A stretch of DNA of 64,000 nt from an uncultured Anaerolineae bacterium. GTDB taxonomy: Bacteria > Chloroflexota > Anaerolineae > CG2-30-64-16. The notes beneath the pieces were generated by a model. That model searched no databases. It saw nothing but the letters and a program-made list of their open reading frames with translations, and was not told the origin of the DNA. Positions 1-64,000 of this stretch are shown here, piece after piece; positions within the stretch are counted from its first letter, which is position 1, and each line of letters starts with the position of its first letter. A program made the position numbers and the translations under genes. Location of the stretch: contig CAKZKT010000006.1 of assembly GCA_937124585.1 (NCBI GenBank), forward strand, positions 1 through 64,000, written 5' to 3'.

Positions 1-142
1 ACCGGCCCAGCCCACGTGCCAGGCACTCTACAAGATGCCTGGCACGTACCGGCCCAGCCCCACGTGCCAGGCACTCTGCAAGATGCCTGGCACGTACCGG
101 CCCAGCCCACGTGCCAGGCACTCTGCAAGATGCCTGGCACGT
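1..142. repeat. Tandem array of three hairpin repeats
   Basis: Three head-to-tail copies (1-47, 48-95, 96-142) of a 47-48 bp unit. Each unit is a short spacer ACCGGCCCAGCCC followed by a 34 bp inverted repeat with arms ACGTGCCAGGCA and TGCCTGGCACGT and a 10 base loop. The hairpins sit at 14-47, 62-95 and 109-142. The same hairpin occurs singly elsewhere in the window, so this is a local amplification of a dispersed element. The array lies just beyond the 3' end of the nuclease-like gene and may continue beyond the window edge. Confidence 0.9.
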
Positions 143-164
143 ACTCGTCACAAACCCAATCGCC

Positions 165-764
165 TCACAACGTCACCACTTTCTCCCCGACGAACGCGCC
201 ATGCGCCTCCACGCGACGCAGGTCATCCCACATCTCCGCATCCACATAGCGGGCCAGCACCGCCAAAGCGCCACCCAGATCGGGCAACCGCCGGCCATGC
301 CGGCGGTCGAGCAGCCATTTGGCTTTGAGACGCGACGTGTTCAGCGCGATCGGCCGCTGCACCCGCACCTTCGGCACGCACAGCAGATCCACGATGGTGA
401 AGAGGACGTAGGGCGGCCCTGTCTGCGTCCCGTCCCAGAAGAGCAATGCCGCGCGCGGGGCCCAGGCCAGCAGCTTGCGTACAGCCACCTCATCCAGCAC
501 GAGCAGCTCTCGTTCGGGCACGCCGGCTGCATCCGCCCAGCGCTGCCGATACGGCTGGCGCTTCTCTTTCAGCTCCAGCGCCACGCGCACCCGCTCCCCG
601 CGCACCTGGCGAAAGATATAGAGATCGGGCCGATCATGCGCACTCGTATTGTCCTGATAGGCCCACCCCAGCGCATCGAGCCCGGCCTTCACCGCCTGCT
701 CAAAACCCCGATCAGCCAGATCTCGCGCCCAATACTCAGCCTTGCGTTCATAAATAGAAGACAT
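165..764 (-). CDS. Small PD-(D/E)XK nuclease-like protein
   Basis: A 199-residue protein with no family I can name with certainty. The central stretch has the hallmarks of the PD-(D/E)XK nuclease fold: an early Glu (E10, in RKAEYW), then Pro46-Asp47 (DRPDLYIF) and, one strand later, E64-L-K66 (VALELKEK), followed by an Arg/Tyr-rich helix. The spacing PD-x16-ExK is typical of this superfamily, which includes restriction enzymes, resolvases and repair nucleases. There is no methyltransferase or defence gene beside it. The ATG at 764 was preferred; a GTG at 779 in the same frame is possible, and neither has a good ribosome site. It follows rlmI in the same direction, with 49 bases between stop and start that hold an ATTTGCCC repeat. 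The fold is an inference from motifs and the DNA target is unknown. Confidence 0.6.
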   Translation of the reverse strand: MSSIYERKAEYWARDLADRGFEQAVKAGLDALGWAYQDNTSAHDRPDLYIFRQVRGERVRVALELKEKRQPYRQRWADAAGVPERELLVLDEVAVRKLLAWAPRAALLFWDGTQTGPPYVLFTIVDLLCVPKVRVQRPIALNTSRLKAKWLLDRRHGRRLPDLGGALAVLARYVDAEMWDDLRRVEAHGAFVGEKVVTL

Positions 765-782
765 AATCGCGTGAGACACCTA

Positions 783-813
783 CCATTTGCCCATTTGCTG
801 ATTTGCCCATTTG
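783..813. repeat. Short ATTTGCCC direct repeats
   Basis: The 31 bases directly after the rlmI stop codon consist of CCATTTG and GATTTG words (CCATTTG, CCCATTTG, CTGATTTG, CCCATTTG). This is a low-complexity direct repeat in the same kind of intra-operon position as the GTAGACAAGG palindromes elsewhere in the window. No function is evident. Confidence 0.6.
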
Positions 814-2016
814 TCAATCCACCCGACACAACAACCCCTTCAGATACTCGCTCTCCGGAAAACTCAAGCGGATCGGGTGATCGGAACCCTGGCCCAGGCG
901 AGCGATGATCTGTGCGTCGCGGCCGGCGTCCACGCTGGCGCCGAAGACGACTTTCTGAAACAGGTCGGGCGTGACCAGGCCAGAGCAGGAAAAGGTCGCC
1001 AGCAGGCCGGCCGGCGCCAGCAACTTCAGGCCCAACAGGTTGATGTCCTTGTAGCCGCGCAGCGCAGGGTCGAGATCGGCCCGGCTCCTGGCGAACTTCG
1101 GCGGATCAAGGATCACCAGGTCGAACTGGCGGCCCTCGTCCCGAAACGCGCGCAGCACCTGAAACACATCGCCGACAATGGCCTCGGCCTGCGCGTCTGG
1201 ATCGAAACCGTTCAGCCGCAGGGCCGCCTCTGCGCCGATCAGCGCCTCGCGCGAGCTGTCCACGTTTGTCACATGGATCGCGCCGCCGGCCAATGCGTAG
1301 ACGCCGAACGCGCCGGTGAAGCTGAACGCGTTCAGCACGCGGCGGCCACGGGCATGGCCGGCGACGATGCGCCGGTTCTCCCGCTGATCGAGGTAGAAAC
1401 CCGTCTTCTGCCCGGCCAACAAATCGGCAGGAAAACGATGGCCGTGCTCCACGATCTCGAGGTCTGGCGGCGGCGGCCGGCCCCACAAGAGGCCACTGCG
1501 TGGAGGCAACCCTTCTTGCCGCCGTACGCTGACATCGGAGCGTTCGACGATGCCGGCCGGCGCGAACAGCTCGGCCAGAAGCGACGTGAGCAGATCGCGC
1601 TGGGCTTCGACGCCGGCGGTGAGAAACTGGACGGCCAGCCAATCGCCGTAGCGGTCCACGATCAGGCCGGGCAGGCCATCGCTCTCCGCGTAGGCCAGGC
1701 GATAGGCTGTCGTCGTCGGGTCGGCTGCCAGGTCGGCGCGCGCGGCCGCGGCATGGCTCAGCCGGCGCCGCCAGAACGCGGCATCCGGCCATTCCTCGCG
1801 CTCCCACGTCAGCACGCGCACGACGATCTGCGAGCGGGGATTGACGTAGCCGCGCGCCAGCCAGGCGCCGTCGGCGTCGAACACGTCGGCCAGCCCGCCT
1901 GGGACGAGTTCGCCGTGCGTCTGCCCGAGGGCGCCCGAAAAAATCCAGGGGTGGCGCTGGCGCACCGGCCTCTCCTTGCCCGGCAGGAGGCGGACAGCAG
2001 GCGGTTTCTTGCTCAC
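814..2016 (-). CDS. rlmI: 23S rRNA cytosine-C5 methyltransferase, RlmI-like
   Basis: A class I SAM-dependent RNA methyltransferase of 400 residues, close to the 396 of E. coli RlmI, which methylates C1962 of 23S rRNA. The N-terminus (LLPGKERPVRQRHPWIFSGAL) is the PUA-like RNA-binding domain. The middle holds the EEHE-like segment, and the C-terminal Rossmann domain has the SAM site around LNAFSFTGAFGVYA, the DPPKFARS catalytic loop and a FSCSG cysteine motif. The start is GTG at 2016: it has an AGGGGGG ribosome site and lies one base after the tilS stop (TGA-C-GTG), so the two genes are translationally coupled. Methylation of this exact base is inferred from the family; the RlmI/RlmK group contains related enzymes with other targets. 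Confidence 0.88.
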   Translation of the reverse strand: MSKKPPAVRLLPGKERPVRQRHPWIFSGALGQTHGELVPGGLADVFDADGAWLARGYVNPRSQIVVRVLTWEREEWPDAAFWRRRLSHAAAARADLAADPTTTAYRLAYAESDGLPGLIVDRYGDWLAVQFLTAGVEAQRDLLTSLLAELFAPAGIVERSDVSVRRQEGLPPRSGLLWGRPPPPDLEIVEHGHRFPADLLAGQKTGFYLDQRENRRIVAGHARGRRVLNAFSFTGAFGVYALAGGAIHVTNVDSSREALIGAEAALRLNGFDPDAQAEAIVGDVFQVLRAFRDEGRQFDLVILDPPKFARSRADLDPALRGYKDINLLGLKLLAPAGLLATFSCSGLVTPDLFQKVVFGASVDAGRDAQIIARLGQGSDHPIRLSFPESEYLKGLLCRVD

Positions 2017-2017
2017 G

Positions 2018-3550
2018 TCATCCCCCCTCGCTCTGGCCACGCCGGAACTGCACAACCCAGACTGCTCGCGTCGCCTCGCGCACGGCCGCCCACTCGGCCA
2101 CGCGCAGGCCACCGACCCAGGCGATGCCGTGCGAACAGACCAGCAGCGGCCAGCCGGCGCGGCGATCTCTGGGCAGTTTGACGTTGATCATGAACTCGTT
2201 CAGCTTCATGGTGTGCCCGGCCATGCCCTGGGGCTGAAAGCGGTCGCCGGCATGTCGCGGGCGCAGGGTTAATGGCAGGCCGACCGCGTCGGCATCCAGA
2301 CAGGCCGTCCACGAATCATGGGCTGCGGCGAAATCCGTCGGCAGCGCGGCGCGATCCACCCGCCTGATGGTACATCGCCAATCGTCGGGCAGCGCCGTCT
2401 CGCCGGGCGCGGCCAGGTCCACCGGCCCGGCCAGCAACGGCGCGACCATCGGATCGGCCAGGCCGGCCGTCGTCCCCTCCGGCCCGATGCGCAACGTACG
2501 ATAGCCGATCTCGACTTCCAGCCCGGCGACCAGGGTGGCGCGCTGACCGGTCGTCCCTTCCCGACAGAGCCAGACCGCCCGCTCCACATGCGCCCAATTG
2601 ATGTTGCGCAGGCTGGCGCGCAGGCGATGGATCGCCTCGCGCAACACGCCGCGCTGAAGGCCGAGCGGCAGGGCCCGCCAGGCAGCCAGATCGAGATGAA
2701 TTTCCCCGGCGGTCGGCGCGACCGGGACGACTGCGGCGGACGCCGGCCGCGCCGTCTGCTGCCAGGCCGACATCACCGCCTCCCGCACGACCTGATGATC
2801 GCCGGCCAACACCTCTGCAGTGTGCGCCAGCACCTCACGGATCGCCGGGTTGTACTGCTGCAAGATCGGCATCAGCTCGTAGCGCAGCCGGTTCCGGAAG
2901 AAAGTCGTGTCCTCGTTGCTGCGATCGAAGCGCGGAGCCAGGCCGTGGGCTGTGCAGTAGGCCTCGATCTCGGCGCGCGGGATCGCCAGAAGGGGGCGGA
3001 TGAGGCACAGGGATGCGGCTGTTTCTGCCGGCGCAGCGGCCGGTGCGCCGGCCAGCCGGTATTCGTCCAGCGATGTTTTCGGCAACATCCCGCGCAGCCC
3101 TGCCAGGCCGCTGCCGCGCACAAAATGCATCAGCACCGTCTCGGCCTGATCATCGGCATTGTGGCCGACGGCGATCGTCGTCGCAGCGACGCGTTGGGCC
3201 GTCTCGGCCAGAAAACGATAGCGCGCCTGCCGGGCCGCTTCTTCCAGCGAAAGGCCGGCCGCGGCCGCCAGGCCGCGCACATCGGCCCGGCCGACCGTAG
3301 CCGGCAGGCCGAGCCCGGCCGCGAACGCGGCGACGAACTGCGCGTCGGCCTCGGCTTCTTGCCCGCGCAGGCCGTGATTCAGATGTGCGACGTGCAGCCG
3401 CAGCTGCAGCTCGGGCGCCAGGCGGTGGAGCAGATGGAGCAGGCACAGTGAGTCCGGCCCGCCCGACACGCCGACCACGATCGTCTCGCCGGGCTGCCAC
3501 AGGGCATAGCGGCGGGCATAGCGCCGCACTCGATCCAACAGGGCATCCAT
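2018..3550 (-). CDS. tilS: tRNA(Ile)-lysidine synthase
   Basis: This enzyme uses ATP and lysine to convert cytidine 34 of the AUA-reading tRNA-Ile to lysidine, which changes both its codon and aminoacylation specificity; it is normally essential. The PP-loop signature SGGPDS is at residues 29-34, followed by LHVAHLNHGLRG and GHNADDQAETVLM, both standard for TilS. The protein is 510 residues, longer than E. coli TilS (432), with a full C-terminal domain ending in RHAGDRFQPQGM and KLPRDRRAGWPLL motifs. The ATG at 3550 is chosen because it begins the conserved N-terminus and the upstream extension is unconserved in style. It heads a tilS-rlmI pair with a one-base gap. Confidence 0.93.
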   Translation of the reverse strand: MDALLDRVRRYARRYALWQPGETIVVGVSGGPDSLCLLHLLHRLAPELQLRLHVAHLNHGLRGQEAEADAQFVAAFAAGLGLPATVGRADVRGLAAAAGLSLEEAARQARYRFLAETAQRVAATTIAVGHNADDQAETVLMHFVRGSGLAGLRGMLPKTSLDEYRLAGAPAAAPAETAASLCLIRPLLAIPRAEIEAYCTAHGLAPRFDRSNEDTTFFRNRLRYELMPILQQYNPAIREVLAHTAEVLAGDHQVVREAVMSAWQQTARPASAAVVPVAPTAGEIHLDLAAWRALPLGLQRGVLREAIHRLRASLRNINWAHVERAVWLCREGTTGQRATLVAGLEVEIGYRTLRIGPEGTTAGLADPMVAPLLAGPVDLAAPGETALPDDWRCTIRRVDRAALPTDFAAAHDSWTACLDADAVGLPLTLRPRHAGDRFQPQGMAGHTMKLNEFMINVKLPRDRRAGWPLLVCSHGIAWVGGLRVAEWAAVREATRAVWVVQFRRGQSEGG

Positions 3551-3632
3551 AGAGGCAAGCTTACCACAATGCGCCCAAACTACACAAGCCGCGGCCGATC
3601 CATTGTGGCGCAGCAGCACGCACCGACCCGAT

Positions 3633-3661
3633 TTGTCCCTGCCTGCCGGGCGTGGTAGGAT
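3633..3661 (+). promoter_or_regulatory. Candidate promoter and leader hairpin
   Basis: TTGTCC (3633-3638), 17 bases, then TAGGAT (3656-3661) forms a plausible sigma-70-type promoter in the divergent gap between tilS and the isomerase gene. About 15 bases downstream is a perfect 8 bp inverted repeat, AGCCACAG/CTGTGGCT (3676-3683 and 3693-3700), which could be an operator or a leader hairpin. Confidence 0.3.
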
Positions 3662-3758
3662 AGACAGGCGCGGTCAGCCACAGAATGCGAGGCTGTGGCT
3701 GGCAAATCTTCTCGCCGGCGGCCGGAGGCATATCTGGCCGTCGCAGCGGATCACTTTG

Positions 3759-4547
3759 ATGCTCTCGATCACAACCGATTACGCCAACGTAGACCGAGGC
3801 GATCCCTCTCCCTATCTGAGGCGGATTGCAGACGCCGGCTTCACCCACATCCACTGGTGCCATCACTGGAACAGCGATTTCATCTACTCTCGCTGGGAGA
3901 TCGCGCAGATCGAGAAATGGCTGGCCGAGTACGGCCTCCAGCTGCTCGACCTGCACGCGCCGGTCGGCCCGGAGAAAAACTGGGCCTCTGACAAGGAATA
4001 CGAGCGGCTGGCCGGCGTCGAAATCGTGTGCAACCGCCTCGAGATGACGGCCCGGCTGGGCGGGGATGCCATCATCATGCATCTGCCCGCCATCGCCGGC
4101 TGGGAGCCGTTGCGCCGCTCACTGGACGAACTGGAACCGGTCGCCCGCAGCTATGGCGTGCGCATCGCCCTGGAAAACGGCGCGCTGCCGGTGATTGCCG
4201 AATGGCTGGCGGAATATCCGCCCGATTATCTCGGCCTGTGCTACGACTCCGGTCATGGCAACCTAGCCCCCGATGGATTGACGCAGCTCGAGCGTCTCAA
4301 AGATCGCCTGATCTCCATCCATCTTCACGACAATGACGGGACGGGGGATCAGCACAACTTGATCTTCACCGGCACGGTGGACTGGCCGCGGCTGGCCGAG
4401 ATCCTGGCCGGTTCGGCCTACCGGAAGCCGATCAGCTCGGAGAGCAACATGGCGCGTTCGGGCATCAGCGATGAGGCGACTTTCCTGGCGCGGGCCTTCG
4501 CTGCCGGCACCCGGCTGGCGGCCATGGTGGCCGAAGCTCACGTGTAG
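3759..4547 (+). CDS. Sugar phosphate isomerase/epimerase, TIM barrel
   Basis: A 262-residue xylose-isomerase-like TIM barrel (AP endonuclease 2 superfamily). Such enzymes usually bind one divalent metal and isomerise or epimerise ketoses, inososes or related compounds. The usual metal ligands can be picked out: Glu in IALENG, Asp in CYDSGHGN, His in SIHLHDND and Glu in ISSESN. The start is the ATG at 3759, which begins the first beta strand (MLSITTDY); the frame is open further upstream but with no conserved sequence. The gene is followed by a repeat-filled gap and then a URO-D-like gene and a sulfatase on the same strand. The substrate cannot be read from sequence. It is one of three such barrels in the window (others at 22698 and 42941) and they are not close copies. 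Confidence 0.8.
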   Translation: MLSITTDYANVDRGDPSPYLRRIADAGFTHIHWCHHWNSDFIYSRWEIAQIEKWLAEYGLQLLDLHAPVGPEKNWASDKEYERLAGVEIVCNRLEMTARLGGDAIIMHLPAIAGWEPLRRSLDELEPVARSYGVRIALENGALPVIAEWLAEYPPDYLGLCYDSGHGNLAPDGLTQLERLKDRLISIHLHDNDGTGDQHNLIFTGTVDWPRLAEILAGSAYRKPISSESNMARSGISDEATFLARAFAAGTRLAAMVAEAHV

Positions 4548-4636
4548 GGGCGCTCGGCCGCGCCTGCGCCCCTGTGTGCAGGAATATTTTCAAGAGAGAG
4601 ATGCCCATATCGGCGCCACGGCGGGTGAAAGCCGTC

Positions 4637-4670
4637 CCGTGCCAGGCATCTTGCAAAGTGCCTGACACGT
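4637..4670. repeat. ACGTGCCAGGCA hairpin, single copy
   Basis: An inverted repeat of the dispersed family, with arms CCGTGCCAGGCA and TGCCTGACACGT. The right arm carries one substitution relative to the consensus, so this copy is slightly decayed. Confidence 0.85.
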
Positions 4671-4727
4671 GAGTACGGCGATTTTCAGGAGAAAGATGCC
4701 CATGCCGGCGCCACGGCTGGCGAAAAC

Positions 4728-4814
4728 GTCATTGCGAGGGGCGGGGCTTGCCCCGAAGCAATCTCCTCCATCGGCGGAGATTGCTTCGGCCCAAACTGCG
4801 GGCCTCGCAATGAC
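4728..4814. repeat. Nested palindrome, GTCATTGCGAGG element
   Basis: An 87 bp element with outer arms GTCATTGCGAGG (4728-4739) and CCTCGCAATGAC (4803-4814), and an inner perfect pair GAAGCAATCTCC / GGAGATTGCTTC (about 4755-4787). It could fold into a long cruciform-like hairpin. Elements of this type (short, palindromic, without a coding region) resemble REP or MITE-like repeats; no target-site duplication is obvious apart from the repeated leader noted above. Confidence 0.8.
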
Positions 4815-4845
4815 ATACTGGTGGGCATTTTCAGGAGAGATATCG

Positions 4846-5850
4846 GTGCAGCCTCGAGAGATCATCCTGGCCAATATCGAGCACAAGAATCCACCCCGGC
4901 CGGGCCTCACATTCGATCGCGGACGCATCAACGACATGCTGGGCGTCGGGCTCATTCCGCACGGCTATCAGCAGCGCCGCTGGACCGAGGGCCGGCTGGA
5001 ATACTATGACGACGAGTGGGGCAACCTGTGGGTGCGCATGGTCGGCGGCTCGCTCAAAGGCGAGATCTTCAAACCGGCCATCGAGGACTGGCGTCAGCTC
5101 GCCGACCTGCGGCCGCCCGACTACACACATCCGGACTGCGCCGCTCACATGAACGCCATCTTCGCCATGCCGACCGACAAATTCAAGCTGGCACACATCG
5201 GCGGCTGGATCTTCGACAACGCGCGCTACCTGCGCAAGATGGAAGTCTATTTTGCGGATATGGCGCTCTACCCCGACGAGTTGCATCGCCTGCACGCCAT
5301 CGTCGCCCGTGTCTACGAACAGAAGATCCACCTGGCAGGCCAGGCCGGGGCCGACGGCATCATGATCGGCGAGGACATGGGCACGCAGACCGGCCTCCTC
5401 TTCAGTCCGAAGATGTTCCGTTTCTATTTCAAGGAGATGTATGCCAGGCTCTTCAGCATCGCCCACGACTACGGCATGAAGGTGCTGATGCACTCCTGCG
5501 GCCAGAACTGGGCCATCGTGCCCGACCTGCTTGAGGCCGGCGTGGATGTGTTCCAATTCGACCAGCCGGCGCTCTACGACATGCCGAAGCTCGCCGCGCT
5601 CCTGCGCGAACGGAAGGCGGCGCTGTGGAGTCCGGTAGACATCCAGAAAATCCTGCCGACAGGCGACCGGCAACTCATCGAGGTCGGCGCCCGGCAGATG
5701 ATTGACCTGTTCGAGGGCGGGCTGATCTGCAAAAACTACGGCGACCTGGCCGGCATCGGTGTCAAAGAAGAGTGGGACATGTGGGCATACCATGCGATCT
5801 GCGCCCGCGTCGGTGTAGATCCGCTCTCGGCGCAGCGGATTGAAAGTTGA
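4846..5850 (+). CDS. Uroporphyrinogen decarboxylase-family protein
   Basis: A 334-residue (beta/alpha)8 protein of the URO-D superfamily. Besides true HemE, this group contains many cobamide- and methyl-transfer enzymes (MtaA, CmuA type) and proteins of unknown substrate. The segment VLMHSCGQNWAIVPDLLEAG followed by GVDVFQFDQP is characteristic, with a His-x-Cys pair that in methyltransferases can bind zinc. The context (isomerase-like and sulfatase neighbours, no haem genes) argues against haem synthesis. The GTG at 4846 is chosen because an AGGAGAG ribosome site lies about seven bases upstream; the frame also runs back through the repeats but that part is clearly non-coding. A second, unlinked member lies at 28934-30121. 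Confidence 0.8.
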   Translation: MQPREIILANIEHKNPPRPGLTFDRGRINDMLGVGLIPHGYQQRRWTEGRLEYYDDEWGNLWVRMVGGSLKGEIFKPAIEDWRQLADLRPPDYTHPDCAAHMNAIFAMPTDKFKLAHIGGWIFDNARYLRKMEVYFADMALYPDELHRLHAIVARVYEQKIHLAGQAGADGIMIGEDMGTQTGLLFSPKMFRFYFKEMYARLFSIAHDYGMKVLMHSCGQNWAIVPDLLEAGVDVFQFDQPALYDMPKLAALLRERKAALWSPVDIQKILPTGDRQLIEVGARQMIDLFEGGLICKNYGDLAGIGVKEEWDMWAYHAICARVGVDPLSAQRIES

Positions 5851-5866
5851 AACAGGAGCTACCACC

Positions 5867-7267
5867 ATGACCAACCACGCCCTGCAGCCTGGCCGCTTTG
5901 AGCGACCCAATATCATTCTCATCAACTGCGACGACCTCGGTTACGGCGACCTGGGATGCTACGGCTCACAGGTCAACAAGACACCGCATCTGGATCGGAT
6001 GGCAGCCGAAGGTCTGCGCTGCGACGACTTCTACATGGCTTCACCGCTCTGTTCGCCGTCGCGCGGGGCCATGCTGACCGGCTGCTATCCGCGGCGGATC
6101 GGCTTCGGGACATTCGAGGGAATGGGAGTGCTTTTCCCCGGCCAGGGGGTCGGCCTGAACCCCGATGAAATCACAGTGGCCGAGATCCTCCAGGAACAGG
6201 GCTATGCCACGAAGATCGTGGGCAAATGGCACTGCGGCGACCAGCCGGAATTCCTGCCCACGCGCCACGGCTTCGACAGCTACTACGGACTGCCCTACAG
6301 CAACGACATGGGCCTGCAGGCGAGCGTCTTGCCGCATGGCCGGCCGATGCCGCCGTTGCCCCTGCTGCGCGACGAGGAGGTGATCGAAGAGCAGCCCGAC
6401 CAGGCCTCGCTGACCTCGCGCTACGTGGAGGAGTGTGTGCGCTTCATGTGCGAGCACCGCAGCCAGCCGTTTTTCCTCTATTTCGCGCACATGCACGTGC
6501 ATCTTCCTCACTACGTCCCCTGGCGCTTTCTCAAGTCTGCGGTCAACGGCCCCTACGGTGCGGCCGTGGAGTGCATTGACTGGAGCGTGGGCGTGTTGCT
6601 GCACGAGCTGAGACGGCTGGGATTGGATGAGCGGACGCTGGTGATCTTTACCTCGGATAACGGCTCGCGCGGGGATCGGGGCGGCAGCAATCAGCCGCTC
6701 AGAGGGGGCAAATTCAATACCTGGGAAGGCGGCCTGCGCGTGCCGTGCATCATGCGCTGGCCCGGTGTGATCCCGGCCGGCACGATCAGCCGGGAGATCA
6801 TCACTGCGCTCGATTTCCTGCCCACGTTGGCGCGATTGGCCGGCGCCGAGCCACCTGCCGACCGGATCATTGACGGCAAAGATGTGCGGCCGCTTCTCTT
6901 CGGAGAGCCCGGCGCGGTCAGCCCGCACGATGCCTTCTTCTATTACCTGGGAGACCGCCTGCAAGCTGTGCGCAGTGGGCCGTGGAAGCTCCATGTCTGG
7001 CGCGACGGCAGCGCGCTCTGCGAGCTGTACAACCTGGTGGAGGACATCGGCGAAACGCGCAATGTGGCCGCCGATCACCCTGATGTAGTGCGCGAGCTGC
7101 AGGCCAGGGTCGAGGCGATGCGCGAGGACATCGGCGATGCGGCGACCGGCGCGACCGGCCACAACTGTCGGCCGGTCGGCCGCGTGGCCAACCCGAAGCC
7201 ATTGACGCAGTTCGACCCGACGCACCCCTACTACATGGCGATGTACGATCTGCCGGATCGGGGATAG
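5867..7267 (+). CDS. Type I sulfatase
   Basis: A 466-residue alkaline-phosphatase-superfamily sulfatase that should hydrolyse sulfate esters from a sugar or polysaccharide. Metal ligands D22-D23 lie in LINCDDLGYGDLG; the modified active-site residue is Cys62 in the signature CSPSRGAMLTG (C-x-P-S-R), which must be converted to formylglycine by a maturase not present in the window. KIVGKWHCG and FTSDNGS are also family motifs. No signal peptide is visible, so the protein is probably cytoplasmic or exported by another route. The ATG at 5867 follows an AGGAG site and lies 16 bases after the URO-D-like gene, so the two are probably one operon. A convergent terminator hairpin overlaps the stop codon. 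Confidence 0.92.
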   Translation: MTNHALQPGRFERPNIILINCDDLGYGDLGCYGSQVNKTPHLDRMAAEGLRCDDFYMASPLCSPSRGAMLTGCYPRRIGFGTFEGMGVLFPGQGVGLNPDEITVAEILQEQGYATKIVGKWHCGDQPEFLPTRHGFDSYYGLPYSNDMGLQASVLPHGRPMPPLPLLRDEEVIEEQPDQASLTSRYVEECVRFMCEHRSQPFFLYFAHMHVHLPHYVPWRFLKSAVNGPYGAAVECIDWSVGVLLHELRRLGLDERTLVIFTSDNGSRGDRGGSNQPLRGGKFNTWEGGLRVPCIMRWPGVIPAGTISREIITALDFLPTLARLAGAEPPADRIIDGKDVRPLLFGEPGAVSPHDAFFYYLGDRLQAVRSGPWKLHVWRDGSALCELYNLVEDIGETRNVAADHPDVVRELQARVEAMREDIGDAATGATGHNCRPVGRVANPKPLTQFDPTHPYYMAMYDLPDRG

Positions 7268-7296
7268 CGCCCCGACGTGCCTTCCCGTCGGGGCGC
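7267..7296. terminator. Bidirectional hairpin between convergent genes
   Basis: A perfect 11 bp stem (GCGCCCCGACG at 7267-7277 pairs with CGTCGGGGCGC at 7286-7296) with an 8 base loop begins at the last base of the sulfatase stop codon and lies 40 bases beyond the end of the convergent M20 gene. There is no T-run on either side, so function as a terminator is inferred from position and stability. Confidence 0.5.
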
Positions 7297-7336
7297 ACGG
7301 CGTGCGCCTCACAGGAAGGCACGCCTGCGCGCCGGC

Positions 7337-8674
7337 TCATGGCAACGCGGCGCAGAAACGGCTCACCACATCGTACAGCACGCGCGTCCCGAATGCCAGG
7401 TTCGCCACACTGATCCGCTCATTGTGGCCGTGCGCCAGGCCGGTCATGCTGGCGCCCTCGTAGCGCATCGGCACGAAGCCATAGACCTTGATGCCGAGCG
7501 GCGCGATCCGTTTGGCATCAGTGCCGCCCGTGATCAAGCCGGGCACGAGCGTCGAGCCCGGCTCATGTTCGGCGAGCACCATCCGGATCGTCTCAAAGAG
7601 GGGCGAGGCCGGATCGGATTCGAGGGGCGGCGAGACAGGCCCGAACTCCAACTCGACCTCATTGCCCACTACCGCCCGCACTTCCTCCGTCAAGCTCTCC
7701 AGGGTCGTCCCCGGCAAAATGCGACAGTCCACATCGCACTCGGCCTGCGCCGGGATCACGTTGATCTTGGTGCCGGCGCGCAGGATGGTGGGCGTGGCCG
7801 TGTTGCGCAATGCGGCCGCTAGCCGCCGTTTGACCGGCTCGGCCAGCGGCAGGGCCGCCATGGAGGCATCATGTGTGGCCGGGTCGAGCAAGCCGCGCAG
7901 CGCCGCAGCCAGCTCGCCGTTGAGGTGCTGCGCCATCGTCTCGACATGCAGGGCGGCGGTCTTTGTGATGCGCAGCGGCAGCGGCGTCTCGATCAGGCGC
8001 ACCAGCGCCCTGGAGAGCGGCAGGATGGCATTGCGCGCGTGCGGCTGCGACGCGTGGCCCGGCTCGCCCTGGCCTCGCACCGTGAAACGTGCCGTGCCCT
8101 TTTCCGCGGTGGAACAGACGAAGAAAAGCCTGCCGTCCAGCTCGATGCTCGTCGCGCCGCCCTCGTTGATGGCGTATTCGGCATCGCGGATCAGATCGGG
8201 ATGTTCCTCCGCGATGAAGCCGGCGCCCAGCTTACCGCCGGTCTCCTCGTCGGCGTTCGTCATCAGGATCACGTCGCGTTTGAGCACTGTGGCCGAACGC
8301 TTCAGCAGCAGCAACGCCATCAGCTCCATCGCCACCATCTGCTTCATGTCGGTGGCCCCGCGGCCCCACACGGTGCCATCGGCCAGGTCGCCGGAGAAAG
8401 GCGGATGGCGCCAGTGCTCTGCTTCGGCCGGCACGACATCTACGTGCCCCATCAGCAGGAGCGGCGGCAACGAGCCATCCCCGCGCAGCCGCGCCACCAG
8501 GTTGCCCCGCCCCGGTGCCGATTCGAGCACGACCGGCTCGATCCCCTCTTGGCGCAGCACGGCCGCGATGTACTCGATGCACGGCGTCTCATTTCCGGGC
8601 GGATTGGTCGTGTCAAAGCGGATGAGTTCCTGCGTCAAACAGGTGACTTCTTCAATAACCTGGTGCCAGTTCAT
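7337..8674 (-). CDS. M20 family metallopeptidase (ArgE/DapE type)
   Basis: A 445-residue zinc-dependent peptidase/deacylase of the M20/M25/M40 group. The catalytic domain shows LLLMGHVDVVPAE (first metal His and general Asp), GRGATDMK (bridging Asp) and DEETGGKLG (general-base Glu and metal Glu), with a dimerisation domain inserted after about residue 200 and a final His in GLAHGHNERI. It probably cleaves dipeptides or N-acyl amino acids in the cytoplasm. The ATG at 8674 has an AAAGGAAT ribosome site. It is the last gene of a minus-strand block that imports and degrades peptides, separated from oppC by an 89 base gap holding a GTAGACAAGG palindrome. The exact substrate is not determined by the sequence. 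Confidence 0.87.
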   Translation of the reverse strand: MNWHQVIEEVTCLTQELIRFDTTNPPGNETPCIEYIAAVLRQEGIEPVVLESAPGRGNLVARLRGDGSLPPLLLMGHVDVVPAEAEHWRHPPFSGDLADGTVWGRGATDMKQMVAMELMALLLLKRSATVLKRDVILMTNADEETGGKLGAGFIAEEHPDLIRDAEYAINEGGATSIELDGRLFFVCSTAEKGTARFTVRGQGEPGHASQPHARNAILPLSRALVRLIETPLPLRITKTAALHVETMAQHLNGELAAALRGLLDPATHDASMAALPLAEPVKRRLAAALRNTATPTILRAGTKINVIPAQAECDVDCRILPGTTLESLTEEVRAVVGNEVELEFGPVSPPLESDPASPLFETIRMVLAEHEPGSTLVPGLITGGTDAKRIAPLGIKVYGFVPMRYEGASMTGLAHGHNERISVANLAFGTRVLYDVVSRFCAALP

Positions 8675-8695
8675 GATATTCCTTTGAGAAAACAG

Positions 8696-8759
8696 GTAGA
8701 CAAGGAAATAAGCAGACAAGGCGCGCCTTGTCTACTTGTTTCCTTGTTTCCTTGTCTAC
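8696..8759. repeat. GTAGACAAGG palindrome, copy 1
   Basis: A long imperfect palindrome: GTAGACAAGGAAATAAG and AGACAAGGCGC on the left match GCGCCTTGTCTACTTG and TTTCCTTGTCTAC on the right, with an internal duplication of TTTCCTTG. It fills the gap between oppC and the M20 gene. Related palindromes lie at 38336-38423 and 46968-47049. Confidence 0.85.
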
Positions 8760-8763
8760 TCAT

Positions 8764-9693
8764 CTACTCCACATGATGCGGGTCCAGGGCGTCGCGGAGG
8801 CCATCGCCGATGTAGTTCAGCGCCAGCACGGTCACAACGATCGCCAGACCTGGGAAGATGGCCGTCCAGGGCGCATAGGTCATTTGCGCCTGCGCATTCT
8901 TGAGCATATTGCCCCAGGTCGGCGTGGGCGGCTGCACGCCGAAGCCCAGAAAGCTCAGCGTGGACTCTGTGATGATCGCCTGGCCCACGCGCAACGTGGC
9001 GGCGACGACGATGGGGCTGATCGCGTTTGGCAGGATGTGGCGGAGCATGATGCGGCCGTTCGTGCAACCCGACATGCGCGCCGCCTCGACGAACTCCTTC
9101 GCCTTGATGGAAAGGAACTGACCACGCACGAGGCGTGCCGCGCCCGGCCAGGAGAGCAAGCCGATGATCACAATGATCGGCAGCGGGCCGCCGCTGAGCG
9201 TGGGATTGTTGGTGGTGCGCAGCAATTGCGCGAAAAGCAGCAGCAGGAAGAGCTGCGGAATCGAAAGCACGAAGTCGGTGAAGCGCATCAGCACGTTGTC
9301 AACCCGCCGGCCATAGAACCCGGCAATCGCGCCGATCGTCGTGCCCAGGAAGATGGACACCAGCATCGTCGCCACCCCGATCAGGATCGAAACGCGGCCG
9401 CCGTGACAGAGACGGACGAAGAGATCGCGGCCCAGTTCATCGGTGCCGAAGATGTGGGCGAGCGACGGCGGCTCCCGGATCAGGTCCACGTTGGTCTTGA
9501 GCGGGTCGTAGCGCGTGATCCAGGGCACTAGGATGCAGGCCAGGATCAGGACGGTAAGGACGACGAGCCCGGCCAGCGCCAGCTTGTGCTTGCGAAAACG
9601 TCGCCAGGCTTTGGCCGTCAACGATTCCTGGGGACGCATCTGGCTGGCCCAGTCGGCGCTCAAATGCTGCGCGGAAAGTTGAGCTTGTGTCAT
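8764..9693 (-). CDS. Peptide ABC transporter permease, OppC/DppC type
   Basis: A 309-residue inner-membrane permease of the peptide/nickel importer family. It starts with a cytoplasmic N-terminus of about 35 residues, a first membrane segment (KLALAGLVVLTVLILACILV), an extracytoplasmic region with IFGTDELGRDLFVRL, then five more membrane segments. The EAA loop that docks onto the ATPase is visible as EFVEAARMSGCTNGRIMLRHILPNA. It forms a heterodimer with the OppB-type protein encoded immediately upstream (nine base gap). The family name is secure; whether it moves di- or oligopeptides or another solute is not. No ATPase gene is in the window. Confidence 0.9.
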   Translation of the reverse strand: MTQAQLSAQHLSADWASQMRPQESLTAKAWRRFRKHKLALAGLVVLTVLILACILVPWITRYDPLKTNVDLIREPPSLAHIFGTDELGRDLFVRLCHGGRVSILIGVATMLVSIFLGTTIGAIAGFYGRRVDNVLMRFTDFVLSIPQLFLLLLFAQLLRTTNNPTLSGGPLPIIVIIGLLSWPGAARLVRGQFLSIKAKEFVEAARMSGCTNGRIMLRHILPNAISPIVVAATLRVGQAIITESTLSFLGFGVQPPTPTWGNMLKNAQAQMTYAPWTAIFPGLAIVVTVLALNYIGDGLRDALDPHHVE

Positions 9694-9702
9694 GGGCAGC
9701 CT

Positions 9703-10677
9703 CTACTCGAACCGGATGCGTGGGTCAAGGGCCGCGTAGACAATGTCCGTGAGCAGGCCGAAGATGATCACCAGAGTCGCGCTGAGCATCAACACCCCCA
9801 TCATCACAGCATAGTCGCCGCGCTCGATCGAATTGAAAAAGAGCCGGCCCATGCCCGGCCAGGAGAAGATCGTCTCGGTGATCAGCGTGCCGCTGAGCAA
9901 CACGGGAATCTCCAGGCCGATGATCGTCACCAGCGGGAGGATGGCATTTTTCACCGCGTGGCGAATGATCATGGTGCGTTCGCGCAGCCCTTTGGCGCGC
10001 GCCGTGCGGATGTAGTCCTGATGCAGCACATCCAACATGCCGGCGCGCATGTAGCGGATGTGGGTGGTCAGGCTATAGATCGCCAGCACGCTGGCCGGCA
10101 TGATCAGATGCCGCAGCCGATCCCCCAGGGTCGGGACCGAGCCCAGCGTGTACATGCCGCCTCCGGGTAGCAACGGCCCACCGGTGAACGGGTTCTTGAG
10201 GGTGGCATGGAACACGATGATGAAGATCAGGCCCATCCAGAAAACCGGCAGGGAATGGCCGATGAACGCGAAGGTCGTCATCACATGATCGAACCAGGAG
10301 TACTGGCGCACTGCGGAGATGATGCCGATCGGGATAGAGATGACGAGCGCGATGATGAATGAAACCATCGAAAGATAGATCGTGTTCGGAAGTTTTTCGG
10401 CGATCTCCACGAGCGCCGGCCGCCGCGTGATCTGCGATGTGCCCCAATCCCCGCGCAGCACCGCGCTCAGCCAGTTGATGTACTGGATGTGCTTTGGCAC
10501 GTTGAGGCCGAGCTCCTCTCGCAGCCGCTCGAGGTCCTCGGCGGAGATATTCGGGTTGTTCTCGTACGCGGCCATCGGTCCGCCAGGGATGAGCTGCATC
10601 AGCATGAAGACGGTAAAGCTGATCAGCAGCAGCAGCGGAATGGCCTGGAGTAGACGGCGCATGACGTATTGGGTCAT
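9703..10677 (-). CDS. Peptide ABC transporter permease, OppB/DppB type
   Basis: A 324-residue membrane permease, partner of the OppC-type gene. The N-terminus (MTQYVMRRLLQAIPLLLLIS) is the typical first membrane helix, followed by the periplasmic domain ending WGTSQITRRPALVEIAEKLP, a feature of this subfamily. The ATPase-docking loop is IRTARAKGLRERTMIIRHAVKNA. Six membrane segments can be counted. The start has GGAG about 12 bases upstream. Two ACGTGCCAGGCA hairpins sit between this gene and the upstream binding-protein gene, which may reduce read-through and so set a ratio between binding protein and permeases. Confidence 0.9.
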   Translation of the reverse strand: MTQYVMRRLLQAIPLLLLISFTVFMLMQLIPGGPMAAYENNPNISAEDLERLREELGLNVPKHIQYINWLSAVLRGDWGTSQITRRPALVEIAEKLPNTIYLSMVSFIIALVISIPIGIISAVRQYSWFDHVMTTFAFIGHSLPVFWMGLIFIIVFHATLKNPFTGGPLLPGGGMYTLGSVPTLGDRLRHLIMPASVLAIYSLTTHIRYMRAGMLDVLHQDYIRTARAKGLRERTMIIRHAVKNAILPLVTIIGLEIPVLLSGTLITETIFSWPGMGRLFFNSIERGDYAVMMGVLMLSATLVIIFGLLTDIVYAALDPRIRFE

Positions 10678-10703
10678 GTGTCTGGTGCTCCACCTGCGTG
10701 ATC

Positions 10704-10736
10704 ACGTGCCAGGCACTTGCGAAGTGCCTGGCACGT
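10704..10736. repeat. ACGTGCCAGGCA hairpin between oppA and oppB
   Basis: A 33 bp inverted repeat, perfect except for the loop (ACGTGCCAGGCACTT / AAGTGCCTGGCACGT around GCG). It is the first of two hairpins 18 bases apart within this operon. Confidence 0.9.
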
Positions 10737-10754
10737 CCGGATTGGCTCATCGCC

Positions 10755-10787
10755 ACGTGCCAGGCGCCTGTGAAGTGCCTGGCACGT
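10755..10787. repeat. ACGTGCCAGGCA hairpin, second in operon
   Basis: A 33 bp inverted repeat of the same family with one mismatch in the left arm (GGCGCC for GGCACC or GGCACT). With its neighbour it forms a double hairpin ten bases beyond the binding-protein stop codon. Confidence 0.88.
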
Positions 10788-10796
10788 CGTCCGGCG

Positions 10797-12587
10797 CTAC
10801 TTCAGCCACCAGTCCTCGGCGTTCCAGGCGTTGTTGTCCCAGGCGTTCTCCACCCAACCCTGCAGCCGATCGCGATAAGAATCGAGATCCAACCGCTGGT
10901 AGAGGTAGATCATGTTCGCCTGTTCATAGGTCATCTGCGCCAGCTGGCAATAGAGGTCTCGCCGCTTGACCGGATCCGGCTCCCCGGCTGCCTGGGTGAT
11001 GATCTCATCCGCCTTCGGATCGGAGAAACGGGTGTAGTTGAGGCCGCCCTTGTTGCCTTCATGTGGGATCATCCACGAAGCCCACAGGTTAGTCATCTGG
11101 CTGTGCGGGTCAATGCCGGCGTTGGTGGTGTACATGATGATGTCGAAGTTGCCGCGGCGCCGCGGAGACGCGCCGTCCCACGTGCCGATCACCACCGACG
11201 AGGGCGCGTTCTCGATGTAGAGCTCGACGCCGATCGCCTTCATGTCTTCGACGATGAGCACCTGCGAGTCCTCGCGCAGCTTGTTGCCGGAGGTGGTCGA
11301 ATACTTCAGACGCAATCGGGTGCCATCGGGCGCGACTTTGGCCCCCTTCGCCACCCGAATGCCGTCGGGGCCGGGCACCCAGCCTGCCTCTTCCAACAGC
11401 TTCTTGGCCTTCTCCGGATCGTATGGATAAGGCTGGATGTTCTTGCACTCGAAGAAGCCAGCGTTCAGCTCGCTGGTGCCGGGTTTGGCCTTGCCGTACA
11501 GCAGCTTGTCAATGATGCGCTGTTTGTTGATGCCATAGGCGATCGCCTGGCGCACGCGCACGTCGCTCAGGATCAGATGCGGCTTCTTCGGGTCGGAGGG
11601 ATCTTTGTTCTCCGCCATGTTCAGGAACAGGCGCTCGCCGCCGATTTGCAGAGGCGATGAGATCTTCACGCCGGGCATCTTCTCCAACTGCGGGAAGTCG
11701 GCCTCGGTGTTGTTCCACATGATGTCCACTTCGCCGGTGGAGAGCAGCTGCATGGCGACTTCGCTGGAGGGCACGATGCGGATCACGAACTGATCGAGAT
11801 AGGGCTTGTCCTTCTCCCGATAGTTCTCGTTGCGCGAGAGGGTTACGTGCGAATCGGCCACCCACTCGTCGATCTTGAACGGCCCGGTGCCGAGCGGCTT
11901 GCGGTTGTAGGCCCAGTTCTTCATGTCCTTCGGATCGCCCGCGTAGTGTTTGGGGATGATCAGATCCGCAAACAGAGTCAGATACGGTGCGAAGAACTTC
12001 TTGAACTTGATGACCACGGTGGTGGGGTCGGGGCACTCTATCGTCTCGATATCGGCGTAGCCGGTGGTGCTCACCACGCCGACGCCGGGCGTCATGATCG
12101 CTTGCCAGGTGAACTTCACATCCTCACAGGTCAGGGGCTGGCCATCGGACCAGACGAGGCCCTCTTTGAGCTTGTAGGTGATCGTCTTGCCGTCGGCGCT
12201 CACCCCACCGTTCTGGACGGTGGGAATCTCTTTGGCCAGATTGGGGACGCGCGAACCGTCGGGCATCACCTGGCTGAAGCCTTCGATCACCAGGACGTTC
12301 ACCTCGTCCATCACGGTTTGCGTGCCGAGCAGAGGATTCAACGTGACCGGCGACTGCCAGACGGCCATGGTGACTTTGCCCCCGCGTTTGGGCCCAGGGG
12401 TGGGCGAGGGAGCGGCAGTCGGCTTCGGCGCCTCGGTCGCCTTCACGGCCGGCGCTTCGGTCGCCTTCGGCGCCGGCGCGGCCGGTGCCACGGTAGGAGC
12501 CGCCGGCGCGCAGGCGCTCAGCACCAGCGACAGCGCGGCGACCAACGACATGAGCAGAAACAACTTACGAGTGCGTCGGGTGTCCAT
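10797..12587 (-). CDS. Extracellular solute-binding lipoprotein, family 5
   Basis: A 596-residue OppA/DppA-type binding protein. The signal peptide has an RRTRK start, a hydrophobic core and a lipobox LSAC with the lipidated Cys at residue 26. A Pro/Ala/Thr-rich tether (to about residue 68) follows, as is common in Gram-positive-like and Chloroflexota lipoproteins. The mature part shows GKVTMAVWQSPVTLNPLLG and KDGLVWSDGQPLT-like family motifs (here KEGLVWSDGQPLTCEDVKFTW). It should capture peptides or related solutes outside the membrane and pass them to the two permeases downstream. The start has a strong AGGAGGAG ribosome site. The ligand is not predictable; M20 peptidase genes on both sides favour peptides. 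Confidence 0.9.
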   Translation of the reverse strand: MDTRRTRKLFLLMSLVAALSLVLSACAPAAPTVAPAAPAPKATEAPAVKATEAPKPTAAPSPTPGPKRGGKVTMAVWQSPVTLNPLLGTQTVMDEVNVLVIEGFSQVMPDGSRVPNLAKEIPTVQNGGVSADGKTITYKLKEGLVWSDGQPLTCEDVKFTWQAIMTPGVGVVSTTGYADIETIECPDPTTVVIKFKKFFAPYLTLFADLIIPKHYAGDPKDMKNWAYNRKPLGTGPFKIDEWVADSHVTLSRNENYREKDKPYLDQFVIRIVPSSEVAMQLLSTGEVDIMWNNTEADFPQLEKMPGVKISSPLQIGGERLFLNMAENKDPSDPKKPHLILSDVRVRQAIAYGINKQRIIDKLLYGKAKPGTSELNAGFFECKNIQPYPYDPEKAKKLLEEAGWVPGPDGIRVAKGAKVAPDGTRLRLKYSTTSGNKLREDSQVLIVEDMKAIGVELYIENAPSSVVIGTWDGASPRRRGNFDIIMYTTNAGIDPHSQMTNLWASWMIPHEGNKGGLNYTRFSDPKADEIITQAAGEPDPVKRRDLYCQLAQMTYEQANMIYLYQRLDLDSYRDRLQGWVENAWDNNAWNAEDWWLK

Positions 12588-12667
12588 GTTCTCCTCCTGA
12601 AAACGTGAGCTGAAAATGATTGAACCGACTCGGCGCCTCTATGCGTGGGGAATAATCGGGCCGGGAA

Positions 12668-13855
12668 TCACCTCCTCTCACGCGTCGCAGCCAGCTCGGC
12701 TTTGGCGTCTTGCACCAGCGCCGGATTCGCCAGCAGGTCAATGGTGGTCATCGCCATGGCCTTGGCCGCGTTGATCAGCCCCTCATTGCCGGCGGGCGAG
12801 AGCGCCGCCGCGCGAAACTCAACCGTGTGGCCAACGACATCGGTCGATGCGATAGCAATGTATGGATGGATCGCCGGCACAACCTGACTAACATTGCCGA
12901 AATCGGTGGATCCCATGCGCTCGTTGAACAGCGCATCGCGCACCTCAACGCCGATGGCGCGCCAGTTGTCGGCGAACAACCGGCCCAGCAAAACATTCGG
13001 GATCATGGCCTTATAGCCGGGCGTGATCGAATATTTGAGCTGCGCGCCCGTGGCCATGCTGGCCGCTTCAGCGCACTGGATGACCCGCCGCAAGACTTCT
13101 TCCGTGTAGGTCTGGGTGGCGGCCCGCACGCTGAAAACGGCTGCAGCATAGTCGGGAATGACGTTAACCGCCGTGCCGCCATGGGTGATGATCCCGTGGA
13201 TGCGCGCATCGGATTTCAGGTGTAGACGCAGGGCATTCACATTATTGAAGGTGAGGATGACCGCTTCGAGGGCGTTGATGCCGTCATCGGGCGCGGCCGC
13301 AGCGTGCGACGCCTTGCCGGTGAATTCGACGGTCAGGCGCATGGAAGCCAGCGAAGCGCGATTGACCAGGGTATAGGTAGAAGGATGCACCATCATGGCC
13401 GCATCCACGTCGGCGAATGCCCCACGCTCGACCAGGATCACCTTGCCACCGCCGCCCTCTTCGGCCGGCGCGCCGATGACCACCACACGGCCTCCCAATT
13501 CGTCCATAACCGCTTTGACGCCGACACCGGCGGCGACGGCCGCTGTGCCGATGATGTTGTGACCACAGGCGTGACCGATCTCGGGCAGTGCGTCGTATTC
13601 GGCCACGAGCGCGATGGTCGGCCCGTCGCCCACACCATGCATCGCGGCGCGAAAGGCCGTCGGCAGCCCGGCGATTCCCCGTTCGACGGTGAATCCGTGT
13701 TGCTCCAACACATCGCACAGCAACGCGGACGACTTGTACTCCTGAAAGGCCAGTTCGGGCTGGCTGTGAATGGTGGCGCTGATTTGGAGGAACTCGGCGC
13801 GATGAGCGTCAATGGCCGAGAGCGCGCGAGCCTTCAGCAAGCCGACGACAGACAT
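12668..13855 (-). CDS. M20D amidohydrolase
   Basis: A 395-residue amidohydrolase of the M20D group (relatives: aminobenzoyl-glutamate hydrolase subunit B, aminoacylases, IAA-amino acid hydrolases). Visible metal-site motifs are AEYDALPEIGHACGHN (His and Asp/Cys region), APAEEGGGGK (general-base Glu pair) and MMVHPS, with the final His in VVGHTVEFR. The dimerisation insert spans roughly residues 175-285. It begins a minus-strand unit with its own strong promoter at 13923-13951 and a GGGAGG ribosome site, and is followed after 80 bases by the binding-protein gene. It most likely hydrolyses an N-acylated or peptide substrate brought in by the transporter. Confidence 0.87.
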   Translation of the reverse strand: MSVVGLLKARALSAIDAHRAEFLQISATIHSQPELAFQEYKSSALLCDVLEQHGFTVERGIAGLPTAFRAAMHGVGDGPTIALVAEYDALPEIGHACGHNIIGTAAVAAGVGVKAVMDELGGRVVVIGAPAEEGGGGKVILVERGAFADVDAAMMVHPSTYTLVNRASLASMRLTVEFTGKASHAAAAPDDGINALEAVILTFNNVNALRLHLKSDARIHGIITHGGTAVNVIPDYAAAVFSVRAATQTYTEEVLRRVIQCAEAASMATGAQLKYSITPGYKAMIPNVLLGRLFADNWRAIGVEVRDALFNERMGSTDFGNVSQVVPAIHPYIAIASTDVVGHTVEFRAAALSPAGNEGLINAAKAMAMTTIDLLANPALVQDAKAELAATRERR

Positions 13856-13922
13856 GTAATATGACCTCCCCGTCTAAGGCTGGATGAAATATGTAGAATG
13901 AGAGGCGAAATTCAGTGCACCG

Positions 13923-13951
13923 ATTCTAGCATAGCCTGTACACAGCGTCAA
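13923..13951 (-). promoter_or_regulatory. Promoter of the peptide-uptake operon
   Basis: Read on the minus strand: TTGACG, a 17 base spacer, then TAGAAT, which matches the sigma-70-type consensus well. The -35 box overlaps the stop codon of the upstream dipeptidase gene. Transcription would begin about 60 bases before the M20D start codon and serve the amidohydrolase, binding protein, permeases and M20 peptidase. Confidence 0.6.
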
Positions 13952-15315
13952 ATGACCTGATCGGCGAAGCGGCCGTACACGCGGCCCATCACCTTGATGC
14001 CGGCGATGAAGTCGGCCACGCGCACGCTCTCGTTGGGCGCATGGGTGTGGCTATGCGCCCACCCCACGCCGATGGAGATGGCCGGGATCCCATAGGCCTG
14101 ACACAGCTGATACATTGGCCCGCTGCCGGCCATCGAGGGATAGACGTTGGGCGCCACGCCGTAGACCTCCTCGAGCACGGCCAGCACCACGCCGACGATC
14201 GGCGCGCTCGGATCGGTGCGCGCCGGCATGAGCCCGCCCTCGGCCGGGATCACCGTGACATCATCGAAGCCGCGCCGCGCCAGATGATCGCGCAGCAGTT
14301 GCAGCGCCAGCTCCGGCGTGAGATCGGGCACCAACCGGATATCGAGCTTGGCCATCGCGCGAGACGGGATCACCGTCTTCGAGCCCGGACCGGTGTAGCC
14401 GCCCAGGATGCCGTTGATGGTGACGGTCGGCTCGAACATGAGCCGACGCAATGCCGGCACGCCCGTCAGCCCGCCGAGGAACCCGCGAATCCCCATGCGT
14501 CGCTGGACAGCCGCCGCGTCGTAGGGCAGCCGCTCGAGCATGGCCATTTGCGCGGCAGTGGGCGGTCGGACGTGATCGAGCAGGCCGTCTATGAGCACCG
14601 TGCCGTCGGCCGCGCGCAGCGTGGACAACGCCTCGGTCAGGCGCCAGATGGCGTTCGGGTAGAGGCCGCCGGCCGCAGAATGCGCATCCACATCGGCGGT
14701 GCGGGCATGTAGTTCGACCGCCAGGATGCCTTTCAGGCCCAGGCTGGCCGCCGGCCGCTCATCTTCGTCCTTGTAGCCCGCCTCCCAGATGCATCCTTCT
14801 TGCGCGCGCAGAAGGTCGGCGTGCGCCCGGGCAAAGCCGTCCAGATGTGGGCTGCCCACCTCCTCTTCGCCCTCCAGGACGAAGGTCAGGCGCAGCGGCA
14901 GCCTGCCGTGGGTCTCCTGATAAGCGCGCGCCGCGGCCAGGCGCGCGACGAGATTGCCCTTATTGTCGGCCACCCCGCGCGCGTAGAGGATGCCATCGCG
15001 CACGGTGGGCTCGAACGGCGGCGAGAGCCACTCCGAGAGCGGATCGGGCGGCTGCACGTCGTAGTGATTGTAGATCAGCAGCCGCCGCGGGCCATCGCCG
15101 GCCTGGCCCAAAACAATCGGCGGGCCACCGTCGGTGGGAACCAGGTCGGCCGAGACGCCGGCCCAGCGGCACAGCGAGCTGACCAGGCCGGCGGCGCGGG
15201 CCATGGCCGGCCCGCCCTCGGCCGCCACACTCGGCACGCGGCACAATTCGATCAATTGCGCCAGAAACTCGTCCGCGTGGGCGTCAACACAGGCATCGAA
15301 AGCGGCTTCGTTCAT
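13948..15315 (-). CDS. M20 family dipeptidase
   Basis: A 455-residue M20 metallopeptidase of the dipeptidase/CNDP group. Metal-site motifs are LLIYNHYDVQPPDPLSEW (His, Asp), GVADNKGNL (bridging Asp), LEGEEEVGSPHL (catalytic Glu-Glu) and the C-terminal His in GVGWAHSHTHAPNE. The N-terminus (DAHADEFLAQLIELCRVPSV) is standard. It should hydrolyse dipeptides in the cytoplasm. Its ATG overlaps the folC stop by four bases (ATGA), so the two genes are translationally coupled. With the other two M20 genes downstream this gives three different peptidase types in 9.3 kb. Confidence 0.88.
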   Translation of the reverse strand: MNEAAFDACVDAHADEFLAQLIELCRVPSVAAEGGPAMARAAGLVSSLCRWAGVSADLVPTDGGPPIVLGQAGDGPRRLLIYNHYDVQPPDPLSEWLSPPFEPTVRDGILYARGVADNKGNLVARLAAARAYQETHGRLPLRLTFVLEGEEEVGSPHLDGFARAHADLLRAQEGCIWEAGYKDEDERPAASLGLKGILAVELHARTADVDAHSAAGGLYPNAIWRLTEALSTLRAADGTVLIDGLLDHVRPPTAAQMAMLERLPYDAAAVQRRMGIRGFLGGLTGVPALRRLMFEPTVTINGILGGYTGPGSKTVIPSRAMAKLDIRLVPDLTPELALQLLRDHLARRGFDDVTVIPAEGGLMPARTDPSAPIVGVVLAVLEEVYGVAPNVYPSMAGSGPMYQLCQAYGIPAISIGVGWAHSHTHAPNESVRVADFIAGIKVMGRVYGRFADQVI

Positions 15316-16646
15316 GATGTCTCTTTCCTCTGGATATATTCGGCCCAGGCTTCGCGGGCCTCAGCCGCGATGCTGAGCGAACCGGTCAGGCAGATGGCGT
15401 CGGCTGCTGCCAGGGCCACGCCCAGCGCCTCTGCCACCGAGTCGGCGAGGGTGGCCGCGCGGCCCAGCTGCGCGGCCACCCCGGCCAGGAGGGCGAGATC
15501 GGTGGCGCGCGACGAACGGGAGCGGGTGAGGATCAAACGGTCGGCGCAGGGAATCAGTTCGGCCAGGATGGCCGCGTGATCTTTGTCGGTCAGGGTGCCG
15601 ACCACAAAAGTCCAACGCCGGCCGGGGAACCATTCGGCGAGCATCTCGACCAGTTTGCGCGCCGAATCGCCGTTGTGCGCGCCGTCGGTCACCACGAGTG
15701 GTTCGCTCGCGAGCACTTCCCCGCGGCCCGGCCAGCGCACTGCGGCCAGGCCAGCCGCCTGCGCTTCGGCCGAGACAGGCAGCCCGGCCCGCGTCGTCTG
15801 AGCGACCGCCGCCAGCGCGCACACGGCGTTGATGATCTGATGGCGGCCCAGCAGCGCCAGGTCGAAGCGCCGCCATGCGGGCTCGCTCTCGGAAGATGGC
15901 GCCACCGCAACCTCGAACGCCTGGCCGGCCGGGTGGATGGGGCCGGCGCGATACAGCCAATCGCGGCCGACCAGGAGCAACGGCGCCGCGCGCTCGACGC
16001 AGACGCGCTCGATCACGGCCAGCGCCTCGGCCGGTTGCGGCGCACACACCGCCGGCACGTGGGGCTTGATGATGCCGGCCTTCTCGAAGGCGATCTGCGC
16101 CAGCGTGTTGCCCAGCCAGGCCGTATGTTCGTAGCTCAGCGAAGTGATCACGCTGACCAGCGGAAGGATCACGTTGGTGGCGTCCAGGCGGCCGCCCAGG
16201 CCGACCTCGATCACGGCCACGTCCACGGCCTGCCGCGCGAAGTAGAGGAAGGCCAGCGCAGTGATCACCTCGAACCAGGTGATGCCCGGCACCGCCTCGG
16301 CATGGGGGAGGGCCTCGTCCACCAGGCCGGCGAGCTCCACGGGCGTGATGGGCCGACCGTTGACCTGCATCCGTTCGCCGAACGAATGGAGGTGCGGGGA
16401 GATGTACAGGCCGGTGCGATAGCCGGCCGCGGCCAGCATGGCCGCGCTCATGGCGGCGGTCGAGCCTTTGCCCTTCGATCCGGCGATGTGGATGGTCGGG
16501 TAGACCCGCTGGGGATCGCCCAGCCGGGCCAGCAGGTCGGCCATGCGGGCCAGCTCAAACGTGCCCGGCGCGTAGATGACCGAACGGTTGATCTCGTAAT
16601 TTGCGAAGCGCGCCAGCGGCGCCAGTGCTTCATCGAAAGTCGTCAT
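15312..16646 (-). CDS. folC: Folylpolyglutamate / dihydrofolate synthase
   Basis: A Mur-ligase-family enzyme of 444 residues that adds glutamate to dihydropteroate and to folates using ATP. The P-loop IAGSKGKGSTAAM is at about residues 54-66, the folate/omega-loop region follows in YRTGLYISPHLHSFGERM, and GLGGRLDATNV and SYEHTAWLGNTLAQIAFEKAGI are typical FolC motifs. TDGAHN marks the C-terminal glutamate-binding domain. The ATG at 16646 opens the conserved region; the frame extends upstream only through a decayed hairpin repeat. Coupled by four overlapping bases to the downstream dipeptidase gene. Confidence 0.93.
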   Translation of the reverse strand: MTTFDEALAPLARFANYEINRSVIYAPGTFELARMADLLARLGDPQRVYPTIHIAGSKGKGSTAAMSAAMLAAAGYRTGLYISPHLHSFGERMQVNGRPITPVELAGLVDEALPHAEAVPGITWFEVITALAFLYFARQAVDVAVIEVGLGGRLDATNVILPLVSVITSLSYEHTAWLGNTLAQIAFEKAGIIKPHVPAVCAPQPAEALAVIERVCVERAAPLLLVGRDWLYRAGPIHPAGQAFEVAVAPSSESEPAWRRFDLALLGRHQIINAVCALAAVAQTTRAGLPVSAEAQAAGLAAVRWPGRGEVLASEPLVVTDGAHNGDSARKLVEMLAEWFPGRRWTFVVGTLTDKDHAAILAELIPCADRLILTRSRSSRATDLALLAGVAAQLGRAATLADSVAEALGVALAAADAICLTGSLSIAAEAREAWAEYIQRKETS

Positions 16647-16705
16647 GGCATGGCTCCAGAGTCTTGCGCAGCCAGGGGAATCACCCGGCTGTGCTTGCGG
16701 TGGAA

Positions 16706-16732
16706 AGTATATCACAACATCGGCTCGAACAA
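16706..16732 (-). promoter_or_regulatory. Candidate folC promoter
   Basis: On the minus strand a good -10 box TATACT (16706-16711) lies about 60 bases before the folC start. The best -35, TTGTTC (16727-16732), is only 15 bases away, so spacing is short and the call is tentative. Confidence 0.35.
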
Positions 16733-16751
16733 CGATCTCTTGTCGCGGGAC

Positions 16752-16783
16752 TTCGCAGGCATCTTGCAGAGTGCCTGGCACGT
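16752..16783. repeat. Degraded ACGTGCCAGGCA hairpin
   Basis: Only the right arm (TGCCTGGCACGT) and the central AGGCATCTTGCAGAG are intact; the left end reads TTCGC instead of ACGTGCC. The bases after it (GGACGGGGATTTTCGGG) match the tail that follows two other copies. Confidence 0.7.
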
Positions 16784-16812
16784 TGGACGGGGATTTTCGG
16801 GCCAGACAGCGT

Positions 16813-16841
16813 TTGGCGCGGCGGTGGCTCTCTGCTATACT
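16813..16841 (+). promoter_or_regulatory. glgB promoter
   Basis: TTGGCG, a 17 base spacer, then TATACT. Transcription would start about 70 bases upstream of the glgB start codon. It lies in the divergent region shared with folC. Confidence 0.6.
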
Positions 16842-16918
16842 CAATGCCGTGCAGGCTGCCTGGCCCGCAACTGTATCGGCTGCCGGTTTCTTGGGCACAG
16901 CGAAAGGAGCGGCGAGAT

Positions 16919-19162
16919 ATGAAATTCACGGTCAGCGACGCGGAGATGGAGCGCATTATCTCTGCCCGACATCACGACCCGTTCCAGGTTCTCGGCGCGC
17001 ACGTCGTCGAGCACGCCGGCCGGCCCATGGTTGCCGTGCGCGCCTTCTTGCCGCAGGCGGAACGCGTCTGGGTGCTGCCGCAGGTCGGAGAACCCCAGGA
17101 GATGCAACGCCGCGTCGGCAGCGATTTCTTCGAGGCGCAGTTCCCCGACCGTTCGGCCATCTTCGGCTACCGTCTGCGCATCCTCGACAAGGCTGGCGGC
17201 GAAAGCGAGGGCGCCGATCCGTACAGCTTTCTGCCTGTGCTGGGCGATCTGGACCTGCAGCTTTTCAACGAGGGCAATCATTTCCGCACCTACGACAAAC
17301 TCGGCGCCCATCTGATGACGCTCGGCGATGTGTCGGGCTGTCTGTTCGCGGTGTGGGCGCCCAACGCGCAGCGGGTGAGCGTGATCGGCGACTTTAATGC
17401 CTGGGATGGCCGGCGCCATGCCATGCGCGAACGCGGCAGTTCGGGCATCTGGGAGCTGTTCGTGCCCGGCGTGACCGAGGGCGCGCTCTACAAGTACGAG
17501 ATCTGCACGCCCACCGGCACGTTGCTCCAAAAGGCCGATCCCCAGGCCTTTTTCGCCGAGCTCCGCCCCAAGACGGCATCGGTGGTGTGGGACATCGCTA
17601 AACACGTCTGGCGGGACGCCGACTGGATGGCGGCCCGCGCCAAAAGCGACCTGCGCCGCGCGCCGATGGCGATCTACGAGGTGCATCTCGGCTCGTGGAT
17701 GCGTGTGCCCGAGACCAACGGCTACCTGAGCTATCGCGACCTGGCAGATCGGCTGGTCGCTTATGTCAAGCAGCAGGGCTTCACCCACATCGAGTTGTTG
17801 CCCGTCACCGAGCACCCCCTGGACGCCTCGTGGGGCTATCAGGTCACCGGTTATTTTGCGCCGACCAGCCGTTTCGGCACGCCGGACGATTTTCAGGAAT
17901 TCGTGGATCGGATGCACCGGGCCGGGATCGGCGTGATCCTCGACTGGGTGCCCGCCCATTTCCCGAAGAACGACTACGGGCTGAGCCTCTTCGATGGCAC
18001 TGCGCTCTACGAATATGCCGACAGCCGGCTGGGCGAACACAAAGAATGGGGCACAAAGGTCTTCAATTACAAGCGCAATGAGGTCCAGCAATTCCTCATC
18101 AACAGCGCGCTCTTCTGGCTGGAGAAATACCACATAGACGGGTTGCGTGTCGACGCGGTGGCCTCGATGCTCTACCGGGACTATGGCCGCACCGAATGGC
18201 TTCCCAACGAATATGGCGGCCGCGAAAACCTGGAGGCCATTGCGTTCTTGCGCCGGCTGAACGAGAAGGTGGCCGAACTCCAGCCGGGCGCCGTGACGAT
18301 CGCGGAAGAATCCACGGCCTTCCCCGGCGTCACCCGCCCCACCTATTTGGGCGGTCTCGGCTTCTCATTCAAATGGAACATGGGCTGGATGAACGACACG
18401 CTGGACTACATCCAGAAGGACCCGCTTTATCGCAAATATCATCATCAGAAGCTGACGTTCGGGTTGATGTATGCCTTCAGCGAGAACTTCGTCCTGCCGA
18501 TCTCGCACGACGAGGTGGTGCACCTGAAGCGCGCCATGATAGACAAGATGCCAGGCGACCTCTGGCAGAAATTCGCCAATCTGCGCCTCTACTACGGCTT
18601 CATGTGGACGCATCCGGGGAAAAAGTTGCTGTTCATGGGGCAAGATTTCGGCCAGTGGCGCGAATGGAGCGAGGAACGGAGCCTGGACTGGCACCTGCTC
18701 GAGCCGGGCGGCGTCCTCCACGGCCCCGAGCCGCACCAGAAACTCCAACGCTGGCTGGCCGATCTGAATGCATTCTACGTCAGCCAGCCCGCGCTGTATG
18801 AGCACGATTACGACTGGCAGGGCTTCGAGTGGATTGATCCCAGCGACTGGGAGCACAGCGTCATCTCGTACATCCGCCGCGCGCACGATCGCGACGACTT
18901 CCTGGTCATCGCGGCCAACTTCACGCCGGTGGTGCGCCGGCGCTACCGGCTGGGCGTACCCGTGCCGGGCGCCTATTCCGAGGTGCTCAACAGCGACGCG
19001 ACGATCTACTACGGCAGCGGCGTGACCAATCCCCAGGCCGTGCAAGCCGAGCCGCTGAAATGGCAGACGCAACCCTGTTCCATCGAGATCACCCTGCCGC
19101 CGCTGGCCGTGGTGATCTTTCGCCTCGAGGCGGCCGCAGCAGCTCGCGCCGACGCCGCGTGA
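16919..19162 (+). CDS. glgB: 1,4-alpha-glucan branching enzyme
   Basis: A GH13 branching enzyme of 747 residues (E. coli GlgB is 728). It forms alpha-1,6 branches in glycogen. The N-terminal region holds a CBM48-like module (HDPFQVLGAH; then LFAVWAPNAQRVSVIGDFNAWDG). The catalytic barrel has DWVPAHFPKNDYGL, the nucleophile D412 in GLRVDAVASMLY, the acid/base Glu in TIAEEST (E463/E464) and ISHDEVVH. The C-terminus is the usual all-beta domain. The ATG at 16919 has an AAAGGAGC ribosome site. No glgA, glgC or glgP lies in the window, so the rest of glycogen metabolism is encoded elsewhere. A hairpin repeat begins four bases after the stop. Confidence 0.95.
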   Translation: MKFTVSDAEMERIISARHHDPFQVLGAHVVEHAGRPMVAVRAFLPQAERVWVLPQVGEPQEMQRRVGSDFFEAQFPDRSAIFGYRLRILDKAGGESEGADPYSFLPVLGDLDLQLFNEGNHFRTYDKLGAHLMTLGDVSGCLFAVWAPNAQRVSVIGDFNAWDGRRHAMRERGSSGIWELFVPGVTEGALYKYEICTPTGTLLQKADPQAFFAELRPKTASVVWDIAKHVWRDADWMAARAKSDLRRAPMAIYEVHLGSWMRVPETNGYLSYRDLADRLVAYVKQQGFTHIELLPVTEHPLDASWGYQVTGYFAPTSRFGTPDDFQEFVDRMHRAGIGVILDWVPAHFPKNDYGLSLFDGTALYEYADSRLGEHKEWGTKVFNYKRNEVQQFLINSALFWLEKYHIDGLRVDAVASMLYRDYGRTEWLPNEYGGRENLEAIAFLRRLNEKVAELQPGAVTIAEESTAFPGVTRPTYLGGLGFSFKWNMGWMNDTLDYIQKDPLYRKYHHQKLTFGLMYAFSENFVLPISHDEVVHLKRAMIDKMPGDLWQKFANLRLYYGFMWTHPGKKLLFMGQDFGQWREWSEERSLDWHLLEPGGVLHGPEPHQKLQRWLADLNAFYVSQPALYEHDYDWQGFEWIDPSDWEHSVISYIRRAHDRDDFLVIAANFTPVVRRRYRLGVPVPGAYSEVLNSDATIYYGSGVTNPQAVQAEPLKWQTQPCSIEITLPPLAVVIFRLEAAAAARADAA

Positions 19163-19165
19163 TCC

Positions 19166-19199
19166 ACGTGCCAGGCACCTGGAAGGGTGCCTGGCACGG
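19166..19199. repeat. ACGTGCCAGGCA hairpin between glgB and argF
   Basis: Inverted repeat ACGTGCCAGGCACC / GGTGCCTGGCACG in the 55 base gap between two convergent genes, where it may act as a two-way terminator. The following GGGCGGGGGGTTTCAGATCAA is partly shared with the copy at 28832, so the repeat unit extends beyond the hairpin. Confidence 0.88.
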
Positions 19200-19217
19200 A
19201 GGGCGGGGGGTTTCAGA

Positions 19218-20219
19218 TCAATCGCCCAGCGTGGCGACCATCACGGCCTTGGCCGTGTGCACGCGATTCTCGGCCTGATCCCACACGATCGAACGCGGCG
19301 ATTCGAATACATCCTCCGTCACTTCCATCGCCTCCAGGCCGAATTTCTGGTAGATCTGCTCGCCGATCTTCGTCTCCCGATTGTGGAACGCCGGCAGACA
19401 ATGCATGAACTTGACGTTCGGATTGCCCGTCAGCCGGAGCAGCTCGGCGTTGACCTGATAGGGCTTCAAGAGTTGAATGCGCTCTGCCCACACGCTGTCC
19501 GGCTCGCCCATCGAGACCCACACGTCGGTATGCACGAAGTCCACGCCCCGTACCCCCTCCGCGATATCCTCGGTCAGGGTCAGGCGTGCACCGGTCTCGG
19601 CCGCGATCTCGCGGCACTGCGTCACCAGCGTCTCCTGCGGCCATAGCGCGCGCGGCGCGCATAGCCGGACATCCATCCCCAACTTACAGCCGCCCACCAT
19701 CAGCGAGTTGCCCATATTGAACCGCGCGTCGCCGACGAAGCAGTAGGAGATCTGCCCCATCGGCTTGGTCGAATGCTCGATCATCGTCAGCGCGTCGGCC
19801 AGAAATTGAGTCGGATGAAATTCATTGGTCAGGCCGTTCCACACCGGCACCCCGGCATATTTCGCCAGCTCTTCGACGCGCTCCTGGCCGAACCCGCGGT
19901 ACTCGATCCCGTGGTACATGCGTCCCAGAACGCGCGCCGTGTCCTTCATGGATTCCTTGTGGCCGATCTGCGAACCCTCTGGCCCCAGATAGGTGACGTG
20001 CGCGCCCTGATCGTAGGCAGCCACCTCGAAGGCGCAACGCGTGCGGGTGGAGGTCTTCTCGAAGATCAGCGCGATATTCTTGCCCCTCAAACGCGGCTGC
20101 TCGTAACCTCCATACTTAGCGGCCTTCAGGTCGGCAGCCAGCTTGAGGAGAAACTTGATCTCCTCAGGGGTGAAGTCCAGCTCTTTCAGAAAACTGCGGT
20201 TGCGAAGATTGAAAGCCAT
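19218..20219 (-). CDS. argF: Ornithine carbamoyltransferase
   Basis: Transfers the carbamoyl group from carbamoyl phosphate to ornithine to give citrulline in arginine synthesis. At 333 residues it is the usual size of anabolic OTCases. The carbamoyl-phosphate motif STRTR lies in [13 protein letters not shown], the ornithine loop is near [10 protein letters not shown], and the catalytic HCLP is in [12 protein letters not shown]. The ATG at 20219 has an AAGGAG ribosome site, and the sequence from [16 protein letters not shown] matches the family N-terminus. No other arginine gene is adjacent. A catabolic role (arginine deiminase pathway) is not supported by the neighbours. Confidence 0.95.
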
Positions 20220-20284
20220 CGTACGACTCCTTGCTTTGGTTCCCGCGGCGCGCTGCCCGTTGCAGACGCTATCGCCGCGCGCCC

Positions 20285-20290
20285 ATTCTA
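20285..20290 (-). promoter_or_regulatory. Candidate argF -10 box
   Basis: TAGAAT on the minus strand, about 65 bases before the argF start. The -35 region is poor (TTTCCC at 18 bases), so this is a weak call. It diverges from the murQ promoter about 50 bases away. Confidence 0.3.
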
Positions 20291-20335
20291 GCACGAAAAA
20301 ACGGCGGAGGGAAAAACTGTTGCAAGCCTCCCAGT

Positions 20336-20365
20336 TTGTCCATCGGCGAGCGCATCAAGTATAAT
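20336..20365 (+). promoter_or_regulatory. Promoter of the murQ operon
   Basis: TTGTCC, an 18 base spacer and a perfect TATAAT. Transcription would begin about 28 bases before the murQ GTG, just ahead of a CAGGAGC ribosome site. It probably drives murQ and the four genes behind it. Confidence 0.65.
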
Positions 20366-20400
20366 GGGTCTACCCGAACCAGACAGGAGCAAGCATCCCA

Positions 20401-21342
20401 GTGGACCTGAGCCAGTTGACCACCGAGCAACGCAACCCCCACACCCTCAACCTCGACTTGATGACCAGCCTGGAGATCGTAACTGCGATCAACCAGGAAG
20501 ACGCCAGGATCGCGGCCGCCATCGAGCCGTGCCTGCCGGTCATTGCGGCGCTGGTAGACCGGATCGTGATGGCCTTTCAGATCGGCGGCCGACTGATCTA
20601 TATCGGCGCGGGCACCAGCGGCCGGCTGGGCGTGCTCGACGCCTCCGAATGCCCGCCCACCTACAACGTACCGCCCGACCAGGTGATCGGTCTGATCGCG
20701 GGGGGCGACCGGGCGTTGCGCTACTCGGCCGAAGGCGTCGAAGACGATGCCGAACTGGGCGTGCACGATGTCCAGGCCATCGGCCTGCATAGCCGAGACG
20801 TGCTGGTCGGCATCGCCGCCAGCGGCCGCACCCCCTACACCCTGGGAGCCATGTGCTATGCCCGCAGCCTGGGCGCGACGGTCGGCTGCATCGTCAACAC
20901 GCCGAACTCGGAAATGGCCCGGTTGGCCGACTTCCCGATCGTTGTCCTCACCGGCCCCGAAGTCGTCACCGGCTCTACCCGCATGAAGAGCGGCACGGCT
21001 CAGAAGATGGTGCTGAACATGCTCTCCACTGCCGCGATGGTGCGCAGCGGCAAGGTCTACAGCAACCTGATGATAGATGTGCAGGCCACCAACGCCAAGC
21101 TCGTCCAACGCGCCACCAACATCGTAGCGACGGTGACGGGCGTGAGCGCGGCAGAAGCCCGGGCGGCCATCAGCCGCTACGGCTCGGCCAAAATCGCCAT
21201 CTTCGCCCTGCTCTCGGGCATCACCGATCCCGCGGCGGCCCAGGCCTACCTCGACGCACACGGCGGCCGCCTGCGCGAGGCCCTGGCCGCCGCGCAGCGG
21301 AGTGCGTCGCACCGGCCGCGCAATCGCCATGACACAACGTGA
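20401..21342 (+). CDS. murQ: N-acetylmuramic acid 6-phosphate etherase
   Basis: A SIS-domain lyase of 313 residues that splits the D-lactyl ether of MurNAc-6-phosphate to give GlcNAc-6-phosphate and lactate, used in cell-wall recycling or in feeding on muropeptides. Typical motifs are [12 protein letters not shown] at the N-terminus, [22 protein letters not shown] with the catalytic Glu, [10 protein letters not shown] and [18 protein letters not shown]. The GTG at 20401 fits the family N-terminus and has CAGGAGC upstream. It heads a five-gene unit, the rest of which looks devoted to other carbohydrates. No MurNAc transporter or anhMurNAc kinase is nearby. Confidence 0.94.
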
Positions 21343-21389
21343 ACGCAGGGGGCCTGGCCAGAGGCCCGCTGATGGATGGAGGCAACACA

Positions 21390-22664
21390 GTGAACGAATT
21401 CGCCAAAGCACGAGCATTGCTCTACCAGTTCAAAGGAAACACCTACCTGTATGGCCTGGGCGTGTTGCCGCAGGTGGGCGCGACGACGGCCGCGTTGGGC
21501 AGACGGGCCGTCTTCATCGGCTGTCGCTTTCCCGGCTGCGACTGCTACATGGACGCGATCCGGGCCGCGCTGCGCGACGCCGGTGTGACCATCCTCGCCG
21601 AGACAGAGGGCGCGGCGCCCAACGCGCCGCGCGAAGACCTGTCCCGCATCACCGCTGTCCTGGCTCAGGCCGACCCGGATGTCATCGTCAGCTTCGGGGG
21701 CGGCAGCACCATTGACGCCGTCAAATCGGCCGAGGTGCTGCGCACCCTAGGCGGCACGATCGAAGACTACTTCGGCGCGGGCCTGGTGACCGCGGCCACG
21801 CAACGTCAGGGCAAGACGCTGACCCCGCACGTCGCCATCCAGACCGCGGCGAGCTCGGCCGCGCACCTGACGAAATACTCCAACATCACCGACCTCCACA
21901 CCGGCCAGAAGAAGCTGGTGATTGACATGGCGATCGTGCCGCAGCGGCCGGTCTTCGACTACGAGACCACTTTCGACGCACCCCCGGGCCTCACTGCAGA
22001 CGGCGCGCTGGACGGCATCTCGCACGCGCTGGAGGTGCTCTATTCGGCCGTGGGCAAGCCAGAATACCCCCAGGCCGCGGCCGTCGCGCAAGAGGCGATC
22101 TGGCTGGTGGTCAACTATCTGCCCGTGGTGCTGAAAACGCCGCGCGATCCCGTCGGCCGCCAGGCGCTCGGCCTGGCCACCGACCTGGGCGGCTACGCCA
22201 TCATGATCGGCGGCACAAACGGCGCGCATCTCACCAGTTTCTCGCTGGTGGATATCCTGTCGCATGGCCGCGCCTGCGGGATGCTCAATCCGTACTGGAG
22301 CGTCTTCTTCGCGCCGGCCATCGAAGCGCCGCTGCGTCTGGTCGGCCAGATCTATCGAGAGGCCGGCTACATCACGGCCGACCTGGATCGGCTTTCAAGT
22401 CGCGACCTGGGCCTGGCGGTGGCCGAAGGGATGATCGGCTTCGCATCGGCCGTCGGCTTCCCCACGCGACTGACCGACGTGCCCGGTTTCACGCCGGCGC
22501 ACATCGTGCGCGCGCTCACGGCTGCCAAAGATCCGCAGCTGAAGAGCAAACTGGAAAACATGCCCGTGCCGATGACTGCCGACATGGTGGACGACTACAT
22601 GGGCCCCGTGCTGGAGGCGGCGGCCAGCGGCGACCTGACTCGCATCCGCAATGCGCCATTCTGA
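21390..22664 (+). CDS. Iron-containing alcohol dehydrogenase family protein
   Basis: A 424-residue member of the Fe-ADH/glycerol-dehydrogenase superfamily, which oxidises alcohols or reduces aldehydes and ketones with NAD(P). The nucleotide-binding motif is FGGGSTIDAVKSAE. Metal-region histidines are in GISHALEVLYSA, NGAHLTSFSLV and LSHGRACGML. The segment usually reading TTAGTGSE is replaced by QTAASSAAHLTKYS, so this is a divergent branch and the usual substrates cannot be assumed. The GTG at 21390 is preferred because GGAGG lies seven bases upstream; GTG at 21339 (overlapping the murQ stop) and ATG at 21372 are alternatives. It is followed by isomerase-, lactonase- and esterase-like genes. 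Confidence 0.82.
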   Translation: MNEFAKARALLYQFKGNTYLYGLGVLPQVGATTAALGRRAVFIGCRFPGCDCYMDAIRAALRDAGVTILAETEGAAPNAPREDLSRITAVLAQADPDVIVSFGGGSTIDAVKSAEVLRTLGGTIEDYFGAGLVTAATQRQGKTLTPHVAIQTAASSAAHLTKYSNITDLHTGQKKLVIDMAIVPQRPVFDYETTFDAPPGLTADGALDGISHALEVLYSAVGKPEYPQAAAVAQEAIWLVVNYLPVVLKTPRDPVGRQALGLATDLGGYAIMIGGTNGAHLTSFSLVDILSHGRACGMLNPYWSVFFAPAIEAPLRLVGQIYREAGYITADLDRLSSRDLGLAVAEGMIGFASAVGFPTRLTDVPGFTPAHIVRALTAAKDPQLKSKLENMPVPMTADMVDDYMGPVLEAAASGDLTRIRNAPF

Positions 22665-22697
22665 TCCGATTGCTCACACTTCGGCTCGAGGCATCCC

Positions 22698-23519
22698 ATG
22701 AAGCTTGGCATCGGCACCTATGCAACCATGTGGGCGATCGGGTTCCGGTTCGGAGATCGGGAGGCCCGACCCGAACGGCCCCTGAGCGCCTTCGACCTGC
22801 TTCGACGCACGCATGCGCTGGGATTGCACGTCGTGCAGTACGGGCCAAACCTGCCGCTGACCGCCCTCTCGGAGGGCGAGCTGGACCTCCTGGCCCGGCA
22901 GGCCGCCGCCTGGGATATCGAGCTCGAGCTGGGCACGCGTGGGCTGGAGCCCGATCATCTGCGCGCGCAGATCGCGCTGGCGCGACGCCTGGGCGCACGG
23001 CTGCTGCGCACCGTGCCCGAAATCGGCGGCGGCATCCCGGATGCGGCCGAGATCCCCGCCTGCCTGCAGGCGATTCTGCCCGACGCCGGAGCGGTCGACG
23101 TACGCGTCGGCCTGGAAAACGGCGACCTGCCCGCCCTCGCCCTCAAAACGGCGCTCGATGCGGTCAGCAGCCCCTGGTTGGGGGTCGTGCTCGACACGGT
23201 CAACTCGCTGGCTGTGGCCGAGGGCTGGCGCTACGTGACCGAAGTCCTGGCGCCGTACACGGTCTGTCTGCACCACAAAGACTTCATCGTGCGCCGAACC
23301 TGGCATCGGATGGGCTTCGTTGTAGAAGGCCGGCCGGCCGGCCAGGGTCAGCTCGACACCCCGTGGCTGCTGCGCGCTCTCGATGCCGCAGGCGCACAGT
23401 ACAACGTCATCCTGGAGATATGGCCGCCCGAGCAAGCCACCCTGGCCGAGACGATCGCGCTGGAACAGCGTTGGATCGAAGAGAGCATCGCCTATCTCCG
23501 CCAGCACATCCCGCAATGA
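22698..23519 (+). CDS. Sugar phosphate isomerase/epimerase, TIM barrel
   Basis: A 273-residue xylose-isomerase-like barrel. Probable metal ligands are Glu in VGLENGDLP, Asp in VLDTVNS, His in CLHHKDF and Glu in ILEIWPPE. Related barrels act in catabolism of inositol, apiose, fructose-type ketoses and similar sugars, some as decarboxylases or transcarboxylases. It begins 33 bases after the dehydrogenase and its stop overlaps the next start by four bases (ATGA), so it is coupled to the lactonase-like gene. That linkage suggests the two act in one sugar or sugar-acid pathway. The reaction itself is not resolved. Confidence 0.8.
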   Translation: MKLGIGTYATMWAIGFRFGDREARPERPLSAFDLLRRTHALGLHVVQYGPNLPLTALSEGELDLLARQAAAWDIELELGTRGLEPDHLRAQIALARRLGARLLRTVPEIGGGIPDAAEIPACLQAILPDAGAVDVRVGLENGDLPALALKTALDAVSSPWLGVVLDTVNSLAVAEGWRYVTEVLAPYTVCLHHKDFIVRRTWHRMGFVVEGRPAGQGQLDTPWLLRALDAAGAQYNVILEIWPPEQATLAETIALEQRWIEESIAYLRQHIPQ

Positions 23520-25540
23520 ATGCTTCTTTGTTGCCGAAACGCGTCCTCTGCACCGGCCGCGATGAGCCGCCGCCCGCCCAGATTCCGCTGCGCGCCGGGC
23601 CGTTGACCGCCATCTGGGAGGACGGCGGCCTGCGCGCCATCCGTCTCGGTCAGGTCGAGGTGCTGCGCCGCATCTATGTGGCGGTGCGCGATCAGAACTG
23701 GGGCACGGTGGCGTCGGCCCTGACGAACGTGGCCGTCGAGGCGGCCGATGACCGCTTTCGCATCAGCTTCGATGCGACGCATTGTCAGGGAGAAATCGAG
23801 TTCACATGGCACGGAGAGATCACGGCCGCGGCCGACGGCGCGATCCGCTTCAGCATGGACGGCGTGGCGCGCCGCGACTTCCTGCGCAATCGGATCGGGT
23901 TCTGTGTGCTGCACCCGGCCGAGGCTGCCGGCACGGCGGCGCGGGTCACCCATGTGGACGGGACTGTCGAGGAGAGCGCCCTGCCGGAAGAGATCGTTGC
24001 GCGCCAGCCGGTGCTGCCGTTCAGCGCGATGACGGCTCTGAGCCACGAGGTGCTGCCAGGCGTGTGGGCCGATCTGCGTTTCGAGGGCGATCTTTTCGAG
24101 ATGGAGGATCAGCGCAACTGGACCGATGCCTCGTTCAAGACCTACTGCACGCCGCTGGCCCTCCCCTATCCGGTTGCCGTGCGGGCCGGCGAGCGCGTGC
24201 AGCAGGCCGTCACGCTGACCTTGCGCGACGAACGGCGGTTACCGCACACCCCCGCCGCGCCGCCAGCCCGTCGGGGTGAGGCGCCATCGCTCCTGTCGCG
24301 CCGGCCAGATGGCCCGGTGCTGGTCGTCAATGCGGCTGCGCCGGGCATCCCGCTGCCCCGACTGGGCCTGGGGATGGCCAGCCACGGCGAGCCGCTTTCC
24401 CCACGTCAATGCGCGCGGCTGCGTACCCTCCATCTCGACCATCTGCGGGCCGACCTCCGCCTGGCCGAAACGGGCTGGCTGACCGCGCTCGGCCGGGCAG
24501 CGGCAGATGCGGCCGCGCTGGATGTGTCGCTGCATCTGGCGCTCTTCGTGGACGTTGCCGACGCCGATCGGGAACTGGCTGCGCTGCGCCGCGCGCTGGC
24601 GGAGATGCGGCCGGCCGTCTCTTTCTTCCTGCTCTTCCCGCCGCGTGAATCCTTCCAGGGCACCGCGCCGATCGCCGAGATCATCGCGGCCGGTCGCCGC
24701 TGGCTGGCGGATTATCCCGGCGCACGCCTGGCCGCCGGCACAAATGCAGACTACATCTTTCTCGCGCGCAACCTGCCGCCGCTCGACCAGGTGGACGCAT
24801 TGACCTTCGCCCTCCATCCGCAGGAGCACGCGTTCGACAATGCCTCGCTGGTCGAGACGTTGGGCACGCAGGCCACAGTCGTCGCCAATGCCCGCCGTCT
24901 GGCCCAGGGCCGGGCCGTGCTGGTCAGCCCGGTCACCCTGCGGCGGCGCTACAATCCCCATGCGCTCGCACCCGAGCCGCCCACCCCGGCCGGAGAGCTC
25001 CCACCGCAGGTAGACCCCCGGCAAATGTCCCTTTTCGGCGCCGGCTGGACGGTGGGCAGCCTGAAATATCTGGCGCAGGGAGGCGCGGCGAGCGTCACGT
25101 ACTACGAGACGACCGGCTGGCGCGGGGTGATGGAGACTGCGTCCGGTTCGCCGGCACCGCCGTTCCAGGCGCTGGCCGGCTGTGTTTTCCCGCTCTACCA
25201 TGTGTTGGCCGACGTGGCCGGGTTCTCGGCCGGCGAGTCGGTGCCCGTGCAGGCGAGCGCGCCGCTGGAGATAGACGGACTGGCGCTGCGGCAGCGGGGA
25301 CACTTGCGTGTGCTGGCGGCCAACCTGACCGCAGCGCGCCAAACGTTGCGGGTGGAGGGCCTGCCGGCCCAGGTACGAGTTCGGATGTTGACGGCCGACA
25401 ACGCCGTCGAGGCAATGCGGGCAGCAGAACGCTGGCGTCGCCGGCCGGGCCGCGCGCGTCGGGTGCCTGCTGGCCGCCTGAGCCTGACGTTGCCGCCGTT
25501 TGCCCTGGTCAGGCTCGACGGCCTGATCGAAGAAAACTAA
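23516..25540 (+). CDS. Large protein resembling D-apionate lactonase
   Basis: A 674-residue cytoplasmic-looking protein with no signal peptide. The first 240 residues look like a beta-sandwich domain (AIRLGQVEVLRRIYVAVRD near the start; LFEMEDQRNWTDASFKTY at about 195-212). The middle (about 275-500) alternates strands and helices like a TIM barrel, and the C-terminal part (LKYLAQGGAASVTYYETTGWRG, then a small beta domain) recalls glycosidase-type folds. The RNWTDASFKTY segment and overall layout fit my memory of the D-apionate lactonase (ApnL) family, which opens the lactone formed from plant apiose. Neighbouring dehydrogenase and isomerase genes fit such a route. This is a recollection of family features, not a search result; an uncharacterised glycoside-active protein is the alternative. 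Translationally coupled to the upstream isomerase gene. Confidence 0.6.
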   Translation: MNASLLPKRVLCTGRDEPPPAQIPLRAGPLTAIWEDGGLRAIRLGQVEVLRRIYVAVRDQNWGTVASALTNVAVEAADDRFRISFDATHCQGEIEFTWHGEITAAADGAIRFSMDGVARRDFLRNRIGFCVLHPAEAAGTAARVTHVDGTVEESALPEEIVARQPVLPFSAMTALSHEVLPGVWADLRFEGDLFEMEDQRNWTDASFKTYCTPLALPYPVAVRAGERVQQAVTLTLRDERRLPHTPAAPPARRGEAPSLLSRRPDGPVLVVNAAAPGIPLPRLGLGMASHGEPLSPRQCARLRTLHLDHLRADLRLAETGWLTALGRAAADAAALDVSLHLALFVDVADADRELAALRRALAEMRPAVSFFLLFPPRESFQGTAPIAEIIAAGRRWLADYPGARLAAGTNADYIFLARNLPPLDQVDALTFALHPQEHAFDNASLVETLGTQATVVANARRLAQGRAVLVSPVTLRRRYNPHALAPEPPTPAGELPPQVDPRQMSLFGAGWTVGSLKYLAQGGAASVTYYETTGWRGVMETASGSPAPPFQALAGCVFPLYHVLADVAGFSAGESVPVQASAPLEIDGLALRQRGHLRVLAANLTAARQTLRVEGLPAQVRVRMLTADNAVEAMRAAERWRRRPGRARRVPAGRLSLTLPPFALVRLDGLIEEN

Positions 25541-25563
25541 AATCTTGTTCGCAGGAGACCATC

Positions 25564-26538
25564 ATGCCGCTCACTTTTGACCTTCCGTTCGAGAAGCTTC
25601 TCACCTACATGGGCACCAACCCGCGGCCGCCGGATCACGACGCGTACTGGGATCGGGCTATCGCCGAGATGCAGGCGCTCGATCCGCAGGTGGAGCTCGT
25701 GCCGGCCGCGTTTCAGACGCCGTTCGCCGAATGCTTCCACATGTACTTCACCGGCGTCGGTGGCGCGCGCGTCCATGCCAAGCTGCTGCGCCCCAAACAG
25801 GCCTCGGCGCCGCATCCGGCCATCCTGATGTTCCACGGCTACAGCGGCAATTCGGGAGACTGGGCCGACAAGCTCGGCTATGTGGCGCGCGGCTGCACTG
25901 TGGCCGCGCTGGATTGCCGCGGCCAGGGCGGCCTCTCCGAGGACGTCGGCGAGGTGACCGGCAATACCCTACGCGGCCACATCGTGCGCGGCCTGAACGA
26001 TGCCCTCAACGGCCATCCGGAGAAGCTCCTCTTCCGGCAGATCTTCCTGGACACCGCGCAGCTGGCCCGCATCGTTATGGCGATGCCGGATGTGGATGCA
26101 GGCCGGGTCGGCGCGACGGGCGGCAGCCAGGGCGGCGCGCTGACGGTGGCGTGCGCCGCGCTGGAGCCGCGCATCGCGCGCGCCGCGCCGATCTTCCCCT
26201 TCCTCAGCGACTATCAGCGGGTCTGGGACATAGATCAGGCCAAAGACGCGTATCAGGAGCTGCGGGACTACTTCCGGCTGTTCGATCCCCGGCACGAGCG
26301 CGAGGAGGAGATCTTCACGAGCCTGGGCTATGTGGACATCCAGTTCCTGGCCCCACGCATCAAGGCCGAGGTGCTTTGGGGGATCGGCCTGATGGACACG
26401 ATCTGCCCGCCGTCCAGCCAGTTCGCAGCCTACAACAAGATCACCGCGCCGAAAGCGCAGGCGATCTATCCCGATTTCGGCCACGAAAACCTGCCCGGCA
26501 TCCAGGATAAAATCTATCAGTTCATGTTGGGGCTGTAG
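25564..26538 (+). CDS. Acetyl xylan esterase / cephalosporin-C deacetylase (CE7)
   Basis: A 324-residue alpha/beta hydrolase of carbohydrate esterase family 7, which removes acetyl groups from xylo-oligosaccharides and related acetylated compounds, usually inside the cell. The three family signatures are present: RGQGG (from R119), GGSQGGA with nucleophile S188, and the HE motif with H307 in FGHENLPG; the acid is D278 in GLMDTICPP. The length matches characterised CE7 enzymes (about 320). The ATG at 25564 has a CAGGAG site. It closes the murQ-led unit, 23 bases after the lactonase-like gene, and supports a role of that unit in plant cell-wall sugars. Confidence 0.93.
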   Translation: MPLTFDLPFEKLLTYMGTNPRPPDHDAYWDRAIAEMQALDPQVELVPAAFQTPFAECFHMYFTGVGGARVHAKLLRPKQASAPHPAILMFHGYSGNSGDWADKLGYVARGCTVAALDCRGQGGLSEDVGEVTGNTLRGHIVRGLNDALNGHPEKLLFRQIFLDTAQLARIVMAMPDVDAGRVGATGGSQGGALTVACAALEPRIARAAPIFPFLSDYQRVWDIDQAKDAYQELRDYFRLFDPRHEREEEIFTSLGYVDIQFLAPRIKAEVLWGIGLMDTICPPSSQFAAYNKITAPKAQAIYPDFGHENLPGIQDKIYQFMLGL

Positions 26539-26620
26539 AAGAAAATCGTGTCCCGGCGCGCCGGGCGTCTGGCGCGTCGGGCGGCCCTGCGCATGCCAGG
26601 CCAAGCCTGCACCTCGGCAA

Positions 26621-26638
26621 GCGCTGTGCGCACAGCGC
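26621..26638. terminator. Perfect palindrome between convergent genes
   Basis: GCGCTGTGC followed directly by GCACAGCGC, an 18 bp perfect palindrome in the 177 base gap between the convergent esterase and aldolase genes. It may help terminate transcription but has no loop or T-run. The rest of the gap is GC-rich without other visible features. Confidence 0.3.
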
Positions 26639-26715
26639 ACCTCCGCCGGGGCCTGCTGGGCGCATGTTAGTGATCCTGAGCAATTCTGGCAAGAGGTGGT
26701 TCGTCCGGAGGCAGG

Positions 26716-27498
26716 TCAATTTTCCCCGTACTCCTTACGAAACTGCGCGACGCGTTCAGCGGCCAGGCCCGCCAGCGCAGTGCCGTCGGCCAACACCAGC
26801 AGCAAGCCGTAACCCCGGTCGTATAGCTTCTGCGCCTGCGCCCAGTTGCCGGCCACCGTTGCCAGGAACTTGCCCGCCCCCAGTACCTTCGCCTCAATGG
26901 TTGCGATCGCCGCCTGCACTTCCGGCCGGGAGGGATCGGCGAAATAGCCCATGGAGGTCGAGAGGTCCATCGGCCCGATGAAAACGCCGTCCAGCCCCGG
27001 CACGGCCAGGATCTCGTCCAGGTTGGCGACCGCTTCCGGGGTCTCCACCGCGGTCATCACCAGCACCTCGTCGTTGGCGCGCCGGAGGTAGGCCAAGGTG
27101 TTCTGGCCGTAGCCGGCCGCGCGCGGGCTGCCCGCGATGCCGCGGATGCCGTCGGGCGGGTATTTGCAGGCGCGCACTGCGGCCTCGGCCTCGGCCCGGG
27201 TGTTGACGTAAGGAACCAACACGCCGTACGCGCCGGCGTCCAGGATGCGCTTGATGGCCACGAAGTCGTTCCACGGCGCGCGCACGAACGGCAGCGCCGG
27301 GGTGCCCTTCATGGCCTGGATCTGGGCGATCAGGGTCAGGATGTCGCCGGGGCCGTGCTCCAGGTCAATCATGATCACGTCGAACCCGGCCTCGGCTAAG
27401 ATCTCGGCGGTGATGGGGCTGGCGACCTGCGCCCACGCGCCGACGACCTTCTTGCCTTCGCGCAGCTTGCGCTTCACGGTGTTGTCAAAAACGCGCAT
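26716..27498 (-). CDS. HpcH/HpaI family class II aldolase
   Basis: A 260-residue metal-dependent aldolase of the family that includes 4-hydroxy-2-oxoheptanedioate aldolase, 2-keto-3-deoxy-L-rhamnonate aldolase and 2-dehydro-3-deoxygalactarate aldolase. These split 2-keto-3-deoxy sugar acids to pyruvate and an aldehyde. Family motifs are KKVVGAWAQVASPITAEILA, MIDLEHGPGD (catalytic region), VRAPWND, TAVETPEAV (metal Glu) and GVFIGPMDLSTSMGY (metal Asp). The ATG at 27498 has AAAGGAT upstream. It is in the same direction as, and behind, a cupin gene, with a long inverted repeat between them. Substrate within the family is open; a sugar-acid role suits the neighbourhood. Confidence 0.88.
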   Translation of the reverse strand: MRVFDNTVKRKLREGKKVVGAWAQVASPITAEILAEAGFDVIMIDLEHGPGDILTLIAQIQAMKGTPALPFVRAPWNDFVAIKRILDAGAYGVLVPYVNTRAEAEAAVRACKYPPDGIRGIAGSPRAAGYGQNTLAYLRRANDEVLVMTAVETPEAVANLDEILAVPGLDGVFIGPMDLSTSMGYFADPSRPEVQAAIATIEAKVLGAGKFLATVAGNWAQAQKLYDRGYGLLLVLADGTALAGLAAERVAQFRKEYGEN

Positions 27499-27527
27499 GG
27501 AAGATCCTTTCGACTTGGGTTTGGGGT

Positions 27528-27600
27528 TTGGATTGCGGCGCTGTAGCGCCGCTTTTCCATCGCCGCGAGCCAAAAGCGGCGCGGTGGCGCCGCAATCCAA
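27528..27600. repeat. Long inverted repeat between cupin and aldolase genes
   Basis: Left arm 27528-27556 and right arm 27572-27600 are 29 bases each and match at 25 positions; the only mismatches form a four-base central bulge. Arms begin TTGGATTGCGGCGC and end GCGCCGCAATCCAA. A further partial copy of the same word (GCCGCGATCCAAAGCGGCG) occurs at 27616-27634, inside the 3' end of the cupin gene. Confidence 0.85.
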
Positions 27601-27608
27601 GGCAGCGG

Positions 27609-28247
27609 TCAGCTGCCGCGATCCAAAGCGGCGGTCTTGGTCAGCCAGTCCACCAGGCTCGCGGTGATCTGCTGTTCGATCTCGGCGTAGTTCGGCGGCT
27701 TGATCATGCGCCCCTTATCGTCCGCGGCGAAGCCGAGGGCCGCAGCCTGGCGGATGACCTGGGTGCCCCAGTACGGATCCTTGCTTGCAAAGACCTCGTG
27801 CTGCTCCAGCACCGCGAAGCAAAAGGCGGCTTGATCGGAGACGTTCTCGAAGGCGCGCCAGACCCCCGGCGGCATGGAGATCATGTCGAACGGCTCCAGG
27901 TCGGCGTGGCCGTCCTTCGCGCCGTCGGGGTCGCTGCCCCAGTGGAAGCGCCATCGGCCCCCGAGGGGCATAAAGAGCTCGATGTAGTCGTGGGTGTGCC
28001 AGGCCGGGCCGGAGTTGGGCGGGCACATGAAGACGCCGATCTGGAACCTGTGCGGCGCAGTGATGGCCGGTTTGAAGTCCGGGTTCTCGCTGGCCGTGTC
28101 GCCGATCACCGCCCAGTTCATGCGCTGGTGGCCGGGCAGCACGCTGTCAATGAACATGACCGGCACGGCGTTCTCCGGCCGCGTCAGCTCTTTGAAGCGC
28201 ACGATACGTTGCAGCATCTCTTCGTTGGATACTTTTGGGTGTTGCAT
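27609..28247 (-). CDS. Cupin domain protein
   Basis: A 212-residue protein with a single recognisable cupin barrel. The first cupin motif is PAWHTHDYIELFMPLGG, with the two His and the Glu expected to bind a metal; the second is less clear (about MISMPPGVWRAFENVSD). Such proteins act as sugar isomerases, dioxygenases or small-molecule sensors, and I cannot choose among these. The start has AAAGGATG upstream. The last residues (TAALDRGS) are encoded by a copy of the repeat that fills the gap to the aldolase gene, so the natural C-terminus may have been changed by repeat insertion. Divergent from the small membrane protein gene at 28376. Confidence 0.75.
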   Translation of the reverse strand: MQHPKVSNEEMLQRIVRFKELTRPENAVPVMFIDSVLPGHQRMNWAVIGDTASENPDFKPAITAPHRFQIGVFMCPPNSGPAWHTHDYIELFMPLGGRWRFHWGSDPDGAKDGHADLEPFDMISMPPGVWRAFENVSDQAAFCFAVLEQHEVFASKDPYWGTQVIRQAAALGFAADDKGRMIKPPNYAEIEQQITASLVDWLTKTAALDRGS

Positions 28248-28375
28248 AACTGAATCATCCTTTCTGCGTGAAGATCATGTCGGATAGAGGCGTGTGCGAA
28301 CGAGGATACCGGCTCGATCAAGGCGGGTTTCTCATCGCACACCCGACTCAATTCTCGACATCGAGACGGGGTACC

Positions 28376-28810
28376 ATGGCATCTGTTTCGCAACCTGTTC
28401 GCCGATCTCTGACCGATATCGTCAAAGCGGGCGCCCTCGGCGCCGTCGTTGCAGCCGTGATCAACGTCTTGCTTTATCTGCTCGGCCGTGCGTTGGGTTC
28501 ATTCCCTGATACTGCGCTGTCGCCATCGGGCCGGCCGGTGGACGCAGTTGCGGCAGCGCTGATCTCCATCCTGGGCGTCGCGGGCGGCACCCTGGTCTAT
28601 GCGATCATGTCCCGCCGGTTGGATGCCGCAAAGGCCAACCGGTGGTTCCTGATCGTTGCGATCGTCGTCCTGGTGTTGATGATCCCGACCCCGTTCGGCG
28701 TGGCCGGCGCGCCGGTCAGCCAGATCGTGATCATGGAGATCATGCACCTGGTAGCCGGCCTGTCCGCGATCTACTTCCTGACGAGGTGGAGACAGCCTTC
28801 CGGCCGGTAG
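28376..28810 (+). CDS. Small four-helix membrane protein (DUF6069-like)
   Basis: A 144-residue integral membrane protein with four predicted helices at about 14-38, 55-76, 86-105 and 112-134 and short loops. Gly/Ala-rich first and second helices and the loop PTPFGVAGAPVSQIVIMEIMHLVAG resemble the DUF6069 group, whose function is unknown. The ATG at 28376 is chosen because it begins just before the first helix and after a GAGACGGGG stretch; the frame is open further upstream. It stands alone on the plus strand, divergent from the cupin gene and convergent with a URO-D-like gene. Confidence 0.7.
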   Translation: MASVSQPVRRSLTDIVKAGALGAVVAAVINVLLYLLGRALGSFPDTALSPSGRPVDAVAAALISILGVAGGTLVYAIMSRRLDAAKANRWFLIVAIVVLVLMIPTPFGVAGAPVSQIVIMEIMHLVAGLSAIYFLTRWRQPSGR

Positions 28811-28831
28811 AAAAGCTGATTGGGTTCGCTG

Positions 28832-28865
28832 ACGTGCCAGGCACCTGGAAGGGTGCCTGGCACGT
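28832..28865. repeat. ACGTGCCAGGCA hairpin, convergent gap
   Basis: A perfect-arm inverted repeat (ACGTGCCAGGCACC / GGTGCCTGGCACGT) 21 bases after the membrane-protein stop. It is followed by CGGGCGGCGGTTTTCCGATC, a tail also seen after the copies at 19166 and, in part, 16752. Confidence 0.9.
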
Positions 28866-28895
28866 CGGGCGGCGGTTTTCCGATCAACCGTGTCC

Positions 28896-28929
28896 ACGTG
28901 CCAGGCATCTTGGAGAGTGCCTGGCACGT
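28896..28929. repeat. ACGTGCCAGGCA hairpin, second in convergent gap
   Basis: Inverted repeat ACGTGCCAGGCA / TGCCTGGCACGT, ending four bases before the 3' end of the convergent URO-D-like gene. With its neighbour it gives two hairpins between convergent genes. Confidence 0.9.
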
Positions 28930-28933
28930 GAGG

Positions 28934-30121
28934 TCAGTCCACGGGCGGCTGCAGCGGATACCGCCCCAGCTCCTGCGCGGCATCGAACAGCGCCAGGACG
29001 TTCTCAGGCGGCACGTCGAAGCTGATGTTGTGGCACGGCGCCAGGATGTAGCCGCCGCCCCGCCCCAGGTCGTAGAGGCGCCGCGCCACTTCCCGCCGGA
29101 TGCTCTCCGGCGTGGCGTTGGGCAGCACCTGCTGCACGTCAATCCCACCGTGAAAAGTGATACGGTCGCCGAACTTCTCCTTCAGGGCGAACGTGTCCTC
29201 CAGCCCCACCACCACCGTCTGCACCGGGTTGATGATGTCCACGCCGATCTCGATCAGATCGGGCAGGATGGGCACGATGGCGCCGTCGCAGTGCATCAGC
29301 ACTTTCACGTCGGCCGCGGCCTTGATGGTCTCGACCAACGACTTGAGGTACGGCTTGATGAACGCCCGGAACATGCGCGGGGAGACCATCAGCGACTTCT
29401 GCGTGCCCTGGTCGTCGGTGATGACCACGACCTGCACATAGCGACCCACCGCAGCCATGTAGCGGCGGTACATCTCGTTGATCACGGCCGAGATGCGGCC
29501 CAGCAGCGCGTGGGCCAGGTCGGGGTTGAGCGCGAAGTCGGTGAAGAGCTTGTCGTAGCCACGCAGTTGCGACGCGGTTTGCAGGATGCCGACCTTGATG
29601 CCGTCCGCGCCGACGACGTAATCGCTGGTCTCGCACCAGTACCGTGCCTGTTCGGCTAACCCTTCAAACATAGTATGCCCCGCTGTTCCGGGCATGGCCA
29701 GCTGATCCGGGTCAGGCCAATCGAACGCGGCGATCTCGGCTTCAGTCAGGCCTTCGCTGCCCAGCGGCTGGCCTGCAATGGCATAGTAGTTGCCCACGTC
29801 GGTCCACTTGTGCGGCGTGTGCCACATGTCCACGTAGCCGGGCTCGCCGTCAATGACGACATCTGTCACGCCGACCCAGCGCGGGACGATCCAGCGGAAG
29901 TCCAGTCCCAATCGCCGGCACAGCGCCTCGGGCAGGACGATGTTCTGCGCCATGCGGTCGAGGATGGCCGGCTCTGCGGGCAGCCCCAGCTCCGGCACGT
30001 GCGCCCGGAGCCGGCCATACGCCAGCCGGTGGAACGAACCGATGTGTTTGCCGTAGTCCACCAGGACGCGCTCAGGTTCCCGGTGATTGACTGTGGCGGC
30101 AAAGGCTTCTCTTCGATTCAT
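28934..30121 (-). CDS. Uroporphyrinogen decarboxylase-family protein
   Basis: A 395-residue URO-D superfamily barrel, longer than the one at 4846. It starts MNRREAFAATVNHREPERV, the usual opening of the methyltransferase-like branch. The core motif is VLMHCDGAIVPILPDLIEIGVDIINPVQ, with a His-x-Cys type zinc-binding pair reduced to H-C-D, then FHGGIDVQQVLP and GGGYILAPCHNI. This branch is common in Chloroflexota and other degraders and is often annotated as MtaA/CmuA-like, but proven substrates are few. The start has GGGAGA upstream. It is transcribed in the same direction as malic enzyme but 187 bases away, with hairpins in the gap. Confidence 0.82.
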   Translation of the reverse strand: MNRREAFAATVNHREPERVLVDYGKHIGSFHRLAYGRLRAHVPELGLPAEPAILDRMAQNIVLPEALCRRLGLDFRWIVPRWVGVTDVVIDGEPGYVDMWHTPHKWTDVGNYYAIAGQPLGSEGLTEAEIAAFDWPDPDQLAMPGTAGHTMFEGLAEQARYWCETSDYVVGADGIKVGILQTASQLRGYDKLFTDFALNPDLAHALLGRISAVINEMYRRYMAAVGRYVQVVVITDDQGTQKSLMVSPRMFRAFIKPYLKSLVETIKAAADVKVLMHCDGAIVPILPDLIEIGVDIINPVQTVVVGLEDTFALKEKFGDRITFHGGIDVQQVLPNATPESIRREVARRLYDLGRGGGYILAPCHNISFDVPPENVLALFDAAQELGRYPLQPPVD

Positions 30122-30210
30122 GCCATTCTCCCAGGGCTAATCCAGCACCGCTGTCGTGGAATCGAGGCTCACCTGCACTTGCGCCGAAGCGCAGCGCAGG
30201 TGCAAGTGTC

Positions 30211-30243
30211 AGCCGGTCACTGTCTGATCCAGAGAGACCGGCT
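30211..30243. terminator. Candidate hairpin after malic enzyme gene
   Basis: AGCCGGTC (30211-30218) and GACCGGCT (30236-30243) form a perfect 8 bp stem with a 17 base loop, about 65 bases beyond the malic enzyme stop. Just beside it CACTTGC and GCAAGTG (about 30176-30208) form a second stem. No T-run is seen. Function is inferred from position. Confidence 0.3.
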
Positions 30244-30308
30244 AATCCTGAAGGAGGCTTCGCACAGCCTCGGTTCCGACACGCACCACGCAATCCACCG
30301 CACGTCCC

Positions 30309-32564
30309 TCAACACCCCATGGCGTCCATCACAGCGATCGCAGCGATGTCCACGATATCGCGCACGTCATCGCCGGCCTGCAGGACGTGTACCGGCGCGC
30401 CCATGCCCAGCAGGATCGGCCCGATCGTCTCGGCGCCGCCCAGCCGTGCCAGCAGTTTGTAGGCCACGTTGGCCGCGTCCAGCGAGGGGAAGACCAGGAC
30501 GTTGGCATCGCGCACCCGGCTGAACGGGAAGCGCTCGTCAACGATCTCCGGCACCACGGCCGTATCTGCCTGCATCTCGCCGTCCACGGCCAGGTCGGGG
30601 CAACGCTGGCGCACCAGCTCGACCGCGCGGCGCACCTTCTCGGCCAGGGGATGGCGGGTGCTGCCGAAATTGGAGAAGGAGAGCATGGCGACGCGCGGCT
30701 CCATGCCCAGGCGGCGGGCAAAGCTGGCCGCCAGGCAGGCGATATCGGCCAGGTCCTCGGACGTCGGCTCGATGTTGACCGTGGCATCGGTGAAGAGATA
30801 GGGCCGATCGTTGACGATCATGATGTACACGCCCGCCACCAGCCGCGTGCCCGGCGCGGTATGATGGATCTGCAGCGCGGGCCGGATGACGTCCGGGTAG
30901 TGGTGTGCCAGGCCTGAAAGCGCGGCGTCCGCGTCCCCCATTTTGACCATCATGGGCGCGAGGACGTTGGGTTGGCGCATGAGCTGGCGCGCATCCTGCA
31001 ATGTGACGCCTTTGCGCTGGCGCAGCTCGTAAAAAGCCTGCGCATACGCCTCTCGGCGCTCGAACGTCTCCGGGTCTATGATCTGGGCACAGCATTCCAG
31101 CCCCAGGCGATCCAGCTCACGGCCGATCACTTCGGGCCGGCCGAGCAGGATGGGCAGCGCGATCTTTTCGTGGACCAGGCGCACGGCCGCGCGCAGGATC
31201 TTCGGCTCCTCGCCCTCGGCGAAGACGATGCGGGCGCTGCCGCCGGTGCGCTGGGCGCAGCTCATCAGGTAGTGGCGGATCTGCTCGCCTTTGCCCAGCC
31301 GGAAGGCCAATTGCTGGCGATATTCGTCCAGGTCGAGCTGGCGCCGGGCCACGCCGGTCTCCATGGCCGCCTGCGCGACCGCGGTCGGCACCCACTGGAT
31401 GAGCCGTGGGTCGAGCGGCTTGGGCACGATGTAGTCCGGGCCGAAGCGCAGGCTCTCTAGGCCGTAGGCGCGCAGCACACTGTCAGGCACATCCTCGCGC
31501 GTCAGCGCGGCCAGGGCACGCGCTGCCGCCACCTTCATCTCCTCGTTGATGGTGCACGCCCGCACGTCCAGCGCGCCGCGAAAGATGAACGGAAAGCCCA
31601 ACACGTTGTTGATCTGGTTGGGATAGTCGGAGCGGCCAGTGGCGATGATGGCATCTGGCCGCGTGGCGCGCGCCAGCTCGTAACGAATCTCCGGGTTGGG
31701 GTTCGCCATGGCGAAGACCAGGGGCCGCTCGGCCATGGTCAGCAACATCTCGGGGGTGAGCACATCGGCCACCGAGAGGCCGTAGAAGACATCCGCCCCG
31801 CGCACCGCGTCGGCCAGCGTCCGCGCTTCGGTGTCTGCGGCAAAACGAGCCTTGTACGGGTTCATGCTCTCCGTGCGCCCCCGATAGATCACCCCGCGCG
31901 AGTCCACCAGCAAGATGTGATCGCGGCGCACGCCCAGCCGCACCATCAGCTCGGCGCAGGAGATCGCGGCCGCGCCCGCGCCGGAGATGCAAACGCGCAC
32001 CTCGTCAATGCGCTTGTCCACCAGCTCCAGTGCGTTGAGCAGCGCCGCGCCGGAGATGATGGCCGTGCCGTGTTGATCATCGTGGAACACCGGGATGTCC
32101 AGCGCCGCGCGCAGCGTCTCCTCGATGTAGAAGCACTCCGGCGCTTTGATGTCCTCCAAATTGATGCCGCCGAAAGTAGGCGCGATGGCCTTCACCGTCT
32201 GGATGACGATTTCCGGATCGTGGCTGTCCACCTCGATGTCGAACACGTCCACGTCGGCGAACTTCTTGAACAGAACCGCTTTGCCCTCCATCACCGGCTT
32301 GCTGGCCAGCGCGCCGCGGTCGCCCAGCCCCAGGATGGCAGTACCGTTGGAGACCACGGCTACCAGGTTGCCTTTGGCCGTGTAATCGTAGGCCAGATCG
32401 GCCTGGCGGGCGATCTCCAGCACTGGGAAGGCCACTCCGGGCGTGTAGGCCAGCGCCAGATCGTGCTGCGTGGACATCGGCTTGGTGGGCACGATAGCGA
32501 GTTTGCCGGGCTTGCCGGCCATGTGGTGGTATTCGAGGGCGTCGTCGGGAGTGATTTTGCGCAT
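30309..32564 (-). CDS. maeB: NADP-type malic enzyme with phosphotransacetylase domain
   Basis: Converts malate to pyruvate and CO2. The 751-residue size and two-part layout match E. coli MaeB (759). The malic-enzyme half (1 to about 430) begins [21 protein letters not shown], has the catalytic Tyr/Lys region YTPGVAFP and [23 protein letters not shown], the metal site DIKAPECF and the nucleotide loop [12 protein letters not shown]. The second half (about 430-751) is a phosphate acetyltransferase-like domain with [14 protein letters not shown] and [14 protein letters not shown]; in MaeB this is a regulatory domain. The start has an AGAGGTG site. The tRNA-Arg gene lies 121 bases upstream in the same direction and might be co-transcribed with it. 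Confidence 0.95.
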
Positions 32565-32685
32565 GTATCACCTCTGAAACATGGGCCTGGTATGGAATGC
32601 AGACAAGACGGACATGAGTGCGTCGCCGTTCCTCGCGCCCGTCAGGCACGGCCGAGCATTGGCGACGATCTCAACTACGGGGCGA

Positions 32686-32758
32686 TACCCCTGGCAGGAT
32701 TCGAACCTGCGACCTTGTGCTTAGAAGGCACCCGCTCTGACCGCTGAGCTACAGGGGC
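32686..32758 (-). tRNA. tRNA-Arg (anticodon UCU)
   Basis: A complete 73-base cloverleaf on the minus strand: acceptor GCCCCTG pairing with CAGGGGT (G1-U72 wobble), D arm GCTC/GAGC, anticodon loop CTTCTAA (anticodon TCT, reading AGA), T arm GCAGG-TTCGAAT-CCTGC and discriminator A. The anticodon stem has one G-A mismatch at 27-43. CCA is not encoded. Its promoter lies 60-90 bases upstream. Confidence 0.95.
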
Positions 32759-32817
32759 GCGTTTCAGTTGAGGCCCTTCGGATTCTCCGCAAGCTCGCAG
32801 GACCCGATGCCGATTCG

Positions 32818-32846
32818 ATTCTAGCCCAGACAGAACGGCTTGTCAA
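32818..32846 (-). promoter_or_regulatory. tRNA-Arg promoter
   Basis: On the minus strand a perfect TTGACA, 17 base spacer and TAGAAT. The -35 box overlaps the last codons of the upstream deoxyribosyltransferase-like gene. It is the closest match to the vegetative consensus in the window. Confidence 0.7.
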
Positions 32847-33265
32847 ACCAGTGTCAGCGGCGACTCGGCCGCGGCAAGCGCGACGAGAAAGCTCGCCAGA
32901 TCCGGAAAGATGCGGCGCGAAAGCGCGATCACGACCCAGTTGGTCGCCAGCGGCGAGATGGTGATCACTGGCACGCCGGCCTGGTACGCCGCGTACATCT
33001 CCAGGGCCGTGCCCATGCTGGCGGTCGGCACATAGGCGATCACCAAGTCGCTGCAGGCGGCCAGATGTAACATCGCGAACAACGTCTCTTTGGCCGCAGT
33101 GTCGTCGTATTCGACGCTGTTCGGGTGCAGGCTGAACGGATCGGTCACTTCGACATCTGGCCAGCGCGCCTTGAACGCGGCCGCGATCTGGCGCCGGTAG
33201 CTCTGATCCACGATCCCTTTGCCCGGATTCGATGCCTGCATCACGCCGCCGATGAAAACGCGCAT
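32843..33265 (-). CDS. Nucleoside 2-deoxyribosyltransferase-like protein
   Basis: A 140-residue protein of the Rossmann-like deoxyribosyltransferase/TIR-related fold. It opens with a strand MRVFIGGVMQA and ends with ACSDLVIAYVPTASMGTALEMYAAYQAGVPVITISP; the D-L-V-I-A and S-M-G-T-A-L-E-M segments are the typical active-site region, with the Glu in ALEM as probable nucleophile. True family members swap bases between deoxynucleosides; many small relatives have unproven roles in nucleotide salvage or signalling. The ATG at 33265 has an AAGGGGG site. It lies 46 bases behind the HD-domain gene, so the two may work together on nucleotides. Confidence 0.6.
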   Translation of the reverse strand: MRVFIGGVMQASNPGKGIVDQSYRRQIAAAFKARWPDVEVTDPFSLHPNSVEYDDTAAKETLFAMLHLAACSDLVIAYVPTASMGTALEMYAAYQAGVPVITISPLATNWVVIALSRRIFPDLASFLVALAAAESPLTLV

Positions 33266-33311
33266 GGATAGACCCCCTTCCCGAAAGAAAGCGAAACGGA
33301 GACAGGCCGAT

Positions 33312-33947
33312 CTATCTCTGCCCCCGGCTGTCTGCGGGCGAAAATCCGAACGTGTTTTCCACCACGCCCGGCAGCAGCGCATACACCGGACAGCCGATGG
33401 CGCGCTCGAAGTCGGCTTTGATGGCCAGGGTCGCGCGCCATTTGGCGAGCGTGTGCTCGTTGACCTCGCCATAGCGCAACGCTACATCCAGCATCCGTTT
33501 TTCCATCAGCACGAAGCCGTCGGCCATGGCCAGCGAATCACACAGGATGATCAGCCGGTCATAATCATCCAGCTCGACTCGGGCAAGGTACTCCTCGATG
33601 AAACGCTGTTCAACGGGAGTGCAGTCCCACACGCCGAAGATGCCCTCGATACGTCTTCCGGCGAAGGAATGGGTTAGGCAGACGCGAGCGGCACCCTCGA
33701 AGCCGAGACCGACGAGATAGCGGTAACCGTCCACCACGTGGCGCATCCCCGTCACCCCCTCGCGACGACCGATGTCGTGCAACAAGCCCAGCACATAAGC
33801 GGCCTCTGGGTCGAGGTCAGGGTGACGCTCGGCGATCAGCCGGGCTGCCTGGGCCACGAGGCGCGAATGAGCCACCCACGGGCCGGGATTGCGGCCGGCA
33901 GCCTCGTCGAGCAACCCATGCGCCTGCACAAGGGAAGGTATGCGCAT
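33312..33947 (-). CDS. HD-domain phosphohydrolase
   Basis: A 211-residue metal-dependent HD-superfamily protein. Likely ligands are H27 (WVAHSRLV), H57-D58 (LGLLHDIGR) and a later Asp in ILCDSLAMAD. The helical layout resembles HDIG/HDOD-type single-domain hydrolases that act on nucleotides or phosphate esters. The ATG at 33947 has a strong AAAGGAGAC site; the frame continues upstream but without coding character. It forms a two-gene unit with the deoxyribosyltransferase-like gene. The substrate is unknown. Confidence 0.8.
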   Translation of the reverse strand: MRIPSLVQAHGLLDEAAGRNPGPWVAHSRLVAQAARLIAERHPDLDPEAAYVLGLLHDIGRREGVTGMRHVVDGYRYLVGLGFEGAARVCLTHSFAGRRIEGIFGVWDCTPVEQRFIEEYLARVELDDYDRLIILCDSLAMADGFVLMEKRMLDVALRYGEVNEHTLAKWRATLAIKADFERAIGCPVYALLPGVVENTFGFSPADSRGQR

Positions 33948-33978
33948 CAGGATGTCTCCTTTACAGCAGTCGGCGCTT

Positions 33979-34007
33979 ATTCTACACCAACATGGCGCAG
34001 CGGCGAA
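33979..34007 (-). promoter_or_regulatory. Candidate promoter for the HD-domain gene
   Basis: A good TAGAAT -10 box (33979-33984) with a weak TTCGCC -35 at 17 bases, read on the minus strand. It would start transcription about 25 bases before the start codon. Confidence 0.35.
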
Positions 34008-34022
34008 TTCTGCCCCATCAGC

Positions 34023-34051
34023 TTGACGAAATCCCGCCCCCATGATAGATA
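34023..34051 (+). promoter_or_regulatory. Candidate alpha-mannosidase promoter
   Basis: TTGACG followed after 17 bases by TAGATA. The -35 is good and the -10 poor. It lies about 50 bases before the start codon in the divergent region with the HD-domain gene. Confidence 0.35.
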
Positions 34052-34101
34052 TGCACATGCGAACTCCGCTACCGAAAATCCACAAAGCGAGGAGTCAGTG
34101 C

Positions 34102-37100
34102 ATGTCTCTCAATCCCGAATGGCTGCGTCGCGTCACCAACTGGCGCGATGAGTTGCCATATCACTTTTACCGGCCGCTGGGGGCAGTTGCTCTGAGCGGC
34201 TTCGTCACCAAAGCCCAGCTGACCGCCGAGGAGGCGCTTGCCCACGACTTTGCGCCCATGCCGGTCGGCACGCGTTGGGGCGCCAAATGGGAGTATGGCT
34301 GGTTCAAGGGCGCCTTCACCTTGCCGCCAGAGGCCGCCGGCCGGCGAATCGTCCTGCGCGCCGATCCGGGCGGCGAGAGCGCCGTCTGGGTCAACGGCCG
34401 GCTGGTCGGCGCCGTGGACCGCCAGCACACCGAGATCACGCTGGCGATGCACGGCACAGCCGGCACCCGCTATGAGATCTTGATCGAAGCCTACGCCGGC
34501 CATGGGCTGCGCACTTCGGGCAAAGGGCCGGTCGGCTATGGCCGCGAGAGCGTCCCCGAGCCACCGCCAACCCAGGCGGTCGTCGGCGAGACCACCTTCG
34601 GCATCTGGAACGAAGAGGTATATCAGCTCTGGCTCGACGTGGAAACCCTGTTCCAGACGCGCAACCAGCTCGAGCCGGATTCGTTGCGCGTGGCCGAGAT
34701 TGACGCCGGGCTGAAGGACTTCACCCTGATCGCCGATCCGGAGCTGCCGCCGGACGAATTTCTGGTGACTGTCAGGCAGGCCCGCGACCGGCTCAAGCCG
34801 CTGCTGGAATGCATCAACGGCAGCACCGCGCCCACTTTGTACGCCATCGGCCATTCGCACATTGACGTGGCGTGGCTCTGGCCGCTGCAGGAAACCGAGC
34901 GCAAAATGGCGCGCACCATCAGCACCCAGCTGGCGCTCATGGAAGAGTACGACGAATTCAAATTCATCCAGAGCCAGCCGCATCTCTATTGGATGCTGCA
35001 ACGTCGCTATCCCGAGAAATACGCCGAGGTCAAAGCCGCTGTCCAGGCCGGCAAGATCATCCCCGAAGGCGGCATGTGGATCGAGGCCGACACCAACATC
35101 AGCGGCGGCGAGGCACTCATCCGCCAGTTCCTGGCCGGCAAGCGCTTCTTCAAGCAGGAATTCGGCGTGGACAATGTGCTGCTGTGGCTGCCCGATGTCT
35201 TCGGCTATTCCGGCGCGTTGCCGCAGATCATGATCGGCTGCGGCATCAAGTATTTCGCCACGCAAAAGATCTTCTGGACATACAACGGCGGCGATCCGTT
35301 CCCCTACAACACCTTCATGTGGGAAGGCATTGACGGCTCGACGGTGCTGGCGCACATCTTCAACGACTACAACAGCCTGACCGACCCCAATGCGCTCAGC
35401 CAGCGCTGGAAGCAGCGCGTCCAAAAGGACGGCATCAACGCCATCCTGCTCTCATTCGGCTACGGCGATGGCGGCGGCGGCCCCACGCGCAATCACCTCG
35501 AATTCCTGCGCCGGGCGCGAGACCTGGAAGGGCTGCCCCGGGTGAAGATGGCGTCGCCGGTCGAGTTCTTCCAGGATCAGGAGCGTCGCGGCCTGCCGCG
35601 CGAACGCTACGTCGGCGAGCTCTACTTCCAGGCGCATCGCGGCACCTACACCTCGCAGGCGAAGACCAAACGCGGCAATCGCAAATCGGAGTTGGCCCTG
35701 CGCGAGGCCGAGCTGTGGGGCGTGGCGGCGCGCGCGTTGGCCGGGCCCGGCTACAACTATCCGACCGCCGCCTTGACGGAGGCCTGGCGGACGGTGCTCC
35801 TGAACCAGTTCCACGACATCCTGCCCGGCTCCTCGATCCATCGCGTTTACGAGGAGGCCGAAGCCGGCTATGCCGAGGCAATCGCCACCGCGACCGCGGC
35901 CGCCGATGCAGCGAAGGTCGCGCTCACGCGGCCGGACGAGGCCGTCACGGTGTTCAACTCCCTCTCCTGGCCGCGGCAGGCCCTGGTGAAGCTGCCGCCA
36001 GGCGCGACGGCCGCCGCCGACCTGGCCGGCCGGCCCGTGCCGGTGCAGGTGATCGCCGGCGATGCCTGGGCTGAGGCGCTCGTCCCGGCCTGCGGCTGGA
36101 CGACGCTCTCTCTCCACGCCCAGGAGGGCGCACGGGAACCGTCGCAGCCGGTTCGGGCCACCGCGCGCTGCCTGGAAAACGATCTGCTGCGCCTGGAATT
36201 CAACGAGCGCGGGGAGATCACGAGCATCTGGGACAAAGAGGTCGGTCGCGAGCTGGCCGCCGGACCGTGCAACAGCTTCAAAATGTACCGTGATGTGCCG
36301 GGCGCATGGGATGCCTGGGACATTGACAGCATGTACGCCGAGACGCCGGTCGAGCTGCCGGAGCCGGCGACGATCGAGGTGGTCACGGCCGGGCCGTTGA
36401 TCGCCACGTTGCGCGTGAGCCGCCAGCTCCATCACTCGACGATGACACAGGAGATCAGCCTGCGTCGGGGTGCACGGCGGGTGGATTTCGCCACCACCGT
36501 GGACTGGCGGGAGAGCCACAAGCTGCTCAAAGTGGCCTTCCCGGTGAACATCCATGCCAACGAGGCGATTCACGAGATCCAGTTCGGCCACATCCGCCGG
36601 CCCAATCACTATTCCCGGCCCTTCGATGCCAACCGCTTCGAAGTGTGCAACCACAAATGGACGGCCCTGGCCGAGGAGAATCGCGGCTGCGCGGTGCTCA
36701 ACGACTGCAAATATGGCGTGAACGTCCTGGGCAACTCGATCAACCTGACGCTGCTCAAGTCGGCCCTGGCGCCCGACATGACCGCCGACAAGGGCCTGCA
36801 AACCTTCACCTACAGCTTCTATGCCTGGAATGGCAGCCTGGCCGCCAGCGACATGGTGCGAGAAGCCTATGACTTGAACGTGCCGATCACGATTGCGCCG
36901 GGCAACGCGGGCGAACGCACCCTCTTCAACGTAGACGCCCCCAACATCGTCATCGAGACGATCAAGCCGGCCGAGGACGGATCGGCCGATGTCATCGTGC
37001 GCCTGTACGAGGCGAAGCACATGACGACCCGGGCCACGCTGACCACGATCCTGCCCGCGCGACGCGCGGTGCAAACGAACATGCTGGAGGCGTTCGAGGC

Positions 37101-37179
37101 CGAACTGCCCTGGGCCGATGGTCGGACAACGCTGGAGTTCCGGCCGTTTGAGATCAAAACAGTGCGTTTTATGATGTAA
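34102..37179 (+). CDS. Alpha-mannosidase, GH38
   Basis: A 1025-residue GH38 retaining alpha-mannosidase that should release mannose from glycans or oligosaccharides. The N-terminal beta domain covers about residues 1-240. The catalytic barrel starts at YAIGHSHIDVAWLWPLQETERK, whose His and Asp bind zinc (near residue 250), and the nucleophile Asp lies in WLPDVFGYSGALPQI (near 363). QFHDILPGSSI marks the middle helical domain, and the C-terminal half is the family's beta-sandwich region. No signal peptide is visible, so it is probably cytoplasmic, like other bacterial GH38 enzymes of this size. The ATG at 34102 has GAGGAG upstream. It is monocistronic, with a good terminator after it. Confidence 0.94.
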   Translation: MSLNPEWLRRVTNWRDELPYHFYRPLGAVALSGFVTKAQLTAEEALAHDFAPMPVGTRWGAKWEYGWFKGAFTLPPEAAGRRIVLRADPGGESAVWVNGRLVGAVDRQHTEITLAMHGTAGTRYEILIEAYAGHGLRTSGKGPVGYGRESVPEPPPTQAVVGETTFGIWNEEVYQLWLDVETLFQTRNQLEPDSLRVAEIDAGLKDFTLIADPELPPDEFLVTVRQARDRLKPLLECINGSTAPTLYAIGHSHIDVAWLWPLQETERKMARTISTQLALMEEYDEFKFIQSQPHLYWMLQRRYPEKYAEVKAAVQAGKIIPEGGMWIEADTNISGGEALIRQFLAGKRFFKQEFGVDNVLLWLPDVFGYSGALPQIMIGCGIKYFATQKIFWTYNGGDPFPYNTFMWEGIDGSTVLAHIFNDYNSLTDPNALSQRWKQRVQKDGINAILLSFGYGDGGGGPTRNHLEFLRRARDLEGLPRVKMASPVEFFQDQERRGLPRERYVGELYFQAHRGTYTSQAKTKRGNRKSELALREAELWGVAARALAGPGYNYPTAALTEAWRTVLLNQFHDILPGSSIHRVYEEAEAGYAEAIATATAAADAAKVALTRPDEAVTVFNSLSWPRQALVKLPPGATAAADLAGRPVPVQVIAGDAWAEALVPACGWTTLSLHAQEGAREPSQPVRATARCLENDLLRLEFNERGEITSIWDKEVGRELAAGPCNSFKMYRDVPGAWDAWDIDSMYAETPVELPEPATIEVVTAGPLIATLRVSRQLHHSTMTQEISLRRGARRVDFATTVDWRESHKLLKVAFPVNIHANEAIHEIQFGHIRRPNHYSRPFDANRFEVCNHKWTALAEENRGCAVLNDCKYGVNVLGNSINLTLLKSALAPDMTADKGLQTFTYSFYAWNGSLAASDMVREAYDLNVPITIAPGNAGERTLFNVDAPNIVIETIKPAEDGSADVIVRLYEAKHMTTRATLTTILPARRAVQTNMLEAFEAELPWADGRTTLEFRPFEIKTVRFMM

Positions 37180-37184
37180 TTCCC

Positions 37185-37220
37185 ACGCAGGCCCATCTTG
37201 CCAATGGGCCTGCGTTGTTG
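37185..37220 (+). terminator. Terminator after the alpha-mannosidase gene
   Basis: A perfect 12 bp stem (ACGCAGGCCCAT at 37185-37196 and ATGGGCCTGCGT at 37204-37215) with a 7 base loop, followed by TGTTG. It begins six bases after the stop codon. Confidence 0.6.
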
Positions 37221-37226
37221 TACACT
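37198..37226 (+). promoter_or_regulatory. Candidate promoter of the serine-type block
   Basis: TTGCCA, 17 bases, TACACT. It would start transcription about 25 bases before the aminotransferase ATG and leave the AAGGAG site in the leader. The -35 sits in the loop of the terminator hairpin. An alternative (TTGTTG, 17 bases, CATAAT) would start inside the ribosome site and is less likely. Confidence 0.4.
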
Positions 37227-37257
37227 CGTTTTAATTCCATAATAAGGAGATCGGCCC

Positions 37258-38328
37258 ATGCACAAGAAATTATTCATCCCCGGCCCGACCGAAGTGCGGG
37301 AAGAGATTCTGCAGGCGATGGCCACCCCGATGATCGGGCATCGCACAACCGCCTACGCTGAACTGCATCAGCGCTGCGAGGAAAAAGTCAAGAAACTGCT
37401 CAGCACGCAGGCGCGGGTGTTTCTCTTCACTTCTTCCTCGACCGGGGTGATGGAAGGGGCTGTTCGCAATTGTGTCGCGCAGAAAGTCCTTCACACCCTC
37501 AACGGTGAATTTTCCCGACGCTGGTTCGAGATTTCGAAGGCCAATGGCTTGCCGGCCGATATCCTTGAAGTGCCGCCCGGCCAGGCCATCACGCCGGAGC
37601 TGGTGGACGCCAAACTGGCCGAAGGCGGGTACGACACGCTGTGTCTCACCTACAATGAAACCTCGACCGGCATCCTGAGCCCGGTGCCCGAGGTCGCCAA
37701 ACTGGTGCGCGCCAAATATCCGGACGTGCTGATCCTGGTGGACGCGGTGAGCTGCATGGCGGGCGTGCCGATCCACTTCGACGAATGGGGGCTGGACGTA
37801 GTGCTGGCGGGAGTGCAGAAATGCTTCGCCCTGCCGCCAGGCCTGGCCGTGGCCGCGGTCAGCAGCCGCGCGCTGGAACGCGCCAGGACGATCCCCTATC
37901 GCGGCTACTACTTCGACTTCATCGAGAACGAGAAGTTTGCTGCCAGGTTCAACACGCCGGCCACGCCCAGCATCAGCCACCTGTATGCCCTGGACAAAGA
38001 GATGGATTTCATGTTCGCAGAGGGCCTGGAGAACCGCTACGCGCGCCATCTGGCCATGGCCGAGCACTGCCGGGCCTGGGCCAGGAAGCACTTCGCGCTC
38101 TACGGCGATGAGCGATACGCCTCGCCCACCGTCACGCACATCACGAACACCACCGGCTTCGATTTCGGCGCGCTGAACAAAGAGTTGGGCAAGCGCGGAG
38201 CCACCATCTCCGATGGCTATGGCCCCTTCAAGGGCAAGACCTTCCGCATCGGCCACATGGGCGACCTCACACTGGCCGATGTACAATGGCTGACGGCACA
38301 AATTGACGACATACTTGGTTTGCGGTAG
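37258..38328 (+). CDS. Class V aminotransferase (serine/alanine-glyoxylate type)
   Basis: A 356-residue PLP enzyme of the alanine-glyoxylate/serine-pyruvate group. It opens with KLFIPGPTEVREEILQAMA, and the PLP-binding Lys188 is in LAGVQKCFALPPGLA. In bacteria lacking SerC, members of this family next to serA act as phosphoserine aminotransferase; here serA follows directly, so that role is likely but inferred. The alternative is serine-glyoxylate transamination. The start has an AAGGAG site. A GTAGACAAGG palindrome separates it from serA, which probably belongs to the same operon. Confidence 0.88.
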   Translation: MHKKLFIPGPTEVREEILQAMATPMIGHRTTAYAELHQRCEEKVKKLLSTQARVFLFTSSSTGVMEGAVRNCVAQKVLHTLNGEFSRRWFEISKANGLPADILEVPPGQAITPELVDAKLAEGGYDTLCLTYNETSTGILSPVPEVAKLVRAKYPDVLILVDAVSCMAGVPIHFDEWGLDVVLAGVQKCFALPPGLAVAAVSSRALERARTIPYRGYYFDFIENEKFAARFNTPATPSISHLYALDKEMDFMFAEGLENRYARHLAMAEHCRAWARKHFALYGDERYASPTVTHITNTTGFDFGALNKELGKRGATISDGYGPFKGKTFRIGHMGDLTLADVQWLTAQIDDILGLR

Positions 38329-38335
38329 GGGGAAA

Positions 38336-38423
38336 CAGGTAGACAAGGAAACAAGTAGACAAGGAAACAAGTTCTTGTCTACCTGTCCACCTGTCTACTT
38401 GTCTACCTCTCTACTTGTCTACT
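38336..38423. repeat. GTAGACAAGG palindrome, copy 2
   Basis: An 88 base element: two tandem GTAGACAAGGAAACAAG words on the left and four complementary CTTGTCTAC or CTGTCTAC words on the right, meeting at AACAAGTTCTTGTC. It can fold into a long imperfect hairpin. It fills nearly the whole gap between the aminotransferase gene and serA. Confidence 0.88.
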
Positions 38424-38439
38424 TCCAAAAGAGGCTGAC

Positions 38440-39348
38440 ATGAAAGTACTCGTTTGCGATTCCATCTCGCCTCGCGCCATTGAGCGCATGCGCCAGGCGT
38501 GCATCCAGGTGGATGTACAGGACAAGATCACGGCCGAGGAACTGCTGCAGGTCGTCGGAGACTACGATGCGATTGTGGTGCGCAGCCGCACAAAGGTGCG
38601 CAAGCCGGTGATTGACGCCGCCAGAAACCTAAAGGTCATCGTGCGGGGCGGCGTAGGGGTGGACAACATTGACGTGGACTACGCTCAGGCCAAAGGCATC
38701 AAGGTGCTGAACACTCCCGGCGCCAGCACCCACTCGGTGGCCGAGCTGACCCTCGCCTATCTGTTCGCGCTGGCCCGACCCATCGTCCAGGCCACCCTCT
38801 CGATGCGCGAAGGGCTGTGGGAAAAAGCGAAGTTCGAAGGAATCGAGCTGCAGGGCAAAGTGCTGGGCATCATCGGCATGGGGCGGATCGGCACGGCCGT
38901 CGCCACCCGCGCAGCCGCCCTGGGCATGATCGTGCTCGGCTACGACAGTCGCACCATCGGACCGGCGCCCTATGTGCAGATGGTCACCCTCGACGAGTTG
39001 CTGGCAAAGTCTGACTTCATCACGCTGCACCTGCCGCTCACCGACGAATCGCGCCACATGATCAATGCCGAAATGATCGCCAGGATGAAGGACAAAGTGC
39101 GCATCGTGGACTGCGCTCGCGGCGGGGTGATTGACGAGGATGCCCTGTACGACGCCATCCGCACAGGCAAAGTGGCCGGCGCCGCGCTGGATGTCTTCGA
39201 AAACGAGCCGCTGACCGACCGCAAACTGTTCGAGCTGCCCCAGGTGATCGGCTCGCCGCACATCGGCGCCAGCACGCACGAGGCCACGGCCCGCATCGGC
39301 GACGAGGTGGCGGACATGCTGATCGCCATGAACCGAGATGGCTGCTGA
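38440..39348 (+). CDS. serA: D-3-phosphoglycerate dehydrogenase, short form
   Basis: A 302-residue D-2-hydroxyacid dehydrogenase that starts serine synthesis by oxidising 3-phosphoglycerate with NAD. The NAD loop is GKVLGIIGMGRIGTAVA; catalytic Arg, Glu and His lie in VDCARGGVIDE, LDVFENEP and SPHIGAST. It lacks the C-terminal ACT or ASB regulatory domains of long SerA proteins, so allosteric control by serine is not expected. Assignment to phosphoglycerate, rather than glyoxylate or another hydroxyacid, rests on the aminotransferase next door. The ATG follows a palindrome and the purine-rich CAAAAGAGGCTGAC. Confidence 0.85.
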   Translation: MKVLVCDSISPRAIERMRQACIQVDVQDKITAEELLQVVGDYDAIVVRSRTKVRKPVIDAARNLKVIVRGGVGVDNIDVDYAQAKGIKVLNTPGASTHSVAELTLAYLFALARPIVQATLSMREGLWEKAKFEGIELQGKVLGIIGMGRIGTAVATRAAALGMIVLGYDSRTIGPAPYVQMVTLDELLAKSDFITLHLPLTDESRHMINAEMIARMKDKVRIVDCARGGVIDEDALYDAIRTGKVAGAALDVFENEPLTDRKLFELPQVIGSPHIGASTHEATARIGDEVADMLIAMNRDGC

Positions 39349-39532
39349 GCGAAAGAGGGAATTCGGAGGCACGAAGACGCGAAGCATCGCAAAGTCCAAG
39401 AATCACAAAGCATTGCGCCGGCTTTCCGCGCTCTTCGTGCCGCGCGTTCCATGAGGCCGTTCACGGCTTCTGCGTATGCTCAGCTTCTCATCGCGGCGCC
39501 ACCCTGCCCATGCAAAAGGACCGAGTTAAGCC

Positions 39533-40852
39533 ATGACCATCGCATTGCCCGGCTTTCAGATTCCACAGGTGTTGTTGCCCCGGCCCGGCATAGATCTGCA
39601 AAAATGGGCGGTCATCGCGTGCGATCAGTTCACCTCCGAGCCGGAATACTGGCAGCAGGTGGCCGCGCTGGTTGGCGACGCACCCTCCACCTATCACATG
39701 ATCCTGCCGGAGGCCTACCTGGAAACGGCGGAAGAGACACGGCGCATCCAGGCCATTCGCCAGACCATGCACGACTATCAGGCCCGGGGCCTGTTTGTCG
39801 AATATGAAGGCCTCGTGTTGGTCGAGCGGAGTGCTGCTGGCCGGACCCGTCATGGCATCATGCTGGCGCTCGACCTGGAACATTACGACTACAACCGCGG
39901 GGCAACCAGCCTGATCCGCGCGACCGAGGGCACGATCCTGGAACGCATCCCGCCGCGCGTGCGCATTCGCACCGGCGCGCCGCTGGAGCTGCCCCACATC
40001 CTGGTGCTCATTGACGACCCCGAACGCACCGTGATCGAGCCGCTGGTCGCCGCAGCACAAAACATGCCCGTGCTCTACGATTTCGACCTGATGCTGGGCA
40101 GTGGTCACCTGACCGGCCGACTCGTCCATGACCGGCAACTCGAACAGCGCGCTGTGACTGCTCTGGGGCGGCTGGCCGATCCGGCCGCGTTCGCCCGCCG
40201 ATACGGCCTGAGCGAGAACGCCGGCCGCGCGCCGTTGCTCTTCGCCATCGGCGACGGCAACCATTCGCTGGCCACCGCCAAGACGATCTGGGAGCAGATC
40301 AAGGCGCAGGTAGGGATGGATCATCCGGCGCGCTACGCACTCGTCGAGGTCGAAAACATCCACGATCCGGGCCTGATCTTCGAGCCGATCCACCGCGTTC
40401 TCTTCGGCGCGCGGCCCGACACGTTGGCCGCGCTCTTCGACTTCTACCCCGATCGCTGTCAACTTGTGCCGTGCGCGACCATGCAGGCCATGATGGATTT
40501 GGTAGAGCGAGAAGAACGGCCGGAACACACCTTCGGCGTCGTCACGCCTGATGGCTTCAGCGTGGCCTACATCGCCCGGCCGTCCTCGAACCTGCCTGTC
40601 GGCACGCTTCAGGCCTTCCTGGACGCCTGGGGCAAACAGGGTGGCTACGCCCGTATTGACTATGTCCACGGCCACGATGTCGTCGAGCGCCTGGCCGCCC
40701 AACCGGGCAACATCGGCTTCTATCTCCCGGCCATTGCCAAAGAGAGCTTCTTCAAGACGGTCATCGTGGACGGCGCGTTCCCGCGCAAAACCTTCTCTAT
40801 GGGTGAAGCAAAGGAAAAGCGCTTCTACATGGAAGCGAAACGGATTGCCTGA
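39533..40852 (+). CDS. DUF1015 family protein
   Basis: A 439-residue DUF1015 protein. The diagnostic N-terminal region is DLQKWAVIACDQFTSEPEYW, and LLFAIGDGNHSLATAK and HGHDVVERLA are conserved further on. The biochemical function is unknown. Members are often found next to serA and class V aminotransferase genes in Thermotogae, Bacteroidetes and Chloroflexota, as here, which suggests a link to serine metabolism, perhaps standing in for a missing step such as phosphoserine phosphatase; that is a hypothesis. The ATG has AAAGGAC upstream. The 184 base gap before it holds only a low-complexity GAAGACGCGAAGCATCGC stretch. Confidence 0.85.
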   Translation: MTIALPGFQIPQVLLPRPGIDLQKWAVIACDQFTSEPEYWQQVAALVGDAPSTYHMILPEAYLETAEETRRIQAIRQTMHDYQARGLFVEYEGLVLVERSAAGRTRHGIMLALDLEHYDYNRGATSLIRATEGTILERIPPRVRIRTGAPLELPHILVLIDDPERTVIEPLVAAAQNMPVLYDFDLMLGSGHLTGRLVHDRQLEQRAVTALGRLADPAAFARRYGLSENAGRAPLLFAIGDGNHSLATAKTIWEQIKAQVGMDHPARYALVEVENIHDPGLIFEPIHRVLFGARPDTLAALFDFYPDRCQLVPCATMQAMMDLVEREERPEHTFGVVTPDGFSVAYIARPSSNLPVGTLQAFLDAWGKQGGYARIDYVHGHDVVERLAAQPGNIGFYLPAIAKESFFKTVIVDGAFPRKTFSMGEAKEKRFYMEAKRIA

Positions 40853-40853
40853 T

Positions 40854-41855
40854 ATGTCCATCACTACCCATTTCCCCCGTTATCCGCTGGCCTTTCTACC
40901 GACGCCACTGCATCCGCTACCCAGGTTGTCCGACGAACTTGCCGGCAACTTCCGGCTCTGGATCAAACGCGACGACCAGACCGGCCTGGCGACCGGCGGC
41001 AACAAGACGCGCAAGCTCGAATTCCTCGTCGCGGATGCGTTGGCCCAGGGCTGCGACACCCTGATCACCACGGGCGCAATCCAGTCGAACCACTGCCGAC
41101 AGACTGCGGCCGCGGCTGCCCGGGCCGGGCTGCACTGCGAGCTCGTCCTGGGCGGCCAGCCACCCGCTGTGGCGAACGGCAACCTGTTGCTCGACCTACT
41201 GTTCGGCGCCGAGCTCCACTGGACGACGCGCGAGAACCGCCTCAACCGGTTGCACCAGCTGGCCGATGAGCTGCGCGGCGCAGGCCACCGCCCCTACTTT
41301 ATCACCTATGGCGGCTCCGACCCGGTGGGCGCGTGCGGCTACGCGCTGGCGCTGGAAGAACTGCGAGAACAGACCGCTGCGCTCGACATCGAGCCCGACT
41401 TGATCGTGATCCCCTCCAGCTCCGGCGGCACGCAGGCTGGGCTGGTTGCTGGCGCGTGGGTGCTGGGCTGGGATGTACCGATCCTCGGCATCAGCATTGA
41501 CGCAAGCGCAACCGAGCTGCAAAAAACGGTAGCCGAACTGGCCAGCCAGACCGCCGGCCGTCTGGGCAAGCCGCACACCTTCGCACCGGCCGATATCCTC
41601 GTCAACGCCGATTACTTGGGCGCAGGCTACGGCGTGATGGGCGAGCTCGAACGCCAGGCCATTCGCCTGTTGGCCCGTGGCGAAGGCATCCTGCTCGATC
41701 CGGTCTACACCGGTCGGGCGTTCGGCGGCCTGCTCGATTTGCTACGAGAGCCCGAAAGGTTTGCGAGGCTCTTCGGACCTGGCACGCACACGATCATCTT
41801 CTGGCATACCGGCGGTAGTCCGGCGTTGTTCGCCTACGCGCCAGAGCTCATCTGA
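40854..41855 (+). CDS. D-cysteine desulfhydrase / ACC deaminase family protein
   Basis: A 333-residue fold-type II PLP enzyme. The PLP lysine is K51 in GGNKTRKLEF, the stacking segment is AIQSNHCRQTAAAAARAG, and IPSSSGGTQAGL binds the phosphate. Relatives deaminate D-cysteine (releasing sulfide, pyruvate and ammonia), 1-aminocyclopropane-1-carboxylate or L-cysteate. D-cysteine desulfhydrase is the commonest identity for bacterial proteins with this pattern but cannot be proved from sequence. The start lies one base after the DUF1015 stop (TGA-T-ATG), so the genes are coupled. Its link to sulfur chemistry is of interest given the suf genes 3 kb away. Confidence 0.8.
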   Translation: MSITTHFPRYPLAFLPTPLHPLPRLSDELAGNFRLWIKRDDQTGLATGGNKTRKLEFLVADALAQGCDTLITTGAIQSNHCRQTAAAAARAGLHCELVLGGQPPAVANGNLLLDLLFGAELHWTTRENRLNRLHQLADELRGAGHRPYFITYGGSDPVGACGYALALEELREQTAALDIEPDLIVIPSSSGGTQAGLVAGAWVLGWDVPILGISIDASATELQKTVAELASQTAGRLGKPHTFAPADILVNADYLGAGYGVMGELERQAIRLLARGEGILLDPVYTGRAFGGLLDLLREPERFARLFGPGTHTIIFWHTGGSPALFAYAPELI

Positions 41856-41867
41856 CAGGAGGCTGCG

Positions 41868-42944
41868 ATGGCGGAAAAAGAACTCGGTTATGTCGAGCTG
41901 GAGTGGCGCTGTCCGAGCTGCGGCAACCGCAATCCGGGCAGCGTCAAAAAATGCGCGCAATGCGGCGCGCCGCTCACCGAAGAGATCCAGTTCGAGCAGG
42001 CGCCTCAGGAGCAACTGATCACCGATCAGGAGCAACTGGCGCAGGCCAGGGCCGGCGCGGACATTCAATGCGCCTACTGTGGCACGGCCAATCCGGCGAC
42101 CGCCACAAAGTGCAAACAATGCGGCGCCGACCTCGCTGAAGGCAAGGCGCGCGCGACCGGCCGGGTTCTGGGTGGATTTCGTGATCGGCCCGCGCCGCCA
42201 CTGCGCTGTCCGGCGTGCGGCACGGAAAATCCGGCCACGGCGCTCACATGCAGCAAATGTGGCGCCGCGCTGGCCCAACCGGCGACACCCCAGCCGGCCC
42301 CCACCGTCGCCAGGAGCAAATTCCCCGCCGCCATCCTGCTTGCCATCGTGCTCGGCATCTGCGCGCTGATCGGCATGGTGACCGTCCTCTCGACTCGCAC
42401 CACCGACCTGACCGGCGAAGTACGGGACCTCACCTGGCGCCGCGCCATCGCCATCGAGGCGCTGACCCCGGTAACGCGCCAGGCCTGGCGCGATGAAGTG
42501 CCGGCCAACGCGGCGATCGGCCAATGCACGCGCAAAGTCCACCACACGCAGCCCGACCCTGCGCCAGGCGCCAAAGAGGTCTGCGGCACCCCCTACACAG
42601 TAGACCAGGGCAGCGGCTTCGGCAAAGTGGTACAGCAGTGCGTCTACGAAGTGTATGCCGACTGGTGCGACTATCAGACACTGGAATGGCGCGTCGTCAA
42701 CACGGCCGTCGCCCAGGGGACGGATCTCAATCCGGCTTGGCCAACGCTGAATCTGGTCAAAGACCAGCGCGCCGGCAACCGGAAGGAAGAATATCGGGTG
42801 ATCTTCCTCGCCAACGACAAAACCTACACCTTCACGACCGCTGACAGCGACGAGTTTTTGCGCTTCCGGCCCGGTTCTCGTTGGAAGCTGAAAGTCAACA
42901 CCTTCGGCGCGGTGACCGGCGTCGAACCTGTGGCCGGGCCATGA
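41868..42944 (+). CDS. Triple zinc-ribbon membrane protein
   Basis: A 358-residue protein of unknown function. The N-terminal cytoplasmic part has three evenly built zinc ribbons, each C-x2-C-x10-C-x2-C: C15/C18/C29/C32, C68/C71/C82/C85 and C114/C117/C128/C131. A Pro-rich linker leads to one membrane helix at about 153-174 and a C-terminal domain of about 180 residues (roughly 175-358) outside, with several Cys (C-x-R-K around 218, C-G-T, QQCVYEVYADWCDY) that could form disulfides. The C-terminal domain has a mixed beta pattern I do not recognise. The ATG has a strong AGGAGG site 12 bases after the desulfhydrase gene, and the stop overlaps the next start (ATGA), so three genes are coupled. 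Confidence 0.8.
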   Translation: MAEKELGYVELEWRCPSCGNRNPGSVKKCAQCGAPLTEEIQFEQAPQEQLITDQEQLAQARAGADIQCAYCGTANPATATKCKQCGADLAEGKARATGRVLGGFRDRPAPPLRCPACGTENPATALTCSKCGAALAQPATPQPAPTVARSKFPAAILLAIVLGICALIGMVTVLSTRTTDLTGEVRDLTWRRAIAIEALTPVTRQAWRDEVPANAAIGQCTRKVHHTQPDPAPGAKEVCGTPYTVDQGSGFGKVVQQCVYEVYADWCDYQTLEWRVVNTAVAQGTDLNPAWPTLNLVKDQRAGNRKEEYRVIFLANDKTYTFTTADSDEFLRFRPGSRWKLKVNTFGAVTGVEPVAGP

Positions 42945-43783
42945 GATTCGGCGCCCATTGCTTCATTTTCACCACAACATGGGCCGATGATCAGCTCGCC
43001 ATACTGGACACAGCCGCCGGGCTGGGCCTGGATTGCTTCGAGATCGCGGTCGGCGACGATGTGCATTTCACCCCGTCTCTGACCCGACGTCGCGCCGAAG
43101 CACTTGGTCTGGCCCTGATCGTCAGCCCGGGCGGCCAATGGCCGCCCGAGTGCGACCTCTCGGCCGACGATCCGACCGAGCGCGCGGCCGGGCTGGCGTG
43201 GCATCGGCGACAGGTTGACCTCGCCGCCGAACTGGGCGCGGTGGCCTACACCGGCGCGCTCTATGGCCATCCAGGTACGGTCAAGCGTCGCGTGCCGCCG
43301 GCCGATGAGTATCCCCGCACGGCCGAAGGCCTGGCCCGGCTGGCCGAATACGCGAGGCAACGAAATGTGCAGGTCGCCATCGAGCCGATGAGCCATTTCC
43401 GCACCCACATGGTGAACACGCCCGGCCAGGCCATGCGCCTGCTCGCCCTGGCCGACCATCCGAACCTCTACGTGCTGCTCGACACTTATCACATGATCAC
43501 CGAGGTGCGAGACTACGGCCAGGCCATTCGCACTGTCGGCACGAGGCTGTGGGGCCTGCATGCGTGCGAAAACGACCGCGGCACGCCGGGCGGCGGCCTG
43601 GTGCCGTGGCCAACCATCTTCACCGCGCTGCGGGAGATCGGCTTCGCCGGCTACGTGCTGATGGAAGCCTACAATTCGAGCCTGGGCGATTTCGCTGTGC
43701 GCCGCGGCATGTTTCACAACGTATGCCCGGACGGCACGGCCTTTGTGCGCCACGGGCTGGCCTTTCTGCGCAGCGGGATCTGA
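42941..43783 (+). CDS. Sugar epimerase/isomerase, TIM barrel
   Basis: A 280-residue xylose-isomerase-like barrel, closest in pattern to D-tagatose/D-psicose 3-epimerases. The usual four metal ligands can be seen: Glu in VAIEPMSHF, Asp in LLDTYHM, His in GLHACENDRG and Glu in LMEAYNS. It probably epimerises a ketose or ketose phosphate. The ATG overlaps the stop of the zinc-ribbon gene by four bases (ATGA), giving coupling. It closes the 37258-43783 unit; the next gene has its own promoter. Confidence 0.82.
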   Translation: MRFGAHCFIFTTTWADDQLAILDTAAGLGLDCFEIAVGDDVHFTPSLTRRRAEALGLALIVSPGGQWPPECDLSADDPTERAAGLAWHRRQVDLAAELGAVAYTGALYGHPGTVKRRVPPADEYPRTAEGLARLAEYARQRNVQVAIEPMSHFRTHMVNTPGQAMRLLALADHPNLYVLLDTYHMITEVRDYGQAIRTVGTRLWGLHACENDRGTPGGGLVPWPTIFTALREIGFAGYVLMEAYNSSLGDFAVRRGMFHNVCPDGTAFVRHGLAFLRSGI

Positions 43784-43887
43784 TGGCCATCGAGGCCGCC
43801 CTGCCCCGCAAATCACCGCACCAATCACGAAAAGGAAGACCGCCTACTTTCAGTCTCTCCGATTATTGATATTTTACACATGAGAAT

Positions 43888-43916
43888 TTGACTAAAATCA
43901 CCAAGCACGATATGAT
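43888..43916 (+). promoter_or_regulatory. Promoter of the suf operon
   Basis: TTGACT, a 17 base spacer and TATGAT: five of six matches in each box. It sits in an AT-rich island within GC-rich DNA. Transcription should begin near 43923, at the left edge of the operator-like repeat, giving a leader of about 78 bases before the regulator gene. Confidence 0.75.
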
Positions 43917-43923
43917 TTCGTCC

Positions 43924-43949
43924 GTTGTCGAGCGCAGAGCGCCGACAAC
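43924..43949. promoter_or_regulatory. Candidate SufR operator
   Basis: A perfect inverted repeat GTTGTCG-N12-CGACAAC lying directly at the predicted transcription start of the regulator gene. Cyanobacterial SufR is known to bind CAAC-N6-GTTG sites; the same four-base words occur here in the opposite order and with wider spacing. Position over the start point fits autorepression. The call is inference from symmetry and place. Confidence 0.55.
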
Positions 43950-44000
43950 TGAACGGACCGATGCTCAGGACAGGCCCGGGAGGCCAAAACGAAGGACACC

Positions 44001-44654
44001 ATGATCGCCAAACAGCTGAACAGCAGTCCGGCCGGAGAATTGCTCACGATCCTCCAACGCCGAGGCGCCTCGACCATCAAGGAGCTAGAGGATGCCCTGG
44101 GCGTGACCGCTACCGCGGTACGCCAGCAGATCGCCAGCCTGATGGCCGACGGCTACATCGAGGCGCAGGTCGAGCGTGCCGGCCGCGGCCGGCCGCGCCA
44201 TGTATACTCCTTGACGCCCAAAGGCCGCGCGCTCTTCCCGCGCCACTACGACGAGTTCACGAACACACTGTTGCGGGAGATCCTGGTGAGCGAAGGCCCG
44301 GAGAAGGTACAGGCGTTGCTGGGCCGCTTGAGCCGGCGCATGGCCGAGCAGTACGAGCACCAGTTGAGCGGCCTGCCGCCGAGCGAGCGCGCGGCCAGAT
44401 TGTCGGAACTGCTCAACGCGAAGGGCATTCTGACCGAAATCAAATTCGAGCCGGATGCGATCTTCGTTCACGAGTACACCTGCCCATACTACGAACTGGC
44501 GCTGGAGAATCGGGCGATCTGCGACATGGAAGAAGAAATGCTGGCCCATGCGGTCCAACAGCCGGTGGAGCTGGTGAAATGCACGCTGGACGGGCACCAC
44601 GGGTGCCAGTTCAGGATCGAGACGAACGCTTCGTCATCATCGAAGCCAAACTGA
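44001..44654 (+). CDS. sufR: SufR-type iron-sulfur cluster repressor
   Basis: A 217-residue regulator with an N-terminal winged helix (about 8-70: LTILQRRGASTIKELEDALGVTATAVRQQIASLMADG and the wing VERAGRGRPRHVYSLT) and a C-terminal sensory region holding four Cys at 161, 174, 194 and 202 (C-x12-C-x19-C-x7-C). This matches SufR, which holds an Fe-S cluster and represses the suf operon while clusters are plentiful. The ATG at 44001 follows GAAGGAC. It is the first gene of the locus, 18 bases before sufC, and has a candidate operator at its own promoter, so autoregulation is likely. Confidence 0.88.
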   Translation: MIAKQLNSSPAGELLTILQRRGASTIKELEDALGVTATAVRQQIASLMADGYIEAQVERAGRGRPRHVYSLTPKGRALFPRHYDEFTNTLLREILVSEGPEKVQALLGRLSRRMAEQYEHQLSGLPPSERAARLSELLNAKGILTEIKFEPDAIFVHEYTCPYYELALENRAICDMEEEMLAHAVQQPVELVKCTLDGHHGCQFRIETNASSSSKPN

Positions 44655-44672
44655 ACAGAGGAGAATCAAGAC

Positions 44673-45506
44673 ATGCCTGCTGAGCTAGTGATCAAAGACC
44701 TGCACGTTTCCGTCGAGGGCAAAGCCATCCTGCGGGGAGTCAATCTGACCGTGCGCCAGGGCGAAGTACATGCGCTGATGGGGCCGAACGGCTCGGGCAA
44801 AAGCACCCTGGCCTACACGATTGCCGGCCACCCGCACTATGAAGTTACCGGCGGCGATATTTTATTGAACGGCGAGAGCATCCTGTCGCTGGCGCCCGAT
44901 GAGCGCGCCAAAGCCGGCCTCTTTCTGGCCTTCCAGTATCCGACCGCCATTCCGGGCGTCAGCATGGCGAACTTCCTGCGCCAGGCAGTGAGCGCCGTGC
45001 GCGGCTACACCGACAAAGCCAAGCAGGCCGTAGCTGAAGGCGGCAGCGTCAAGCCGATCGGCTCCGAGCTGATGCCAATGCGCGAATTCCGCCGCGAACT
45101 GACCGAAAAGATGGAAAAGCTGCACATTGACCCGGCCTTCGCCCGACGCTACCTGAACGACGGCTTCTCCGGCGGCGAGAAAAAGCGCGCCGAGATCCTG
45201 CAAATGGCGATGCTGGAGCCGAAGATCGCGGTGCTCGACGAGACCGACTCGGGCCTGGACATTGATGCGCTACGCGTCGTCGCCGAGGGCGTCAACAGCC
45301 TGCTCGGCCCCAACCTGGGCGTGCTGCTCATCACCCACTACCAGCGGCTGCTGAACTACATCAAGCCGGACTTCGTGCACGTCTTCTACAATGGCCAGAT
45401 CGTCCAGTCGGGCGGGCCCGACCTGGCGCTTGAGCTGGAGGCGAAGGGCTACAGCTGGGTGCGCGAGCTGTTCGGCGAGCCGATGCCAGGGCAAGAGATG
45501 GCGTGA
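44673..45506 (+). CDS. sufC: Fe-S cluster assembly ATPase SufC
   Basis: The ABC-type ATPase of the SufBCD scaffold complex, which drives cluster assembly in the cytoplasm. At 277 residues it is slightly longer than typical SufC (about 250). Walker A is GPNGSGKST (37-45), the signature is [12 protein letters not shown] and Walker B with the D-loop is [16 protein letters not shown], the exact SufC form. A GAGGAG ribosome site precedes the ATG. It lies between sufR and sufB in the standard order for actinobacteria-, cyanobacteria- and Chloroflexota-type suf operons. Confidence 0.96.
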
Positions 45507-45540
45507 AACGTGATGTGTGAAACGACGATAGGAGTGAACT

Positions 45541-46959
45541 ATGCCTGCAACTGACACCGATCGCCAGGCGCTTGCCGAGGTCAAGAGCGAATACAAATAC
45601 GGCTGGAGCCAGCCGGAGAACTACGTCTTCAAGGCGCGCAAGGGGCTGGATCACGAGATCATTGATCAGATCAGCGTGATGAAGGGAGAGCCGGAGTGGA
45701 TGCGCAAGCTGCGCCACGACGCGCTCGACATCTTCTTTTCGAAGCCCATTCCCACCTGGGGCGCCGACCTGAGTGGCATTGACTATCAGGACATCTACTA
45801 CTACATCAAGCCGGTGGAGACGCAGGGCCGCAGCTGGGAAGACCTGCCGGCGGACATCAAGGAGACGTTCGACCGGTTGGGCATCCCCGAGGCTGAACGC
45901 AAATTCCTCGCCGGCGCGGGCGCGCAATACGAGAGCGAGGCCGTGTATCACTCCTTGAAACAGGAGTGGGAGCGCCAGGGCGTCATCTTCGTAGACAGCG
46001 ACACCGGCCTGCGCGAATATCCGGAGATCTACAAAGAATTCTTCGGCACCGTGGTGCCTGCCACCGACAACGTCTTCGCGGCCCTGAACACGGCCGCCTG
46101 GTCGGGCGGTTCGTTCGTCTACGTGCCGAAGGGCGTCCATCTCGACATTCCGTTGCAAGCCTACTTCCGCATCAACGCGCAGAGCATGGGCCAGTTCGAG
46201 CGCACCCTCATCATCGTGGATGAAGGCGCCAGCGTGCACTATGTCGAAGGCTGCACCGCGCCGGTCTACTCCACCGATTCGCTGCACAGCGGCGTCATCG
46301 AGATCATCGTGCGCAAGAACGCGCGCTGCCGCTACACGACCATCCAGAACTGGTCCACCAATGTGTACAACCTGGTGACACAGCGCGCGCTGGTGTACGA
46401 GGGCGGCACCATGGAATGGGTGGATGCCAATCTGGGCTCGAAGGTCACCATGAAATACCCGTCGGTCTACATGCTCGGCCCCAACGCGCGCGGCCAGATC
46501 CTCTCGATGGCGTTCGCCGGGCCGGGCCAGCATCTGGACACCGGCGGCAAGCTGGTCCACGCGGCGCCGAACACGTCGAGCCAGCTCATCTCCAAGTCCA
46601 TCAGCAAAGGTGGCGGCCGCGCCTCCTATCGCGGCCTGTTGAAAGTGAGCAAAGGCGCGCATGGGGCCAGGTCGAACGTCGTCTGCGACGCGCTGCTCCT
46701 GGACGAACGGAGCCGCTCCGACACCTATCCGTACATCGAAATTGACGAGGACGATGTCACGGTCGGCCACGAAGCATCGGTCAGCAAGATCGGCGAAGAA
46801 CAGCTCTTCTACCTGATGAGCCGTGGTCTCTCCGAAGACGAGGCCAGCGCCATGATCGTCTCTGGCTTCATCGAGCCGATGGTGAAGGAGCTGCCCATGG
46901 AATACGCCGTCGAAATGAACCGCCTGATCCAACTCCAGATGGAGGGGTCTATTGGGTGA
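45541..46959 (+). CDS. sufB: Fe-S cluster assembly scaffold SufB
   Basis: The 472-residue scaffold subunit on which clusters form together with SufD and SufC. The N-terminal region ([21 protein letters not shown]) and the core [30 protein letters not shown] are diagnostic. The Cys equivalent to the essential one of E. coli SufB is C382 in [44 protein letters not shown] is the conserved C-terminal core. The ATG follows GATAGGAG. It is separated from sufD by a GTAGACAAGG palindrome, an unusual insertion within an otherwise tight operon. Confidence 0.96.
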
Positions 46960-46967
46960 GGAAGGCG

Positions 46968-47049
46968 GCAGGTAGGCAGGTAGACAAGTAGACAAGTAGA
47001 CAAGGAAGGGGCAGTCGAAGTCTCCTTGTTTCCCTGTTTCCTTGTTTCC
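46968..47049. repeat. GTAGACAAGG palindrome, copy 3
   Basis: GGCAGGTAGGCAGGTAGACA and two further AGTAGACA words on the left face CTCCTTGTTTCC and two related CTTGTTTCC words on the right. This copy is less symmetrical than the other two. It occupies most of the 110 base gap between sufB and sufD. Confidence 0.78.
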
Positions 47050-47069
47050 GCATATAACGGAGATCAAAC

Positions 47070-48359
47070 ATGACAGTTCAAATCCTGACAACACCGGTAG
47101 CGGTGCTCGCCGATAAAAAAGACGAACCTGCGTGGATGCTCGATCTGCGCACCAGGGCCTGGCGTTTCTTCGAGGAAATTCCCTGGCCCACCGGCACCGA
47201 GGAGACCTGGCGTCGCACCAAGCTGACCGGCTTCCATTTGGAGGATTACACGCCGCTGGCCGGCGACAACCCATCGGCCGGCCTGCACGAAGAGACGGCC
47301 AAAGCGCTCGCCGAGGTGGAAAGTATCGGCAGCCTGGCCATCGAAGATGGCGTCGCCCGCGTTCGCGAACTCGACCCGGCGCTCAGCCGTCGCGGCGTGA
47401 TCCTCTGCGCCCTGGATGCCGCAGTACGAGAACACCCCGATCTGGTGCAAAAGTACTTCGGCAGCGTCGTCGCAGTTGACGAGAACAAATTCAGCGCGCT
47501 GAACTACGCCCTGTGGAACAGTGGCACGTTCGTCTACGTGCCGCGCAACGTGATCGTAGACAAACCGCTTCAGGTCGTGATCCGTCAAAGCACAGGCAGA
47601 TCGGCCGGCTATCACCACACCATCGTCGTCGCCGAAGAGGGTGCGGCAGTCACCCTGGTCGAGGATTTCCTGGGCGCCGATGAGGGCATGACCGACAGCA
47701 CCGTCGAATTGATCGCCGGCCCCAACAGCCAGCTGCACTACCTGCATCTGCAAAACCTGGCGACCACGGCCTGGAACTTCGGCACCCAGCGCATGCGCCT
47801 GGAGCGCGACGCCACCCTGCGCCATTTCATCGGCTCGTGGGGCAGCCGACTGAGCAAGAACTGGATCAACATGGAGCTGGTAGGCCAGGGGAGCACCGGT
47901 GAACTGCTCGGGCTCTACTTCCCCAGCGGCCGGCAGCACCTCGATCACCACACCAACCAGCTGCACAAGGCGCCGCACGCGACCAGCGACCTGCTCTTCA
48001 AAGGCGCGCTGAAAGACCGGGCGCGCGCCGTCTACCAGGGCTACATCAAGGTATATTCCGGCGCGCAGAAGACCAACGCCTATCAGGCGAACCGCAACCT
48101 AATGCTGAGCAAGCAGGCCCGCGCCGACAGCATCCCGGGCCTGGAGATCGAAGCCGACGACGTGCGCTGCACGCATGGCGCCACCGCCGGCCAGATCCCC
48201 GACGAATACATCTTCTACCTGATGGCGCGCGGCATAGATCGCACCAACGCCGAGCGCATGATCGTGCAGGGCTTCTTCGAGGAGGTGTTGAACCGCATCC
48301 CGGTCGAGGGCGTGCGCAACAAACTCGAGACGGAGATCGCGCGCAAATTGGGGCTGTGA
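47070..48359 (+). CDS. sufD: Fe-S cluster assembly protein SufD
   Basis: The 429-residue partner of SufB in the SufBC2D complex, where it forms the heterodimer interface and takes part in iron entry. It has the shared core [31 protein letters not shown] and the C-terminal region [33 protein letters not shown]; the His matching the important His of E. coli SufD is H369. The start follows AACGGAGATC. It is transcribed with sufB despite the palindrome between them and is followed after 43 bases by a rhodanese gene. Confidence 0.95.
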
Positions 48360-48402
48360 ATCACCAGATCGGCAAGGGAGGAGGTCGGACAGGAGGACTG
48401 CG

Positions 48403-49257
48403 GTGACCGACAAAGGTTATGTTCATTCCGAAAAAGTAGTGACCACGGCCTGGGTAGCTGAGCATCTTACCGATCCAGGCGTGCGCATCGTCGAATCGAA
48501 TGAAGATGTCCTGCTCTACGAGCGCGGACACATTCCGGGCGCAGTGCACATTGACTGGGTGGCCGACCTGAACGACCCGATCACCCGTGACTACCTCAAC
48601 CGGGAGCAGTTCGAGCGGTTGATGGCGCGCCATGGCATCGCCAACGATACCTTCATCGTATTCTACGGCGACAAAAACAACTGGTGGGCATGTTACGCCC
48701 TGTGGGTCTTTGAACTGTTCGGCCACACCAAAACGGCCATCATGGACGGCGGCCGGCTGAAATGGGAGCAGGAAGGCCGCCCCATGACGCGCGATGTGCC
48801 ATCCTATCCGCCGACAACGTATGCGGCGCAGGATCGCGCCGACTACAAGATCCGGGCCTTCCGGGACGATGTGTTGGCCCACATCCGCGCCGGGCGACCT
48901 CTGGTGGATGTGCGCAGCCCGGGCGAGTATACCGGCAAGCTCTACCACATGGAGGGCTACCCGCAGGAAGGCGCGTTGCGCGCCGGCCACATCAAAGGCG
49001 CAGTCAACGTGCCGTGGGCGCGAGCAGCCAACCCGAACGATGGCACCTTCAAGACGGCCGAGGAACTCCGCGCCATCTACGAGAGCGAACAAGGACTGAG
49101 GCCCAGCGACAGCGTCATCGCCTACTGCCGCATCGGCGAACGGTCGAGCCACACCTGGTTTGTGCTCAAATACCTGCTCGGCTACCCCAACGTCCGCAAC
49201 TACGACGGCAGCTGGACGGAATGGGGCAACCTGGTCGGCGTGCCGATCGAACGCTGA
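48403..49257 (+). CDS. Thiosulfate/mercaptopyruvate sulfurtransferase
   Basis: A tandem-rhodanese sulfurtransferase of 284 residues. The inactive first domain covers about 1-140 ([26 protein letters not shown]), and the active second domain has the persulfide Cys242 in [14 protein letters not shown]. Such enzymes move sulfane sulfur from thiosulfate or 3-mercaptopyruvate to acceptors. Its place inside the suf locus suggests it supplies or recycles persulfide sulfur for cluster assembly, which is inference. The start is a GTG at 48403 with a strong AGGAGGAC site. It is the last gene before the second suf promoter. Confidence 0.9.
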
Positions 49258-49270
49258 GGCCCGATCCCAT

Positions 49271-49310
49271 GCTGCGAGTGATGGGCTCCGATCTGCCGGT
49301 CACTCGCAGC
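49271..49310 (+). terminator. Hairpin after the rhodanese gene
   Basis: GCTGCGAGTGA (49271-49281) and TCACTCGCAGC (49300-49310) form a perfect 11 bp stem with an 18 base loop, flanked by a weaker CCGAT/ATCGG pair. It starts 14 bases after the stop. No T-run follows, so termination is possible but uncertain; partial read-through would fit the internal promoter downstream. Confidence 0.35.
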
Positions 49311-49348
49311 CATCGGCGCGCACGGCCGTTTAAGGCTCCCCCTCTGTC

Positions 49349-49377
49349 TTGCAGCCCACTCCCTTCAGCGGTATACT
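49349..49377 (+). promoter_or_regulatory. Internal suf promoter
   Basis: TTGCAG, 17 base spacer, TATACT, placed 24 bases before the GTG of the first scaffold gene. With the hairpin upstream it suggests that the scaffold-sufS half of the locus is also transcribed on its own. No GTTGTCG repeat lies near it, so it may escape SufR control. Confidence 0.6.
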
Positions 49378-49400
49378 TTAGGTAAAAGGAGCACTCCCAG

Positions 49401-49781
49401 GTGGATCGCCAAGCGAAGATTGACTTCATCCTGGATCATTACGAGAACCCGCGGCATCACGGGCCGCTGGCTGATGCCACTGTGGTACAAAAAGGCGGCA
49501 ATCCCGGCTGCGGCGACGTCATCACATTCTATCTGAAGATCACTGACGGTCGGATCAACGATATCGGATTCGAGGGCGATGGCTGCACCATCAGCATGGC
49601 CGCCGCTTCCATGGTGGCCGAGATGTTTGTTGGTAAAACCCTGGCCGAGGTCGAAGCCACCTCACCCGATGTTATCCTCGACCTGCTGGGTCGCGAGATC
49701 GCCGGCACGCGACTGAAATGTGCGCTGTTGGGGCTGAACACGACCAAAGAAGCAGTGCGTCAGTTGCGTCCGACAACGTGA
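49401..49781 (+). CDS. sufU: Fe-S scaffold / sulfur acceptor, IscU/SufU type (copy 1)
   Basis: A 126-residue U-type protein. The three ligand Cys and the Asp are C37-x-D39 (NPGCGDVITF), C62 (GDGCTIS) and C107 (LKCALLGL). It lacks the LPPVK chaperone motif of IscU. In SufU-containing bacteria this protein receives sulfur from SufS at a zinc site. The start is a GTG with GGAG about 10 bases upstream. It differs clearly from the second copy at 51196, and only one copy is usual beside sufS. It lies under its own promoter, before sufS. Confidence 0.88.
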   Translation: MDRQAKIDFILDHYENPRHHGPLADATVVQKGGNPGCGDVITFYLKITDGRINDIGFEGDGCTISMAAASMVAEMFVGKTLAEVEATSPDVILDLLGREIAGTRLKCALLGLNTTKEAVRQLRPTT

Positions 49782-49876
49782 ATGCGACAACGAGCATGAA
49801 CTCTTTCTGTACAGAACGGCGCAAGTCGAAAGCCGACTGTGTTCCAAAATAACGACAACGCCAAAGAGGTGCGGTC

Positions 49877-51145
49877 GTGTCTACACCAACCAGGACCCAA
49901 TCCACCGAACAGCGGCCTCCTGCGCTCAATGTCGAAGCAATTCGGGCCGACTTTCCGATTCTCCAGCGCCGCGTCCACGGCCTGCCGCTCGTCTATCTGG
50001 ACAACGCGGCCACCTCGCAAAAGCCGCGCAGCGTGCTCGACGCGCTGACGCGCTACTACGAGCAGACCAATGCCAACGTCCATCGCGGGGTGCACACGCT
50101 GAGCGAGGAGGCAACCGCCCAATACGAGGCCGCGCGCGCCAAAGTCGCCAGCTTCATCGGCTCCTGTTGCCCGAAAGAGATCATCTGGACGCGCAACGCC
50201 AGCGAGGCAATGAACCTGTTGGCCCAGAGTTGGGGCCGCGCCAACCTGAGGCGCGGGGACCGCGTCCTGCTCACCGAGATGGAGCACCACTCGAACATCG
50301 TGCCGTGGCAGATCCTCTCCGCCGAGCTGGGCTTCGAGATCGCCTACCTGCGTGTTGCCGACGACGGCACACTGATCCTGGACGACTTGCCCCGACTGCT
50401 CGATGGCCGCACAAAGCTGTTCAGCTTCACCTACATGTCGAACGTCCTCGGCACGATCAATCCGGTGGTCGAGTTGACGCGTGCCGCGCACCGGGCCGGC
50501 GCGCTGGTGCACCTGGATGCCTGCCAGGCGGTGCCGCACATGCCCGTGAACGTGACCGAACTGGACATAGATTTCATGTCCTTTTCCGGCCACAAAATGC
50601 TCGGCCCGACCGGCATCGGCGCGCTGTGGGGCCGCCGCGAGCTGTTGAATGTCATGCCGCCATGGATGGGCGGCGGCGATATGATCCGCGAGGTGCATCT
50701 GAGCGGCTTCAAACCCAGCGAACTGCCGTGGAAGTTCGAAGCCGGCACGCCCGCCATCGCGCAGGCCATCGGCCTCGGCGCGGCGGTGGACTATCTGGAA
50801 CGGACCGGCATGGCCGCCATTCATCAGGCCGAACGCGAGCTCATCGCCTACGCGATGGAGCGCCTGGCCACGGTGGAAGGCTTGCGCATCCTGGGCCCGG
50901 CGGCCGATCAACGCGGGGGCCTGGTCAGCTTCGTGTTGGGCGATATCCACCCGCACGACATCGCAGCCGTGCTGGACAACCTGGGCATCGCCATTCGCGC
51001 CGGCCACCATTGCGCGCAGCCGCTGCACGAACGCTATCGCATCCCGGCCAGTGCGCGCGCCAGCTTCTACCTGTACAACACACGTGAAGAGGTGGACTTG
51101 CTGGTGAAGGCGCTCCACAAAGTAGTGGAAATATTCAATTTCTGA
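49877..51145 (+). CDS. sufS: Cysteine desulfurase SufS
   Basis: A 422-residue group II cysteine desulfurase that takes sulfur from cysteine as an enzyme persulfide. PLP binds K240 in SFSGHKMLGPTG, and the active Cys379 lies in the short loop RAGHHCAQPLH. The N-terminus (AIRADFPILQRRVHGLPLVYLDNAATSQKP) is the standard SufS opening. The start is GTG at 49877 after AAAGAGGTG. Downstream by 50 bases is the second scaffold gene. With SufU it feeds sulfur to SufBCD. Confidence 0.95.
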   Translation: MSTPTRTQSTEQRPPALNVEAIRADFPILQRRVHGLPLVYLDNAATSQKPRSVLDALTRYYEQTNANVHRGVHTLSEEATAQYEAARAKVASFIGSCCPKEIIWTRNASEAMNLLAQSWGRANLRRGDRVLLTEMEHHSNIVPWQILSAELGFEIAYLRVADDGTLILDDLPRLLDGRTKLFSFTYMSNVLGTINPVVELTRAAHRAGALVHLDACQAVPHMPVNVTELDIDFMSFSGHKMLGPTGIGALWGRRELLNVMPPWMGGGDMIREVHLSGFKPSELPWKFEAGTPAIAQAIGLGAAVDYLERTGMAAIHQAERELIAYAMERLATVEGLRILGPAADQRGGLVSFVLGDIHPHDIAAVLDNLGIAIRAGHHCAQPLHERYRIPASARASFYLYNTREEVDLLVKALHKVVEIFNF

Positions 51146-51195
51146 TGCGCGTCTGACCAGATGTGACGGTCAGCGCACGACAAAGGGCTATCATC

Positions 51196-51573
51196 ATGGA
51201 TTTGTACGCCGAAGAGATCCTTGATCACTACAAACATCCGCGCCATTTCGGGCATCTCGATCACCCGACGGTCACCTTTCACGATCGCAACCCGCTCTGC
51301 GGCGACGAGATCACGCTGGAGCTGCAGATCGTGGACGACAAGGTGGCCGATGTTGCCTTCACCGGTCACGGCTGCGCCATCAGCCGCGCCGCCGCCTCGA
51401 TGATGTCCGAGGAGATCATCGGCAAGTCGCTGGATGAGCTGAAGCGCTGGAACAAAGACAACATCCTGGATCTGCTCGGCATCGAAGTCGGCCCGGTGCG
51501 CATCAAATGCGCGCTGTTGCCGCTGAAGGCGCTCAAAGCCGCGGTCTGGGGCATGGGAGAGGAAGATGAGTAG
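51196..51573 (+). CDS. sufU: Fe-S scaffold / sulfur acceptor, SufU type (copy 2)
   Basis: A 125-residue U-type protein, paralogue of the one at 49401. Ligands are C35-x-D37 (NPLCGDEITL), C60 (GHGCAIS) and C105 (IKCALLPL). It starts MDLYAEEILDHYKHPRHFG, which is the commonest SufU opening, so this copy is the better candidate for the standard SufS partner. The ATG at 51196 is preferred over a GTG at 51163 because AAAGGG precedes it and the family begins there. Its last eight bases overlap the Rieske gene, so the two are coupled. Confidence 0.9.
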   Translation: MDLYAEEILDHYKHPRHFGHLDHPTVTFHDRNPLCGDEITLELQIVDDKVADVAFTGHGCAISRAAASMMSEEIIGKSLDELKRWNKDNILDLLGIEVGPVRIKCALLPLKALKAAVWGMGEEDE

Positions 51574-51877
51574 GTTCGTCAAAGTCGCCCGCGTGGATGA
51601 GATCCCGCCCAACAGCAAGAAGATCGTCGAAGTGGACGGCGTCGAGATCGTCGTGGTCAACGTGGACGGTGCCTTCTACGCCCTCGAGGACGTCTGCACG
51701 CACGACGGCGGCCCGCTCGGCGAGGGCAGACTGGAAGGCTGCCAGTTGATCTGCCCGCGGCACGGCGCTCGCTTCGATGTGCGCACCGGCGCGGCCCTCA
51801 CCATGCCGGCGGTCGAGCCGGCGCCCACCTACGCCGTGCGCATCCAGGGCAACGACGTCCTGGTGGAATCATATTGA
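51566..51877 (+). CDS. Rieske-type ferredoxin
   Basis: A small soluble [2Fe-2S] Rieske protein of 103 residues. The cluster ligands are C44-x-H46 (DVCTHDG) and C63-x2-H66 (LICPRHGARFDV), the full Rieske pattern, with no membrane anchor or fused oxygenase domain. Similar proteins act as NirD subunits or as ferredoxins for dioxygenases. Here it overlaps sufU and is followed by sufT, so an electron-transfer or cluster-carrier role in Fe-S assembly is likely but inferred. Rieske proteins recur in suf operons of Actinobacteria and Chloroflexota. Confidence 0.9.
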   Translation: MSRFVKVARVDEIPPNSKKIVEVDGVEIVVVNVDGAFYALEDVCTHDGGPLGEGRLEGCQLICPRHGARFDVRTGAALTMPAVEPAPTYAVRIQGNDVLVESY

Positions 51878-51896
51878 ACTATTTGAGGAGCCGATC

Positions 51897-52211
51897 ATGG
51901 CCGTTGCAACTGTCGAAGGTGTGCGCGAAGTCATTCGCCAAAACGTCCACGACCCGGAGATCGGGCTCAACATCGTAGACCTGGGCCTCGTCTATAACAT
52001 TGACATCAAGGATGGGAAGGTTGTAGATATCGAGATGACGCTCACCAGCCCCGGCTGCCCGGTCGGCCCGCAGATCATCCGCGGCGTCCAGACCTATGTC
52101 AACCGGGCGTATCCTGATCTGGAGGCCATCAACATCCATATCGTCTGGTCGCCGCTCTGGAACCCCGATATGATGAGCCAGGCTGCCAAGGATCAGCTTG
52201 GCTTCTTCTGA
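51897..52211 (+). CDS. sufT: MIP18/DUF59 family Fe-S assembly protein SufT
   Basis: A 104-residue single-domain DUF59 protein. Motifs are HDPEIGLNIVDLGLVYNIDI and MTLTSPGCPVGPQI, with the conserved Asp and Cys. SufT-type proteins help mature Fe-S enzymes when demand is high. The ATG at 51897 has GAGGAG upstream, 19 bases after the Rieske stop. It is the last recognised Fe-S gene of the locus; the DUF72 gene follows after 15 bases in the same direction and may be co-transcribed. Confidence 0.9.
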   Translation: MAVATVEGVREVIRQNVHDPEIGLNIVDLGLVYNIDIKDGKVVDIEMTLTSPGCPVGPQIIRGVQTYVNRAYPDLEAINIHIVWSPLWNPDMMSQAAKDQLGFF

Positions 52212-52226
52212 TCGGGGTCCGTCACG

Positions 52227-53009
52227 ATGTCTGCGCTGCACCTGGGCACTCAGGGGTTCACCTATCCTTCGTGGGTCGGGCCGTTCTACCCGACCGGCAC
52301 ACCGGCGACAGCCTTTCTGGAGCACTACGCCCGCCATTTCGACACGGTCGAGCTCGACACGACTTTCTACGCCACACCGCGCTTGAGCACGATCCTCGGC
52401 TGGCGGCAGCGCACGCCGGCTGACTTCTGTTTTGCGGCGAAATTCCCGCAGGTGGTCACTCACGAGAAAGGCCTGGTTGGTTGTGCAGACGACGCGGCGG
52501 CTTTCGTCGGTGCCGCGCAAAACCTGGAGCAGAAGCTGGGCCCGCTGCTCCTGCAGATGCCACCCGGCTGGAGCGCGGCCGGCCTCGCCGACCTAGCCGC
52601 CTTTCTCGCCCAGCTGCCAGCTGGGCCGCGCTATGTGCTGGAGGTGCGCCACAAATCATGGCTGGCCAAAGACACTTTGCCGCGGCTTCTCGAACTGCTG
52701 GCCGGCCACCAGGTGGCCCTGTGCCTGGTGCAACACGCCTGGATGCCGCGACTGGATATCGTGACAGCTCCTTTCGTCTATATCCGCTGGCTGGGTCGCC
52801 GCGAGGAGATTCCGGACGACGATTTTTCGCACGTGCGCATTAACCGGGACGCCCAGCTCGATGCCTGGGCCGCGCAGATCAAAGGCTACTTGCGAGCGGG
52901 ATTGACCGTCTACGGCTACTTCAACAACCATTATCAAGGCCACTCGCCGGCATCCGTGCGCGCGCTCCAGCTGCGCCTGACGCCGGACTCGTCCGCTGTT
53001 CCACAATGA
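52227..53009 (+). CDS. DUF72 family protein
   Basis: A 260-residue TIM-barrel-like DUF72 (YecE) protein of unknown biochemical role. Diagnostic segments are LHLGTQGFTYPSWVGPFYP, HFDTVELDTTFYATP, FAAKFPQVVTHEK, EVRHKSW and TVYGYFNNHYQGHSPAS. No catalytic activity is established for the family. It sits between sufT (15 bases upstream) and the SHMT-GcvT fusion (51 bases downstream) in the same direction, so it may share a transcript with both. Confidence 0.9.
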   Translation: MSALHLGTQGFTYPSWVGPFYPTGTPATAFLEHYARHFDTVELDTTFYATPRLSTILGWRQRTPADFCFAAKFPQVVTHEKGLVGCADDAAAFVGAAQNLEQKLGPLLLQMPPGWSAAGLADLAAFLAQLPAGPRYVLEVRHKSWLAKDTLPRLLELLAGHQVALCLVQHAWMPRLDIVTAPFVYIRWLGRREEIPDDDFSHVRINRDAQLDAWAAQIKGYLRAGLTVYGYFNNHYQGHSPASVRALQLRLTPDSSAVPQ

Positions 53010-53060
53010 TGGCCGCGCGCCGACATCGCAGCCATCGCACATCGCAGAGGAGGACAATCT

Positions 53061-56000
53061 ATGACCACCGCCGCCCGCGCCCGCGGCCACAGCGAATACT
53101 GGACCAGCTTTCTGGGCGCCGACCTCGGCCTGGTTGACCCCGATGTCGAGGCCATCATCGGTTTCGAGGAGGAACGCCAGGCCCGCAAGCTCATCATGAT
53201 CCCGTCCGAATCCATGGCACCCCTGGCTGTCCGCCAGGCGCAGGGCTCTGTCTTCAACAACGTCTACGCGGAAGGCTATCCTCCCCTGCGGATGACGCGT
53301 GACGACGAAGAAACCATCCTTGACTTCGACCACCAGCTCGCCTACTATCGGCGCTATGGCGACCGCCGCTTCTACAAAGGTGTAGATTATGTCCACTTCA
53401 TCGAGACGCTGGCCCAACGCCGCGCTGCCGCTCTCTTCGCCACCGAGCGCGTCGCCGCCAAAGACATTTATGTAAATGTCCAGCCGCTCTCCGGCGCGGC
53501 TGCCAACCTGGCCGCCTACGATGCCCTCGTCGAGGCAGGCGACACCATCATGGGCATGGATCTGTATCAGGGCGGCCACCTCACCCACGGCAGCGCGTTC
53601 AACTTCTCGGGCAAACGCTACCGGGTCGTCAGTTATGGCGTCAGCAAAACAACGGGCCGGCTGGACTACGACGAGATCCGTGACCTGGCGCGCAAGCAAC
53701 GGCCGAAGATGATCATCGCGGGCTTCACCTCATACACCTGGGCGCCCGATTGGGAGGTGTTCGCCGAGATCGCGCACGAGGTGGGCGCCAGGCTGCTGGC
53801 CGACATCAGCCATCCGGCCGGCATGGCGGCCGCCGGCGCCTTCCCCAATCCGATCGGCTATGCCGACGTGATCACCTGCACCACACACAAAACGTTGTGC
53901 GGCCCGCGCGGCGCGATCATCATGACCACCGACGAGGAGCTGGCGCAGCGCATTGACATGGCCGTCTTCCCCGGCGAACAGGGCGGCCCACACCCGCAGA
54001 AATTCGCGGCCATGGCCGTGGCGTTCAAAATCGCCGCGTCCGAGCCGTTCAAGCGCATGATGTGGCGGATCAAAGCCAACGCCGCCGCGCTCGCCGCCGG
54101 CCTGATCCGCCGCGGCCTGGGCCTGGCCTACGGCGGCACCGACACGCATTTCTGCGTGCTGGATCTGAACAGCGTCCACCCGCGTACGGCGCGGGCCGCC
54201 GGGTCCCCCCTGCGCGGAGAACCGGCCGTCCGCATCCTGGATCTGGCCGGCATCGTCGCCAACAAAAACACCATCCCCGGCGACACCCAGACCGCGCTCG
54301 CCATGGGCATCCGGCTGGGCACGCCGTGGCTCACGCAGCGCGGCTTCACCGAGACGGAAATGGATCAAATCGCCGGCCTGATCCACAAAGTGCTCGTGAA
54401 CATCCATCCCTTCTCCTATCAGGGGCTGACCGGCGAACTGCCGCGCGGCAAAATCGAGCTGGACATCCTGGCCGAAGTGCAGGCCGAGGTGGCGGCCCTG
54501 GCCGCACGCGGCGCGGCCGAGACCGAGGATCGCGGCACCGGCTATCCGCATTTCCCGGAAATCATAACGGCCGAGCGGCCGGCCGTCGTTTTGCCGGCCG
54601 CAACGAATCCTCCGCCGTCGGCCACCCCGATCCCCACGACCACATGGCTGCTCGACATCAGTCAGTGCGGCCTGCTGATGATCTCCGGCGAACGCGCCGA
54701 GGCCGGCCTGCAACAGATCGTGACCAACGACGTCCTGGCCCTCGCGCCGGGCACGGCCGGCACCGGTTTCATCCTCGACCCGGATGGCCGGGTGATGGAC
54801 GATGTCTTCGTCATGCGCCTACCCCAGGCGACCGGGGAACCGGCCGCTTTCCTGCTGCGCACCCAACCGGCCAATCATGCGCGCGTCAAAGCATGGCTGC
54901 GCGGCCTGAGCGACGGCTACGTCCTGTTCGACCGGGCCGATATCCTGGCCAAAGTCGAGGGGCCGTTCGTCGTCGAGGATCTGGCCGAATCGGGCCATGC
55001 CGAAGCGTGCAGCGCGCTGGCGCTCCATGGCCCGGCCGCGGCCGACATCGCGGCCGCGCTGAAAGGCGTGCCCGGCATCCAGGCATTCATCGCAAACAAC
55101 CACGTCGAACTCGTCGTCCCGAACGGCCAGGTGCAGACCGTCCGCGAGCTGCTGCTGGCGGCGGGTGCCACGCCGGCCGACCCGACGACACTGGCGGCCC
55201 TGCGTCGGCAGGCTGGTCTGCCCGACTATGCCGCGGATGCGGAGCGACCGACCGGCGCCGACCTGCTGGCGACGACCGCCGCGCGACGCTTCGATCTGCG
55301 CAAGCCCTACTTCGTCGGCCAACAGGTTATGGCTGCAGCCCGTGCCCGGCCTGTCCTGCCGGAATTCACCTGGACAGAGCCCGCGAACGCGGCGCTCAAG
55401 CGCACCCCGCTTTACGCCTGGCACCGGGCACATACGCGCCACATCGTCCCCTTCGCCGGCTGGGAGATGCCCGTCTGGTACACGGGCGTGCTGGACGAGC
55501 ACAACGCCGTCCGTCGCGCGGCCGGCCTGTTCGACGTGGCCCACATGGGGGTCTTCGAGGTGTGCGGTCCACACGCGGTCGAATTCCTCGACCTGGTCTG
55601 CACCAACTACGTGCGCTGGTACGCGCCGGGCGAGAGCTTTTACTCCTATCTCCTCGACCCCGACGGCAAGGTGATTGACGACCTGCTGGTTTATCGTCGC
55701 GGCCGCGATCTATTCCTGCTGGTGGTGAACGCGGCCAACGCCGACAAAGACTGGGCCTGGCTCAACGCGGTGAACAACGGCGAAGTGTTGCTGGATCGCG
55801 AGCGGCCCGATCTGCGCGTGCTGCGGCCGACCACCCTGCGCAACCTGAAAGACCCTGCCGCCGGCCCCGACATGCGCGTCGACCTGGCGCTGCAGGGCCC
55901 GGCCAGCCTTGCCATCCTGCAGAGTCTGGCCGGTGACGGTCGCCTGGCCGACCGGCTGGGCCGGGTGCGCAAGACCGGTCTCATCGAGTGCGAGCTGGCA

Positions 56001-56684
56001 GGCTTCAACCTGATCATCGCACGTACCGGCTATACGGGCGAGGAGGTCGGTTATGAGATCTTCGTCCATCCCGAGCGCGCCATCGCGCTCTGGGAGACGC
56101 TGCTGGAGGCCGGCAAACCGTTCGGCTTGCAGCCGACCGGCCTGGCCGCGCGCGACAGTACTCGCACCGAGGCCGGTCTGCCGCTCTACGGCCACGAGCT
56201 GGCCGGACCGTTCGAAATCTCTCCGGCCGGCGCCGGTTTTCCGGCCTATGTCAAGCTCCACAAGCCCTACTTCATCGGCCGCCGCGCCTGCATCGAGCGC
56301 GAAAAGACGCGCGACATGCAGGTCGTCCGCTTCCGCATGAACGAACGCGGAGTGCGCATGCCCAAGACCGGCGATCCGGTCATCAACAAGAAGGGCCAGG
56401 CCATTGGCTGGGTGACCAGCGCGGCCGTGAATGTGGACGGGATCATCGTGGGGCTGGCCTATGTGAACAGCCGCTATGCCCGGCCCGGCGAGGAGATCGG
56501 CATCTTTGCGCTGCCGCCGAAGCCGCTGATCGAGCGGCCCAACAAGGCCGATCTGGCGCCGGGCGACCGGGTCAGCGTGCCGGACGCGGCGACGCTGTTG
56601 GCGCGCTTCCCCGACCGGGCAGAGCGAGCACACTGGCGCGGCGCCGCGCTTCCCCAGATCACGCCGCCGGCCGCCGCGGAATGA
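53061..56684 (+). CDS. Serine hydroxymethyltransferase / GcvT-like / GcvT fusion
   Basis: A 1207-residue three-part protein. Residues 1 to about 490 are a divergent serine hydroxymethyltransferase: MIPSESMAPLAVRQAQGSV, NVQPLSGAAANLAAY, GGHLTHGSAFNFSGK and the PLP Lys277 in CTTHKTLCGPRG; an extra segment of some 35 residues lies after residue 75. Residues about 515-770 are a GcvT-fold domain (LLDISQCGLLMISGERAEAGLQ; D580-D581 in GRVMDDVFV; K748 in LRKPYFVGQQV). Residues about 778-1170 are a fuller T-protein (FAGWEMPVWYTG; D873-D874 in GKVIDDLLVY; K1068 in LHKPYFIGRRAC). The pieces catalyse or bind serine/glycine and tetrahydrofolate one-carbon units. No gcvH or gcvP is in the window. One continuous frame with no internal start supports a true fusion. 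Confidence 0.88.
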   Translation: MTTAARARGHSEYWTSFLGADLGLVDPDVEAIIGFEEERQARKLIMIPSESMAPLAVRQAQGSVFNNVYAEGYPPLRMTRDDEETILDFDHQLAYYRRYGDRRFYKGVDYVHFIETLAQRRAAALFATERVAAKDIYVNVQPLSGAAANLAAYDALVEAGDTIMGMDLYQGGHLTHGSAFNFSGKRYRVVSYGVSKTTGRLDYDEIRDLARKQRPKMIIAGFTSYTWAPDWEVFAEIAHEVGARLLADISHPAGMAAAGAFPNPIGYADVITCTTHKTLCGPRGAIIMTTDEELAQRIDMAVFPGEQGGPHPQKFAAMAVAFKIAASEPFKRMMWRIKANAAALAAGLIRRGLGLAYGGTDTHFCVLDLNSVHPRTARAAGSPLRGEPAVRILDLAGIVANKNTIPGDTQTALAMGIRLGTPWLTQRGFTETEMDQIAGLIHKVLVNIHPFSYQGLTGELPRGKIELDILAEVQAEVAALAARGAAETEDRGTGYPHFPEIITAERPAVVLPAATNPPPSATPIPTTTWLLDISQCGLLMISGERAEAGLQQIVTNDVLALAPGTAGTGFILDPDGRVMDDVFVMRLPQATGEPAAFLLRTQPANHARVKAWLRGLSDGYVLFDRADILAKVEGPFVVEDLAESGHAEACSALALHGPAAADIAAALKGVPGIQAFIANNHVELVVPNGQVQTVRELLLAAGATPADPTTLAALRRQAGLPDYAADAERPTGADLLATTAARRFDLRKPYFVGQQVMAAARARPVLPEFTWTEPANAALKRTPLYAWHRAHTRHIVPFAGWEMPVWYTGVLDEHNAVRRAAGLFDVAHMGVFEVCGPHAVEFLDLVCTNYVRWYAPGESFYSYLLDPDGKVIDDLLVYRRGRDLFLLVVNAANADKDWAWLNAVNNGEVLLDRERPDLRVLRPTTLRNLKDPAAGPDMRVDLALQGPASLAILQSLAGDGRLADRLGRVRKTGLIECELAGFNLIIARTGYTGEEVGYEIFVHPERAIALWETLLEAGKPFGLQPTGLAARDSTRTEAGLPLYGHELAGPFEISPAGAGFPAYVKLHKPYFIGRRACIEREKTRDMQVVRFRMNERGVRMPKTGDPVINKKGQAIGWVTSAAVNVDGIIVGLAYVNSRYARPGEEIGIFALPPKPLIERPNKADLAPGDRVSVPDAATLLARFPDRAERAHWRGAALPQITPPAAAE

Positions 56685-56873
56685 ATCAGAGCCGGCCACC
56701 GCGAACGGACACGACGATATGCATTTTTGCCGTCGGCGGCCAGCCCTCCGCTCTGGCCGGTCTCTGGCCAAGCCGATGATGGCGGATCTGGTACCGCAAC
56801 TTTTCATGCGTTTCGAGCGTCTACACAGTCGGAGCCAACGCCACCCTACCAGATCAGACGACCGGGGAAACAG

Positions 56874-59082
56874 ATGTCGGAACAGACAACGGTCACAATA
56901 GCGGAGACACCGCACAAGCCCAGAGGTCACAGCGCGCGGCTGCCCTATCTGCCTGCCCTGGACGGCCTGCGCGCGCTTGCCGTCATCGCGGTGCTCTTCT
57001 ACCATGCCGGCCAGCACTGGATGCCGGGCGGCTTCCTCGGCGTGGAGATCTTCTTCACGATCAGTGGCTACCTGATCGCCTCTCTCCTGCTGTCGGAGTG
57101 GCGTGAAACGGGCCGGATCGCGCTGAAATACTTCTGGTTGCGCCGCGCCCGTCGCCTTTTGCCAGCGCTCTTCGCGGTCATCGTCGGCGTACTGGCTTAC
57201 GCCGTGATCTTCTTGCCCGAGGAAGTTGCCAGTCTGCGCAGCGACGCGCTGGCGGCCTTCGGCTACTCCACCAACTGGTACCTGATCTTCAGCAACAAGT
57301 CCTATTTCGAAACGGTCGGCCGACCCTCCATGCTGCGCCATCTCTGGTCGCTGGCCGTGGAGGAGCAGTTCTACATCATCTGGCCGTTGGCATTTGTGTT
57401 CGCCATGCGGCGCTGGCGCGAACGCTCGGTGCTGGCCGGCGTGATCGTCGTGGCGCTGGCCTCGGCCATCCTGATGGGGATGCTCTATCAGCCAGACATA
57501 GACCCATCGCGCGTCTACTACGGCACCGACACGCGTGCGGCGGGCATCCTGATCGGCGTCGCGCTGGCATTCGTATGGTCGCCGGGCCGTAGCGATGGCA
57601 TCGGCGCCAGGCTGCCGCTGAGCCTGATCGGCTTCGCCGCGCTGGCCGCGCTCGGCTTCTTCTGCGTGTGGATGACCGAGTTCGCGGCGTTCCTCTATCG
57701 CGGCGGCTTCACTCTGGTGGGACTGAGCACCGCGCTCCTGACCGCGGCCTCGGTGCACCGCAAGGGCCGCGTGCTCCAGGCTGTGCTCGGCTGTTCGGTG
57801 CTGCGCTGGATCGGACTGCGCTCCTATGGCATCTATCTGTGGCATTGGCCGGTCTTCATGCTCACCCGGCCCCAGCTCGACACGACGCTGGACGGCCTGC
57901 CCCTGCTGGCGCTCCGCTTCGGCCTCACCCTGATCCTGGCCGAGCTTTCCTATCGGATCGTGGAAACACCGATCCGCTCCGGCGCCATCGAGCAGGCATG
58001 GGCGGCGCTGCAACACGCGCAGGGCCGCCCACGCCGCCGGTTGATCTTCCGTTGGGCCAGCGCGCTGACCGTGATCTTGACCTTCTCGGTCGCCCTGGGC
58101 GCCTGCGTCGTGCGCGCGCAGCTGCCACCTCCACCTGCCTATCTCATCGTTGACTCTGCCCCGGCAGAAGCGCCGTCGCAGGCTCCCGTCAACGAAGAAG
58201 GCAGCCGGCCGCCTCAGCCCGCGGCGACCGACCTGCCGGCCGCGTCCCAGACGGCGAGCGAGGTCTCATCGACGCTCGAACCGACCGTCACTGCGACTGA
58301 CCAACCCGCGCCGGAGCCGACCGCACTTCTGGCGACGGGCAGCCCTGCGCCGGAAGCGAGCGAGGCAAATGTCACCGAGACGCCGACACCCATCGCGATT
58401 GCTCAGCCCACCACGATGGCCACGCCCGATCTGGCGCGGCTGACCATCACGCCTGCATCTGAGGACGTAGCGCGCCGCCTCACCGAACAGCCGGCCACAG
58501 CGGCCATCACCACGCCGACGGCGACCGCCGTCGTGAGCCCCACGACAACGCCGCCGGCAGTCCTCTTCCCATCCATCACCATCTCGATCACTGCATTGGG
58601 CGATTCGGTGATGCGGGGCGCTGCCCGCACCCTCCAAGAGGCCTTTCCCCGGATCGAGGTAGACGCGGAGACGGGACGTCAGGTCTATCGGCCGCCGGTT
58701 GATCTGCTGGTGGCGCAGCTACAGGAAGGAGTGACGAGCGGTCGGCTCGGCGAGGTGATCGTGCTCCACCTGGGCAACAACGGTGTATTTCCGCGCGAAA
58801 GCTTCGACAGGATTCTGGGAACGCTGGCCGACAGGCGGCTGGTGATCGTCTTCGGCGTGCGCGTGCCGCGGGCGTGGGAGGACAACAACAATCGGGTCAT
58901 CGCGGAGGGCGTGAAGCGCTATCCGAACGCCGTGCTGGTTGGACTGGTACGCGCTCACCGCCAAACGGCCGGAGCTGTTCTGGAACGATGGGCATCATCT
59001 GCAGCCAGAGGGCGCGCGCTACTATGCCGAGCTGATCGCCCAGGCCATCGAGGCGAACCGCGAACGATTGACGCAGCCGTGA
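56874..59082 (+). pseudogene. Acyltransferase 3 (OafA-like) with SGNH domain, frameshifted
   Basis: A membrane O-acyltransferase that should acetylate a cell-surface glycan. Residues 25 to about 400 hold the acyltransferase 3 domain (LPALDGLRALAVIAVLFYHAG with the catalytic His; SLAVEEQFYIIWPL) with about ten helices. A Pro/Thr-rich stalk (about 430-565) leads to an extracytoplasmic SGNH domain with G576-D577-S578. After about residue 689 the frame leaves the conserved sequence: skipping one G at 58941-58942 restores VLV-DWYALTAKRPELFWNDG and HHLQPEGARYYAEL, including the catalytic Asp and His, ending at TGA 59082. Uncorrected, the frame runs on to 59258 through a terminator and into the convergent gene. 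The protein is real; the shift is either mutation or sequence error. Confidence 0.85.
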
Positions 59083-59106
59083 AGCCCGGGCGGCCCGAAA
59101 ATCAGA

Positions 59107-59138
59107 CGGCCCGGTCAGCGCGACCGGGCCGATCTTTT
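59107..59138 (+). terminator. Intrinsic terminator after the acyltransferase gene
   Basis: CGGCCCGGTC (59107-59116) and GACCGGGCCG (59122-59131) form a perfect 10 bp stem with a 5 base loop, followed by ATCTTTT. It lies 24 bases after the frame-corrected stop but inside the uncorrected reading frame, which supports the corrected end. Confidence 0.75.
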
Positions 59139-59184
59139 GCCGGATCGTTCGCCGACACCCCATCCGCCGGCGCCATAGCGGGCG

Positions 59185-60309
59185 CTATTGGCCCTGGGCG
59201 GCCTGGCTTGCGGCGTCGAGGATCAACAGCGCCGAAAGGTCTGCCAGCGGGCCGATGAACCGGATCGCCTTCGCAATGGTGTAATCGTTCACCCCGCCTT
59301 CCACCAGATGAAGGCCGTCAGGCTGCAATCCCCGGCCCGGCACCGTCTCGGCCAGCAGGTCGAAATCCCACAACGGGATGCGATACTCGGCTGCCAGCCG
59401 ACGGATCATCTGGTTGATGGTATTCTCCGGCCCCTCGTAGTGATCGGGCTTTGTCCCCACGATGGGCACCACGCCCTGGCCGATGCAGGTCTCGAAGATA
59501 CGTCGCATCGCCGGCTCGAATTGGCCCGGCGTCAGACTGTCGTTCGCGCCCAGGCGAATGAGGGCAAAGCTGGCGTTCGTGATGCGCAGCTCGCAGGTCA
59601 GCGGGCCCTCGCCGGACAGGCAGAACGCCGGATCCGCCTGTGCTGGATCAAGCTGATCCCAACTGTGCATGCCCTTACGCACAGCCAGGCTCTCGCGCGC
59701 AAAAAAGCCCGCAAAACGGGTGATCGTCCGCTGGAGCGGGGCGAAATTGCCGAGCCAGTAGTTTCCCCAATCGAAACTCGCGAGAAAGATCGGCCAGAGC
59801 ATCGTGCTGTCGCCGACTTTGGCGAAGGCGCGCGGATTGCGGCCCGCCGCCTGGCCGCGCGCGTAGATTTCGCGCACATGCTGCCCGACGTCGTCCGGCA
59901 TCACGATGACCATCTCCAGAGGCAGGCCGTTCAGGAGCGGCGGCAGACCGCCGTCCGGCAGAGGCGTCACAGTGGGCAGAACCGCCGTCCGCCGCAGCGC
60001 GATCGCCGGCGTCGCAGCCGCAGGACCGGTCGGCGCAGGGGTCGGCGTTCCGATCACCGGGATCGTGGCCAAAACAGCCTCGGTCGTGGCCCTGGCTGCG
60101 GCCGCCTGGGTGGCCCGCACGTTGTTCTGCACTCCCCGGTCGGCAGCGGTGGTCGCCGAGATGTTCGGCGTTGCCTGGCTGCGGTCGGCCCACGGGCTGG
60201 CGCCGAACACGCCGAGCGCCTGCACCACCAGCACCACGCCGATGATCATCGCGGCGACGATCAACAGTTTATAATGGCATTCACGGTTCCATCTACCACA
60301 TGGGTTCAT
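59185..60309 (-). CDS. Membrane-anchored SGNH/GDSL hydrolase
   Basis: A 374-residue protein with an N-terminal membrane anchor (about 14-33, LLIVAAMIIGVVLVVQALG), an Ala/Thr/Pro-rich tether (to about 115) and an SGNH hydrolase domain outside. Catalytic blocks are KVGDSTMLWP (Ser), LIRLGANDSL (Asn) and LQPDGLHLVEGG (Asp and His). Such domains remove or transfer acyl groups on polysaccharides or lipids. The ATG at 60309 lies seven bases after the stop of the lyase-like gene, so it is the last gene of a minus-strand operon. It is convergent with the acyltransferase that also carries an SGNH domain, so both may act on the same surface polymer. Confidence 0.85.
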   Translation of the reverse strand: MNPCGRWNRECHYKLLIVAAMIIGVVLVVQALGVFGASPWADRSQATPNISATTAADRGVQNNVRATQAAAARATTEAVLATIPVIGTPTPAPTGPAAATPAIALRRTAVLPTVTPLPDGGLPPLLNGLPLEMVIVMPDDVGQHVREIYARGQAAGRNPRAFAKVGDSTMLWPIFLASFDWGNYWLGNFAPLQRTITRFAGFFARESLAVRKGMHSWDQLDPAQADPAFCLSGEGPLTCELRITNASFALIRLGANDSLTPGQFEPAMRRIFETCIGQGVVPIVGTKPDHYEGPENTINQMIRRLAAEYRIPLWDFDLLAETVPGRGLQPDGLHLVEGGVNDYTIAKAIRFIGPLADLSALLILDAASQAAQGQ

Positions 60310-60316
60310 TCAAGTC

Positions 60317-62032
60317 TCAATTATAGACGGGAAGCCTGTAATCTGCCAAGTTACGGCCTCGAATCATACCCCGCCAGTCCACCGGCGTCAAGAAAGTCAG
60401 CAGCACGCGCACGTGATTTGGCGCGGGCTCGGCCTCACGCATCTGCCACATGCTGTGCGCCGCCGCGCCGGGGCCGATTGCGATCACATCGTTGCCGTAG
60501 CGCATCGTGCCATAGCCCTGCTTGAGGAAAAGCACCTGGCCGGCGACCGGCTTCGTGCGCGTGTCGGCCGTCTCCCAAATGCCGCCCGGCGGGAAGTCGA
60601 ACGCGATCTGCATGGCCACGCGCTCCAGGCCATCGAGGGTGCGGAAGCGCAAGTCGAAGCCGTGGCCGCGACTATCGGTGGCCTCCTCCGCCTCCACCAG
60701 GCTGGTCAGCGGCGGCAACGGGCGCAGCGCTCGCTCGGCGAAGGCTGCCGTCCAACGCTCTGGCGGCACGGGCCGGCCGAGCGGCAGCTCATAGCCGGGC
60801 CGTCTCGGCCGGCGGCGGCCCTCCGACCACAGCGTGATCCGCCCGTCCTCCACCTCGAGCCGGTCGGCGATGAAGCGGCCACACTCGCCGCCGAAGTAGG
60901 TGGCGCTGATCTTCACGCTGGTGAGCTCGGCTGCGCCGAAGGTGAACGACAGCAGGCGTGTGGCATCCCGAAAAAACGACGCGCTGAGCAGGCCGCGGCG
61001 TACGCGCCGGATGCCGTTGCCGGGCAGGTGCAGCGCAAAATCATCCGGCAGGCCGATCTGCGCCGGCGCCGGATCGCCGTATTTGAGCAACGCGTACAAC
61101 AGCCATTCCAGATGGCCGGCCGGCGACGGCGCCTGTCTCCACAGCCACTGCGCCGCCTGCACGAAGACCGGGTCAGGACGTATGCCGTGGGCCAGCAGGT
61201 AGCATGGCGCCAGGCCCAACGGTACCTCGCGCGTGCCGTAGTCCTGCCGCCGCGAGAGGCCGGTTTCAGCCGTGCCGTCTGCATGCAACAGATACAGGTC
61301 GAGGGTCAGATTGTGCGCGACGGCATCCAGCGCAGCCGGCCAGCCGTAGTTCTCCGCAATCAGAAGCAGCGAGCGATCATTCACGGCATCGTACACACCC
61401 ACGCTGCGCTCGATGAAAAAGCCTTCGGCGTCCAGGTCAATCCCCTCCGCCAGGTAGGCATCTACGGTGCGGCGCACATCCAGGTCGGGAAAGAGACGGG
61501 CGGCCTGAGACAGCGCAGAGGCGATCACCCAGCGATGATTCGGCGTGTGGAAGCCGCCGTCCATCATGCCCGGCACGGCGCGCCGGATGAACTGCGCGAT
61601 CTTTGCCAGCAGCACGGCCCAATCGGGGTCATCCGCCGGCCACCGCCGTGCCAGCTCGAGCACCGCGCACAGCTGCTGGACGGTGAAGCCGGTGTCCGGG
61701 CTGGAATCGTAGTTGACCGTGATCAGGTCGAGCAAGCCGTTCGGCCGCTGGCTGCGGATCATGGCATCGGCGGCGAGGAGGGCGGCCGGCAGTCGTCGTG
61801 CAGCCTCGACGCGGCGCCGCGCATCGCCCAGCGCCAGCGCGGCGAGGAAGTGATACGCGCAGCCGGCGACGAAACCCGCTGCCAGCTGCCCCCAGGCCAT
61901 GCCGTATTCCGGCGCGATCAGCGCGCCGTGATCAGGATGGCCCGCATCGGTGACCTGCCAGGGCGCCAGGTCATCCAGCTTGCGTTCGAGAAAAGGCAAC
62001 ACATTCGTCAGAGTCAAAGCAGTGTCCGGCAT
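60317..62032 (-). CDS. Alpha/alpha-toroid, polysaccharide-lyase-like protein
   Basis: A 571-residue protein with no family I can name firmly. The first 330 residues are helical with repeated Trp/His motifs ([50 protein letters not shown]), like the (alpha/alpha) toroid of heparinase II/III or alginate-lyase-type enzymes; the rest is beta-rich (about 350-571), as in those lyases. The N-H-R-W motif and the Tyr/His in it could be catalytic. There is no signal peptide. The ATG at 62032 is chosen over 62038 because GGAGAG then has a 6 base spacing. It lies 16 bases after the GH63-like gene and seven before the SGNH gene, an operon for glycan breakdown or modification. Confidence 0.6.
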
Positions 62033-62048
62033 CGGCATCTCTCCGGCA

Positions 62049-64000
62049 TCATCTCGCGATACGTTCCACGCGGAGCGTTCCTGAGCCCGGCTCGCCTGGC
62101 AGCGTGATCTCCAGCACGCCCGGATACAGCGCACGGGTCGAGACTGGCCGGCCGTTCCACGACGCACGATACTCTGGGCCGGCCGCCATCGTCGCCAGCA
62201 CCAGACGGGGCCGTCCGTGCAGCTCGGCGACCAGTGCTCGATTGCCGTCATGCCATTCCTGCCGCGCCACCCACACATCGAAACCGCACGTCAGCCGGCC
62301 CGGCCGATGATAAGCGCCGAACCACGACAGCACCGGCGCAGACAATCCGCCGAAATGATGCCAGCCGGCCCCACGGCCCGACTGCACGATGAAATGCTCG
62401 AAGCAATTGTAGGTTGCATCCACCTCGGCTTTCCAGAGATCGAGCGCCGTGCGACCGATCCGGTGCGCCAGGTCGCCGTAGCCCAGATCGAGCAGCGCTC
62501 GCCAGACGATCCACTGATACGGAAACCACACGGCGCCGTTCCAGTAGCCGTCCACCCGGAAGTACGGTGCGCTTTGATCTACCGTCGAGATGCCGATGCG
62601 CGTCCACATATGTGCCGGCGAGGCGAGGCGCGCGATCAGGCTGGCTTCCTGTTCCGGGCGACAGATACCCGCAAAAAGCGGGCTGGCACCATCCAGGCCC
62701 ATGTCATAGTTCGCGCCGCTTTCATGGCGCAGGATGCCGACCGGCCGGCCGCTATCGTCGTGCGTCACGTAGCTGAAATAGCCGGCCTCGGCATCCCACG
62801 AATAGCGGTTGAGCGCGTCGGTCCACGCTGCGATGTCGGCCCCGTAATCCGCCACATCGTCCGGCAGCCCCAGGGCCTGCGCGGCCATCTGGAGGAGCTT
62901 GCCGGTGCGGATCGCGTGCGCCGTGTTGATGACCGGCGTGACGGTCGCTTCCAGGCCATTGCGATGGACGTACACCTGCGGCGGGTAGTCGTCCCAGCCC
63001 GCCGAGTTGTAGAAATAGTCCCACGTCTTCAGCAGCCCCGACTTCAGGACACGGGTGGTCGAGCTGCCCAGCCGGCCTGCCAGGAACAGCCACATCTGGC
63101 GCAGTCGGGGATAGAAGTATTCCAGCAACGAGCGCTCCTGCGTGCGGTTCCACAGTTCGGCGAAGGCGTAGATCTGAATCGGCGCCGGGCTGCCGTGGTG
63201 GATGAAAGCAGCGTGCGGGTCGCCAGGCGGCGTCGTGTACGCGTTCAGGCAATCAATCGCCCGCTCGATGTCCAGCTCCAGCAGGCCGAGCGCGATGAAG
63301 CCCGAATCCCAGGTGTAGAGGCAGTCCCACCATTTGCCCGGCGTGAAATGGCGGATGTAGCGTCGGCGGGTGTAAACGGGATAGACCACGTTGGTCAGAA
63401 GCGTGGCGGCCATCCGCTCCTGGCTGAAAAGATAGGGCTGGCCGGCAGGAGCCACGCCGACACCGATGCCGGGCGGCGCGGACGGGAGGGCGGCCCTCTG
63501 GCCCTCCTCCGACAGAGAAAGCGCGGCCGTGTCCAGACATGTCATCACCTCGTCACGACTTCCGGCGCACACCAGCCCATGCAACACCCGGCGCTCATGC
63601 GGCGGCACGGCAATCGGCCGGACAAAGACGTTGGTGAAATGCCCCTCGCCAGGCCCGCGCAGCACCTTCTGCACATGCTCCTGCACGTAGTAACGCAGGG
63701 TGCGATCTAGCTCCTCGGCGAGGATCTGTCGTACTTCTGCATCCTCGCCCGTCCAGGTCAGGCCGTAGTGCACCGGACAATCGGCGTATTTGAGGATCAG
63801 CGTGTTGGGCTGCGGGCCAGGGGCGATTTCGGGCACAGGGTTCCATGTCACCGGGGCAAAGCGCACCGCGGCCAGCGTCTCGGCCGGCGCGATGGCGAAG
63901 CCGTCCAGCTCGACCGGCCCCAGGCCGGTCGAAGTCAGGCGCAGCGTGTGGCGGCCCGCGGTCAGATCACCGAGCGGGAAGGTGAGCACGGCCAGCTCGT
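62049..64000 (-). CDS. GH63/MGH1-like glycoside hydrolase, 5' end missing
   Basis: At least 650 residues of a glycosidase whose N-terminus lies beyond the window edge. After a beta-sandwich region comes an (alpha/alpha)6 toroid with [61 protein letters not shown] and [10 protein letters not shown]. These are the hallmarks of GH63-type alpha-glucosidases and mannosylglycerate-hydrolase-like (MGH1) proteins; the catalytic Asp is probably in YTWDSGF or GWDDYPP and the Glu in NCFEHF. It is the first visible gene of a minus-strand operon with the lyase-like and SGNH genes. The specific sugar linkage is not clear. Confidence 0.8.

Follow-up and report, generated by a model that had tools for sequence, protein, structure and literature searches.

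Mosaic palindromic repeats are known. Bacterial interspersed mosaic elements (BIMEs) are intergenic mosaics of palindromic modules, and REPINs are tied to RAYT transposases. REP orientation alternates in BIMEs (PMC2817692), and REPINs form tandem clusters together with their flanks (PMC3116915). In the neisserial NIMEs, a constant 20-bp repeat, dRS3, with the sequence ATTCCC(N8)GGGAAT, occurs in arrays with many RS families (PMC3898611). Di Nocera et al. 2013 describe CGTC REPs without known transposase; REP clusters are reiterated together with flanking DNA, REP dimers lie regularly inside palindromic tracts with the inner edges TGAAA--TTTCA or GAAA--TTTC, two of the three species yielded no empty palindromic tract, and the phyla listed with CGTC repeats do not include Chloroflexi by name (PMC3733652).

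The window, i.e. the whole stretch of 64,000 nucleotides that was analysed, belongs to the genome referred to here as G000. It contains an intergenic block (Table 1) that, with a probability of about 0.8, is made up of two units of a dispersed mosaic repeat in head-to-tail order. A unit combines a conserved left arm with an exchangeable core, in many cases a palindrome that belongs to another repeat family, and a short right arm; neighbours share a linker.

Table 1. Positions of the repeat units, their parts and the flanking genes in the window.
Feature	Position	Strand	Remarks
Upstream gene, xylose isomerase-like TIM barrel (PF01261)	3753..4547	+	stop TAG at 4545-4547; start codon assumed
Intergenic block	4548..4845	+	gap between the TIM-barrel gene and the URO-D-like gene
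First terminal copy, ATTTTCAAGAGAGA	4586..4599	+	left boundary of unit 1
Left arm of unit 1	4600..4630	+	profile score 21.2 bits
Core 1	4631..4681	+	contains REP-like palindrome P1 (4641-4668)
Right arm of unit 1, TTTTCAGGAGAAAG	4682..4695	+	also left boundary of unit 2
Left arm of unit 2	4696..4726	+	profile score 14.0 bits
Core 2	4727..4827	+	contains CGTC-type REP dimer P2 (4728-4814)
Right arm of unit 2, TTTTCAGGAGAG	4828..4839	+	presumed Shine-Dalgarno sequence AGGAGAG inside, 4833-4839
Downstream gene, uroporphyrinogen decarboxylase-like (URO-D-like, PF01208)	4846..5850	+	GTG start

Between the TIM-barrel and URO-D-like genes, ATTTTCARGAGA is present in three copies, as ATTTTCAAGAGA at 4586-4597 (one mismatch) and as ATTTTCAGGAGA at both 4681-4692 and 4827-4838. 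The preliminary description had seen a triplicated segment here. Three related copies do exist, each starting 1-2 nt further to the right than was proposed, but the third is not full-length: the duplication of 46 bases that had been claimed corresponds to copies 1 and 2 (4586-4630 and 4681-4725), which have 45 nt in common at 87% identity, and copy 3 (4827-4843) has only 17 nt in common with the others. With up to two mismatches, the 13-mer GATTTTCAGGAGA has five matches in the 64 kb compared with 0.71 expected from shuffles, and three of the five fall inside 254 nt. The hairpin reported after copy 1 and the nested palindrome reported after copy 2 are both real. The former, P1, lies between copies 1 and 2; the latter, P2, has arms of 42 nt that are 81% complementary, and the two are unrelated to each other. 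The two units of the window have different cores. Their ends read AGAG, AGAA and AGAG, the usual ending of the family being RCAG.

To judge from its recurrence in other genomes, the copied "leader" is the end pair of a mosaic repeat that is dispersed in several related Chloroflexi genera. In the loci read, a unit begins with the left arm, CATGCCG..GGCGCCACGGCGNATGAAAA, continues with a variable, often palindromic core and finishes with the right arm, TTTTCAGGRCAG. Where units follow one another in an array, a single linker consists of one unit's right arm joined to its neighbour's left arm. The arm motif GGCGCCACGGCNNNTGAAAA (up to two mismatches) is found 19 times in G000 and 49, 67, 31 and 50 times in G004, G005, G006 and G009, respectively, compared with 0-4 per genome for a reversed-pattern control. 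It is found 0-5 times in G001, G002, G003, G007 and G008, and two genomes of other families, G022 and G025, have 30 and 13 matches, of which 5 and 8 remain when the pattern is tightened. An exact linker pattern matched 11 stretches in a collection of genome contigs that may omit records of the window's own genome; these stretches come from four assemblies, all labelled as Chloroflexi or Anaerolineae MAGs.

A profile search of the mapped loci (excluding L138-L148 and those past L240) yielded 154 nonredundant left arms of at least 9 bits in 11 genomes, the weakest of which may in part be chance matches, and 125 of at least 15 bits in 8 genomes. A right arm was found for 101 of the 154; the other 53 have none by the criteria used, some being situated at contig ends and some having truncated cores. 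Thirteen of the 101 units were dropped (cores with N, or arms below 15 bits outside G000), and the 88 kept units have 85 distinct right ends, with two sequence duplicates. Conservation starts about 47 nt to the left of the core (71 units from G004, G005, G006 and G009) and ends at CAG on the right side (75 units). The linker was also considered, by eye, as a coding sequence and rejected as such: it does contain frames that start with ATG, but the cores differ in length and the linkers of G000 carry deletions. A known structured RNA was likewise rejected: in Rfam, window 4400-5000 produced two microRNA look-alikes below threshold, both on the palindrome, and ten loci gave nothing at gathering score.

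Arms and cores are separate modules, which combine freely across loci and genera. The 88 units fall into 24 core clusters, an upper bound for the number of core types, as some clusters may be kin; nine clusters hold at least four units, and six occur in at least two genera. Folding at z<-2 relative to dinucleotide shuffles is found for 14 of the 24 cluster representatives (median -2.85) and fails for 10. In the loci read, neighbouring units share their orientation: arms no more than 420 nt apart, in 17 arrays, form 25 pairs of the same orientation and none of opposite orientation, a count without the window's pair, whose second left arm falls below the 15-bit cut. Core clusters differ in 10 of 18 neighbouring pairs of clean units (the window's pair included) and are the same in eight.

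The two ends of a unit agree more than expected by chance: 18 of 56 units have the same last 6 nt at both ends, compared with 8.4 when ends are permuted within the genome (p=0.0002). As many of these units come after another right arm, part of this signal may stem from homogenisation within arrays. The signal is weaker among the 21 units that lack a TTTTCAG-like left end: there are 8 identical triplets compared with 4.1 (p=0.007), and the match of the last three letters is not significant in this class (p=0.11). The idea that insertion was accompanied by copying can thus be kept for the last bases, which are locus-specific and tend to match, but not for the remainder of the segment.

The preliminary description had suggested looking elsewhere for the same palindromes flanked by long duplications. 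Both palindromes are dispersed, as are the flanking arms, which recur around many other cores. P1 occurs six times in the window (up to three mismatches). The G000 loci compared contain 59 clusters with 116 copies, which are lower bounds, as the source searches scored part of the candidates; 32 of the 59 clusters are tandem. In several of these (L049, L064, L057), the repeated unit consists of the palindrome together with part of its left flank (by eye). A TTTTCAG-like right arm lies within 32 nt in 29 of 51 P1 clusters, compared with 1.3 at random places, and TGAAA is present on the left in 12 of 51, compared with 0.8. The CCACGG mark is near P1 in 36 of 51 clusters compared with 23 at random, which alone says little, and all three arm marks are present in only 8 of 51. 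Three tandem P1 palindromes also occupy window positions 1-142, where contig C6 begins. Array and linker both recur at the end of contig C78 (L079), and the assembly was therefore probably interrupted by the repeat between these contigs. More P1-like palindromes, single or paired, are found at window positions 16754, 19170 and 28836-28927, some of them with TTTTC-type right flanks.

At P2, the sequence reads ACGTCATTGC..GCAATCTCC and GGCGGAGATTGC..GCAATGACAT at 4726-4816, the right tag being the TGTC form. Compared by eye with the published description of CGTC-REP dimers, core 2 has the CGTC/TGTC tag and the short AT-starting stem in inverted pairs, and it is also present in many dispersed copies. 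A query of 301 nt matched 20 of 41 genomes, its own included; in other genomes, among the matches listed, nearly all are to core 2, with two P1-like rows in G009. One P2 copy in the window's own genome (G000:C19:44176-44289) is 96% identical to window 4722-4835, and identity spans GAAAAC to TTTTCAGG.

How often each core is accompanied by the present arms varies. Among 41 P2 copies from G004-G006, picked by P2 similarity and compared with a loose arm pattern, both arms accompany three (one of which, L039, has a spurious left arm), one arm accompanies five and none accompanies 33; the arm-picked loci L154 and L119 are left out of this count. Rough counts, in which both halves of dimers are included, give both arms, one arm and none in 26, 5 and 31 cases for core C, whose loci include 15 hand-picked ones, some also with arm motifs, and in 6, 7 and 22 cases for core D. 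Other P2 and D copies lie inside other recurrent arm sets. Where both arms of a set are found, P2 is the core in 4/4 cases for set 2 and in 2/3 for set 3, P2 or a derivative in 2/3 for set 4, and D-type cores in 6/7 for set 5, with another core once in each of sets 3, 4 and 5; all these counts are small.

Individual loci illustrate these other arm sets. At L263, L276, L278 and L290, P2 dimers lie inside the set GTTGATCGCGAGAATC .. GTTGCGGCAGGAGGCCGCG, often with CTATG next; its right arm holds a ribosome-site-like AGGAGG. The palindromic sets AACTACTCAGC..GCTGAGTAGTT (L279, L305, L149) and GACAGGACTTACGCAG..CTGCGTAACTCCTGTC (L261, L267, L308) each occur with P2 and once with another core. The set GTATCTTCTCA..TGAGAAGATAC (L328, L344, L222, L312) has D-type cores, and once an unrelated one. 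The hairpin of core D, GGTGGCTCGGTCNNAGACCGGCCACAGC, has 222 matches in the 4.5 Mb of G006 (up to two mismatches, both strands), some of which are the two halves of one dimer.

AGGAGAG stands 6 nt ahead of the downstream gene's GTG, which is in frame with the URO-D-like protein, and the last right arm appears to supply this gene's ribosome-binding site. The third copy had already been proposed as the working ribosome site; it is rightly positioned for this, and the sequence suggests the working role. A relative allows the comparison of leaders that the preliminary description had in mind. Contig C479 of G008 has the same gene pair, with a URO-D-like protein that is 85% identical and an upstream protein that is 76% identical over 239 residues. 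There, the distance from the upstream TGA to the next ATG is 2 nt, the probable ribosome site, AAGGAG, lies inside the end of the upstream gene, and a search of the junction for the three copies, the arms and both palindromes found all of them absent. No match for the upstream protein was found in the other fetched relatives (G005, G016 and a second G008 copy). Because the G008 junction is empty, the block would be either lineage-specific or lost in G008; it does look inserted, as had been supposed, although loss in G008 is possible. A repeat end would then serve as ribosome site for a gene whose counterpart in a relative begins 2 nt past its neighbour's stop. More generally, the right-hand gene is in sense in 38 of 55 units classified out of 71 (crude ORF call; 16 unclassified). 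At loci L152 and L161 of G025, the linker has a ribosome-site-like GGAG followed by TTATCATG, which resembles a ribosome site with a start codon.

Several origins of the block can be envisaged. According to the preliminary description, two palindromes were inserted independently into a gene leader, and each copied part of that leader. Three copies around two different palindromes, partly locus-specific ends and the lack of the block in G008 all agree with such events. The copied segment is, however, not a gene leader, because it recurs as an end pair around other cores, in the window's own genome and at dozens of loci in G004, G005, G006 and G009, and is missing from the G008 leader; independent leader insertions are therefore highly improbable. 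Hardly any weight can be given to an assembly artefact with collapsed or misjoined repeats: although several arrays are situated at contig ends, the two flanking genes are also neighbours in G008, and the arm-core arrangement is repeated in several MAG assemblies. Ordinary growth of REP clusters, in which replication slippage reiterates a palindrome and its flank in tandem and no mobile unit is involved, is an unlikely source of the block. The tandem P1 arrays that repeat the palindrome with its own left flank do point to such growth, as do the eight neighbouring pairs with one core type, and comparable growth is described for REPs and REPINs (PMC3733652, PMC3116915). Yet slippage copies the same core, and cores differ within the same arms in the window and in 9/17 other neighbouring pairs; the arms of the mixed-core arrays are, moreover, common to many other loci.

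It is possible, if doubtful, that the arms are a landing site only, i.e. that REP dimers enter an older repeat at its middle and the arms of that repeat do not travel with the core. Most P2 copies, and many C and D copies, lack these arms, P2 and D are also found in other arm sets, and similar cases are reported from three species (PMC3733652). On the other hand, an exact pattern that allowed 0-30 nt from arm to arm and no mismatches found no empty arm pair in 41 genomes, its matches in two genomes both having a short core; with the same pattern, three copies without palindromes were not seen either. Arrays of one orientation and the concordance of ends also speak against a mere landing site, and the copy on C19 shares the core and the inner arm edges as one block.

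For the reading as units of a dispersed mosaic repeat, a mechanism can be outlined. A new unit would be inserted next to a short CAG-like site, with a preference for the right end of a unit already present, and its entry would copy the last few bases, which would give locus-specific ends and directional arrays. Cores might be renewed by free-living REP dimers that enter between TGAAAA and TTTTCA or, alternatively, by exchange between units, and the gene-facing right arm would have taken over the ribosome site. We infer the insertion rule, core renewal and ribosome-site use; as no empty unit was seen, no case of a core entering arms already in place was observed. With a single arm pair, many cores, units that point the same way, ends specific to each locus and a junction that is empty in a relative, the family makes insertion rules readable from the sequence. 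A further step is proposed tentatively: the family could be a non-autonomous mobile element with exchangeable cargo, whose fixed arms take any palindromic repeat as core and which inserts one way beside a CAG-like site or unit end, forming directional arrays like miniature, gene-less integron cassettes. More broadly, these Anaerolineae might then hold a combinatorial system with four or more types of arm and ten or more types of core, nested in one another.

Among known systems, BIMEs resemble the present family as mosaics of palindromic modules between genes; their REPs alternate in orientation, whereas the neighbouring units found here point one way (25/25 arm pairs in 17 arrays). The P1 arrays resemble REPIN and REP tandem clusters, in which palindromes are repeated together with their flanks (PMC3116915). 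The present family differs from REPINs in having no RAYT link in the PF01797 comparison, the one to which the transposase correlation was confined. PF01797 matches (four each in G004 and G009, two in G005, one sub-cutoff in G000) do not track arm number, and none was found in G006, which is 97% complete and has 31 arm motifs; mobilisation by RAYT, for which a cognate Y1 transposase would be expected in genomes rich in the repeat, was rejected on these grounds.

The CGTC-tagged REP dimers are matched by core 2, in which CGTC-ATTGC..GCAAT halves face each other; the published tracts, as far as the consulted part of the source goes, have one REP family each, whereas here one arm pair encloses many core types (PMC3733652). 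With the NIMEs, the family shares a short constant repeat combined, in intergenic arrays, with many different repeat families, which in NIMEs are of 30-160 bp (PMC3898611); several unrelated families accompany the constant repeat here as well. Unlike dRS3, a 20-bp repeat with terminal inverted repeats, the present ends are asymmetric, with a long left arm and a 12-nt right arm. The arm consensus is not the dRS3 sequence, the units share their orientation in the loci read, and the phylum differs. No description of the arm family and the breadth of its cores was found among the papers listed, judged by titles and abstract openings. In the way it works, the family is comparable to a NIME, and it includes a REP of the CGTC type. 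What is new here is the single arm pair around many cores, for which Neisseria NIMEs, REP clusters and REP dimers inside palindromic tracts are the close precedents.

What the first reader, a model, noticed from the sequence alone, without database searches (positions are those of the whole stretch)
43888..43949. Near-consensus promoter overlapped by a perfect inverted repeat ahead of sufR
TTGACT-17-TATGAT is followed at the expected start point by GTTGTCG-N12-CGACAAC. The gene behind it encodes a winged-helix protein with four C-terminal Cys (SufR). Cyanobacterial SufR binds CAAC-N6-GTTG; here the half-sites are in reverse order with an 18 base gap between the four-base words. This may be a distinct operator type in this lineage.
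Basis: partly seen in the sequence, partly recalled or inferred. Interest (0 to 1): 0.6.

Follow-up and report, generated by a model that had tools for sequence, protein, structure and literature searches.

The report
SufR operator found, not the hairpin

Summary
The promoter (TTGACT-17-TATGAT, 43888-43916) and the inverted repeat GTTGTCG-N12-CGACAAC (43924-43949) are exactly as described, and sufR heads a suf operon. What is conserved is another dyad, ATTTTACACA-TGAGAATT-TGACTAAAAT at 43871-43898, whose right half holds the -35 box. Exact TTWACACA-N6-TTTG occurs seven times in ten family genomes (about 48 Mb), every time in front of sufR. A motif found de novo in 56 sufR upstreams from other families scores this site 28.4 bits; the next unrelated site in the window scores 10.8. 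Tectomicrobia share it. It is not the known CAAC-N6-GTTG, which a separate SufR clade of the same phylum keeps in 7 of 7 loci. I infer that SufR represses its operon from this dyad by covering -35. Binding is untested.

The parts
43871..43898 (+). candidate SufR operator: 28-bp dyad ATTTTACACA-N8-TGACTAAAAT, overlapping the -35 box
   Evidence: conserved in 8 of 9 family genomes that have sufR; exact core found only at sufR in 7 of 10 family genomes; best site of the window for matrices from other families
43888..43893 (+). -35 box TTGACT
   Evidence: consensus scan; conserved in relatives
43911..43916 (+). -10 box TATGAT, 17-base spacer
   Evidence: consensus scan; GTGATAnnAT conserved in relatives
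43924..43949 (+). the flagged inverted repeat: hairpin in the 5' leader, found in this genome only
   Evidence: real, once in the genome, absent from relatives
44001..44654 (+). sufR: winged helix, C161-X12-C174-X27-C202 plus C194
   Evidence: TIGR02702 87.9 bits, under the cut-off; Pfam winged helix; Cys pattern
44673..45506 (+). sufC
   Evidence: TIGR01978 over cut-off
45541..46959 (+). sufB
   Evidence: TIGR01980 over cut-off
47070..48359 (+). sufD
   Evidence: TIGR01981 over cut-off
48403..49257 (+). rhodanese-like sulfurtransferase gene
   Evidence: PRK11493 122 bits, under cut-off
49401..49781 (+). sufU, first copy
   Evidence: TIGR01994 over cut-off
49877..51145 (+). sufS
   Evidence: TIGR01979 over cut-off
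51163..51573 (+). sufU, second copy
   Evidence: TIGR01994 over cut-off

Best explanation
The dyad at 43871-43898 is the operator of the SufR encoded 102 bases downstream. A SufR dimer carrying [4Fe-4S] clusters binds the two half-sites (ATTTTANNCA and its mirror image, 8 bases between them) and blocks RNA polymerase by covering the -35 box. That holds down sufR and the sufCBD-sufU-sufS-sufU genes behind it. When clusters are scarce or damaged, SufR lets go and the operon is expressed. Shown: conservation, symmetry and position of the dyad, gene order, Cys pattern. Inferred: binding, cluster dependence, direction of control, transcription start.
For: Alignment of family upstreams. Exact TTWACACA-N6-TTTG seven times in ten family genomes, all seven at sufR, an eighth at sufR with one mismatch. 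Matrix from 20 sufR upstreams of other families: 31.1 bits, next unrelated site 3.2; left half without any promoter box still ranks first. De novo motif from 56 upstreams: 28.4 bits against 10.8. Dyads of the same kind at the same place across the class and in Tectomicrobia. Gene order sufR-sufC-sufB kept with it. C-X12-C-X27-C kept. One SufR clade, support 100/99. Paralogues of about 24-31% identity lack the motif and the suf context.
Against: No binding data. The right half is also the -35 box, so part of its conservation is promoter conservation. Arm symmetry is imperfect (8 of 10 here, 5-8 in relatives). G001 shows no site in the 112 bases before its contig end; 3 of 56 class upstreams show none. 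Many of the 56 are close relatives of each other, so they are not 56 independent witnesses. In many families the dyad centre is about 9 bp further upstream.
Confidence: 0.8

Rival explanations
1. One reading: SufR binds GTTGTCG-N12-CGACAAC at the transcription start and represses from there.
For: A perfect 7-bp dyad at a plausible operator position, once in the genome; CAAC and GTTG words are present, in reverse order.
Against: Absent from all seven family relatives that keep sufR and the promoter; repeats of this size are common; reversed half-site order and spacing differ from every published SufR site read here.
Confidence: 0.05
2. The flagged repeat acts as RNA: a hairpin at the very 5' end of the mRNA that stabilises the message or tunes translation in this species, alongside the operator upstream.
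For: Expected start point is at about 43923-43925, so the hairpin would be 5'-terminal; -15.5 kcal/mol, strongest 1.4% of the window; the leader is longer here than in relatives.
Against: No conservation, no Rfam match; leader fold z-score only -1.85; no second genome of the genus to test covariation.
Confidence: 0.2
3. The conserved block is an A/T-rich UP element or the site of another regulator, and SufR binds elsewhere or not at all.
For: It is A/T-rich, lies just upstream of -35, and includes the -35 box.
Against: The CACA word is invariant in the aligned family rows and the exact pattern is found only at sufR; dyad symmetry; in other families the dyad sits about 9 bp further upstream with similar half-sites, which a UP element would not need; it goes with the sufR gene into Tectomicrobia.
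Confidence: 0.13

Closest known systems
Cyanobacterial SufR and its operator CAAC-N6-GTTG (PMC8593673, PMC13421787)
   Same: Winged-helix regulator with C-terminal Cys for a [4Fe-4S] cluster, next to suf genes, inverted-repeat operator in the promoter region; flanks T-rich then A-rich in the phylum's own CAAC-N6-GTTG sites too.
   Different: [quoted passage not shown] score under the TIGR02702 cut-off; operator is a 28-bp dyad with CA-N8-TG at its core, not CAAC-N6-GTTG; recognition helix differs.
Actinobacterial SufR of Streptomyces avermitilis and Corynebacterium (PMC11995493) and M. tuberculosis Rv1460 (PMC6034842)
   Same: sufR first in a co-directional suf operon, repressor of it, site in its own promoter.
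   Different: S. avermitilis uses CAAC-N6-GTTG over the -10 box and start; here the site lies over the -35 box with another sequence. A site of the form ACACT-N5-TGTGA for M. tuberculosis is known to me from memory only and was not checked (paper not held).
SufR clade with CAAC-N6-GTTG in the same phylum (L121, L136-L141)
   Same: Same phylum; sufR-sufC-sufB order seen in L121.
   Different: Separate clade, 23-27% identical, helix SKQAALRHLEAL, exact CAAC-N6-GTTG in 7 of 7 loci.
RisR of Myxococcus xanthus (PMC9973013)
   Same: Fe-S regulator encoded first in a suf operon; palindrome flanked by A/T-rich DNA.
   Different: Rrf2 family; its site is an imperfect palindrome of the TTGGAC-N7-GTCC type.

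Membership tests
SufR | TIGR02702 score over the equivalog cut-off (178.8 bits) | tested here: not met
   87.9 bits; 0 of 151 genomes of the phylum pass, so it is a SufR relative, not a member of the cyanobacterial equivalog
SufR | N-terminal winged helix | tested here: met
   PF13601 39.4 bits over cut-off 27
SufR | C-terminal Cys set for a [4Fe-4S] cluster | tested here: met
   C161-X12-C174-X27-C202 plus C194, kept in the family and class; published set is C-X12-C-X13-C-X14-C (PMC8593673), so the first spacing is the same and one Cys is placed differently
SufR | Encoded with suf genes | tested here: met
   sufR-sufC-sufB-sufD; kept in family and class
SufR | Operator CAAC-N6-GTTG in the promoter | tested here: not met
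   absent upstream of this sufR, and no exact copy upstream of any sufR of its clade
SufR | Cluster-dependent repression of suf | not testable with these tools
   needs purified protein or genetics
Rrf2-type Fe-S regulators (IscR, RisR) | Rrf2 domain | tested here: not met
   no Rrf2 match in Pfam or NCBIfam for the protein

The most novel reading that the evidence does not exclude
A SufR subfamily spread over this class and Tectomicrobia uses its own operator type, a 28-bp dyad of the form AATTT-N3-CA-N8-TG-N3-AAATT read by a changed recognition helix. The dyad has moved by about one helical turn against the -35 box between families, while a separate SufR clade in the same phylum keeps CAAC-N6-GTTG.
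Probability: 0.68. Interest if true: 0.45.

Novelty: new variant of a known kind. Interest (0 to 1): 0.37.

Why it matters
A 2021 review names SufR from Cyanobacteria and two Actinobacteria only (PMC8593673), and its operator is taken to be CAAC-N6-GTTG. If this report is right, that motif misses SufR control in much of this phylum and the new dyad finds it. Two SufR clades with different recognition helices and different operators in one phylum also give a natural set for working out how this regulator reads DNA. And it shows that the most eye-catching repeat near a promoter need not be the operator.

Tried and rejected
Hairpin as a repeated or mobile element: its 83-base leader occurs once in the genome. 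Hairpin as a known RNA family: no Rfam match up to E 1. Hairpin as terminator: the scan finds no terminator-like site there. CAAC-N6-GTTG upstream of this sufR: absent. Further operators in the genome: the dyad pattern with up to two mismatches gives 43 places against 27 for the reversed control; the one exact place (C147:71006, L100) overlaps the end of a transporter-ATPase gene and looks like chance, so no wider regulon is claimed. Solved SufR structure: none found, only weak ArsR/MarR hits. Papers on SufR in Chloroflexi: none relevant held.

Full report
Check of the observation. The repeat occurs once in the 4.83 Mb genome. As a kind of feature it is ordinary: the window holds 154 perfect repeats with arms of at least 7 bp and spacers of 3-20, against 108-132 in first-order random sequence, one per about 416 bases. 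As a hairpin it is good but not rare: 112 of 7996 sampled 32-base stretches fold as well.

Gene and operon. The ORF 44001-44654 matches TIGR02702 (SufR) at 87.9 bits, clearly related but under the equivalog cut-off of 178.8. It has a winged helix and C161-X12-C174-X27-C202 plus C194. Behind it lie sufC, sufB, sufD, a rhodanese-like gene, sufU, sufS, a second sufU and a Rieske-type ferredoxin gene.

No other genome of the genus is held, but the family has nine more, eight of them with a sufR 63-77% identical. Several of their contigs match public Chloroflexi or Anaerolineae MAG records in length. Seven have readable upstream DNA, and none has GTTGTCG-N12-CGACAAC or a like repeat at that place. 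The leader from -10 to ATG is 84 bases here and shorter in the relatives aligned; the hairpin lies in this extra stretch.

What is conserved. The same alignment shows a block upstream of it: ATTTTACACAT-N4-ATTTGACTAAAA. CACA and TTG are invariant in the seven rows aligned. The exact pattern TTWACACA-N6-TTTG occurs seven times in the ten family genomes (about 48 Mb by their listed sizes), and all seven places lie in front of sufR (G000, G002, G004, G006, G007, G008, G009); G003 has it with one mismatch, also at sufR. G001 shows none in the 112 bases before its contig ends, and in G005, 70% complete, no sufR was found. In the window the block is a dyad, ATTTTACACA-TGAGAATT-TGACTAAAAT, 8 of 10 arm positions symmetric, with the -35 box in its right half.

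Independent test. Because the site was seen first in the family, I tested it with other families. A weight matrix from 20 sufR upstreams outside the family (18 of the class, 2 of Tectomicrobia) gives the site at 43871 a score of 31.1 bits, the next unrelated site in the window 3.2. The left half alone, which holds no promoter box, still ranks first (12.9). The line 'rank of 43872' in that output is an off-by-one of mine and should be ignored. Those 20 sites were picked with a pattern written after I had seen the family, so I also ran a motif search without any such pattern on 56 upstreams outside the family: log-likelihood 786 against 90 for shuffled sequence, and the same window site at 28.4 bits, next unrelated 10.8. 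In 53 of the 56 a site scoring above 16 is found. Many of the 56 are close relatives, so the number of independent witnesses is smaller. The promoter contributes to these scores; the left-half result is the part that does not depend on it.

Variation. The best dyad has its centre 3.5 bases upstream of the -35 box in this family and some others (12 of 65 loci), and 12.5 upstream in many (20 of 65), with similar half-sites such as AATTTTCACA...TGTGTAAATT or TTTTCACTA...TAGTGAAAA. The shift of 9 bp is close to one turn of the helix. I read this as one operator type moved along the promoter; that is inference. The remaining loci scatter, partly because the automatic choice of dyad or -35 box goes astray.

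Comparison with the known operator. Published SufR sites are CAAC-N6-GTTG (PMC8593673; PMC13421787; S. avermitilis via PMC11995493). No exact copy lies upstream of sufR in the window or its clade. In the same phylum, however, another family has sufR genes with exact CAAC-N6-GTTG in 7 of 7 loci; sufC and sufB were seen behind sufR in L121, the other six stretches being too short to show them. Five of its proteins were placed in the tree and form a separate clade, while the window's SufR, the class SufR and the Tectomicrobia SufR form one clade with support 100/99. Recognition helices differ: TATAVRQQIASL here, SKQAALRHLEAL there. So the phylum has two SufR kinds with two operators.

Mechanism. 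From the position over -35 and the published behaviour of SufR, the likeliest mechanism is repression by cluster-bearing SufR blocking RNA polymerase, relieved when the cluster is lost. Shown here: site, conservation, symmetry, gene order, Cys pattern. Inferred: binding, cluster dependence, direction of control. What the hairpin does, if anything, is open; an effect on the mRNA is possible.

Verdict. New variant of a known kind, moderate interest.

Noticed in passing
window 49401-49781 and 51163-51573: Two sufU genes flank sufS in one operon, both over the SufU family cut-off.
   Followed up: no
window 48403-49257, 51566-51877 and about 51897-52211: The suf operon also seems to carry a rhodanese-like sulfurtransferase gene, a Rieske-type ferredoxin gene and a short ORF that looks SufT-like to me (the last by eye only).
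   Followed up: no
L049, 182 and 112 bases before sufR: Two copies of the operator-like dyad lie in tandem ahead of one sufR.
   Followed up: no
L126, L127, L131, L132, upstream of a SufR-like gene: A SufR-like gene of another clade, with no sufC or sufB found in the stretch held, has its own dyad of the form GTTTTTACAGA-N4-TCTGCACAAAC.
   Followed up: no
L091-L093, centred 22 bases upstream of the -35 box: A near-perfect longer dyad GCCAAAACTGATTTAGACAGTTTTGGC overlaps the left half of the usual site.
   Followed up: no
L018 (G002:C315): The operator is intact but the start of sufR is missing: the match begins at residue 24 and no open ATG start precedes it. Could be an assembly error.
   Followed up: no

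Follow-up and report, generated by a model that had tools for sequence, protein, structure and literature searches.

A fused SHMT–GcvT-like–GcvT protein of Anaerolineae, a probable bifunctional serine hydroxymethyltransferase and glycine-cleavage T-protein

Introduction

Serine hydroxymethyltransferase (SHMT) and the T-protein (GcvT) share methylene-tetrahydrofolate (methylene-THF) wherever a glycine cleavage system exists, and they are normally separate proteins, an arrangement in which direct folate passage from one to the other is hard to test. A stretch of 64,000 nucleotides from an uncultured Anaerolineae bacterium (the window), on contig C6 of a draft assembly (4.83 Mb, 164 contigs, 99.8 % complete), carries a gene in which SHMT is joined to two GcvT-fold domains, and this raises the question of whether the fusion is genuine, how it arose and what its product does. 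Our literature search found no paper describing an SHMT–GcvT fusion; such a protein may be mentioned in automatically generated database annotation or in subscription papers.

Results

A single frame encodes three domains

As read from the sequence, positions 53061–56684 of the plus strand form a single open frame of 1207 amino acids, which starts at the ATG at 53061, is preceded by an in-frame stop and has its own stop codon ending at 56684. The preliminary description had proposed this frame and had named Lys277 (within TTHKT), Asp-Asp pairs at 580–581 and 873–874, and KPYF motifs at 748 and 1068; the coordinates, the start, the stop and all of the residues proved exact. Comparison of the whole protein with Pfam returned SHMT (E 1.8e-112) and two stretches of GCV_T, and the middle GCV_T match, at 1.6e-19 when scanned alone, was far above chance, in agreement with the earlier assignment of one SHMT and two GcvT-fold domains. 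The features are as follows.

53047–53053, plus strand: strong ribosome-binding site GAGGAGG, 7 bases 5' of the ATG, read directly
53061–56684, plus strand: fused SHMT–GcvT-like–GcvT gene, 1207 amino acids, its frame shared by tens of other genomes
53061–54530, plus strand: SHMT domain, residues 1–490 including the C-terminal helix (PF00464 E 7.3e-114; NF000586 above cut-off; model)
53286–53363, plus strand: 26-residue insertion, about residues 76–101, flanked by the active-site segments YAEGYP and RRFYKG (alignment)
53889–53891, plus strand: PLP lysine K277, equivalent to K226 of Bacillus stearothermophilus SHMT, in 47/47 fusion-type sequences
54642–55370, plus strand: middle, degenerate GcvT-fold domain, about residues 528–770 (PF01571 1.6e-19 scanned alone; model)
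54798–54803, plus strand: middle-domain Asp-Asp 580–581, equivalent to D97–D98 of Escherichia coli T-protein (alignment)
54894–54965, plus strand: conserved motif specific to the middle domain, WLRGLSDGYVLFDRADILAKVEGP, residues 612–635 (alignment of 24 full middle domains)
55302–55313, plus strand: KPYF 748–751, closing the middle domain (F.L.KPYFVGQ conserved)
55386–56684, plus strand: complete C-terminal GcvT, residues 776–1207 (PF01571 6.9e-72; TIGR00528)
55677–55682, plus strand: catalytic-type Asp-Asp 873–874 of the C-terminal GcvT, in 47/47 sequences
56322–56504, plus strand: GcvT C-terminal barrel (PF08669 26.1 bits, cut-off 25.9, scanned alone)

An assembly error that fused neighbouring glyA and gcvT genes might be suspected in a draft of 164 contigs. 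However, the same architecture was found, at about 45–77 % identity, in many independent assemblies, among them the single-contig genomes G009, G026, G198, G238, G319 and G411, and since independent assemblies share it, an artefact has a negligible probability.

The two ends retain the signatures of SHMT and T-protein

The N-terminal domain reached 413.2 bits with NF000586 (cut-off 335) and 376.3 with PF00464 (cut-off 27), and its model matched E. coli SHMT (1dfo) with a TM score of 0.94 by target. The catalytic residues K226, H122, D197, H200, R357, Y51, E53 and Y61 (B. stearothermophilus numbering) were retained, where covered, in 45–47 of the 47 sequences. The domain shares with GlyA (PF00464; NF000586) the full fold and the catalytic residues, but differs from it by the 26-residue insertion between YAEGYP and RRYYGG, by a Gly-to-Lys change within YYGG and by the GcvT-like extension at its C-terminal side, and it belongs to a clade apart from canonical GlyA with 100 % support. 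The insertion, which had been proposed to follow residue 75, is real: it is exactly 26 residues long in every fusion and split SHMT in which the stretch is complete (two sequences are truncated there), while the alignment shows none in canonical SHMT. It lies between the segments that bear Y51/E53 and Y60/Y61 in the B. stearothermophilus enzyme and is helical in the predicted full-length model. Borrowing from a divergent long SHMT type was considered and rejected, as the long SHMT of genome G012 lacks the insertion.

At the other end, the equivalog cut-off of TIGR00528 (235.85) was exceeded by both the whole protein (305.5 bits) and the C-terminal domain alone (265.6 bits). This domain has the N-terminal region of GcvT and keeps nearly all of the invariant positions (DD, N114, TGYTGE, R224 and R228) in 47 sequences, with Asp-Asp 873–874 aligning with D97 of the E. 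coli T-protein, the residue altered in the mutant ETD97N (PDB 3a8k). The resemblance to GcvT extends to the presence of gcvH and gcvP in the genome; the difference is that here the domain follows SHMT and a second GcvT fold, itself degenerate, and lies outside the gcvH-gcvPA-gcvPB operon. Sequence comparison thus establishes the identity and the catalytic residues of both terminal domains.

The preliminary description had also suggested that the protein might demethylate sarcosine, dimethylglycine or a similar donor, passing the methyl group to THF, from which SHMT would then make serine. Enzymes of that kind exist among GcvT-fold proteins, and the soxA and TMAO-demethylase profiles match the fusion weakly, but the scores fell far below the cut-offs for soxA (170.6 against 1164) and DMSP demethylase (65.8 against 410), while that for GcvT was passed. 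The fusion has no FAD amine-oxidase domain and stays below the family cut-off of the sarcosine and dimethylglycine oxidases, and it is the sole GcvT in genomes with gcvP and gcvH. Dimethylglycine oxidase/dehydrogenase and the sarcosine oxidase alpha subunit (1pj5, 3gsi, 1vrq) likewise fuse a GcvT-fold folate domain to an enzyme that shares its one-carbon unit, but their partner is an FAD amine oxidase, whereas here it is a PLP-dependent SHMT accompanied by a second GcvT fold. A demethylase is consequently a very improbable reading of the gene.

The middle domain is a degenerate GcvT fold with its own conserved motifs

The middle domain lacks about the first 40 residues and the TGYTGE of GcvT, and it scored 48.0 bits with TIGR00528, well under the cut-off of 235.85. 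Since action on the H-protein reportedly requires the N-terminal region of the T-protein (PMC7733448), the loss of that region makes it unlikely, as judged from the sequence, that this domain is an aminomethyltransferase and thus a second working T-protein. Even so, D97 is retained in 21/24 middle domains, and D98 and R228 in 23/24 each. The 612–635 motif has the consensus WLRxLSDGYxLFDxxDxxxKVxGP, with R, D, Y, D, K, G and P invariant in all 24 full middle domains, and is recognisable also in fusions with half a middle domain and in split SHMTs; a second conserved stretch, F.L.KPYFVGQ, has HKSYWIGQ as its counterpart in a short-middle paralogue. The model of the domain (pLDDT 92) found its best PDB matches among T-proteins. 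Its dN/dS was about 0.1–0.4, as compared with about 0.02–0.2 for the other domains, and its dN was mostly 2–5 times that of the catalytic domains.

For all 24 middle domains, profiles of the fusion GcvT outscored canonical GcvT, by a median of 37 bits, or 17 bits when only the GcvT of the other clade was used. The comparison favours an origin by internal duplication of the GcvT fold.

A SUF cluster lies upstream in the window (45541–52211), comprising sufB, sufD, a rhodanese gene, two NifU-like genes flanking sufS, and FeS_assembly_P; its synteny with the fusion is retained in near relatives only. On the other side, at 56727–59258, is an ORF for an acyltransferase; from about 58950 its SGNH-like end seems to run on in a different frame, an apparent frameshift. 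The SUF genes prompted us to consider whether the middle domain has an Fe-S role like that of YgfZ; it resembles YgfZ/Iba57 (1nrk, 6qe3) in being a GcvT fold without the aminomethyltransferase signature. YgfZ/Iba57 proteins carry the motif K-G-C-[FY]-x-G-Q-E. The middle domain has KPYFVGQQ instead, with no Cys, matches GcvT better, and had no YgfZ profile among its matches; as both motif and score fail, and as the SUF block adjoins the gene in near relatives only, this role was rejected. The domain is probably either a structural module, which would act as a rigid spacer, or one for docking or folate handling.

The fusion is widespread in the class and arose once

The full architecture, whose extent the preliminary description had left to a search, occurs in dozens of genomes of the class Anaerolineae. 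Among 300 genomes of the phylum, a fusion-type match (best E <= 1e-120) was obtained in 43/47 genomes of the same class and in 24/253 others. Among 71 genomes of the class, each at least 95 % complete, 42 had a fusion-type SHMT (split in three) and 34 a canonical stand-alone GlyA; both were present in five (G014, G027, G059, G077 and G132) and neither in none. Fusion-type SHMT and stand-alone GlyA are almost mutually exclusive in the class (Fisher test 4e-15, indicative only, the genomes being related), so that the fusion has replaced the stand-alone gene in much of it. In G001, G005, G007, G009, G016 and G079, all SHMT and GcvT matches fell within the fusion and gcvP and gcvH were present, while fusion-less genomes (G010, G013, G015 and G019) had gcvT near gcvP instead.

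In trees of the SHMT domain and of the GcvT domain, which were quick searches with few canonical outgroups, fusion and split sequences formed one clade against the canonical ones, with support of 100 in each, establishing a single origin. The split genes formed one group nested within the fused ones (support 99), which indicates that the split form is a later fission; relatives are therefore not always split, as they would be if the joined frame were an error. One fusion and one later fission would explain the data. A split, pre-fusion state as the ancestral one was rejected, since both trees nest the split genes inside the fused ones with a single change. In G155 the gene seems to be split too, but an unknown base (X) marks the break, and an assembly gap is the best reading of it. 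Record L018, labelled Candidatus Kuenenia, carries a deep-branching fusion that is basal, or nearly so, in the fusion clade. Its contig has a G+C content of 62 %, which is unlike Kuenenia and makes the label doubtful; the contig is probably mislabelled or mis-binned.

Glycine cleavage genes and riboswitches in the genomes

The preliminary description had stated that the H-protein is not here, which holds for the window but not for the genome, where gcvH and gcvP are both present. The check for separate genes that it proposed turned up gcvH, gcvP and a stand-alone gcvT; no canonical glyA was found in the genome. A gcvH-gcvPA-gcvPB operon without gcvT lies on contig C108, and since the genome thus has gcvH and gcvP, the T-protein role of the fusion would be the ordinary one. 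Contig C147 carries a second fusion paralogue (L002, 1077 amino acids) in which about half of the middle domain remains and the Asp-Asp pair is lost; a similar second, shorter copy occurs in five further genomes of the same family. On contig C127 (L110:5140–9391), a stand-alone gcvT-gcvH pair, lacking gcvP, is followed by genes for a GlcD-like FAD oxidase and for a CCG/4Fe-4S protein; the set may be a separate aminomethyl or glycolate-linked system. Given the second paralogue and the stand-alone GcvT beside gcvH, the copy in the window need not be the main T-protein in this organism.

Elsewhere, the fusion is convergent with nearby gcvPB-gcvPA-gcvH in G016, G079 and G143 and precedes gcvH in G132, which links it to glycine cleavage at the level of the genome. 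Tandem glycine riboswitch aptamers lie directly 5' of gcvH-gcvPA-gcvPB on C108 (L111:7232–7445, minus strand), where a listed 158-residue ORF that overlaps them is probably spurious; a glycine riboswitch also precedes gcvH-gcvPA-gcvPB in G143 and the fusion and gcvH cluster in G132. In three genomes of one sub-lineage, G213, G133 and G242, a ZMP/ZTP riboswitch stands 5' of the operon of split SHMT and GcvT genes (L106:2128–2213, L107:1862–1947 and L108:1751–1836). ZTP riboswitches sense 10-formyl-THF shortage and typically turn on folate genes (PMC9481103). Directly upstream of the fusion gene in the window, no riboswitch was found.

Discussion

Taken together, sequence and genomic context support well the reading of the fusion as a bifunctional SHMT and glycine-cleavage T-protein that carries a degenerate third domain, and we give this reading a probability of about 0.87; the three-part layout with intact catalytic residues and the link to the serine-glycine cycle, both put forward in the preliminary description, are borne out. 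The two activities themselves we infer from the conserved residues. The N-terminal PLP domain would interconvert serine plus THF and glycine plus 5,10-methylene-THF, the separately encoded GcvPA/PB would load the lipoyl H-protein with an aminomethyl group, and the C-terminal domain would transfer this group from the H-protein to THF, giving methylene-THF and ammonia. As both halves would use the THF/methylene-THF pair, one polypeptide would join the two steps of the reaction 2 glycine <-> serine + CO2 + NH3, whichever way it runs. Against the bifunctional reading stand the second paralogue and stand-alone GcvT beside gcvH in this genome, the canonical GlyA retained in five fusion genomes, and the split sub-lineage, which dispenses with covalent linkage.

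If the protein is bifunctional, its two ends may be tethered but independent, the fusion serving co-expression and stoichiometry only, with an inert middle spacer and freely diffusing folate. We consider the chances of this to be even. Fission was tolerated in one sub-lineage, and the middle domain, short in several lineages, evolves faster than the catalytic domains, yet it is kept in frame, under purifying selection and with invariant motifs of its own, and the full model (residues 9–1200; pLDDT 89, pTM 0.87), which is consistent with a defined domain arrangement, suggests a fixed assembly rather than loose beads.

Alternatively, the middle domain and the 26-residue insertion might form a path or docking surface for THF/methylene-THF between the two sites. 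Direct transfer is plausible and only suggested by the data: the Asp pair and R228 persist in most middle domains despite the loss of TGYTGE, the LSDGYxxFDxxDxxxKVxGP motif is specific to the fusion, the insertion in the SHMT active-site segment is of invariant length in split forms too, and the fold matches include dimethylglycine oxidase, a GcvT fusion that channels folate. The loss of Asp-Asp in the short-middle paralogue of the same genome argues against it, and we regard such a hand-over as tentative, clearly behind simple tethering. That the degenerate domain and the insertion evolved as a dedicated methylene-THF relay is a slightly bolder and somewhat more doubtful proposal; if true, glycine would be converted to serine on one polypeptide without free methylene-THF.

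For the class, these results describe an old natural fusion that replaced stand-alone glyA across much of Anaerolineae, and gcvT too in several genomes. They also explain an annotation trap, as genomes with the fusion can appear to lack glyA and gcvT. Naturally shortened and naturally split versions are available for comparison, which makes folate hand-over between SHMT and T-protein testable, and the protein may be of interest to builders of the reductive glycine pathway.
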